Part shown: piece by piece, positions 1 to 30,992 of the stretch | Layout: every line of letters begins with the position of its first letter | Position numbering within the stretch: position 1 is the first letter of the stretch | Source of the DNA: a virus | Strand: one strand, 5' to 3' | Virus record (IMG/VR): IMGVR_UViG_3300009285_001742 | Location: 1 to 30,992 of that record | DNA: 30,992 nt | Notes under the pieces: model-generated | The model's database searches: none | What the model was told of the DNA's origin: nothing | Seen by the model: the letters and a program-made list of their open reading frames with translations, nothing else | Made by a program: the position numbers and the translations under genes

Positions 1-909
1 CGTGCAGCGTATCTGATTGCTGACACCTACGGCGTGCGCTACCGGCCGTCCTCGGAGCGCGAGGGCTTCCTCTACCACGCCAGGGAGTTCAAGGCGGCGC
101 TGCAGGCGCACGCGCTCATGGAGGCGGGCCAGGACGCAAGCAAGGACGACGCGGCCACCGAGCCCGTCGAGCCCGCGCCGGCCGTCAAGTTCAGGGAGCC
201 CAAGCTCGTCAAGTCCAAGCAGCCCAAGCCCGACAAGTCCGCGTCGGCCGAGACGATCACCTGGATCCACCGCGACGCGACGCTCGTCTGGTACCACGGT
301 GATTCTCAACTGCTTAGCCAAACGGTCGCAATGGGACGCGTGCGCACCGGACTCGAGAATCGTGTCGGCACAGGGCGCCGCGCGACGCTCTACTGCCAGG
401 AGGACGTGCGTCGCGACGGCGCTGACGACAAGTGGCTGACGATCGTCAACGCGTCCAAGCAGTCGGGCAAGCGCGCCTCGTCGATCCTGCGCTGGAGCCA
501 CACAGGCAAGGTGCGCTTCTACCGTCCTGTCAACGCGGCGATCCGCGTCCACATCGACGACGTCATGGACGCGGCACGCAGGTCGGACCAGAACCCGGCC
601 GTGATCGCTGAGTCCGTTGGGCGCGCGCAGCGCAAGGTCATGTCGCAGGCGAAGCAGCAGCAGTCAGTGCCCACGCCGACGACCGCAACCGTGCCTGTCA
701 CAAGCCGCGCGCCAATCCACGTCCCGCGTCAGGCCTACGTCGACGTGCTCAACTGGCTGTACGCTACGGGCACGATCCGCGAGAGGCAGCACGGGGCCGC
801 GCTGAGCCTGTACGACCTCGACGTCGAGACGGCCAAAGGCTCAACCAGCCCGGCGTGCGACGACGGCGACGTCGCGTCCGAGACGTTGCCCGTGGAAGAC
901 CTGACCTAG
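1..909 (+). CDS. Unrecognised protein, cut at its 5' end by the window edge
   Basis: The frame is open from base 1, so the real start lies upstream; a GTG at 34 is only an internal candidate. About 302 residues are visible, ending at TAG. The first part is charged and rich in Lys, Pro and Ala (about residues 45-90, probably a flexible linker). It is followed by a compact region beginning WIHRDATLVWYHGDSQ, with alternating hydrophobic residues, and a basic segment (SGKRASSILRWSHTGKVRFYR). The last part has a conserved-looking VPRQAYVDVLNWLYATG stretch. I see no catalytic motif, signal peptide or membrane segment and do not recognise the family. The recombinase-like gene follows 15 bases later in the same direction. 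Confidence 0.6.
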   Translation, partial: RAAYLIADTYGVRYRPSSEREGFLYHAREFKAALQAHALMEAGQDASKDDAATEPVEPAPAVKFREPKLVKSKQPKPDKSASAETITWIHRDATLVWYHGDSQLLSQTVAMGRVRTGLENRVGTGRRATLYCQEDVRRDGADDKWLTIVNASKQSGKRASSILRWSHTGKVRFYRPVNAAIRVHIDDVMDAARRSDQNPAVIAESVGRAQRKVMSQAKQQQSVPTPTTATVPVTSRAPIHVPRQAYVDVLNWLYATGTIRERQHGAALSLYDLDVETAKGSTSPACDDGDVASETLPVEDLT

Positions 910-924
910 GGCACTGGCGCCGCC

Positions 925-1698
925 ATGCTCCGTCCTACTCCCTCGAGCCTGCGCCGCACCGCCGCGTCCGCAGGCACCATCGCACCGCGCACCCGCGTGA
1001 TCTACTCGACGGCGCTCGAGAGCTTCCTTGCCTATGCCGGCGAGCAGATCAACGCCGACACCCTCACGGCCTGGCACGCGGTCATGCGCAGCAAGCACCG
1101 CGCAGCCACCGCCACGCTCTACCTGCGCGGCATGCTCTGGGCCCTGAAGCAATGGGGGATCGACAACAACGTCACCTGCCATATCGTCGACGACATCAAG
1201 CCGCGTCGCCGCAGAACGCCGCGGTGCCCTGCCCACACCGCGTTGACGACTGAGCAACTGCAGCGCCTGCGTGGTAGCTGCAGCGGTGAGGACCTACTCG
1301 ACAAGCGCGACCTCGCGCTGCTGCACCTGCTCGTACGTCACAGCTTCGAGCGCCAGACGATCATCGATCTGACGATCGACGACGTCGACGGGTGGACGCT
1401 GTACGCGCGTGGACGGGGCGGTGCAGCAACGGCGGTCAAGCTCCAGTCCGACACGTTCACGGCGCTGCATGACTGGATCGCCGAGGTCAAGCGTGCGCAT
1501 AAGCGCGCACGCCTGCCATCGCACGCGCTGTTCTGGGCGCTGACCCGTGCCAGCCTCGACGGCGTGCGGAGCTGGCGCGCGCCGCTGACTGCCGACGGCA
1601 TCTACAAGACGTTCCGTACACGCGCTATCGCGGTCGGGCTCGACCCGAAGCAAGTGACGCCGCGGTCGCTCAACCGATCACGCTCGGCGTGGGAGTAG
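925..1698 (+). CDS. Tyrosine recombinase-like protein lacking its catalytic end
   Basis: 257 residues. Residues about 15-85 (TRVIYSTALESFLAYAGE onward) look like the helical core-binding domain of phage integrases, and RDLALLHLLVRHSFERQTI followed by DLTIDDVDG matches the box I region of the catalytic domain. The usual G-L-R-x-S-E of box I reads S-F-E-R-Q-T, so the catalytic Arg is displaced or lost. The protein ends at VTPRSLNRSRSAWE, exactly where family members carry H-x-L-R-H; His, Arg and His are replaced by R, N and R, and the downstream HxxR box and nucleophilic Tyr are absent. No downstream frame restores them before the next gene at 1701. I infer a catalytically dead, truncated recombinase: either a decayed integrase or a DNA-binding derivative. 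Confidence 0.7.
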   Translation: MLRPTPSSLRRTAASAGTIAPRTRVIYSTALESFLAYAGEQINADTLTAWHAVMRSKHRAATATLYLRGMLWALKQWGIDNNVTCHIVDDIKPRRRRTPRCPAHTALTTEQLQRLRGSCSGEDLLDKRDLALLHLLVRHSFERQTIIDLTIDDVDGWTLYARGRGGAATAVKLQSDTFTALHDWIAEVKRAHKRARLPSHALFWALTRASLDGVRSWRAPLTADGIYKTFRTRAIAVGLDPKQVTPRSLNRSRSAWE

Positions 1699-1700
1699 GC

Positions 1701-2054
1701 ATGTACTTCATGGTCGCAACGGAAGACCTGCCAGACTACGTGTGGATCATCGACAGCCAAGGCCTAAGCAGCGGCCCAGCCGCGGTGATTCTGAAAGACA
1801 CGGCGGACCATGGGTGGGGCAAGGTCGTCGGCTACGCGGCGTGCATCGTGTGGGCTTCGGGCCAGCAGAAGAAGACCGTCATGCCGCTCTGGCAATGGAT
1901 CGTTTCAACCGCGTCAACGTCCGTCACGCTCGAGTCCATCGTCAGGAAGATTGACCGCGAGTCGTTCGACTGGCTGTTGAAGGCCTGGCGCCGCAACGGC
2001 TTCCCGAACCAGGCGCAGTTCTATCGAGACGCGCGCGCGCGTCGGGAGGTGTAG
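1701..2054 (+). CDS. Unrecognised small protein
   Basis: 117 residues. ATG at 1701 is preferred over an in-frame GTG at 1689 because GGGAG lies a few bases upstream and it starts two bases after the preceding stop. The protein begins MYFMVATEDLPDYVWIID and has Trp-rich, mostly beta-like N-terminal sequence, then a helical, charged C-terminus (SFDWLLKAWRRNGFPNQAQF). No metal-binding or catalytic motif is seen. It ends TAG two bases before the next gene, which suggests one operon with its neighbours. Confidence 0.6.
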   Translation: MYFMVATEDLPDYVWIIDSQGLSSGPAAVILKDTADHGWGKVVGYAACIVWASGQQKKTVMPLWQWIVSTASTSVTLESIVRKIDRESFDWLLKAWRRNGFPNQAQFYRDARARREV

Positions 2055-2056
2055 CA

Positions 2057-2446
2057 ATGCGCCTCGGTCTGCGCCGCGCACGTCCCGATACTGCCCTGTC
2101 TGAGGGCATCGACGCCAAGTTCCATCTCGACGGCGTGTGCGACGCCAGTCTTCTGCCGGCGGTCTTGCGTGACCTGCGTGCCGCCTTGGACAAGCCACAG
2201 CCCTGGCAGCCGCTGCAGCTAGCGCACGAAGCAGGCGGCGCGTGGTTCGCCGGTCCGCGAGCTACGCTGCGCGCAGCCGTCGCAGCGATGCGCGCCCCCT
2301 ACGCGGAGGTGCAGGGGCACCTCGTGCAGCCGCCGCACGGCTGGTGGTGGCCGACGGACGGCGGGTTCGCCGTGTTCCTCGAGCAGGCCGACGCACAGAC
2401 GTGGCTGGAGTGCTTGCGCAACCCGCCCAAGGACCGCATTGGCTAG
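2057..2446 (+). CDS. Unrecognised small protein
   Basis: 129 residues starting at ATG 2057, two bases after the preceding stop. It contains a C-terminal QPPHGWWWPTDGGFAVFLEQADAQ stretch: a Trp-rich turn followed by an alpha/beta-like segment. The middle is Ala- and Leu-rich and helical. The family is not recognised. The stop TAG at 2444-2446 is embedded in a very strong Shine-Dalgarno-like run, AGGAGGAGG (2445-2453), which must serve the next gene. Confidence 0.6.
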   Translation: MRLGLRRARPDTALSEGIDAKFHLDGVCDASLLPAVLRDLRAALDKPQPWQPLQLAHEAGGAWFAGPRATLRAAVAAMRAPYAEVQGHLVQPPHGWWWPTDGGFAVFLEQADAQTWLECLRNPPKDRIG

Positions 2447-2666
2447 GAGGAGGGTCTATCGCCGCATCAGTCAGGTCGGAGTGGTACCGCACTTCGGTCG
2501 ATACGACGGTGGTTGGCGGTTTGAGGTGATACCTGAATGCGGCCACACGTACGTCGAGCACCACCGACGCGCTGTGCCAGTCGTTGGGCGGCGCGTGCGC
2601 TGCTTGACATGCGAGGGATTGCTGTTGGTTGGTATTCTCCCCCAACCGCCCGTTGAGGAGGATTGA
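2439..2666 (+). CDS. Small zinc-ribbon-like protein; start uncertain
   Basis: 75 residues if TTG 2439 is used. The core, ECGHTYVEHHRRAVPVVG followed by RRVRCLTCEG, has one Cys-Gly-His turn and a CxxC pair, the pattern of short phage zinc ribbons; the Zn ligands would be the three Cys and one His. The start is puzzling: the strong AGGAGGAGG at 2445-2453 lies inside this reading frame and no ATG, GTG or TTG sits 5-12 bases after it. GTG 2481 would remove little but has no good ribosome site. A non-standard ATC at 2466 is conceivable. The C-terminus runs to two bases before the next ATG. Confidence 0.55.
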   Translation: MARRRVYRRISQVGVVPHFGRYDGGWRFEVIPECGHTYVEHHRRAVPVVGRRVRCLTCEGLLLVGILPQPPVEED

Positions 2667-2667
2667 A

Positions 2668-3429
2668 ATGGTGAAACCGTATACGGCGAAGCAGAAGGCT
2701 CCATTGCAGTACTACGTGATAAACAACGCGGTCCTGCACCTGAGGCGCATGCTCACGCGCTTGGGCGTGGCCGTCGGCACCGACGACGAGCTGCGCGAGC
2801 AGATCGACCTGGCCGTTGGCCGTTCGCGTGCAGCCGCGAGCGGTGCCAAGGCGCGTTGCTACGACGGCAAGATGGCGTTGATCGTGGACGTCAGCGCGGG
2901 CTTGAACACGCCCACGACGATGTACGCTGTCCTCTTCCCCGACCGGCACGCTGGCGACACGTACAACACCGTCGTCAGTTTCATCGACGAGGTGGGCCGT
3001 GAGCGGTTCATCGACACGGGCTACTGGACGCCGCGCAACGACGAGGACACGATCGACGTCGACGCCGACGGCGACCCGGTCGCCATCCCCACTGCCAAGC
3101 TCGCGCACATACCTGGAGTGATCGACGCCATGGAGGCCATCCAGGATCGGCTGGCGCGGACGCTGCCCCCGCCGCCGAAGCCGGCGGCTGTGCTGCCGTC
3201 AGCGCTCGCGGTGGCGCAGGCAGCGCCGAAGGTGGTGCCGGTGGAGACGCTGCTCATCACGTACACGACGACGGAGGGCAAAGGCCCCATCGCCGAGGAG
3301 TGGGGCAAGACCGAAGGCCTCGAGCGCCTGTCCGCGTTGAAGGCAGGCGAGGACGCCAAGGTCAACCCGAACAGCGTGCGCGTCTGGCGCCAGGCGAAGA
3401 CGCGGGTCAAGGTCGAGCTAGACGGCTAA
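2668..3429 (+). CDS. Unrecognised protein with proline-rich linker
   Basis: 253 residues. ATG 2668 is chosen because GAGGAGG lies seven bases upstream; an in-frame GTG at 2629 would add residues with no such site. The N-terminal half (about 1-165) looks folded, with strands around KMALIVDVSAG and TMYAVLFPDRHAGDTY and an acidic turn near residues 125-135. A Pro/Ala linker (about 170-195, starting TLPPPPKPAAVL) separates a short C-terminal basic segment. No family recognised. It lies in the same operon-like run as its neighbours. Confidence 0.6.
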   Translation: MVKPYTAKQKAPLQYYVINNAVLHLRRMLTRLGVAVGTDDELREQIDLAVGRSRAAASGAKARCYDGKMALIVDVSAGLNTPTTMYAVLFPDRHAGDTYNTVVSFIDEVGRERFIDTGYWTPRNDEDTIDVDADGDPVAIPTAKLAHIPGVIDAMEAIQDRLARTLPPPPKPAAVLPSALAVAQAAPKVVPVETLLITYTTTEGKGPIAEEWGKTEGLERLSALKAGEDAKVNPNSVRVWRQAKTRVKVELDG

Positions 3430-3441
3430 CGGGAGCGGGCA

Positions 3442-3642
3442 ATGGACGTGATCGATCTCAATCTGGACCTGCGTTGCCCAACCGACCGAGAGATCGCTGC
3501 TTGCGTGCGGCAGGGCATACGTCCAAATGCCACGGACAGCGAACGCAGGCTGGCTGACGAGGTGCTGTTAACGCTCGGTAAGATCCAGCCGGCGCAGCAC
3601 GGCACCTTGCGCGCGCTGCTCCAGATCGTGTTCGGATGGTGA
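3442..3642 (+). CDS. Unrecognised 66-residue protein
   Basis: ATG 3442 is preceded by GGGAG. The sequence (MDVIDLNLDLRCPTDREIAA...) is acidic at the start and then mostly helical. No motif is recognised. The stop overlaps the start of the next gene by seven bases, which supports translational coupling and supports this being a real gene. Confidence 0.5.
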   Translation: MDVIDLNLDLRCPTDREIAACVRQGIRPNATDSERRLADEVLLTLGKIQPAQHGTLRALLQIVFGW

Positions 3643-4022
3643 TCATCTGGGACAACGGCGACCGTGACGACGATCACGAGATCGCCTTCATCAAGACGCC
3701 GCGCGTAGCTGTCTGCTCGGTCGACGACGTCGTGTGCTTCGTGCGCGACCTGGGCAGGCGCTGGCTCAAGTCAAGGGTGGTTGCTGTGCTGGTTAACAGT
3801 GACTGGATAGACGGCGACGACCTGCTCCATCCGCTCGCGCAGTTCGTCGTCGAGAATGCGTACGTGTGGAGCGACACCACGGCAAAGCTGGAGCTGAACG
3901 CAGCGTTCCAGGCGGCGCCCGAGCCGCTGATCAAGGTCGTGCTGCGCGACATGGCGCGGCACAAGGGCGCTGATTGGCCGCTGATACAAGCAATCCGCGA
4001 CACGCGCAAGGAAAGGAGATAG
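3636..4022 (+). CDS. Unrecognised protein with acidic N-terminus
   Basis: 128 residues from ATG 3636, overlapping the preceding stop by seven bases. It starts MVIIWDNGDRDDDHEIAF, an acidic strand-turn region, followed by an alpha/beta-looking core (RVAVCSVDDVVCFVRDLG; RWLKSRVVAVLVNSDW) and ends with a helical basic tail (AIRDTRKERR). No known catalytic motif is visible. A good ribosome site for the following gene (AAGGAGATAG) overlaps its end. Confidence 0.55.
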   Translation: MVIIWDNGDRDDDHEIAFIKTPRVAVCSVDDVVCFVRDLGRRWLKSRVVAVLVNSDWIDGDDLLHPLAQFVVENAYVWSDTTAKLELNAAFQAAPEPLIKVVLRDMARHKGADWPLIQAIRDTRKERR

Positions 4023-4026
4023 CTCG

Positions 4027-4809
4027 ATGCAGATCAAAGTCATCCGGGTCTTCGTAAGGGATAACCATGAAGGCGCTCCGACTGCCGCCATCGACGGCGA
4101 CGCGTCTTCAGGTTACATGAACGTCTCCTTGTCGCGGCCATGCGACGTCGCGTCGACGCTCGCGCGCTACCTGAACGAAGCGTTCAACATGCGTCACTAC
4201 TCCGAGGAGAAGGCGTGCGAGGAGGTCGCGCGCGTTGCAGCGGCCTTTCTGACAAGCGCGGAAACCCATGCGGGCAGCCCATTCCAGCACGTCGGCTGCG
4301 TTACGATCGGACGCGGGCCCTACCTGCGCGTGGTCTACAGCTCCATGGGATCCTCCCTGGGCATCAGCGTACCCAGCACCTGGGAAGGGGAAATGGCAAC
4401 GGTGCGCAATCTGTTGCGCGCAGACTTCGTCGGCCTGTCCTACGCCACGTACGATCATCTCCGGCAGGGCGTCGACCGCTGGATCAAGCAATACATCACC
4501 AGCGAAACAGCCCCCGTGTTCTGGCATGACGCCACGCTTGTGCCGGCTCCCATGCAGAAGATCGAGAACTACACCACGAGGGATCTCAAGGCCGTCACCG
4601 CTGCCTACATGGACCCCTTCGAGGCCAACAAGATCGCCGGGACCAGCGCAGCCACCGGGACCGACGAGAACTCGCTGACCGCAGCCGCCGACCGGGCCTT
4701 CCGGTTCCTCGCGAGCCTCGACCTTCACTACCACCCGATCCGGGACCAGAAGGAGTACCTGGAGGTCGTGCGGCAGCTCCAGGGTGCGCTCAGGCCCAAC
4801 GAGCGTTAA
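4027..4809 (+). CDS. Unrecognised 260-residue protein
   Basis: ATG 4027 is preceded by a strong AAGGAGA site, which fixes the start. N-terminal residues (MQIKVIRVFVRDNHEG) form a likely first strand. The middle (TIGRGPYLRVVYSSMGSSLG) suggests a beta-rich domain. The C-terminal third is helical and repeatedly aromatic/acidic (ADRAFRFLASLDLHYHPIRD). I do not recognise a family or catalytic residues. It is the largest gene in this small-gene array and is followed ten bases later by the first of two tandem paralogues. Confidence 0.6.
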   Translation: MQIKVIRVFVRDNHEGAPTAAIDGDASSGYMNVSLSRPCDVASTLARYLNEAFNMRHYSEEKACEEVARVAAAFLTSAETHAGSPFQHVGCVTIGRGPYLRVVYSSMGSSLGISVPSTWEGEMATVRNLLRADFVGLSYATYDHLRQGVDRWIKQYITSETAPVFWHDATLVPAPMQKIENYTTRDLKAVTAAYMDPFEANKIAGTSAATGTDENSLTAAADRAFRFLASLDLHYHPIRDQKEYLEVVRQLQGALRPNER

Positions 4810-4819
4810 CGGCACAGCC

Positions 4820-5131
4820 ATGAGCCCGGACGCGCAACAAACCGCACGCGTCGCGTACAACGCGATGTGGACAACGCACTGGAGCGCCTACTACATGTGC
4901 TGGTGCGCGGTCCGAGCTGATCTGAACCCGGAAGCTTGTCCCGACGCACGCACGCTGACGTCCGCGCTGGTTCTGTTGGCGGAGACGCATCACGGGTGCG
5001 GCGGGCTTACTCTCCCAGGAGAGGCTGCGGCGTACAACGACTGGCTTCGCGAGGCGACAGGCTTCTGGAGGCGTGTGTTGGACGAGCTGCGTGCTATGGA
5101 CAACCGGCGCAATGCATACCTCATTGCCTGA
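4820..5131 (+). CDS. Small paralogous protein, copy 1
   Basis: 103 residues from ATG 4820. The core WSAYYMCWCAVRADLNPEAC and the later WLREATGFWRRVLDEL recur, changed but in the same order, in the next gene, so the two are tandem duplicates. Shared features are an aromatic/Cys-rich N-terminal helix, an ADxNPEAC turn and a C-terminal W-L-x-x-x-T-G-[FY]-W-R helix. The function is unknown; the aromatic helices suggest a protein-binding or small helical-bundle fold rather than an enzyme. Confidence 0.6.
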   Translation: MSPDAQQTARVAYNAMWTTHWSAYYMCWCAVRADLNPEACPDARTLTSALVLLAETHHGCGGLTLPGEAAAYNDWLREATGFWRRVLDELRAMDNRRNAYLIA

Positions 5132-5153
5132 ACACGGACTGAGCCCAGTGAGT

Positions 5154-5414
5154 ATGGCGCATGCTGCTATCAGCGTAGCGTGTAGCCTACAATGGAGCCC
5201 ATACTTCTTGTGCTGGCTGGCGTATCAAGCTGACGTAAACCCAGAAGCGTGTTCTGACGTAAGCACAATGGAGCAGGTGTTTGTCTCGCTCGCGGCAGCA
5301 TGTGATCGTGCGAACAACACCGCGTTCCTTGTTGAGTGCTCTAGTTGGCTCGACAGCGTGACGGGTTACTGGAGAGCCGTGTCTGAATGCATACATCACA
5401 TGGAGCGCGTCTAG
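5154..5414 (+). CDS. Small paralogous protein, copy 2
   Basis: 86 residues from ATG 5154; GTG 5148 and ATG 5112 (overlapping copy 1) are alternatives, and alignment with copy 1 slightly favours a start near 5148-5154. WSPYFLCWLAYQADVNPEAC and WLDSVTGYWRAVSE match the same blocks of the upstream gene. The two copies have diverged at most other positions and codons here are noticeably less GC-rich than in copy 1, hinting at an old duplication or different origin. Function unknown. Confidence 0.55.
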   Translation: MAHAAISVACSLQWSPYFLCWLAYQADVNPEACSDVSTMEQVFVSLAAACDRANNTAFLVECSSWLDSVTGYWRAVSECIHHMERV

Positions 5415-5437
5415 TGGCGCGGGTCGAGGCCGTAGAT

Positions 5438-5731
5438 ATGAGCTACCAATACGTCATCATCGCCTGTCCGCGCTGTCACCAGCGTACCTGCCGCGTCTTC
5501 CGGCATGAGTGCAACCGCTTCGTCTGCTCGGGCCCGGATTGCCCTGCCTTTGAGGCCCAGTGCGAGAACCCGCGCTGCGAGTACCCGATGCCGAAAGGAT
5601 CAAACGCCTGGCCGAGCGACGTCGCGTTCTGGTCCTACGGTCGGTGGGCGAGCGAGCAGGCGCGGCGGATCTGGGACACGTCGATCAACCCGATCGAGCC
5701 GCTGCCGCCACCGTACAACGGTCGCAAATGA
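5438..5731 (+). CDS. Cys-rich zinc-binding protein
   Basis: 97 residues from ATG 5438, with GAGG eight bases upstream; GTG 5414, overlapping the previous stop, is an alternative. The N-terminal half holds CPRCHQRTC, an HEC, CSGPDC and CENPRC, enough ligands for two zinc sites. The C-terminal part (WASEQARRIWDTSINP) faintly resembles the last helix of Lar/restriction-alleviation-like phage zinc ribbons (EAIxxWN), but the match is weak. It is probably a nucleic-acid- or protein-binding accessory factor. Its stop overlaps the next start (ATGA). Confidence 0.55.
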   Translation: MSYQYVIIACPRCHQRTCRVFRHECNRFVCSGPDCPAFEAQCENPRCEYPMPKGSNAWPSDVAFWSYGRWASEQARRIWDTSINPIEPLPPPYNGRK

Positions 5732-5928
5732 TCCCGCCGCACCGCAAGCTCGACGACGTCTACAAGGGCCACGAGGGCATTGCTGCGCGCTGGGGCGGCC
5801 AGAAGGAGCGCTGCCTGGGCTGCGGCGACGATGGCTGGCTGGTGGTCGGTAGCCGGAAGTGCCCACGGTGCTACCACAACACCAAGGGTGTTGTGGAGCA
5901 AGCGAAGGTGGAAGGGAAGAAGCCATGA
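5728..5928 (+). CDS. Small zinc-ribbon protein
   Basis: 66 residues. ATG 5728 overlaps the preceding TGA (ATGA), a typical coupled start. CLGCG and CPRC, 18 residues apart, form a four-Cys zinc ribbon separated by a short beta hairpin (DDGWLVVGSRK). The basic tail ends GKKP. The exact role is unknown; such ribbons in phages usually bind nucleic acid or host proteins. Confidence 0.6.
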   Translation: MIPPHRKLDDVYKGHEGIAARWGGQKERCLGCGDDGWLVVGSRKCPRCYHNTKGVVEQAKVEGKKP

Positions 5929-6275
5929 CGAGGGTGCATACGGTAGAGTTTGTCGGCGTGCCGGTGGTTGACTACGAGACGGATTCAATCCAGACCGGAG
6001 CGGTGACCTCGCTCGGTATCGGGCAGCTCTGCAAAGGGGCCGGCGCGGAGTACATCGAAGACGGACTTCTGCATGCCTTGCGCTACAGCCTGCGCAACGA
6101 TAGACGCCCGCACGAAAAAGCGGAAGATGCCGCCACGCGTAAGGAGTACACGGACGCGACCGGCCGGGAGTTCCCGCGCATGTACCAATTCAAGATCACC
6201 GTCGAGGCCGTGCCGTTGTCCGACGAGGCGACGAAGGCGGAATGGACCCGCTGGGCGGAGTACTTCAACCAATGA
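5925..6275 (+). CDS. Unrecognised protein
   Basis: 116 residues from ATG 5925, overlapping the preceding stop as ATGA. It begins with two strands (RVHTVEFVGVPVVDYET), followed by a charged helical middle (RRPHEKAEDAATRKEY) and a strand ending in QFKITVEAVPLSDEATKAEW. No motif recognised. Its stop overlaps the next ATG, so five genes from 5728 to 7370 are linked by four-base overlaps. Confidence 0.55.
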   Translation: MTRVHTVEFVGVPVVDYETDSIQTGAVTSLGIGQLCKGAGAEYIEDGLLHALRYSLRNDRRPHEKAEDAATRKEYTDATGREFPRMYQFKITVEAVPLSDEATKAEWTRWAEYFNQ

Positions 6276-6658
6276 AGGCCACCATCGAGATCGAGTTCGA
6301 CGCCGCGACCAAGCAACAGGCGGACGAGCGCCTAGGCGCGTTCGCGGTTGCGATCATGCGCGCGGGCGCGCGCAAGACGACGGTGATGAGCGTCGTCGAC
6401 GCCGGGGCAGTGTACATCCCGCCGAGCGACTGGGAAGTGCATATCCCGCCGAGCGACTGGGCCGACGGCCATCAGGTGCTTGCCTCCCGGCGCACGCCGC
6501 GAGGGAGCCTGATGGGCATCGTCAAGACGCCCTGCTACCCAAACAGCTACTACGCGGGCGGTATCTGGGACGACGGCACGCCGCGCGACAACGCGACCTG
6601 CAACTACTACCCGACGGTGCTGAAGGCGCAGGCGGCGTTCTTGGAGTGCTGCAAATGA
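6272..6658 (+). CDS. Unrecognised protein with internal 9-residue duplication
   Basis: 128 residues from ATG 6272 (ATGA overlap). The N-terminal TIEIEFDAATKQQADERLG is a strand-helix start. YIPPSDWEV is followed directly by HIPPSDWAD, a tandem nine-residue repeat that is also nearly exact in DNA (see repeat feature). The C-terminal half is aromatic and turn-rich (YPNSYYAGGIWDDG, NATCNYYP). No family recognised. Confidence 0.55.
   Translation: MKATIEIEFDAATKQQADERLGAFAVAIMRAGARKTTVMSVVDAGAVYIPPSDWEVHIPPSDWADGHQVLASRRTPRGSLMGIVKTPCYPNSYYAGGIWDDGTPRDNATCNYYPTVLKAQAAFLECCK
6416..6461 (+). repeat. Direct repeat of 19 bp at 27-bp period inside a gene
   Basis: The 19 bases ATCCCGCCGAGCGACTGGG occur at 6416-6434 and again at 6443-6461, in frame, producing two IPPSDW units. 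The identity at third codon positions shows a recent tandem duplication rather than convergent protein sequence. Confidence 0.8.
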
Positions 6659-7254
6659 CGGCGCGGTGGGAGCAGCGTTTCACTGTTCGTGAGGAGGAAC
6701 ACAGCGGCGTCGGCTTGATCATGTGCGTCGAGTCCGACGGCAGAGCTTTCGTGCTCCAGCCGATGCGCGTGGCCTATGACCAGGACCGCAATCGAGTAGA
6801 GACACTGGTTTCAACAACACACCGAGTCGAGGTCGCGTCTGGAGGCGACTACGGCCTGGTTCTTCTTGGGCGCGGCATACACCGAAGGGACATCAGTGGA
6901 ACCACCGCGCACGAGGCCATGCACGCGATGTTCTGGCGGCTCGTTGTACAACGAGCTGACGGGCGCGCGTTCATGCACAAAGTGTCGCCCAGCCTTGGCG
7001 ATGCTTGGAGCCGCATATACATCAGCTCGCTGCTGTCCAGCCACACGTTCTGGCGGCACGGCGGGTCGATCTTACATGCGCTCCCGGTCGAAGAAGCTGT
7101 CGCTTGCGCAGAGGCAATCAAGGCCAGTGAAGAAGTGCAGCTCGCGCTGGACACGGCGGCGAAAACCGACCTACCCGACGCTGTATACGATATACTTCAC
7201 AGCCTATGCGCGAGCGTGACCCCAGAGCTGTTCGAGAAGGCCTTGCGCGAGTGA
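6655..7254 (+). CDS. Unrecognised protein with an HExxH sequence
   Basis: 199 residues from ATG 6655 (ATGA overlap); a much longer open frame upstream is a shadow of the two preceding genes. The N-terminal 70 residues look beta-rich. Residues 86-90 read HEAMH inside a hydrophobic helix (GTTAHEAMHAMFWRLVV), the shape of a zincin metalloprotease site, but no obvious third ligand or flanking family signature is visible, so this may be chance. The C-terminal half is helical (PVEEAVACAEAIKASEEVQ). Function unknown. Confidence 0.55.
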   Translation: MTARWEQRFTVREEEHSGVGLIMCVESDGRAFVLQPMRVAYDQDRNRVETLVSTTHRVEVASGGDYGLVLLGRGIHRRDISGTTAHEAMHAMFWRLVVQRADGRAFMHKVSPSLGDAWSRIYISSLLSSHTFWRHGGSILHALPVEEAVACAEAIKASEEVQLALDTAAKTDLPDAVYDILHSLCASVTPELFEKALRE

Positions 7255-7370
7255 AGGTGCGCCGACTGCGCAAGCTAGTCGACGCCGACGGGCTGTTCAA
7301 GCGGAAGACGCGGTTCGTCGATCGGCGCAAGGAGGCGGACAGGACGGCGTGCCGCGGGCCGTTACCGTGA
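7251..7370 (+). CDS. Tiny basic protein, 39 residues
   Basis: GTG 7251 overlaps the preceding TGA (GTGA), matching the coupling pattern of the four genes before it. It is strongly basic (MKVRRLRKLVDADG..., then KRKTRFVDRRKEADR). The last nine bases overlap the end of the convergent minus-strand gene. Nothing else can be said; it could be a DNA- or RNA-binding peptide or a non-functional tail. Confidence 0.4.
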   Translation: MKVRRLRKLVDADGLFKRKTRFVDRRKEADRTACRGPLP

Positions 7371-7622
7371 GCGCTTGTGCAGCTCCAGCTTCCCAGCGTA
7401 GCGTCGCAGGACCCAGTCACGGCACAAGATCGTCTCGTACCCAGGGCGGGGCAGCCGCACACGTCGCTCGGGGAACACCGTGTTGAGGAGCTTCCGCGCA
7501 GCGACAGCGCCGATCGAGCCGTGCCGGAACGTCGCGCCAGGGTAGATGTTGCCGCCGCCGGTGGTCCGCTCAGTGACGGTGACGGGGACGCCGCAGACGT
7601 CGTACTTCACGCGCTTGGCCAT
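7362..7622 (-). CDS. Unrecognised 86-residue basic protein
   Basis: ATG at 7622 (minus strand); no strong ribosome site. It begins MAKRVKYDVCGVPVTVTERT, a beta-like start, contains a Gly-rich turn (TTGGGNIYPGATFRHG) and ends with a basic segment. The family is not recognised. It meets the plus-strand operon tail to tail with a nine-base overlap and no visible terminator hairpin. Confidence 0.5.
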   Translation of the reverse strand: MAKRVKYDVCGVPVTVTERTTGGGNIYPGATFRHGSIGAVAARKLLNTVFPERRVRLPRPGYETILCRDWVLRRYAGKLELHKRSR

Positions 7623-7661
7623 GGAGACAGGATACTACGACGTGTTGCAGAAGGCGATGGG

Positions 7662-8048
7662 CTAGCGCCGCGCCCGACGGCGCCGTCGAGGTCGGCGGGC
7701 GCCGCCCAGGACGTTGCGGTCACCGCCGTACTGCAGCGCGCACGACTCCGCATCGGTGCCAGCCTTCTGGCAGTCGTAGATCGCGAGTGACTTCCGGTAG
7801 GCGTCCTTGTGGTCGGTGACGGGGACCAGGATCGCGGGCTCGTTCCACTTCGAGCAGACGCGGATGAACGCGCCGTCCTCGCGGTAGGTGATCTCTTGGT
7901 GCGACGGCGAACGCAGGCTCTTGGTGCCCTCGGCCGACTTCATGCCCTTGCGCGTGCAGATGTTGCCGCTGGGCGTGTTCATCACGGGCCGCGTCGGCGC
8001 AGTAGTGATGTCCGGGATCTTCCGTTCACGTTTGATCCTGAGCTTCAT
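7662..8048 (-). CDS. Unrecognised protein with arginine-rich tail
   Basis: 128 residues. ATG 8048 is chosen over upstream codons because GAGGAGG lies six bases before it; the longer frame upstream overlaps the Gp88-like gene. The body is polar with aromatic strands (SHQEITYREDGAFIRVCSKW). Two Cys near the end (YDCQKAGTDAESC) resemble a small disulfide or metal pair. The C-terminus is almost pure Arg (RRPRRRRRARR), suggesting nucleic-acid binding. No family recognised. Confidence 0.55.
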   Translation of the reverse strand: MKLRIKRERKIPDITTAPTRPVMNTPSGNICTRKGMKSAEGTKSLRSPSHQEITYREDGAFIRVCSKWNEPAILVPVTDHKDAYRKSLAIYDCQKAGTDAESCALQYGGDRNVLGGARRPRRRRRARR

Positions 8049-8059
8049 CACTCGCCTCC

Positions 8060-9304
8060 TCAGTGCGCCATGAAGTTGACGCGCAGGTGTGGGTGCGTCC
8101 AGCAGACGCGGCAGTGCGGTAGCTGCTGCCCGTCGGGGAGCACAGCCGGCGCGTGCGTGCAGGAGTGGGTCGCGTCCTTCTTGAGGTTGTACACCGGGCA
8201 CTGGAAGTCATAGCGCGAGTCCACGCCCTGGCCCTTCGCCGTATCGTCCACGCCGCGCACGCCGGGCTTGTAGATCGAGCACGTCCCCTCGGCGTACGGG
8301 TAGGTCTTGGGCTTGAAGCGCAGCTTGTCGAAGCCGTAGTGACGCGACGGCGCCGCATCGCCGAAGTGGAAGCCCGACGGGCGCACGACGAGGTTGTCGT
8401 GCTTCACATGCACCAGAAGCTGCGCCCACGCCGACACGGTGTGCTGGTTCTGCGCGTCGTCCTCCCAGCCATGGTGCGCCCAGCTTCGCGTCGGCGCCCA
8501 GAAGATGTACTCGGGCAGCTCGTTCACGAGCTGCACCCAGGCTGCGGCATAGGCCTTCGAGTAGAAGTCGCCAGAGCTGTGAACGCGGAACGGCTTGAAG
8601 GGCGGCTTGCCGGTGCGCGGATCCGCCATCTGCTGCAGGTCTTTCCTGGCCAGGCGCTTGTTGCCGCGATTGATCGCGTCAACCATAACGCCGAGCCAGT
8701 TGCCTGGGTTCGCGCCGATCAGACCGCGCGTCCACCAGAGACGCAGGATGTAGCCAAGCGCGTTCGACGGTGAGCTGAAGTTGACACTTGTGGCGTAGCA
8801 CGCGGCACATGTGCCCCGATCAAGGTTGAGATCGAAGCGCAGAGCCTCCGCTGCTTCCTGCCGCACGCGCAACGGCACAACGGCTTGTGCCATGACCGCA
8901 GCCGGGCATGATCCACCGAGAGCTGGCGGCCCCGACGGCAAGTCCCACGACGGGCAGTTCATCTTCGACGTTGTCGACAGCAGCGGGTACCACTGCCGGC
9001 CGTCGCGCACGTCGATCATGTACGGGATGTCCCACTTGTTGAGCGGGCGATCAACGAAGATCCCAAGCTCGTCGTACAGCTCTGACGACGGCTTCAGGCC
9101 TGCCTGCTTGCCGGTCATCACCTGAACCTTGACACCGTCGTACAGGTCCTCGAGCGTTCGCCTGATCCAGAGCTGCCGGGTCAGGTTCGCGTGGATCGCA
9201 GCCATGTTCGGCAGGCAGGTCCGCGCGCCACCGAGGCCAGGCACGGCGCACGACTGCGGGCGATCGGGCTCGTCGAGTTCCAGGTTGCCGGTGACTGCAG
9301 CCAT
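8060..9304 (-). CDS. Gp88-like phage protein with metal-binding cysteines
   Basis: 414 residues, ATG 9304 with AGGAGAG upstream. Motifs in order: KMNCPSWDLPSG, then GTCAACYATSVNF (CxxCY), RVHSSGDFYSKAYAAAWV, IFWAPTRSW, NLVVRPSGFHF, and a Cys-rich end (FQCPVY, HSCTHAP, HCRVCW). This order matches the Gp88-like proteins known from actinobacteriophages (a family of unknown function), from memory. The cysteines would bind zinc or an iron-sulfur cluster, and the RxHSSGDF and TRS segments look like active-site blocks of a barrel enzyme. A link to base modification is only a speculation; no preQ0-pathway gene is visible here. Confidence 0.65.
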   Translation of the reverse strand: MAAVTGNLELDEPDRPQSCAVPGLGGARTCLPNMAAIHANLTRQLWIRRTLEDLYDGVKVQVMTGKQAGLKPSSELYDELGIFVDRPLNKWDIPYMIDVRDGRQWYPLLSTTSKMNCPSWDLPSGPPALGGSCPAAVMAQAVVPLRVRQEAAEALRFDLNLDRGTCAACYATSVNFSSPSNALGYILRLWWTRGLIGANPGNWLGVMVDAINRGNKRLARKDLQQMADPRTGKPPFKPFRVHSSGDFYSKAYAAAWVQLVNELPEYIFWAPTRSWAHHGWEDDAQNQHTVSAWAQLLVHVKHDNLVVRPSGFHFGDAAPSRHYGFDKLRFKPKTYPYAEGTCSIYKPGVRGVDDTAKGQGVDSRYDFQCPVYNLKKDATHSCTHAPAVLPDGQQLPHCRVCWTHPHLRVNFMAH

Positions 9305-9381
9305 CGTTCTCTCCTACGTCCAGGGGCCGTGGTGGCCGTGCCGAAGCATGTTGACTATCGCCTCGTCAGCCGTGTACCATG

Positions 9382-9534
9382 TCAAGCTCCACGCGCAGAC
9401 GCCGCCCGCGCAGGATCGTTATCCCGCTGGGCGGCGTCGATCAGGAAGACGGCGAAGACCTCTGCGGCCTGCAGCAGACCATGCGCGTCGGCAGGTGGCG
9501 CCGCGCACGCCCGCTCTGTGAGCGACAGTGTCAC
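9382..9534 (-). CDS. Possible 50-residue protein
   Basis: GTG 9534 on the minus strand opens a 50-residue frame (MTLSLTERACAAPPAD..., then LLQAAEVFAVFLIDAAQRDND) that reads like a helical protein, in the 254-base gap between the Gp88-like gene and the tiny basic genes. The ribosome site (AGGT) is weak. A TTG at 9385 overlapping its stop opens a further 23-residue frame (MTWYTADEAIVNMLRHGH...) to 9314. Both are weakly supported; the gap may simply be leader sequence. Confidence 0.3.
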   Translation of the reverse strand: MTLSLTERACAAPPADAHGLLQAAEVFAVFLIDAAQRDNDPARAASARGA

Positions 9535-9558
9535 GGCCAGTACCTGACGAGCGCAGGA

Positions 9559-9669
9559 CTACCGGCGGGCGCGCCGACGCTTGGAACCGACCTTCGCGAA
9601 CTTGCGGCACACCACGCGACCGTGGCTCTTGCCCTTGCGCACGCACTTCCCATGGGTCTTCTTGGCCAT
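9559..9669 (-). CDS. Tiny basic Cys-containing protein, 36 residues
   Basis: ATG 9669, with AGGAG about ten bases upstream. The sequence starts MAKKTHGKCVRKGKSHGR and ends SKRRRARR; more than a third is Lys/Arg, with two Cys and two His that could bind one zinc. It is followed upstream by a similar gene (9703-9834), and both begin MAK[KR]. The charge suggests binding to nucleic acid or to ribosomes. Too short for routine gene calling, but start, spacing and a similar neighbour support it. Confidence 0.6.
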   Translation of the reverse strand: MAKKTHGKCVRKGKSHGRVVCRKFAKVGSKRRRARR

Positions 9670-9702
9670 TGTCTTTTCTCTCCTCACACGTTGCCGGTTG
9701 AA

Positions 9703-9834
9703 CTACTTCGCGCCCTTGACGCGGATCGCGCAGCCCTTGCGCCCCTTGGCCCAGCGGAAGCCCTTCTTGAGGCGACCCTTGCCCTTGAGCCCTTCAGCCG
9801 CGCACTTCGTTCCGCTGTGCTTCCTCTTCGCCAT
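9703..9834 (-). CDS. Tiny basic Cys-containing protein, 43 residues
   Basis: ATG 9834, with AAAAGGAG upstream. The sequence starts MAKRKHSGTKCAAEGLKGKG and continues RLKKGFRWAKGRKG; about 40% Lys/Arg with two Cys. A longer frame to 9918 exists but lacks a ribosome site. The ribosome site GGAG can pair with CTCC immediately before the ATG (GGAG-TTG-CTCC), so translation may be controlled by leader folding. It forms a pair with the 36-residue gene downstream. Confidence 0.6.
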   Translation of the reverse strand: MAKRKHSGTKCAAEGLKGKGRLKKGFRWAKGRKGCAIRVKGAK

Positions 9835-9852
9835 TGGAGCAACTCCTTTTCG

Positions 9853-9887
9853 AGACATTAGGTCGGTCGCAACCGACCAGACATTAG
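9853..9887. promoter_or_regulatory. Hairpin flanked by direct repeats in a divergent gap
   Basis: AGACATTAG occurs at 9853-9861 and 9879-9887 (26-base period). Between them GGTCGGT (9861-9867) and ACCGACC (9872-9878) form a perfect seven-base inverted repeat with a CGCA loop. The element lies in the leader of the minus-strand basic gene and in the gap to the plus-strand kinase gene. A TTGACA box (minus strand, 9913-9918) lies just upstream, though its -10 partner is poor. It could be a repressor operator or an RNA leader structure. Confidence 0.5.
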
Positions 9888-9948
9888 AAGCATTGCACAA
9901 TGGATCGCGGAGTGTCAACCATCTGAATCGTTTGGTAAGCTAGTGAGC

Positions 9949-10758
9949 ATGGACCTCGGCATCGCGACAGCTTCAATCACCCGGATCTTGAATGCGCATT
10001 GGGCTGATGTCGTAGCTTCTACGACGCCCGACTTGCTTCCTGTGAGTGAGACGCGCGGGCGCAAAGCAAAAGCGTTTACGAGTTACGGTTGTGGCCACTA
10101 CGGGTGCGTGTTCCCGACGAGCAGGCCCAACGTCGTGCTCAAGATCACGACGGACCCCAGCGAGGCGGAGTTCGTCAAGACGGCCATGCAGATCGGCCGC
10201 TGGCCCGACGGCATCGTCGTGTACTACCAGATCAAGGCCATTGGCGACACGTACCGCGGTCGCGGCGTACATCTGATCTGGCGCGAGGAAGCGCACAACA
10301 TTGACGAGTAGTCGCTGCCGTTCAATCGAGACATCGACGAGTATACCAAGCGCACGCGTCGCGACTTCTCGCATCGACTACAGGCGTTCAAGCTGCACGC
10401 GCACCAGTTCAGGGCGTACGCACAACACGGCGCCAAGGTTGCCGAGATCTCCAAATACAAGCAGTGGGCGTGGAACAACGTCGACCTGGACAGCGTTGAA
10501 GGCGTCGGGAGGTTCAACCGCTGGAAGGGCGCCCAGGCCGCTGCCGCCCACCTACGCGCCTGCGAGATCCTTGCTGAGATGACGGCGAACGAGCCCGAGG
10601 GTTACCTCGTCGGCCAGGCGCTGGACTTCTACCTCGAGCGCGGCCTACTGCTGGCCGACGTCCACGCCAACAACGTCGGCGAGGTCACGCGCGATGGATA
10701 CCATGGTCCGATCCTGGTGATCACCGACCCGGGACATCTGGTGCGCGTGCCTGCCTAG
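9949..10758 (+). pseudogene. Kinase-like gene interrupted by one in-frame TAG
   Basis: ATG 9949 (GTG 9943 is an alternative) reads 120 codons to TAG at 10309-10311; the same frame then continues open for 148 codons to TAG 10756-10758. Across the break lies a full protein-kinase-like fold: the Gly-rich loop GCGHYGCV, a lysine strand VVLKITTDPSEAEFV before the TAG, and after it LLLADVHANNVG (D-x-H-x-x-N catalytic loop) and VITDPGH (metal-binding D-P-G). The second half has no start codon until ATG 10579, so it cannot be made whole on its own. Either a single base change killed the gene, or TAG is read through. Other genes here end in TAG, so the code is standard. Substrate unknown. Confidence 0.75.
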
Positions 10759-10759
10759 C

Positions 10760-10774
10760 ACACGCGGCGCGTGT
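10760..10774. promoter_or_regulatory. Small inverted repeat after the kinase-like gene
   Basis: ACACGC (10760-10765) and GCGTGT (10769-10774) flank GGC, giving a six-base stem directly after the TAG and 18 bases before the next ATG. There is no T-run, so a classic terminator is unlikely; an operator or mRNA-processing hairpin is possible. Confidence 0.35.
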
Positions 10775-10791
10775 TGTGGTAGGATGTTGCC

Positions 10792-11130
10792 ATGGCTACC
10801 AAGCGAAAGAGCAAGAGCTGTCGCAATGGTCGTTGTGGGCTCGGTCGTGCTGTGTCCAGCGGCGCGATGCTCATTGACGAGGTCAAGCGCTGCAACTCGC
10901 ACTTCTTCGACGCCGACACCATGCGCTTCTTCAAGTCGCGCCTGCTCGAGGTCTTCCCGTCGAACAAGCAGAACGCGACGTACTTCGTGACCTCGGAACA
11001 GGGCCCGAACAACGTGCGCGCCTACAGCGTACGCAAGTTCGCGAGTTGCAAGGTCAACACCGTCGGCGAGTTCCAAGGCTACGCCACGGCGGCGCAAGCA
11101 AAGGCCGCTGCGCGTCGCTTGGCCAAGTAG
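10792..11130 (+). CDS. Small phage protein with basic Cys N-terminus (DUF7447-like)
   Basis: 112 residues from ATG 10792. The C-terminal part, MRFFKSRLLEVFPSN, YFVTSEQ, RAYSVRKFASCKV and VGEFQGYATAAQAKAAAR, fits a small phage protein family that I remember as DUF7447; the label is from memory. The fold looks like a short beta sheet followed by a helix. The first 18 residues (MATKRKSKSCRNGRCGLG) are very basic with two Cys and resemble the starts of the two tiny basic proteins at 9559-9834. Function unknown. Confidence 0.6.
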   Translation: MATKRKSKSCRNGRCGLGRAVSSGAMLIDEVKRCNSHFFDADTMRFFKSRLLEVFPSNKQNATYFVTSEQGPNNVRAYSVRKFASCKVNTVGEFQGYATAAQAKAAARRLAK

Positions 11131-11133
11131 CCA

Positions 11134-11409
11134 ATGGACAACCCGGCGCAGTGGGCGCCGCTTGTCACGGCGCTGATCGTGGCCGGGATGGCCTTCGGCA
11201 CCATGAAGATCCTCGTCAAGGAGCTGGAGCGCCGCGTCGAGCGGCTCGAAAGCAAGGTTGACGAGCTGGTAGCCCTGGTCACGACCAAGGTCATGCAGGT
11301 GGGCTCGCTCGAGGAGGAAGTCCATCGCCTGCGCGAGCGCTACCACGATCTGGCGAACCGTATCACGGCGGCGCTTCTACGGAGCGAAGTGAGGGCGAAG
11401 GACGCCTAG
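11134..11409 (+). CDS. Membrane-anchored coiled-coil protein
   Basis: 91 residues from ATG 11134, three bases after the previous stop. Residues about 7-26 (WAPLVTALIVAGMAFGTMKI) form one membrane helix; residues 28-80 are a continuous charged heptad-like coiled coil (ELERRVERLESKVDELVAL...). This is the outline of small phage inner-membrane proteins, including some holin or spanin components, but no lysis gene is adjacent, so only 'membrane coiled coil' is justified. The last 47 bases overlap the end of the convergent sigma-like gene. Confidence 0.6.
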   Translation: MDNPAQWAPLVTALIVAGMAFGTMKILVKELERRVERLESKVDELVALVTTKVMQVGSLEEEVHRLRERYHDLANRITAALLRSEVRAKDA

Positions 11410-12034
11410 TGCGGTACACCCCCATCCTGGCAAGCCCGCGCGCTTCGATCTGCCTGATACGCTCACGCGTCAAGTCCAGCCCGTCGCCGATCTCCTGCAA
11501 CGTCTCGCTCGCGCCTGTTAGCCCCCAGTGACGCTCGATAATTGAGCGCGTGCGCGGGTCGAGCGCGTCCATCCGGCCGTCGTCACGCGCGCGTCTGATC
11601 TCAACCAACAGCGGCCACAGGTGGGCGGGAACGTCAGGCACTTCGGGCAATCCCAGGCGCTGCAACCGTTCTGCTTTGCTGACTGCCGCTACACGCTTGC
11701 GCCGATAGCGGTCGACCCGTTTCTCGATGCCGCGAATGCGCGGCAGCCAATAAGGTATCGCCGCGCCCGGGTACAGCCCCAGGTAGACCAGCATGCCGTA
11801 CACGTACGAAGAAGCCAACGCCGCGCTGCGGATTCCACACAGTTCTCCGACCTCGCCTTGCGCGACGAACGGCTCGCCACCCAGGCAGAAGTAGCGGCTC
11901 GTCACGCGGGCTGCTGGGCAGCCAGCCTGGATCGCCTCGTTGAGCTTGGCTCGGACTTGAGGCGAGCGCAGACGACGCGCGTAGTCTTCGTACCCGTCAA
12001 CGCGCAACGCCCATATGCGCTGGATCGACCTCAC
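11363..12034 (-). CDS. Sigma-factor region-4-like regulator
   Basis: 223 residues. GTG 12034 overlaps the upstream TGA as GTGA. Residues 157-204 (ALDPRTRSIIERHWGL, then LQEIGDGLDLTRERIRQIEA) match sigma-70 region 4: an L-x-x-R-x-R-x-I-I helix, then the L-x-E-I-G...T-R-E-R-I-R-Q-I-E helix-turn-helix that reads the -35 box. The first 155 residues resemble neither region 2 nor region 3 in an obvious way; residues 60-100 are hydrophobic (YVYGMLVYLGLYPG). It may be a phage sigma-like factor, an appropriator of host polymerase, or a repressor using the same HTH. Confidence 0.6.
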   Translation of the reverse strand: MRSIQRIWALRVDGYEDYARRLRSPQVRAKLNEAIQAGCPAARVTSRYFCLGGEPFVAQGEVGELCGIRSAALASSYVYGMLVYLGLYPGAAIPYWLPRIRGIEKRVDRYRRKRVAAVSKAERLQRLGLPEVPDVPAHLWPLLVEIRRARDDGRMDALDPRTRSIIERHWGLTGASETLQEIGDGLDLTRERIRQIEARGLARMGVYRTRRPSPSLRSVEAPP

Positions 12035-12231
12035 GCGTCACACAGGCTGCACAGCCCCGGCTGCTGATGCCCAAGGTCGTCATCAGGCCGGCCGCATGAC
12101 ATGCAGTGCCCGACGAATGCGCCGCAGGCGCAGGCGTAACGCAGGTCGTCAGCCACGCGCACGAGCGCTTGGCAATACCCGCAGGTCAGCCCATCGAGAT
12201 CAGGCTCGCGTCGTTCGACATCAGAAGGCAT
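12031..12231 (-). CDS. Small multi-Cys zinc protein
   Basis: 66 residues, ATG 12231, with a strong GGGGGAGG four bases upstream that confirms a real gene although its first 46 bases overlap the methyltransferase C-terminus in another frame. CGYCQ, CACG, CMSCG and CSLCD give eight Cys, enough for two zinc knuckles. The last base run overlaps the next start. Probably a nucleic-acid- or polymerase-binding adaptor; its coupling to the sigma-like gene is suggestive. Confidence 0.6.
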   Translation of the reverse strand: MPSDVERREPDLDGLTCGYCQALVRVADDLRYACACGAFVGHCMSCGRPDDDLGHQQPGLCSLCDA

Positions 12232-13067
12232 GCGGTCCTCCCCCGTGTCATCTCACCAGCACCGACGCTACGTTGCTCGCCCGTCGAGTACACGTACGCC
12301 CAGGAGTACAGGTCGCGCACGCGCGCCGTGTCTGCGTTCGTTGCGACAACGAACGCGCCAGCGCCGGCAACCAGAATGCGCAGGCGCTCCGCCAGCGCAC
12401 GCTGATCGTTGGCGTCGAACCCGGTGGCCGTATACGTGTCGAATACCGGACCGTCGTATGGCGGGTCGACGAAAACGACGTCGCCCTCTCGGACGTCGTC
12501 AAGCGTCTTCTGGTAGCCGTCGACCAGCAACGCAGACGTCTTCAGCGCAGCCGCGCAGCTCTTCAGACGCTCCAGCGACGGTAGGATCTTGTCGGCGTCG
12601 TCGCCTCGGTCGCCGTACGGCACGTTGAACCGTCCGTGAGAGTTCACGCGATACAGCCCGTTGAAGCAGGTCGCGTTGAGGTACAAGAACCGCGCGGCCC
12701 GGACCACGCCGCTCGTCGGGGCCGACGCCCGGACCTTGAGGTAGGCCTCGCGGTCCATGCCTCGGTTGCCGAGCATGCGCAGCGTACTGTATACCGCGTC
12801 CGGTACCTCCCGGACGGCGCGGTAGGTGACGATCAGGTCCTCGCAGGCGTCGCCCAGGATCATGCCGGGCAAGCCGAGCGCGAGCGCGATGGCGCCGCCG
12901 CCCAGGAAGGGCTCGATGTAGCGCCCGCCGGTCGCGGCGAGCTTCTGGTGTATGACCGGCGCGAGGTACTTCGATAGCCAGCGCTTGCCGCCGGCCCACT
13001 TGACGATCGGGTCGGCTGGGGAACGCTGCGGCACGTCGTCGTTGACTGGTAGCTTCGTCTGTTCCAT
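12186..13067 (-). CDS. dam: Dam-type DNA adenine methyltransferase
   Basis: 293 residues. ATG 13067 is preferred over upstream codons because it lies eight bases after the previous stop. Motifs in order: KWAGGKRWL (residues 23-31), EPFLGGGAIAL (52-62, SAM-binding motif I), GDACEDLIVTYRAV (72-85), NATCFNGLYRVN (131-142) and the catalytic DPPY (201-204). This is the D12/Dam arrangement. The enzyme would transfer a methyl group from SAM to N6 of adenine, classically in GATC, protecting phage DNA or timing replication. The specificity is inferred from the family, not visible. All catalytic blocks are intact. Confidence 0.88.
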   Translation of the reverse strand: MEQTKLPVNDDVPQRSPADPIVKWAGGKRWLSKYLAPVIHQKLAATGGRYIEPFLGGGAIALALGLPGMILGDACEDLIVTYRAVREVPDAVYSTLRMLGNRGMDREAYLKVRASAPTSGVVRAARFLYLNATCFNGLYRVNSHGRFNVPYGDRGDDADKILPSLERLKSCAAALKTSALLVDGYQKTLDDVREGDVVFVDPPYDGPVFDTYTATGFDANDQRALAERLRILVAGAGAFVVATNADTARVRDLYSWAYVYSTGEQRSVGAGEMTRGRTACLLMSNDASLISMG

Positions 13068-13075
13068 GTCACGCC

Positions 13076-13711
13076 TCAGATCGGCCACGCGGTTGTGCTC
13101 CACAGACGTACGGCCTCGATCAGGTCGTCGGACGACTTCCAGGCCATGTTCCCATAGCCACGCCCGTTCCAACAGTCAGCCGTCGCGATGGGCTTCGCAG
13201 GCGGCAGATCACGCTGTTCGCAGATCGCGCGGTACGCCTTGCGCAAGGCGTCGAGCTGCGGTAGGTTGAGCGTGTGGTCAAGCGACGGCGGCGGGCCGCT
13301 GCTCGCGCGATCGTCGACGGTGCGCTTGATGATCGCCATCGCGTAGACCCAGTCGCGCTCGAGGCTCAGGTACGCCGCATGGACGACGCAGTGGTGCGCG
13401 TCCGTGCGGATGCCGAGCTGTTGGTAGGCCGCGTAGTCAGCCTCGGCCACCTCCTCGATCATCTCCTCGATCGCGGCGGCAGCAGCGGGCGACCGGAAGT
13501 CCATGTTCTCTTCGCCGAAGTGGTTCTTGATCACGTCCTTGATCGCGAACCACCACTTCCGGTCGACCGCCCACAGCTTGACCTTGCTGTCCCACTCCCG
13601 CTCGCGCGGCGGCACTGTCTCTTTGAGGAGCTTGACGAATGCCTCGTCGTACGAGAAGCGCAGGATGAAGCGCAGCCCGTTGTTCTCGAGGTCGACGAAG
13701 ATGCGCGACAT
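13076..13711 (-). CDS. HARP-domain-like protein
   Basis: 211 residues, ATG 13711 directly after the upstream stop. The N-terminal 65 residues (LRFILRFSYDEAFVKLLKE, then WDSKVKLWAVDRKWWFAIKD) have the pattern of the HARP fold found on SMARCAL1-type helicases and in short phage proteins, which binds forked or annealed DNA. Residues 70-210 are helical with no motif I know, including an acidic stretch (AIEEMIEEVAEAD). Location in the replication operon between Dam and DUF1599-like genes fits a DNA-binding accessory role. Confidence 0.5.
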   Translation of the reverse strand: MSRIFVDLENNGLRFILRFSYDEAFVKLLKETVPPREREWDSKVKLWAVDRKWWFAIKDVIKNHFGEENMDFRSPAAAAAIEEMIEEVAEADYAAYQQLGIRTDAHHCVVHAAYLSLERDWVYAMAIIKRTVDDRASSGPPPSLDHTLNLPQLDALRKAYRAICEQRDLPPAKPIATADCWNGRGYGNMAWKSSDDLIEAVRLWSTTAWPI

Positions 13712-14047
13712 CTACTCCTCCGCCGCCTCTTCCGCCGCCTCTTCCAGCTTCCGAATCACTTCCAGCTCTGCCACCGTCTCCTCGTCGCGCACGAAGCCGC
13801 GCAGCCCATAGCCCGCGATGTCGCGGTACGGGCTCTCGCCGAACGCGTCCTTGCGGTTGGCGAGGCGGAAGAGCTTGTCGATGATCCGCACCACCGACAG
13901 CATGTCGTCGTACTGATCAGGGAACACACCGTCGGGGTAGAGGATGCGGAGCACCGCGCCGGCCTTGCCGAAGCTGTCCCCATAGGCGTCGTTCTTCTCT
14001 GCGACGGTGTCAGCGATCTCGAGTGCGGCGTCGACGAAGTGCGGCAT
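13712..14047 (-). CDS. DUF1599/Nmad1-like nucleotide-modification-associated protein
   Basis: 111 residues, ATG 14047. EKNDAYGDSFGKAGAVLR, VRIIDKLFRLANRKDA and GESPYRDIAGYGLRG match the DUF1599 pattern: K-N-x-x-Y-G, then a R-I-x-D-K-x-x-R-L helix and an E-S-x-x-D-x-x-G-Y helix. Family proteins are all-alpha, occur near phage DNA-base modification or nucleotide genes and probably bind nucleotides. A long acidic tail (RKLEEAAEEAAEE) ends the protein. Its stop abuts the start of the HARP-like gene. Confidence 0.6.
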   Translation of the reverse strand: MPHFVDAALEIADTVAEKNDAYGDSFGKAGAVLRILYPDGVFPDQYDDMLSVVRIIDKLFRLANRKDAFGESPYRDIAGYGLRGFVRDEETVAELEVIRKLEEAAEEAAEE

Positions 14048-14049
14048 GG

Positions 14050-14727
14050 CTAGGCTACCCTCACGATGGCGAACGGACGGTCGTTGGTTGGACGCTTCGT
14101 TGCTTCGGCCTCGTCGATCGGCATGCGCCTCTCCCAGCGCCGCGCGGTGGAGTTCCAGGTGAACCCGCGCGCCTTCGCCTGCTCGCGCTGGTCGTAGCTG
14201 ACGCATGCTTGGTAGATGGCCGCCGGCTTGAGCGCGCCCTTGAGCTGCGCCTCCAGGTCGGGCACGCGGCCGAGGAGCTGCGCGACCATCAGCACGTCCG
14301 CCATGGCGCGGTGCGCCCCGACGTAGGGGATGCCGTGGTCCGCGGCCAGGTGCGCCAGCTTGCGGCTCGACGTGGCCTTCGGAAAGCGGATCTGCTGCAC
14401 CGTGCAGACCCACGGCTTGTCCCCGAGGCGGCCCTTGACCATCCCGCGGTCGAAGTCGGCGTTGTGCGCGACGATGACGTCTGCCTGGTCGACGACCTCG
14501 CGGACGATGCTGAACGGGTCGGGCAGGTCCTGGCTCTTGGCCAGGAGCTGGTCGTTGATGCCGTTGATCGCGGCCACCGGGTTCTTCGTGCAGCCGGGGA
14601 CCAGCGACGCGTAGCACCAGACGACCTCGCGCAGGTCCACGTCGTAGAGCGCCGCCGCCAGCTCGATCACGGCGTCCTTGTTGGCGTCGAGGCCTGTCGT
14701 CTCGGTATCGACGATGAGCGCGCGCAT
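14050..14727 (-). CDS. DnaQ-like 3'-5' exonuclease (DEDDh)
   Basis: 225 residues; ATG 14727 chosen because it overlaps the upstream TGA by one base. Exo I is VDTETTG (D7, E9), Exo II AHNADFDRG (residues 87-95), and Exo III is GAHRAMADV with His 138 and Asp 143, so all DEDDh metal ligands are present. The family removes 3' nucleotides, as in proofreading or RNase T. The last 55 residues add a small domain (FTWNSTARRWERRMP) of the phage Trp-rich type. It is separate from the exonuclease in the polymerase, so it may trim recombination intermediates. Confidence 0.82.
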   Translation of the reverse strand: MRALIVDTETTGLDANKDAVIELAAALYDVDLREVVWCYASLVPGCTKNPVAAINGINDQLLAKSQDLPDPFSIVREVVDQADVIVAHNADFDRGMVKGRLGDKPWVCTVQQIRFPKATSSRKLAHLAADHGIPYVGAHRAMADVLMVAQLLGRVPDLEAQLKGALKPAAIYQACVSYDQREQAKARGFTWNSTARRWERRMPIDEAEATKRPTNDRPFAIVRVA

Positions 14728-14972
14728 CAGGCTCGGTTCCTCGTGAGCAGACCGAGCGGCGCGAACTGAGCCGCGATCGTCCCCCAGATCCGCTCCTGCT
14801 TGCACTCGGCGCAGGCGTAGATCAGGTCCACACTGGCCGCCTCGATGCTGAGCGGCGCCTGTCCCTGCGGCGCACGGCGATGGCGCATCTCGACGAACGC
14901 GTGGTTGGTGTATCCGCGGCAGCGGCCCTCGCAGACCAGCTTGGCTTCTTGCGTGACATCAGAGTTCAGCAC
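14727..14972 (-). CDS. Small zinc-ribbon protein
   Basis: 81 residues. GTG 14972 is chosen because AAGGAG lies seven bases upstream; a TTG at 14990 is less likely. CEGRC and CAECK form two Cys pairs about 33 residues apart with a beta-like insert (ASVDLIYACAECKQERIWG). Its stop overlaps the exonuclease start by one base. Probably an accessory zinc ribbon; the role is unknown. Confidence 0.55.
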   Translation of the reverse strand: MLNSDVTQEAKLVCEGRCRGYTNHAFVEMRHRRAPQGQAPLSIEAASVDLIYACAECKQERIWGTIAAQFAPLGLLTRNRA

Positions 14973-15184
14973 GTCATTGCTCCTTTGCACCTTGGGCAGA
15001 TATCTTGGATATCGCTCTCGTTGATCATGCTCACGGTCGTGAGGCTTTCGTGGATCCAGCCGTCGACGGGGTCGACGATGAAACGATCCGTATCCGATCC
15101 GACTGTCGGCACCAGACGGCCGAGCGTGTCAGCTTCCGTCTTGCGGCAACGGTCGCAGCGCACGCGGATCTTGAAGATGATCAC
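14966..15184 (-). CDS. Small zinc-ribbon protein
   Basis: 72 residues. GTG 15184 overlaps the upstream TGA (GTGA) and has GGAGG three bases before it, which fixes the start. It begins MIIFKIRVRCDRCRKTEAD and ends ICPRCKGAMTC: CxxC at both ends, a classic ribbon, with an extra terminal Cys. Role unknown. Confidence 0.6.
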   Translation of the reverse strand: MIIFKIRVRCDRCRKTEADTLGRLVPTVGSDTDRFIVDPVDGWIHESLTTVSMINESDIQDICPRCKGAMTC

Positions 15185-15810
15185 TTGGCCTCCGGGAAAG
15201 TGTCGCGAAGCCAGCGACCGACCAGATCCAGCACTGACTGCACCCGTGGGTACTTCTTGTCGGTGGTGAAGCCCTGCGCGCCGAAGCTCATGCCGACGAG
15301 CTTGTCGGTGAAGCAATGGATGGGCACGCCGTGCTGCAGCCCCAGCGAGATCGCCATGGCGGCGCCGTCGAGCGCGCCGTGCGCAGTCGTTCCGACCTTG
15401 TCAGCGTGGATGAACAGCTCGCCGGGGCGGCCGTCCGGGTAGGTGCCGACGATCGCGTAGATCTGGATGTCGGCCTGCTCCTCCCAGCGGTGCTTGCACG
15501 CTGGGCAGACGTTCGCGCGCGGGGACTTATGTAGCTTGAAGCTGCGCGTGATCGAGCTGCGTTCGTCAGGTAGCCTTTCGCGCCGAGCTGCGCTCGTAGC
15601 GGGCACCGGCGGCGATGGGGGCGCAGACGCCGCAGGCGTCGGCGCAGGCGTCGGCGCAGTCGTTACCTGGCGGAGGAGGTCGTGCGCAATTATGAGATGC
15701 TTCGCAACGCGCACCTTGCTGACGCGGCTGTTGAGCAATGCGATGGCCTCCGTGACGACCACCAGCGAGCGCGCGACGGCGTCGGCCGCCGACATCACAG
15801 GTCTGCCCAT
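15181..15810 (-). CDS. TSCPD-domain protein
   Basis: 209 residues, ATG 15810, overlapping the polymerase end by 16 bases. Residues about 1-50 are helical; 51-75 a Pro/Ala linker (TAPTPAPTPAASAPPSPPV). From about 100: CPACKHRW, GRPGELFIHADKVGTTAHG, AAMAISLGLQHGVP, MSFGAQGF and VQSVLDLVGRWLRDTF. This order matches the TSCPD domain found at the end of B12-dependent ribonucleotide reductases and as a free phage protein. No reductase is in the window, so it may assist or regulate a host or distant phage enzyme. The CxxC differs from the usual C-terminal cysteines. Confidence 0.65.
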   Translation of the reverse strand: MGRPVMSAADAVARSLVVVTEAIALLNSRVSKVRVAKHLIIAHDLLRQVTTAPTPAPTPAASAPPSPPVPATSAARRERLPDERSSITRSFKLHKSPRANVCPACKHRWEEQADIQIYAIVGTYPDGRPGELFIHADKVGTTAHGALDGAAMAISLGLQHGVPIHCFTDKLVGMSFGAQGFTTDKKYPRVQSVLDLVGRWLRDTFPEAK

Positions 15811-18740
15811 GACTTGCCTACCTTGACGTCACACGGAAACTTCACCGTGACGCCGTTGTGCGTGTACTCGCGGTTGAAGTGCTTGTTGACCAGTTCCTTG
15901 ACGCGGTCCGCGTCCTGCTCCCAGCACTCGTACACGATGGCGTCGTGGATCTGCAGGATGGCCTCGCAGCCGTCGGGGACGTCGTCGGCCATGAAGTCCA
16001 TCAGGCCCTCGGCCATGATGTCAGCGCCGGATGACTGCACGCCGAAGTTGTAGACGTCGGTGGGGCTGGCGTTGCCGAGCGGGAATGCACGGCGCCGGCC
16101 GAAGAGGAAGCTGCGGACCTCGCGCTCGTTGGCAGCGCGTTCGAGGAGACGCTCGTGCCAGGCGGTGACGCCGGGCATGTTCGCAACCATCATCTGTACC
16201 ATGGCCTGGATGTCTGAGAGCTTGACCGTCGGGTAGTCCCTGACGACAGCCTTCCAGGCGGTTTCAGGCTCACCGCCGTAGAAGCTGCAGTTGTGAGACA
16301 GGTACCCCTCGGCGATGAAGGTTTCGCTGGTGGTCTGCAGCGAAACGACGTCGTGCATGCCGATCAGCTCTACGGCTAGCACACGAGAGCCTGGCCCCTC
16401 GCTGCGCTGAAGCACGTCGCCGACCCGGACTGCTTCAGCGCGCACCCAGCTACGCGTCGGTTGTGAAACCCACAGGTGGTCGTGGCTAGAAACTAACTCG
16501 CTGCTGGTTGTTACAATGCGGTAGCACGGCTTGCGCAGCAACTTGGCGCGCGTAATTGTCGTGGGTCGGAAGTCCTCGCCCGGCTTTGATACGCTGAAAC
16601 CCACCAACTGGTCGCCGCGTACCAGTGTCTCGATCGGCTTCCAGCCGAGCGCGCGCGTGAGGACGCGCGTGCCCGGAGCAACGCAGTACTCCGGTCGCTT
16701 GACCATGTCACGCAGCTCCTTACGCTTGTCGATACCCACCTGATCAAAGTTCGGCCAGACGACGCGCGCGAACTCCGAGTGGATGTCCTTGTTATTAGCG
16801 AACACGTTAACTAGCCACGGATCGCCTGATAACAGGGCTATCAGACGCGCTTCGAGCTGCGCGAGATCGAACCCAACGAACGTGAACCCATCCGGTGCAA
16901 CAACTTGACGGCGCAGGTTGGGCCGCTTGGTGCCCTTCTTCCCCTTGGTGTGATTCTGCATCGCAGGCGCTTCAGATCCCCAACGCCCAGAGATCTTGTG
17001 TACCGACCACCGCGGATGGATGCGATCGTGCGCATCCATGTAGTGCGGCATAGGCTCAACAAACGTCGAATGGAGCTTCTGTGCCTCACGGTAGTCGAGC
17101 AGCATGCGCACTTCCGGCACGACCGCCAAGTCCTCGAGCAGGTCTTTACGCGTCGACGACTTGCCGGAGTCGGTGAGGATGTGCGGCAGCTTGATGCGCC
17201 GCGCCTTCAGGTACGCCGCGATATGCGCCGACGCGCCGATCTTGAACTCAAACTTCTTCTTCTTCTTGGTGTTGGCGATCCACGCCTTGATCTCTTCGAG
17301 GCGCACGTCGATACGCTTGCCGATGTTGTCGTCGTCGTCCTTGCGCTTGGTGATGGCCTGCTCGCGCGCGAGCTTCTCGCAGAAGCGATCCCAGACCTCT
17401 GGCTCGTGAACCGAGGCCAAGATTGCCGTCTGCGTGCGCTTGATCTCCGCCAAGAAGCCGTCGGCCAGCTCGGTGTTGACCTCGCGGCTGATCGGCACGC
17501 CCACAATCGACATCCGGTTGGCGACGAGCGCCATCTTCCGGTCGACCTCATAGGTGCGGTCGCCGCGCGACTGCTTGACGCAGCCCAGGAGCGGCTTGAC
17601 GAGCCGCGCCGTCACGGTCGTGTCGATGGCGTTGTAGCGCAGCAGCTCTTCGACTGCTGCGTCGTCGTCGCCGCGGTACTCGCTCTTCCAGGGCGGGATC
17701 ACGAAGAACTGCGTCGCGACCTGCTGCAGCCCATGGGCGAGCCCCGGGAAGGCGTTGTGGTGCATGAGCAGCGTGTCGTGAACGCTGCCCTGGACCTTCA
17801 TGTCGTGGTAGTGCAGCACCGCGAGGTCGTACAGACAGTTGTGGAAGACCTTGTCGATGCTCTTGTCCGCCAGCAGGCTCTTGATGATCTGCTTGGCCGG
17901 TTGTGACACCGTCGACCAGGCGATGCTGATCCCGTAGCCCTCTGTCGCGAGGCCGATCGCCGACAGCTTGGCGAACTGCGTCTCGAGCGCGCTGTGCTCC
18001 TCGTCGAGGCAGAACGTCTCGGTGTCCACCGCAATGAAGCCCGCCGAGCGCGCGTCGACCTGGAACTGCTGCAGCGCGCGCAGTGCTCCCAGCTTGTCCG
18101 TGGCGAACGTCTGGATGTCCTCGGTGAACTTGACCGCACGCCCAGAGGCGATGTCGTTGACCTTGCGGACGTGGTAGACGAGCGACCAGAAGGACAGGTC
18201 GGCGGCGTGCGCGCCGGTGCCAGACCCGCCGCGCAGGATGGCCGCGGGGTGGATGGTCGGGATGACAGGACGCGTGCCGAGCCCGGCGTTCTCGACGTCC
18301 ACGTCGTGGTAGGTGCCGCTCAGCTCAGTGATCGAGAACTTGTCGCCGAGGAGGCCCTGGGCCGCGACCGCGCCCATCGCCAGGACGGGCACGCCCGGGA
18401 ACTGCGCCAGCTCCGCGTTCAGGCGCGCGCGGCAGCAGGCAGCGGCGATCTTGCGGTGGTCGTCGGGCGAGCCGGGGCGCGGCAAGCACAGGCTGGCGTT
18501 GCTGATCCACAGCCGGCTGCGGTTGACGCCGCACAGATCGAGCGCGCGGTTGAACAGCTCGCCGGACGGGCCAATGAAGGGCATGCCCTCGAGCGCTTCG
18601 ACCTTACCAGGACCTTCGCCGATCGCGATCCACAGCGGGTCCGTCGGGCCGATGCCTTGCACCAGCCGGGTGGCTACGCCCTGGGTCGCGAACGGACACT
18701 CCGCGCAGTTGCCGCCGACGTCTGGACCGCGAATCACCAT
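15795..18740 (-). CDS. polA: Uracil-DNA-glycosylase/DNA polymerase I fusion with mini-intein
   Basis: 981 residues, ATG 18740, GGGAGG upstream. Residues 1-180: family-4-type UDG with four Cys (12, 15, 85, 102/103) for an iron-sulfur cluster, GEGPG (41-45), PFIGPSG and IHPAAIL. Then a proofreading domain: VDTET (D239, E241), HNCLYDL and YNAIDTTVT. The polymerase domain has motif A FDLAQLEARL (D625, E630), motif B R677-x3-K681-x3-Y685, and motif C QIHDAIVYE (D933). A 132-residue intein (686-817) interrupts motif B after Y685; splicing restores CSFYGGE. The mature extein is about 849 residues. Tyr at the E. coli F762 position predicts weak ddNTP discrimination. Both catalytic units look intact. 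Confidence 0.88.
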   Translation of the reverse strand: MVIRGPDVGGNCAECPFATQGVATRLVQGIGPTDPLWIAIGEGPGKVEALEGMPFIGPSGELFNRALDLCGVNRSRLWISNASLCLPRPGSPDDHRKIAAACCRARLNAELAQFPGVPVLAMGAVAAQGLLGDKFSITELSGTYHDVDVENAGLGTRPVIPTIHPAAILRGGSGTGAHAADLSFWSLVYHVRKVNDIASGRAVKFTEDIQTFATDKLGALRALQQFQVDARSAGFIAVDTETFCLDEEHSALETQFAKLSAIGLATEGYGISIAWSTVSQPAKQIIKSLLADKSIDKVFHNCLYDLAVLHYHDMKVQGSVHDTLLMHHNAFPGLAHGLQQVATQFFVIPPWKSEYRGDDDAAVEELLRYNAIDTTVTARLVKPLLGCVKQSRGDRTYEVDRKMALVANRMSIVGVPISREVNTELADGFLAEIKRTQTAILASVHEPEVWDRFCEKLAREQAITKRKDDDDNIGKRIDVRLEEIKAWIANTKKKKKFEFKIGASAHIAAYLKARRIKLPHILTDSGKSSTRKDLLEDLAVVPEVRMLLDYREAQKLHSTFVEPMPHYMDAHDRIHPRWSVHKISGRWGSEAPAMQNHTKGKKGTKRPNLRRQVVAPDGFTFVGFDLAQLEARLIALLSGDPWLVNVFANNKDIHSEFARVVWPNFDQVGIDKRKELRDMVKRPEYCVAPGTRVLTRALGWKPIETLVRGDQLVGFSVSKPGEDFRPTTITRAKLLRKPCYRIVTTSSELVSSHDHLWVSQPTRSWVRAEAVRVGDVLQRSEGPGSRVLAVELIGMHDVVSLQTTSETFIAEGYLSHNCSFYGGEPETAWKAVVRDYPTVKLSDIQAMVQMMVANMPGVTAWHERLLERAANEREVRSFLFGRRRAFPLGNASPTDVYNFGVQSSGADIMAEGLMDFMADDVPDGCEAILQIHDAIVYECWEQDADRVKELVNKHFNREYTHNGVTVKFPCDVKVGKSWADL
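16290..16685 (-). other. Mini-intein coding segment in polymerase motif B
   Basis: This in-frame segment encodes 132 residues from Cys 686 to Asn 817. It starts CVAPGTRVLT (block A, nucleophilic Cys), has VTTSSELVSSHDHLWV (block B with its His) and ends ETFIAEGYLSHN before the +1 Cys (blocks F and G, His-Asn). No LAGLIDADG or HNH homing endonuclease is present, so it is a natural mini-intein that cannot move by itself. Insertion between Y685 and the Cys of CSFYGG splits the O-helix, so unspliced enzyme should be inactive. Confidence 0.88.
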
Positions 18741-18767
18741 GCGCTGCCTCCCTGCCCCGTCCCCCGT

Positions 18768-19019
18768 CTACTTGTTCACGACCCAGACGATCGCCCTGCG
18801 CGCGCCGCGCGTCAGTCGTGTGCGCCCCGAGTTGCGCAAGCGCTTGCTCGCGGCCATCTCGTTGATGCGCGCGCTGGCGGTCTGGTGACGCAGGTCGAGC
18901 GCCACCTCGATCTCGTCGCAGGTCGCGCCGTGGTCGCGCCACGACATGATGTAGAGGTAGATGCGACGTTTCATGTCGGACAGATCGGGTGTCAGTTTGG
19001 TCATGCTGTTGTCTTTCAT
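18768..19019 (-). CDS. Small winged-helix DNA-binding protein
   Basis: 83 residues, ATG 19019 (ATG 19004 is an alternative). Motif: MKRRIYLYIMSWRDHGATCD, EIEVALDLRHQTASARINEM, then a basic wing (RLRNSGRTRLTRGARRAIVWVV). This is the phage winged-HTH pattern (D-E-I-x-x-A-L-x-L-x-x-Q-T-A-S-A-R). It lies just upstream of the polymerase gene and just downstream of the structured RNA region, so it may regulate the polymerase part of the operon. No good ribosome site precedes it. Confidence 0.72.
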   Translation of the reverse strand: MKDNSMTKLTPDLSDMKRRIYLYIMSWRDHGATCDEIEVALDLRHQTASARINEMAASKRLRNSGRTRLTRGARRAIVWVVNK

Positions 19020-19020
19020 A

Positions 19021-19091
19021 GTGGGATGAGCGGACTCGAACCGCCCCGACGGGTGAAGAGGCCGTCGCTACCAGGACCCCAAGCCAACCCA
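19021..19091 (-). ncRNA. tRNA-like element, probably degenerate
   Basis: On the minus strand a perfect T-arm GGCGG-TTCGAGT-CCGCT is followed by CATCCCA, which pairs six of seven with TGGGTTG at the 5' end. Between them are a short D-arm (GCT/AGC with a TGGT loop) and an anticodon-like arm GACGG/CCGTC with a 9-base loop CCTCTTCAC. If the inner C-C pair is allowed, the loop is CTCTTCA with a CTT anticodon, but position 37 is then C. Bases 8-9 are missing and no CCA is encoded. It is either a decayed tRNA or a tRNA-like leader; not a clear functional tRNA. Confidence 0.45.
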
Positions 19092-19196
19092 ATGACTCCG
19101 TTCCTGACGAGTGGCTGGGTGCCACACCGCAATGAGTGAGCGGCGCATGACATACCGCTCAGGGGACGGAGCCTTGCCCCCTAGCAGACCATTAGC
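19092..19196 (-). other. Hairpin-rich intergenic region
   Basis: The stretch holds at least three inverted repeats: GTGGC 19111-19115 with GCCAC 19121-19125; TGAGCGG 19137-19143 with CCGCTCA 19155-19161 (seven bases, 11-base loop); GGGG 19162-19165 with CCCC 19177-19180. None is followed by a T-run. No open frame of note crosses it on the minus strand. Together with the tRNA-like element and the three-way junction it makes a 225-base structured RNA region inside the operon. Confidence 0.45.
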
Positions 19197-19244
19197 GGCG
19201 ACGCCGGGGATTGCACCCGGACTGGCTCTTACAGCCCAGTCGCC
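19197..19244 (-). ncRNA. Three-way-junction RNA structure with T-arm-like hairpin
   Basis: P1 pairs 19197-19202 with 19239-19244 (GGCGAC/GTCGCC, six bases, perfect). Inside are P2 (19221-19225 with 19236-19240, five bases plus CT/AG with one bulge, loop GTAAG) and P3 (19204-19208 with 19216-19220, loop of seven). P3 read on the minus strand is CCGGG-TGCAATC-CCCGG, a T-arm look-alike with G at position 55. The stop codon of the HTH gene lies in the P2 loop. It resembles a cut-down tRNA lacking one arm. Confidence 0.4.
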
Positions 19245-19702
19245 ACGTCCCGACGTGACGCACGCTTCGCGCGTGTCACACTGTTCGGGACCAGACAGTC
19301 GTCAGACGCAGTTGTTGCAACCGCTGCGGCTGCACAGCGGCTCCGTCGTTGCGCAAGCTGGTAGCCCCACTCCCGCGCATGACCGTCGCGGATGTTGACC
19401 GCGATGCCTTCATGCACGAGACGACTGAGCACGCGGTACAGCCTGCGCAGGCCGACCTCGCCGTAGATCTCACCGACGAGATCTTTGATCTGCAGCGTCG
19501 GCAGCGGACAGCGATCAGGCAGGCAGTCAATGACGATCTGCCTGAGACACGTCTGCTCCGACGCGCACAACGCTTCGATCCCGAGGCGAGCGCGATGGGC
19601 GCGGACCGTGACCTTGGTGCAGCCCAGCCGGCGGGCGAGCACAGCGTCTGGCAGCACACCCAGAGGGAGCCGCCGCCAGTTCACGTCCAGTCGCTTGCCC
19701 AT
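19229..19702 (-). CDS. Helix-turn-helix DNA-binding protein
   Basis: 157 residues, ATG 19702, GAGG seven bases upstream. The first 40 residues (NWRRLPLGVLPDAVLARRLG, then TKVTVRAHRARLGI) form a typical phage HTH with D-x-x-L-A-x-x-L-G and recognition helix. Residues 65-115 (QIKDLVGEIYGEVGLRRLYR, then LVHEGIAVNIRDG) look like a second, winged helix. The Ala/Arg-rich tail lacks structure. It precedes the ssDNA-binding gene's downstream region in the operon and is a candidate regulator. The TAA sits in a hairpin loop of the following RNA structure. Confidence 0.68.
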   Translation of the reverse strand: MGKRLDVNWRRLPLGVLPDAVLARRLGCTKVTVRAHRARLGIEALCASEQTCLRQIVIDCLPDRCPLPTLQIKDLVGEIYGEVGLRRLYRVLSRLVHEGIAVNIRDGHAREWGYQLAQRRSRCAAAAVATTASDDCLVPNSVTRAKRASRRDVATGL

Positions 19703-19732
19703 CGCGTCGCCTCGCGATCTCTGCGTCGCCGC

Positions 19733-20251
19733 CTACTGCCGGGCCTGGGACCGCCGGTTGTTGCTGGGCGGGGGCGGCGGGGGAGCAGCCGCCGCCGGGA
19801 GCGGGCGCTCGTTGTTGATGTTCGACGACTTCTGCTGGACCGTCACCTGGGTCTTCGGGTTGAGCCAGGGGCGGTCGCTGACCGTGACGTCGCCGATGTA
19901 GTGCGCGTCGATCAGCGCGGAGCGCTGGAAGCCGCGCTCGTACGGCACGTCGCACGCCTGGAGCAGGTTGATCAGCCGGCGGCGGTGCCACTCGGACTCG
20001 GGGTCGAGGCCGAAGAAGCACTTCTGCTTCTTGCCCTGCATCGCGCCCTCGGTCACGACCTCGACCTCGATCACGAGCCGGGGCTTGCCCTCCTTGTTGC
20101 GGTCCTGCGCCGCGTTGATGACGCGGAACTCGTAGGTGCCCTCGTCGAGCACCTCGATCTTGCCGCCGCCGCCGCCCCAGGCCTCGTCGGTGGCCTGGAA
20201 CCCCATGTCGATGAAGTCGTTGCTGCTGCTTGCGTCGTAGTTCACGGGCAT
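19733..20251 (-). CDS. DUF669-like ssDNA-binding protein
   Basis: 172 residues, ATG 20251. EGTYEFRVINAAQDRNKEGK, PRLVIEVEVVTEG, QKCFFGLDPESEWHRRRLI and NLLQACDVP match the DUF669-like layout of phage OB-fold proteins that accompany Sak4/Erf-type recombinases: strand-turn-strand pairs, then a helix and a final strand block. A glycine run (AWGGGGGKIEVLDEG) precedes the core. The C-terminus is Pro-rich and disordered (AAAAPPPPPPSNNRR), as in ssDNA-binding proteins whose tails bind partners. It sits directly downstream of the Sak4-like gene, which supports the role. Confidence 0.6.
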   Translation of the reverse strand: MPVNYDASSSNDFIDMGFQATDEAWGGGGGKIEVLDEGTYEFRVINAAQDRNKEGKPRLVIEVEVVTEGAMQGKKQKCFFGLDPESEWHRRRLINLLQACDVPYERGFQRSALIDAHYIGDVTVSDRPWLNPKTQVTVQQKSSNINNERPLPAAAAPPPPPPSNNRRSQARQ

Positions 20252-20272
20252 GTTGCTTTTCTCCTCTGTTGG

Positions 20273-21094
20273 CTATCGCCCAGGTTGCGGTGATGCGCCG
20301 GTTGGCACGACGACCCGGCGCGCTTGCTGCACGTTGGTCTGCTGTGGGATGGGAGAAGCGATACCGAGACAGTCGGCCATCTCTCGGTACGTTCCCCTGG
20401 TCATGGGATCGGGTAGCTTGTCCTCGTCGCGTCCTCCGGCGCGATAGTTCGTGTACTGTCGGGTTCGGATCTCGTAGACCGATGGATGGCGCGGATCGGG
20501 CCGCGTCAGCCGGTGGTAGAAGAAGTAGTTGCAGCCGGGCGGGAACTTGTAGCGCGCCTGGCCAAGGATCGTCGGACCGCCGAGCGGCTCGTCGTCGGAC
20601 GGCGGGCTCTCGATGCACAGCCACAGGACGTTCAGCGGCAGGCTGTGCAGCTCGTTGCGCAGGTTGACCAGATTCTCGTAGAGCACGCCGTAGAGCTTCC
20701 GCGTGTCCACGTCGCGCCCGCTGTTGGCGCTGCGCATCGCGTTGACCATCGCCCAGAACGTCACGTCGGCGTGGTACGTGAGGCTGTCGACCACCACGGT
20801 CAGGTAGCGCGTCGGGTCCTTCTTCACGATGTCGCGAAGCTGGTTGACGCCCGTCAGCATGTCCTGCGCCGACTCGATCGCCCAGACGTCGGGCGCGCGC
20901 GACGGCTCGTACCAGAGGTCTGCGGGCATGTTCTGGATCGTCTCCCAGCCGCCCTCGATGTTGACCGAGAGGAACAGCGGGCGCGGCCAGGTTGCGGCGA
21001 AGCGCGTCTTGCCGGTGCGGCTTGCGCCGTACGACAGCACCGTCGCGCGACGGTACGCAGAGCTGGCTTTCTGTGATACGTCAACGACTCGCAT
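20273..21094 (-). CDS. Sak4-like recombination ATPase
   Basis: 273 residues, ATG 21094. Walker A GASRTGKT (residues 23-30), Walker B YLTVVVDSL with Asp 103, and a strand VLWLCIES further on, in the order of the short RecA-like phage ATPases (Sak4/AAA_24). These assist single-strand annealing and need an ssDNA-binding partner, here the DUF669-like gene 21 bases downstream; the Cas4-like nuclease lies just upstream. The C-terminal 40 residues are Pro/Gln-rich and likely flexible. Substrate: phage DNA ends or gaps, inferred from family. Confidence 0.75.
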   Translation of the reverse strand: MRVVDVSQKASSAYRRATVLSYGASRTGKTRFAATWPRPLFLSVNIEGGWETIQNMPADLWYEPSRAPDVWAIESAQDMLTGVNQLRDIVKKDPTRYLTVVVDSLTYHADVTFWAMVNAMRSANSGRDVDTRKLYGVLYENLVNLRNELHSLPLNVLWLCIESPPSDDEPLGGPTILGQARYKFPPGCNYFFYHRLTRPDPRHPSVYEIRTRQYTNYRAGGRDEDKLPDPMTRGTYREMADCLGIASPIPQQTNVQQARRVVVPTGASPQPGR

Positions 21095-21107
21095 TGGTTT
21101 CTCCTGA

Positions 21108-21998
21108 TCAGCCTTCCGCTCGCGAACACTCGTCGAACATGGCGCACTTGCCGTAACGCGCGATGCAAGCTGCGCGAGCGCGTGGCCAGTATCCTGTCGA
21201 TCGATACAGCTTCTCGAGCGTGCGCCACATGCGCAGGTCTTGCAGGTGCGCTCGTTCGACCTCCCGTGGGAGCACGACCACCGGCCGGCAGAACCCCGGC
21301 TGCTTGGTCTTCGTCACGACATCGACGATGACGCCCTCGAGCCGCCCGTACTTCTTCGCCAGGCGCGTGCGGTGGAAGATGGCCGCCTGGCCGATGATCT
21401 CACCGTGGTTGCGCCAGCCAGTCATTGTCGCATCGTCCATGCGCGAAGCCGTCTTCGCCTCGACGATGTATGTTCCGGGCATCAGCCCCGGGTGCGCGTC
21501 CTCGACGCGCGCGATCAAGTCGTAGCGGCACGAGTTGCCCTCGTCGTCGACCGCGTGGACCTCGACGTCGAGCGGGATCAGGTAGTCGTTGTCGTAGTAC
21601 GCGATGTACGCCTCGATGAGACGCGCCGCCTCGGCCACCGCCTGCACCGACGCGTTGTGCTTGTAGAGCGCGTCGCGCATACGACCGACGTGTCCGTACT
21701 CGACCCCTGACCCGGGGATCTGGCTCTGATGGTACAGCGCCTTGAGGGCGTGGAAGCCGGATCCAATCTCGAGTGCATTAGCTGATACCGCACCCGACAG
21801 TGCCTTGTCAAGGTACAATCGCTTGTAGAGGTACGGACAGTGTTGCAACTTGTCGTACCACGACCAGCCCCTGCCCTTCGAGGCCCCGCCCAGCTTGGCC
21901 ACGCCGATCTCGGCGAACGCCTTGTCGAGCGCCGCGTCCATCGGCAGCGTCGTACGCGCGCCGAGGTCGATCCAGTCCGGTTGGCGCAGGTCGACCAC
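21108..21998 (-). CDS. Cas4/RecB-like PD-(D/E)xK nuclease with Fe-S cysteines
   Basis: 296 residues from GTG 21998, which abuts the upstream TAG; an ATG at residue 20 is an alternative. The nuclease core reads CRYDLIARVED and GTYIVEAKTAS, giving Asp 160, Glu 180, Lys 182, and GSGFHALK supplies an upstream His. One Cys (54, HCPYLYKRL) and three near the end (278, 285, 291: CIARYGKCAMFDEC) match the iron-sulfur arrangement of Cas4/AddB-type exonucleases. Expected role: resection of DNA ends for annealing. It lies directly upstream of the Sak4-like ATPase. Confidence 0.82.
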   Translation of the reverse strand: MVDLRQPDWIDLGARTTLPMDAALDKAFAEIGVAKLGGASKGRGWSWYDKLQHCPYLYKRLYLDKALSGAVSANALEIGSGFHALKALYHQSQIPGSGVEYGHVGRMRDALYKHNASVQAVAEAARLIEAYIAYYDNDYLIPLDVEVHAVDDEGNSCRYDLIARVEDAHPGLMPGTYIVEAKTASRMDDATMTGWRNHGEIIGQAAIFHRTRLAKKYGRLEGVIVDVVTKTKQPGFCRPVVVLPREVERAHLQDLRMWRTLEKLYRSTGYWPRARAACIARYGKCAMFDECSRAEG

Positions 21999-22205
21999 CT
22001 AGTACTCCCGCTTCGCCCCGCAGTACCGACACCGATACACCGGCAGCGTCGGTGTGCGCACGTCGGTGTCGCTTGCCGCCGTGTCCACGACCCAGTAGTG
22101 CGCCAGGCAGTCGCCCTGGTTGTTGTTTGTCCGTCCGTTGGTCTGTCTGCCGCGATGCAGGTCACGGATACCCTGCCGCGTGTTGAGGTAGCTGTCGGTC
22201 ATCAT
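21999..22205 (-). CDS. Small zinc-ribbon-like protein
   Basis: 68 residues, ATG 22205 (or the following ATG 22202); GAGGAAG lies upstream. The start overlaps the preceding stop. The N-terminal half is polar and Asn-rich (HRGRQTNGRTNNNQGD), the C-terminus ends YRCRYCGAKREY, a CxxC half-ribbon of common phage type; DCLAH may supply the other ligands. Role unknown. Confidence 0.5.
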   Translation of the reverse strand: MMTDSYLNTRQGIRDLHRGRQTNGRTNNNQGDCLAHYWVVDTAASDTDVRTPTLPVYRCRYCGAKREY

Positions 22206-22498
22206 TCCGCTTCCTCTTCCAGGTACTTGACGATCACTTGCCCATGACAGGGGTTGCCGACGGTGCAGAAGCAGCCAAGGACCTTTCCCTTGAGCGCATG
22301 CACACGCGCGCGGAACACCGCGTCGTTGGCCAGGCGCTCGCGGAAGTACGCCTCGAAGCACGGCAGCGTGTCCCCCGGCAGGTCGTGCAGCTCGCCGCAG
22401 CGCAGACACACGCGCCCCGCGACGACCGGGTTGCCGAAGTAGCCCGTTTCGCCGTGCCCACCACGACCGATGTACTCGTCGTAGGCGTGCTTCTTCAT
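22202..22498 (-). CDS. DUF4326-like protein
   Basis: 98 residues, ATG 22498. YIGRGGHGETGYFGNPVV, AYFRERLANDAVFRARVHAL, KGKVLGCFCTVGNPCHGQVI match the DUF4326 pattern (Y-x-G-R ... F-G-N-P, then L-x-G-K-x-L-G-C-x-C ... C-H-G). A CLRCGELHDLPGDTLPC insert adds a Cys pair. The family is widespread in phages with unconfirmed function; the invariant Cys/His set suggests a zinc-dependent nucleotide or base-processing enzyme, which is inference. A longer frame upstream overlaps the kinase gene and is ignored. Confidence 0.72.
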   Translation of the reverse strand: MKKHAYDEYIGRGGHGETGYFGNPVVAGRVCLRCGELHDLPGDTLPCFEAYFRERLANDAVFRARVHALKGKVLGCFCTVGNPCHGQVIVKYLEEEAE

Positions 22499-22515
22499 GT
22501 TGACGACGCGCGTCC

Positions 22516-23160
22516 TCACAGCAGGTTCTCGATCGCGCGCGCCCACTCCGCCTCGTCGGCGATGGCGTGGTCCCACGGGATCACGCGCACGCGCACGGCG
22601 TGGCTCCACGGGTAGAAGCCGCTCTGCGCGTCGTCGAGGAGCTGCTTGTACCCAGCGTCGATGCTGCGCAGGTAGTCGAGCGTGATGCCCTGCTCCTGTG
22701 GCCGGTTTCGCAGCCGGATGCGCTCCAGGCAGACCTCGGGGCACGCGTCCAGGTAGAGCAACTCCGTCGGCGGGAAGAGCACCAGGCTCATGTTGCGGAC
22801 CGCCGAGATGTAGATCTCCCACTCCTTGGGCTCCATCAGGCCGCTCTCGGTGAGCTTCCAGGCGAAGACCAAGTCGCCCCAGATCGAGCGATCGAGGATC
22901 GCGCCGCTGAACTCGCCCTCGACGATCGCCTCGGTGGCAGCAGACATCTGCAGCGCCCACCGACGATGGAGCATCTCCATCTGGAACGGGAAGGCCCAGC
23001 GCTTCGCGTCGTCGTAGAAGAGCTGCAGCAGCTCGTTGTCGACGGGCTCGCGCAGCAGGCGCAGGCCGTGGCGCTTCGCGAGCGCCTTGGCGATCGTGCT
23101 CTTGCCGACACCGATGTTGCCTTCGACGATGATCGATCGCTTGGGCCACTTCAGTTGCAT
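22516..23160 (-). CDS. Deoxynucleoside kinase
   Basis: 214 residues, ATG 23160. Walker A EGNIGVGKST (13-22), EPV (38-40), DRSIWGDLVFA (Asp 90, Arg 91), and YLDACPEVCLERIRLRNRPQ followed by GITLDYLRSIDAGYKQL (lid and C-terminal helix). This is the dNK/dGK/dCK family, which phosphorylates deoxynucleosides with ATP to feed dNTP synthesis. All key motifs are present and length is usual (200-240). Substrate preference cannot be read from sequence. It is adjacent to the SNF2-like helicase gene with no gap. Confidence 0.88.
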   Translation of the reverse strand: MQLKWPKRSIIVEGNIGVGKSTIAKALAKRHGLRLLREPVDNELLQLFYDDAKRWAFPFQMEMLHRRWALQMSAATEAIVEGEFSGAILDRSIWGDLVFAWKLTESGLMEPKEWEIYISAVRNMSLVLFPPTELLYLDACPEVCLERIRLRNRPQEQGITLDYLRSIDAGYKQLLDDAQSGFYPWSHAVRVRVIPWDHAIADEAEWARAIENLL

Positions 23161-24837
23161 CTAGGCGTCCCCCTCCAACGCTCGTGCCGCGTCCGCTAGC
23201 ACTGCGTCCATTAGGCGTTGCATGTCGGGCTTGCTGTCGCTGTCACCACCACCGAAACACCGCAGCACGACGTCGAGCGCAGAGTCTGCTGCTGGTACAC
23301 CCATCGTCTCCGCGTCCTTGCACTTGCGCTGCAGGACCTCCGTCAACATCCGGTCGATCTCGTGGTCGACGACGACGTGGGTCACCGTCATCGGCCGGTC
23401 GGGCGAGAATGTCCGCATCTCGGACTGGGCCATCGTGGCCGGCGTGAAGTCCAGCTCGCAGTAGATCGCGTGCCGGGCGCACGACAGGTCAATGGCCGTC
23501 TGGCCGACGCCGATGGTGATCACCATGGCGCACGGTCCAAGCTGCGACGTACTACGGAAACGCTCGACCAACGTCCGCCTGCCCTGGCGCGTGGGCGTGT
23601 CCTCTGACGGCGTGTCGCCGTCGACAACGAAGGTCGTCACGCCGTCGCCCACGAGCCGCATCTGGAGCGCACGCGCTACGTCACGGTGCCAACACCAGAC
23701 GACGACGGACTCGCCCTCGGCCAGGTAGTTCTCGGCGCAGTTCGCCGCCGTGTCGGTCTTGACCTTCCCGAACAACCGACGCAGCCGAGCGATCTCACCG
23801 ATGGCCGTGGACAGGCTGCCACCACCGGATCCGCGCAGCGCCATCGCCGCGTCGTCGATCTTGTCCTCGAGCGCCTTGGTGATCTCGACGACCTCCACCG
23901 CGCGCTCGATCTGCGGCACGTCCGCGCGCACGTCCTGCCACGTTCGCCGGATCATCACCTCGGCCATCCGGGCGCGAAACTCGTCGACGTTAGATGTCCC
24001 GTCGGCGACGAAGCCGAACTCGCCCGGATGGCCGTCGCAGTACCGCCGGCAGAAGTCCCAGTACGATCCCCACGCCTGACCGTTCAAGGTGTACAGGATC
24101 GACCAGAGCCCAGCCGGTTTGTTCCATAGCGGCGAGCCTGAAAGACCGATCACGCGTCGGGCGCGCGCCGTTAGCACAGCCGCCGCCTTGCTGCGCTTGG
24201 ACGTGCGGTTAGACAGAAGGTGGCATTCGTCGAAGACGAGCGTACCGATCTTCCGTGCGTCGATACACTGCCACGTCGGGAGAATGTCGTAGTTCAAGAA
24301 GATCGCGTCCGCACCGTCGGCAAAGCCCACCTGATGTCTGCGACCACGGAGGAAGGCCATCTGTGCGCCAGGCCATGCCCTGCGGAACCAGTCCTCCCAC
24401 ACCATGCGCGCCGACAATGGTCCGACGACGACGATGGGCCCATCCCGCATATCGTGTGAAGCAACGGCCTCGGCGGTCTTGCCCAGGCGCATCGCGTCGG
24501 CGATCAGCACGCCGTAGCGTGCTCGCGTGAACGCGACTGCTTCATGTTGATAAGGACGCAGCGTCCAGCCAGGAGTGACCGTGGGGTTCTTGTCCGTAGG
24601 ACGCGAACGCACACACGCATCGTCCAGCAAGAGCGCAGCCTCAGGGATGAGCGGGAGGAAGCTCCGATGCACGATCGACGACAAGGTCTTCTGGTCCGCG
24701 TCGAGGCCTGGGATGTCCAGGTGCCTCTTCGCGATCTCCGGGTCCACAGCGAACCAGTCAGGCCGCCGGGGAAACGCACGGATCTGCTTGACGGAAGCGA
24801 CGTCGCCCGCCAAGCACGCTGCCCATTGCGTGCTCAT
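23161..24837 (-). CDS. SNF2-like SF2 helicase/ATPase
   Basis: 558 residues, ATG 24837, leader of about 14 bases from a promoter-like site. Motifs: LRPYQ (93-97, Q motif), ADAMRLGKT (113-121, motif I), IVVVGP (Ia), VFDECHLL (Walker B, DECH 203-206), GLSGSPLWNK (III, 231-), a C-terminal domain with ESVVVWCWHRDVARAL, and QSEMRTFSPDRP (VI). The family uses ATP to translocate on duplex DNA and remodel forks or annealed strands. First gene of the long minus-strand operon. Motif I has Met-Arg-Leu instead of Met-Gly-Leu, a common phage variant. Confidence 0.85.
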   Translation of the reverse strand: MSTQWAACLAGDVASVKQIRAFPRRPDWFAVDPEIAKRHLDIPGLDADQKTLSSIVHRSFLPLIPEAALLLDDACVRSRPTDKNPTVTPGWTLRPYQHEAVAFTRARYGVLIADAMRLGKTAEAVASHDMRDGPIVVVGPLSARMVWEDWFRRAWPGAQMAFLRGRRHQVGFADGADAIFLNYDILPTWQCIDARKIGTLVFDECHLLSNRTSKRSKAAAVLTARARRVIGLSGSPLWNKPAGLWSILYTLNGQAWGSYWDFCRRYCDGHPGEFGFVADGTSNVDEFRARMAEVMIRRTWQDVRADVPQIERAVEVVEITKALEDKIDDAAMALRGSGGGSLSTAIGEIARLRRLFGKVKTDTAANCAENYLAEGESVVVWCWHRDVARALQMRLVGDGVTTFVVDGDTPSEDTPTRQGRRTLVERFRSTSQLGPCAMVITIGVGQTAIDLSCARHAIYCELDFTPATMAQSEMRTFSPDRPMTVTHVVVDHEIDRMLTEVLQRKCKDAETMGVPAADSALDVVLRCFGGGDSDSKPDMQRLMDAVLADAARALEGDA

Positions 24838-24857
24838 TCATCCAACCGCAGGGTCAA

Positions 24858-24886
24858 GCAATACCGGAAGGGCCGAACGGCGTCAA
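24858..24886 (-). promoter_or_regulatory. Promoter-like site for the minus-strand operon
   Basis: Minus strand: TTGACG (24886-24881), 17 bases, TATTGC (24863-24858), about 20 bases before the helicase ATG. The -35 matches five of six and the -10 four of six consensus bases; the local sequence is AT-richer than surroundings. It reads toward 24837. Confidence 0.55.
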
Positions 24887-24942
24887 CTTTATTTTCGCCA
24901 TTCGTGGAAGCCTGCGGAATCGCGTGTACGCTGATTCGATAG

Positions 24943-24971
24943 TTGACAGGCGCCAGCCGAGCCTGTAGAAG
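24943..24971 (+). promoter_or_regulatory. Promoter-like site for the plus-strand operon
   Basis: TTGACA (24943-24948), 17 bases, TAGAAG (24966-24971), about 75 bases before ATG 25047. The -35 is perfect, the -10 matches four of six. With the minus-strand site it makes a divergent pair in a 209-base gap. Confidence 0.5.
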
Positions 24972-25046
24972 TCGAACCCTGGGCATCCGTCGCATTTCCC
25001 GACGGTGACGGCCGCGCATGGCGGCCAAAAAGGGGTGAAGTTTCCG

Positions 25047-26939
25047 ATGGCTAACGGGCAGCAACCCGCATCCGCAGCGTTGCCGATCAACAGCCCACCC
25101 ACATTAAACAACACGATAACCACCGCTAACACACCAATCGGCACGGCGATACACGGTACGACACGATTCTCCACGTCCAACGGGACCGCTTCCGTTGGCC
25201 AACCGCCGCCGAGCACGGCTGCGCCACCGTCGGGCAACGGCGTCGGCACAGCACCAGCGAGCGCTGCGCCAGCGGGCGCAGGAGGGGCTGGCGGTGCCGG
25301 AGGGCCTGGCGGCAACGGGACAGGCGGCCCTGGTCCTGTAGGGCAGGGGACGGGCCTAGGGGGCGGTCCCCTGGGCCAGGCCGGTGGCTTCTCCGAGGAC
25401 TTCTCCAAAGTCACGACGTTCCGGCGAGGCAACATCGAGATGATGCGTCGACAGAAAGTGCCAGCGCAGTTCAAGGCGATGCGCTGTTACAACTTCGTCG
25501 TCTCGCAGGAGTCGCTGTCTGGCTCGAAGTTCATCAACTCCGACGGCACGCCGTACGTCATCGAGAGCAAGAAGCACCGCATCCTCGAGATCAGCATGCG
25601 CAACGGCGGGTTCTGTAGCTGGATCGGAGTCGAGTACGGTCTGTGGCAAGGCGATCCAGTTTCGCGACAGGTCTTCGACATCATGCGCGGCTTCTGCAAG
25701 GAGCAAGGCGCAAAGCGCGCGATGCGCCGCTTCGCCTACTACGACAACGAAACGAGCACGTCGTACGTCTCGGCCTACAACGGGTACTGCTACAAGAGCA
25801 CAGGCGGCAACGGGTTCGAGCTGATCCCCAACGGCGACGAAGTCGTCTTTGTGGATGACGACGGCGGCCTACCGTGCCTTGCTGTTCAGGCGCCGCACGG
25901 CGTTCTGCTCGACGCGCTGATCAACGACCTGCAGTACCTGCCGTACACGATGGGCGGCATGAACCCGGAACACCAACGCTGCCTGTTCGCGATCTGGATG
26001 TTCACGCTCGCGTTCCCGGACCTCTTCGACGACAAGCCGATCCTGCTAGTCGAAGGCGCTGGCGGGTCGGGCAAGACGGTGTCGGTGCAGCGCATCCACA
26101 CTGTGGTCTACGGCCACGACATAACCCAGGCATTGACGCAGAGCGGCGAGGACGACTTCTCGGTCCACGTCATGCGCAACCCCTGCACACTCTTCGACAA
26201 CACCGACACCTTCATCCCCTGGGTGCGCGACTCGCTCTGCGCCTACGCGACGGGCGCCGGGTGGACGAAGCGCAAGCTCTACACCGACAGCGACGTGATC
26301 CGCTTGAAGCCGATGGGCTTCATCGCGCTGGCGACGAAGAACCCCGCGTCGTTCAAGCGCGACGACGTCGCCGACCGCATGCTGATCATTCGCCTCGAGC
26401 GCCGTGAAGGACGCGGCGGCTTCCTGCCGGCGACGATGATCTTCGACAAGCTGCGCGCGCAGCGCCAGAAGCTGTTCGGCGAGTGGCTCTACTACGTCGA
26501 CCAGATCGTCGCCGCGCTGCGCATGCACCCACCCTACCCGCCCGACGTCGGCCAGCACCGCATGGCGTCGTTCGCGAAGTTCGCCTACGTCGCGGGGCCG
26601 GTGCTCGGGTTCCCATCAACGCTGGTGGCCGAGATGCTCGCGGCGCTGCAATCAGAGCGCCGTGCGCTCATCACCGAGAACGACGTCACCGTCGAGCTGA
26701 TCGACAAGTGGCTTGACACGACGAGCAACCAGGGCCGCGAGGTCCGCACGGCCGATCTCCACCCCGAGCTGGTGGAGGTCGCCGAACGGATGAAAGTCAA
26801 ATACATCCAGCACAATAGCCGGTCGCTGGCGCTGCACATCCGCAACATGGGCGCGGTGCTGGAAAAGCACTTCGTGGTGACGGTCAAGGAGGGCTCGGGG
26901 GGTGGACCGGCTGTGTACAGCTTCAGAAGAAAGGAATGA
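25047..26939 (+). CDS. SF3-type AAA+ helicase (D5/primase-helicase-like) with disordered N-terminus
   Basis: 630 residues from ATG 25047; AAGGGGTGA lies eight bases upstream. Residues about 5-115 are low complexity, first Asn/Thr/Pro-rich, then Gly-rich (GAGGAGGAGGPGGNGTGG). Residues 120-280 resemble the region before D5/NrS-1-type helicases (RRFAYYDNETSTSYVSAYN). The ATPase has Walker A VEGAGGSGKT (335-344), a Walker B-like CTLFDNTD, the SF3 C-motif-like FIALATKNP, and an Arg-rich sensor block (DDVADRMLIIRLERR). A plausible role is replicative unwinding at the nearby origin candidate. No primase signature is visible. Confidence 0.72.
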   Translation: MANGQQPASAALPINSPPTLNNTITTANTPIGTAIHGTTRFSTSNGTASVGQPPPSTAAPPSGNGVGTAPASAAPAGAGGAGGAGGPGGNGTGGPGPVGQGTGLGGGPLGQAGGFSEDFSKVTTFRRGNIEMMRRQKVPAQFKAMRCYNFVVSQESLSGSKFINSDGTPYVIESKKHRILEISMRNGGFCSWIGVEYGLWQGDPVSRQVFDIMRGFCKEQGAKRAMRRFAYYDNETSTSYVSAYNGYCYKSTGGNGFELIPNGDEVVFVDDDGGLPCLAVQAPHGVLLDALINDLQYLPYTMGGMNPEHQRCLFAIWMFTLAFPDLFDDKPILLVEGAGGSGKTVSVQRIHTVVYGHDITQALTQSGEDDFSVHVMRNPCTLFDNTDTFIPWVRDSLCAYATGAGWTKRKLYTDSDVIRLKPMGFIALATKNPASFKRDDVADRMLIIRLERREGRGGFLPATMIFDKLRAQRQKLFGEWLYYVDQIVAALRMHPPYPPDVGQHRMASFAKFAYVAGPVLGFPSTLVAEMLAALQSERRALITENDVTVELIDKWLDTTSNQGREVRTADLHPELVEVAERMKVKYIQHNSRSLALHIRNMGAVLEKHFVVTVKEGSGGGPAVYSFRRKE

Positions 26940-26962
26940 AGTCGCGAGGATGCTGAAAAAAG

Positions 26963-26971
26963 TTATTCACA
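26963..26971. promoter_or_regulatory. DnaA-box-like site, possible origin
   Basis: TTATTCACA matches the DnaA-box consensus TTATNCACA exactly. It lies in the short AT-rich gap (26940-26985, including an A6 run and ACAATAAAC) after the SF3-type helicase gene, a common place for a phage origin. One box only; further boxes not seen nearby. Confidence 0.45.
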
Positions 26972-26984
26972 GGCAACAATAAAC

Positions 26985-27013
26985 TTGACCCCATTCGACA
27001 AGCCCGGTATCAG
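26985..27013 (+). promoter_or_regulatory. Promoter-like site with TATCA repeats
   Basis: TTGACC (26985-26990), 17 bases, TATCAG (27008-27013). A second TATCA at 27019-27023 stands 11 bases after the first, one helical turn, which suggests a regulator half-site overlapping the -10. It is 33 bases before GTG 27046. Confidence 0.5.
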
Positions 27014-27045
27014 TACACTATCATCGGGCGGCGGGAGAGAAACTG

Positions 27046-27573
27046 GTGCGCACACAGAGCAAGCGTTCGAGATCCAAGCAGACCTACACGGTCCGCTTGC
27101 CATTAGACAGCCGACCTCTCGAGGTCTACCTGCCGTACTGGAACATGGACCCGTGCATGACCTGCATGGACGACCAGACCCTGGCCAGGGAATGCGTGAA
27201 CGTCCATACGATCCTCAAGGCCCTGAAGACCCCGAAGGATAAGCGCCAGGTCGAAGATTCGCAAGTTAAGCTCTGGCGCGGCTACGAGGCCCTGCTCACG
27301 GTGATCGGCGTCTGCGCCGGCACCGAGCGGCGCGAACGTGGCTACCCTGAGCCGCTGCTGCGCGAGATCCTGCTCCTCGGCCGTGCTGATGTCGAGCGCG
27401 CGCACAAGAAGGGCACGCCGATCCCGAGCTGGTTCGGCGACGAGAACTTCCACAGCATGCACCGGGCATCGCTGATCGCGTTCATGCCGTCGTGGTACCG
27501 CAGGCACGGCTGGATCGAGCAGCCAAGGCAGATCGTGTGGCCGACGACGCGGCAGTCTCGCGTCCAGGCCTGA
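27046..27573 (+). CDS. MSMEG_6728-family (pyrimidine-dimer glycosylase-like) protein
   Basis: 175 residues from GTG 27046, GGGAGAGA upstream. VYLPYWNMDPCMTCMDDQTL, VNVHTILKAL, QVKLWRGYEALLTVIG, IPSWFGDENFHSMHRASLI and RQIVWP match the MSMEG_6728 family in order (F-L-P-Y ... L-D-x-x-R-L ... M-W-R-G-Y-E ... P-x-W-x-G-x-x-x-F-H-x-S-H-R ... Y-V-W-P). The family is described as related to pyrimidine-dimer DNA glycosylase, so UV-damage repair is the likely role; the activity is not directly shown here. The basic N-terminus (MRTQSKRSRSKQTYTVR) would help DNA binding. Confidence 0.75.
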   Translation: MRTQSKRSRSKQTYTVRLPLDSRPLEVYLPYWNMDPCMTCMDDQTLARECVNVHTILKALKTPKDKRQVEDSQVKLWRGYEALLTVIGVCAGTERRERGYPEPLLREILLLGRADVERAHKKGTPIPSWFGDENFHSMHRASLIAFMPSWYRRHGWIEQPRQIVWPTTRQSRVQA

Positions 27574-27586
27574 TAGTGAAGTGCTG

Positions 27587-27710
27587 GACGACGTTTCTTC
27601 AGGTCGACCAACGTGCTGCAGCGCGTAACTGGGTCACCTGGGGCAGGCGGTTCCTGCCCGCGCGAATGCGCGCCGCGTAAGCGCCGGTTCGACTCCGGCC
27701 GTCGTCCCCA
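27587..27710 (+). ncRNA. tRNA-like 3' end, possible attachment core
   Basis: GCCGG-TTCGACT-CCGGC (27683-27699) is a perfect T-arm, followed by CGTCGTC, C and CCA (ends 27710). GACGACG at 27587-27593 would pair with CGTCGTC, giving a 124-base tRNA-like molecule with hairpins such as GGGCAGG/CCTGCCC, but no normal D-arm or anticodon loop fits, and GACGACG is common in this GC-rich sequence, so the pairing may be chance. Alternatives: a long or decayed tRNA, a tmRNA-like fragment, or a tRNA 3' end copied as a phage attachment core. The nearby excisionase-like gene favours the last. Confidence 0.4.
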
Positions 27711-27711
27711 T

Positions 27712-27781
27712 GCTCGTTGCCGTGAAAACGATAACTCGCAATAGTGCGACGAGTCGACCCTAACGAGCCGCGACAACGAGC
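27712..27781. repeat. Inverted and direct AACGAGC repeats before the excisionase-like gene
   Basis: GCTCGTTG (27712-27719) is complementary to CAACGAGC (27774-27781), eight bases, and its first seven also to AACGAGC at 27762-27768. The two 3' copies are therefore mutually exclusive partners. Inside lie ACTCG/CGAGT and TCGCA/TGCGA hairpins. The arrangement could be arm-type recombination sites, operator sites, or a switchable leader. Confidence 0.45.
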
Positions 27782-27808
27782 GCTCACCTTCACCGGCGGG
27801 GGCAATGG

Positions 27809-27994
27809 ATGCCGCAACTAGTCAGCGCGCGTGAAGTCGCGCGGATCCTGGGAATGACCCAGCACTACGTCTACACGCTGGTCAAGAACGAAGAGATCCC
27901 GCACCTCAAGATCGGCAGTCGGCTACGGTTCGACACCGAGGCGATCACCAAGTGGATCGCGGCGCGACAGAGTACGATGAAGAAGAAGCGCTAG
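27809..27994 (+). CDS. Excisionase/MerR-like helix-turn-helix protein
   Basis: 61 residues from ATG 27809, with GGGGG upstream; ATG 27805 is in another frame. LVSAREVARILGMTQHYVYT, VKNEEIPHLKIGSRLRFDTE and AITKWIAARQ match the HTH_17/excisionase pattern: R-E-V-A-x-x-L-G, recognition helix, G-x-R-x-R-F wing, and W-I. Such proteins bend DNA at attachment sites or act as small regulators. Its neighbours, a tRNA-like end and AACGAGC repeats, suit an attachment region; the degenerate recombinase lies near the left edge of the window. Confidence 0.82.
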   Translation: MPQLVSAREVARILGMTQHYVYTLVKNEEIPHLKIGSRLRFDTEAITKWIAARQSTMKKKR

Positions 27995-27999
27995 AACGT

Positions 28000-28065
28000 G
28001 CTGTCGCCCTGGGCGACGGCACCAGGGGCGGGACCTGCCGTTGCCTCTGAAGGGAGCTGGACGCA
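28000..28065. promoter_or_regulatory. Hairpin-rich 66-base gap
   Basis: GTCGCC-CTG-GGCGAC forms a six-base stem just after the HTH gene, followed by a second weaker stem around CGGCACCAGG and CCTGCCG. No T-run follows, so this may be a weak terminator or leader structure before the next gene, whose ribosome site GAAGGGAG lies near 28050. Confidence 0.35.
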
Positions 28066-28659
28066 ATGAAAACGCGTCGCGTGCTATCGATCGATTGGGA
28101 CTGGGCGACGGGCGCCAGGTGCATCGGTTGCAACCCTGCGCTGTGCGGCTGGCCTCCGGTGTGCGCCGGTGGCGCCTGCTACCCGCGGTCGACCGTACGT
28201 GGGCAGACCATCGGGCACCACAACGCCGATGACGTTCGTCGTCGCGTTGCGACGCTGCTACGCCTGCCGATCAGCCGCGCGCAGAGTCTGTACGTCGCTG
28301 AGAACCACGGGGACATCTTCCGCGTGCTCGACTTCGGCGACTGCGTCTACGACTTCGACGCGCACTGCGACGACGACTCCATGTCTCATGTGCTCAACTG
28401 CGCAAACTGGCGCACGTACGCGAAGAACGTCTACGCCGTCAGGTTCGCGAACAAGTTCACGCCGACGCGACTGCCGCGCAACTTCGACCTCGTGTTCATC
28501 TGCAAGTCGTCGCCCTGGACGCCCAAGGTCTACGACGAGGATCTCTGGGGCCTGGTGGCCGCGTACGCGACGAAGACGGGGCAACCAGAGCAGTTCATAG
28601 GACGTAACGCGCAGAAGCTGGCGCGAGAGTACCAGCGCGCGCTCGCCAAGGGGGTTTAG
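28066..28659 (+). CDS. Arginase-fold-like (UPF0489/peptide-arginase-like) protein
   Basis: 197 residues from ATG 28066, GAAGGGAG upstream. Residues 8-13 read SIDWDW; YVAENHGDIF has Glu 79 and His 81; and VYDFDAHCDDDS (Asp 96, Asp 98, His 100, Asp 102) matches the D-A-H-x-D metal motif of ureohydrolases. A conserved LNCANWRTY follows. This order resembles UPF0489/peptide-arginase proteins that remove urea from arginine side chains. Five Cys in residues 19-38 (CIGC..C....C....C) are unusual and could bind zinc. If active it could convert arginine residues to ornithine; this is inference from motifs. Confidence 0.55.
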   Translation: MKTRRVLSIDWDWATGARCIGCNPALCGWPPVCAGGACYPRSTVRGQTIGHHNADDVRRRVATLLRLPISRAQSLYVAENHGDIFRVLDFGDCVYDFDAHCDDDSMSHVLNCANWRTYAKNVYAVRFANKFTPTRLPRNFDLVFICKSSPWTPKVYDEDLWGLVAAYATKTGQPEQFIGRNAQKLAREYQRALAKGV

Positions 28660-28660
28660 C

Positions 28661-28903
28661 GTGACGAGCGATACCTGCACCTGCGGCAAGTCATTCCGAG
28701 GCGGCGAGGACTACCGCGACCATCTGCCGTGTCCTGGCAGCAAGGAAGACCAGCTCCGCGCGGCGCTCAAGCGCCTGATCGATCGAGTTCTAGCCCTGCA
28801 ATTCGGGTGCAGGTGCGCCTACTGGGACGATCGGTGCCTAAACTGCAAGCGCATCGAGAGCACGCAGCAGCTTGCGGCCGAGCTGAATCGAGCAACGGAG
28901 TAA
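28661..28903 (+). CDS. Small zinc-finger-like protein
   Basis: 80 residues from GTG 28661, one base after the previous stop. CTCGKSFRGGEDYRDHLPC resembles a C2HC finger (C-x-C-G-K-x-F...H-x-x-C), and CRCAYWDDRCLNC gives a second Cys cluster, both likely Zn sites, separated by a helix (DQLRAALKRLIDRVLAL). Role unknown; probably a regulator or adaptor. It ends in front of a T-rich run (28904-28910) that has no hairpin before it. Confidence 0.55.
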   Translation: MTSDTCTCGKSFRGGEDYRDHLPCPGSKEDQLRAALKRLIDRVLALQFGCRCAYWDDRCLNCKRIESTQQLAAELNRATE

Positions 28904-28927
28904 CTTTTTTCTTGACTCCGAGGCCAA

Positions 28928-28943
28928 TATCACTGTAGTGATA
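28928..28943. promoter_or_regulatory. Palindromic operator-like site
   Basis: TATCACT (28928-28934) and AGTGATA (28937-28943) are perfect inverted repeats two bases apart, 12 bases before ATG 28956. A TTGACT box at 28912-28917 lies upstream, but no clear -10 at 17 bases, so the palindrome itself may overlap the promoter. The HicB-like product of the next gene is a natural candidate to bind it. Confidence 0.45.
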
Positions 28944-28955
28944 AAGGACACGGCA

Positions 28956-29327
28956 ATGACGCTTCAATGCACTCACCGGATCAGCATCATCCACGTCGAA
29001 GAGGACAACGGTTCCGGCTTTTACATGGCGTACATGCCGGACTACGGATCGACGGCGCTCAGTGCAGTGGGCGCCACCCCCGACGACGCGCTCGATGCCC
29101 TGGATACGCACCGCAGGGTGATCGTGCAGTACCGCGCCGACCAGGATCTGTCGATCCCGCACGCCAAGCACGACATGGTCGGCATCCTGAACCAGTGGCC
29201 GCCCAAGAAGGGCTGCCCGGCCTGCATGAAGGAGTGGCAGTCGCGCCGGGCGTCCCAGCGGGCGTCCAAGCAGGCGTCCAAGCGGACAACGAAGCCGGCT
29301 AGCAGGAAAGCTGCGCGCAAGGGCTAG
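28956..29327 (+). CDS. HicB-like antitoxin-type protein with basic tail
   Basis: 123 residues. ATG 28956 is preferred to GTG 28938: AAAGGA lies about nine bases upstream. GFYMAYMPDYGSTALSAVGA, TPDDALDALD and VIVQYRADQDLSIP follow the HicB partial RNase-H fold (strand-G-turn, then T-x-x-D-A helix). No HicA toxin gene is beside it. Residues 87-90 carry CxxC, and the last 30 residues are Lys/Arg/Ala/Ser-rich (RRASQRASKQASKRTTKPAS...), like a histone H1 tail, a likely DNA-binding addition. Autoregulation through the palindrome upstream is plausible. Confidence 0.6.
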   Translation: MTLQCTHRISIIHVEEDNGSGFYMAYMPDYGSTALSAVGATPDDALDALDTHRRVIVQYRADQDLSIPHAKHDMVGILNQWPPKKGCPACMKEWQSRRASQRASKQASKRTTKPASRKAARKG

Positions 29328-29332
29328 CTGCC

Positions 29333-29527
29333 ATGAACGACTGCAAGGGCAAAGACGAGTACGAGCCCGACCGCGGGCACTGCTATCACACGACGCGTCT
29401 GTTCCGCCCCGCACCAGGCGAGCCGTTGAAGCTCGTCTGCTGCTGGTGTGGCGACGTGTTCATGGGCGATGACGTGCCTCAGGAGCACGGACGCTTCGCC
29501 TGTTCCCGAGCCTTCAACAGTCGATGA
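29333..29527 (+). CDS. Small zinc-binding protein
   Basis: 64 residues from ATG 29333, AAGGG upstream, five bases after the previous stop. GHCYHTTRLFRPAPGEP, then LVCCWCGDVF and GRFACSR contain Cys 17, 36, 37, 39 and 56 with two His. A zinc ribbon is likely. No further assignment. Confidence 0.55.
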   Translation: MNDCKGKDEYEPDRGHCYHTTRLFRPAPGEPLKLVCCWCGDVFMGDDVPQEHGRFACSRAFNSR

Positions 29528-29544
29528 GACAAACAGGAGCCTAC

Positions 29545-30072
29545 ATGTCCTCTACCCAACTGACGTCCTTCCCCTTCCGCACGCCCAAGCCGGAGCGCGC
29601 TCCGATCATCGGCATGCTCGCCAACAAGCAGCGCGGCGACGCCATCCTCGGGATCGAGATCAACATGATCGCCGGGGAGAAGGTCGAATGGCGCAACTAC
29701 GGCTCGATGATCCACAGCTACATGCGCGCGCGCGGGCTGCGGATCGTCGCCATCCCGAACGTCGGCTGGCACGTCTGCACCAACCAGGAGCAGGTGCAGA
29801 TCCACATGACCCGAGACATCCGCGCCATCAGGCGAAGCTACAACCGGCTGAGCAAGCACCTCGCGGGGGTCGACTCGTCGACGCTGAACCGAGCGGAGCA
29901 GCACCACGTCCAGGTGTTGCGCAACCACGTCGACAAGGCCAAGTCCATCCACTGGCACGTTCGCCACGACCTCGACAACCCGCCCCCGCTGCCGCCCAAG
30001 GGCAAGCGCAAGCACGTCGGCGTCGGCGCCGAGACGAAGAACCAGCCCACGCAGCCGACGGCGCAGGTCTAG
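29545..30072 (+). CDS. Unrecognised 175-residue protein
   Basis: ATG 29545 is preferred to ATG 29524 because AGGAG lies seven bases before it. The sequence has an alpha/beta start (APIIGMLANKQRGDAILGIE), an IVAIPNVGWHVCTNQ strand-turn, then a long helix (RAIRRSYNRLSKHLAGVDSS), and a basic Pro-rich C-terminus (PPLPPKGKRKHV). The basic tail suggests nucleic-acid binding. The family is not recognised. Confidence 0.55.
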   Translation: MSSTQLTSFPFRTPKPERAPIIGMLANKQRGDAILGIEINMIAGEKVEWRNYGSMIHSYMRARGLRIVAIPNVGWHVCTNQEQVQIHMTRDIRAIRRSYNRLSKHLAGVDSSTLNRAEQHHVQVLRNHVDKAKSIHWHVRHDLDNPPPLPPKGKRKHVGVGAETKNQPTQPTAQV

Positions 30073-30088
30073 GGTCAAGGACACAGCC

Positions 30089-30397
30089 ATGTCGATCTTC
30101 TCCAAAGCCTGCAACGAAAACTGGTACGCGAACTACTACTCGACCTTCGGCACCAAGGCACAGTTCCGCGTCATCGTCTGCGGCCACGAGGTCAACCTCG
30201 AGCTGCCGAAGACGGCAACGGCGCGCGACCTGCGCAACGCGGCGCTCGACGCGTACGACCCCAGGTGGCGCGACGCCGACGAGAAGATCTGGGAGATCCG
30301 CGACAACGACGGCGTCGTCTACAAAGACGACGCGGTCATCGGCGAAGTCAAGTCGCCGGTGTGGTACGCGTCGCCGTCGATCGGGACGGGAGCCTAG
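30089..30397 (+). CDS. Possible ubiquitin-like (DUF2604-like) small protein
   Basis: 102 residues from ATG 30089. QFRVIVCGHEVNLELPKTAT, RDLRNAALDAYDP, KIWEIRDNDGVVYKDD and the end PVWYASPSIGTGA follow the beta-grasp order strand-strand-helix-strand-turn-strand. The WEIRDNDG motif and a terminal Gly-containing tail resemble phage and bacterial ubiquitin-like DUF2604/multiubiquitin-type proteins, which end GG; here the end is G-T-G-A. Whether it can be conjugated is unknown, and no E1/E2 or JAB-protease gene is visible. A generic small alpha/beta protein remains possible. Confidence 0.4.
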   Translation: MSIFSKACNENWYANYYSTFGTKAQFRVIVCGHEVNLELPKTATARDLRNAALDAYDPRWRDADEKIWEIRDNDGVVYKDDAVIGEVKSPVWYASPSIGTGA

Positions 30398-30402
30398 GTT
30401 CG

Positions 30403-30948
30403 ATGCGCCTGATCTGCATTCGCCACATGCGCTGCGACGACTACGAGGGCGTCACGTACGCCGTCGCGCTCGATGCGAAGACCGACGACGACGTGTCCAA
30501 CGATGTCGAGGCGGCGCGCGCGGAGCACCTGCAGGCCATCGAGGCGTTCCGTAAAGCGAGCCCGCCGCCGCCATTCGCGTGCAGCGGCATCAACGACTAC
30601 CCCGACGATATGACGATCGCCGAGGCGAAGCGCGCGCATGACGCGGTCGAGGCTGCGCGCTGGGACTACTCGGCGCTCGAGCGCAAGGCAAAGCAGTCGT
30701 TTGGTACACGGCTGCAGAGCAAGGGCTACGTGCTGCTGCAGGACCTCAACGACGGCGAGAACGACGGGCCGCTCGCAGAGCTGATCACCGGGATGCTGTT
30801 CGTCGAGGTCTACTGGGGTCACTACCACGGGTACGACTTCGACACGTCGACCACGGACACGGACTGCGTCCCGGGCAAGGACGAGATCGCCAAGATCAAC
30901 CCGGTGCGGGTGCGCGCAATCAAGGCTGCGCGCGTTGACACCATATGA
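30403..30948 (+). CDS. Unrecognised 181-residue protein
   Basis: ATG 30403, with GGGAG about 12 bases upstream; the longer frame upstream overlaps the ubiquitin-like gene and is ignored. A helical, charged middle (AKRAHDAVEAARWDYSALERK) is followed by LQDLNDGENDGPLAELITGM and aromatic VEVYWGHYHGYDFDT. No motif recognised. Its stop overlaps the next ATG (ATGA). Confidence 0.55.
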   Translation: MRLICIRHMRCDDYEGVTYAVALDAKTDDDVSNDVEAARAEHLQAIEAFRKASPPPPFACSGINDYPDDMTIAEAKRAHDAVEAARWDYSALERKAKQSFGTRLQSKGYVLLQDLNDGENDGPLAELITGMLFVEVYWGHYHGYDFDTSTTDTDCVPGKDEIAKINPVRVRAIKAARVDTI

Positions 30949-30992
30949 TGAACGTCACTGCGTCAGACTCGGCCTGGCAAGGTGTGGCTGGG
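30945..30992 (+). CDS. Start of a gene cut by the window's right edge
   Basis: ATG 30945 overlaps the previous TGA as ATGA and opens a frame to the window end (MMNVTASDSAWQGVAG). Only 16 codons are visible, so nothing can be said of the product. Confidence 0.4.
   Translation, partial: MMNVTASDSAWQGVAG

Follow-up and report, generated by a model that had tools for sequence, protein, structure and literature searches.

The window analysed here, all 30,992 bases of a metagenomic virus record (IMG/VR IMGVR_UViG_3300009285_001742), is probably a genome fragment to judge from its record class. On its plus strand lies a reading frame in which 120 codons, an internal TAG and a further 148 codons are closed by a second TAG (table 1). 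The codon score is clearly positive in this frame only (0.43 and 0.54 for the two halves), and the base directly after the internal TAG is a T. Beyond that stop the first ATG, GTG or TTG is the ATG at 10579, codon 90 of the second half; a CTG at 10315 is the sole alternative start near the TAG. The window has 201 in-frame stops flanked on each side by 40 open codons, of which the one at 10309 alone combines strongly coding-like DNA on both sides with the lack of a start within ~10 codons. The original prediction described a single kinase-like gene split by one amber codon, with the glycine-rich loop and lysine before the TAG, the D-x-H-x-x-N and D-P-G motifs after it in the same frame, and no start in the first 89 codons of the second half. 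The translation agrees on every one of these points and, moreover, both halves match the same protein of another phage, L018 (N-lobe half, 44% identity over 112 aa, E 1e-31; C-lobe half, 47% over 146 aa, E 1e-36), in a family whose near full-length members are unbroken.

Table 1. Coordinates of the kinase-like frame, its motifs and the adjoining gene in the window
Feature	Position	Strand	Remarks
Whole kinase-like frame, one TAG inside	9949..10758	+	Start alternatively GTG 9943; L018-L023, L032, L035 and L036 align across
N-lobe half	9949..10308	+	N-terminal helices, glycine-rich loop and V-L-K strand, to hinge W-R-E-E-A
Glycine-rich loop G-C-G-H-Y-G-C-V	10087-10110	+	Residues 47-54
V-L-K strand, K65	10141-10143 (K65)	+	
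In-frame TAG just after hinge	10309..10311	+	Sense codon in 9/9 full-length relatives compared
C-lobe half without early start codon	10312..10755	+	
Catalytic loop L-A-D237-V-H-A-N-N242	10651-10674	+	
D260-P-G-H motif	10726-10737	+	
Natural end of frame, again TAG	10756..10758	+	Further in-frame TAG at 10780, 7 codons on
Next gene, DUF7447 (PF24239 / phrog_4655)	10792..11130	+	Function unknown; context only

The family to which this gene belongs is not easily detected. Single-sequence searches with each half and with the whole frame recovered no IMG/VR relative, and their best matches among phages had E values of 0.01 or worse; Pfam and sequence searches of solved structures with the kinase frame returned nothing credible. 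The relatives were found by three rounds of alignment-based search, seeded by weak matches to Nickievirus proteins that run across the TAG. These proteins (phrog_3809; Pseudomonas phages nickie, ZY21 and hairong) resemble the window frame in the G-loop, the V-L-K strand and a final I-T-D-P, with about 24-34% identity along much of its length; they differ in being intact and about 200 aa long, in their diverged catalytic loop and in being annotated only as hypothetical protein. Nine near full-length relatives with the same motifs and 30-44% identity over the full frame were obtained, eight on viral contigs in IMG/VR (L018, L019, L020, L021, L022, L023, L035 and L036) and one, L032, in a metagenome-assembled Thermomicrobiales genome, the only genome of its order in which the kinase gene was found; L025, L026, L028 and L031 are farther relatives. 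Unlike the window copy, the nine have no stop codon at the hinge. They are open through the position of the TAG, which in a ten-sequence alignment falls on a variable column right behind a conserved W-R-E-E-A-x-x-V-G, just past the hinge between the two kinase lobes, and they have various residues there. A homologue ending naturally at the TAG, the pattern named at the outset as incompatible with a split gene, was thus not encountered among the nine, all of which cross the position with a sense codon.

The window's DNA polymerase recurs, at 42-47% identity, on the contigs of L019 and L035, and we therefore regard these as related phages with an intact kinase gene; the records of the kinase relatives yielded no copy of the neighbouring DUF7447 gene. 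The polymerase itself (DNA polymerase A, 15795-18740, minus strand) has an N-terminal uracil-DNA glycosylase-superfamily domain and, at residues about 686-818 of its core, an extra HINT/intein-like insert of ~133 aa. This insert matches Hint_2 at an E value of 0.0025, below the cut-off, has no evident endonuclease part and is absent from the related phages G002 and G008. Elsewhere in the window, a small protein containing a sigma-70 region 4 domain is encoded near the kinase gene (11363-12034, minus strand), two adjacent ORFs (4784-5131 and 5073-5414) are diverged copies of one another, and an integrase-like ORF (925-1698) matches PF00589 only as far as position 133 of the 172-position profile; its catalytic-tyrosine end is thus seemingly missing, with no continuation seen in other frames.

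Structure prediction for the frame, read through the TAG on the basis of a 14-sequence alignment, gave a model of high quality (pLDDT 91.7, pTM 0.89) with a two-lobed protein-kinase fold; a single-sequence prediction (pLDDT 35) was not used. The matches of the model among solved structures are protein kinases, the best being PKR (VIA-align Z 10.9, 3.2 A over 153 residues), with global TM-scores of only 0.2-0.4; among its viral Foldseek matches are proteins annotated as kinases in phages such as Enterobacter phage IME278 and Ralstonia phage RSB1. The ATP-binding residues G47, G49, G52, V54, V63 and K65, the catalytic D237 and N242 and the metal-binding D260 and G262 are all invariant in alignment A6, D-P-G standing in place of D-F-G. 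The frame is therefore predicted, from sequence and model, to be the gene for a small two-lobed phage protein kinase with all the usual catalytic residues. Its closest characterized analogue is the gp0.7 kinase of T7 (phrog_15752), likewise phage-encoded and with an ePK-like N-lobe and catalytic loop; seven of the 14 aligned members match this family weakly (best E 1.7e-4), whereas the window protein, at E 0.29, falls short of a match. The window frame differs from gp0.7 in its D-V-H-x-x-N catalytic motif with D-P-G rather than D-F-G, in being broken and in ending 6 residues after D-P-G-H, without the C-terminal domain by which gp0.7 shuts off host transcription. Host RNA polymerase, translation factors and RNase III are substrates that the T7 kinase modifies; the enzyme is non-essential under normal laboratory conditions (PMC4858673). 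Purely by analogy with T7, the intact enzyme could phosphorylate proteins of host gene expression early in infection and so redirect that expression.

If the gene had long been dead, the half downstream of the TAG might be expected to show it. The ratio of C-lobe to N-lobe identity between the window and its relatives is 0.70, versus 0.61 +/- 0.10 among the relatives, and the window's terminal branch makes up 7.2% of the tree built from the N-lobe and 6.0% of that built from the C-lobe; at about 44% identity even the nearest relatives are too distant for such figures to gauge recent selection. By these sequence comparisons the downstream half shows no decay or excess change and appears in line with its intact relatives. 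Since it is undecayed, the TAG should be either young, or an error, or read through, and the observation fits an assembly error or a read-through stop as well as it fits a young nonsense mutation.

The window copy is not the only broken member of the family. In L029:1554-2415 and L030:5920-6781, which come from two metagenomes and are identical over the gene, the N-lobe and C-lobe of a kinase relative lie in different frames that meet at the hinge; the frame change is ~eight codons from the point equivalent to the window's TAG, and an ATG of its own is present in the C-lobe frame. The L030 record also gave a match to DNA polymerase that contains an internal TAG; at E 7e-4 it was weak and was put down to chance. 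In L013:5001-5234 all that is left of the kinase is a stretch of the N-lobe (48% identity), lying between other ORFs. Because other family members are also broken, and because nothing positive supports recoding, we favour a young nonsense allele: a recent loss of function in a dispensable phage kinase gene is, on balance, probable. The TAG would then be a real and recent mutation just past the hinge, and ribosomes would make only the 120-residue N-lobe, which should be unable to act as a kinase. Tolerance of such a loss would presumably reflect an accessory status of the gene, comparable to that of the T7 kinase in normal laboratory conditions.

The original prediction left four options: a recent nonsense mutation, sequencing error, programmed readthrough, and suppression by an amber tRNA of host or phage. 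The first two fared best. An error of consensus or assembly seems to us unlikely but worthy of some weight; the kinase of the real virus would then be intact, with a sense codon in place of the TAG, which would have entered the contig as an incorrect base or through the collapse of a mixed population. The fully conserved downstream half is what an intact gene would show, and the sequence, probably a fragment, comes from a metagenomic virus record. Substitution errors are, however, rare in short-read assemblies, and the scan of the window showed no second internal stop without explanation and hence nothing that points to a poor consensus, the one short-looking integrase-like ORF aside.

Programmed readthrough or amber suppression, which would yield a short N-lobe form alongside the full kinase, is a decidedly less probable explanation. 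It accords with the conservation of both halves, and there are reports of seemingly selected internal stops in prokaryotic genes (PMC7918605). Positive evidence for it did not emerge: a search of the window for tRNA genes came up empty, the scan of its in-frame stops brought up no second internal TAG without explanation, and the RNA around the TAG has no unusual or stable fold, that downstream being less structured than shuffles (z 2.1). A TAG followed by T is a context that favours termination, and we know of no use for an N-lobe alone. Also against readthrough are the sense codons of the relatives, the fact that the gene itself ends in TAG with another such codon close behind, and the use of TAG to end about 19 of the 40 gene-like ORFs of the window. 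The phage that holds L018 offers no amber suppressor either: the array in its 182-kb record (L073, G001:113400-131400) comprises 38 predicted tRNAs serving most amino acids, none of them for amber or any other stop codon.

The proximity of the breaks in the window and in L029/L030 is suggestive of more than coincidence and may be chance, which is a fair explanation because the searches were N-lobe-anchored and the cases few. That the family is repeatedly cut at the hinge to a functional end, a regulated short N-lobe form being made beside a full or two-chain kinase, strikes us as quite improbable. Still less credible is a split kinase whose lobes, cut at the hinge, are made as separate chains and reassemble: the nearby frame change and separate ATG of L029/L030 and the lone N-lobe stretch of L013 would suit it, but the window's C-lobe has nothing better than the CTG as an early start, all other relatives are single-chain, breaks this close carry by our estimate a ~7% chance of coincidence for the pair, and N-lobe-anchored searches favour the finding of such remnants. 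The standing given to each of these alternatives is our own judgement.

A changed genetic code (amber-recoded, code 15) was rejected. As the original prediction had reasoned, it is unlikely because TAG ends so many genes here and the window is without a tRNA, although one may lie outside the fragment; the kinase has the only unexplained internal TAG, and elsewhere the genes that TAG closes have in-frame neighbours from separate families, for example a helicase followed by a deoxynucleoside kinase. The kinase, the DUF7447 gene and the next ORF (9949-11409) also share one frame and are parted only by TAG codons, as are several other neighbouring genes; such runs probably reflect chance together with the ATGA overlaps by which TGA-ended genes meet their neighbours out of frame.

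Were the stop read through, or the cut functional, the locus would represent a rare case of a phage kinase under translational control. If the broken copy is an ordinary null allele, all it would show is that the kinase gene can be dispensed with. Most likely the broken copy itself is ordinary and nothing exotic; it belongs to a largely unannotated phage kinase family, marked by a distinctive G-C-G-H-Y-G-C-V loop and a D-P-G motif, that extends across phages of IMG/VR and a single contig assigned to a Thermomicrobiales genome bin.
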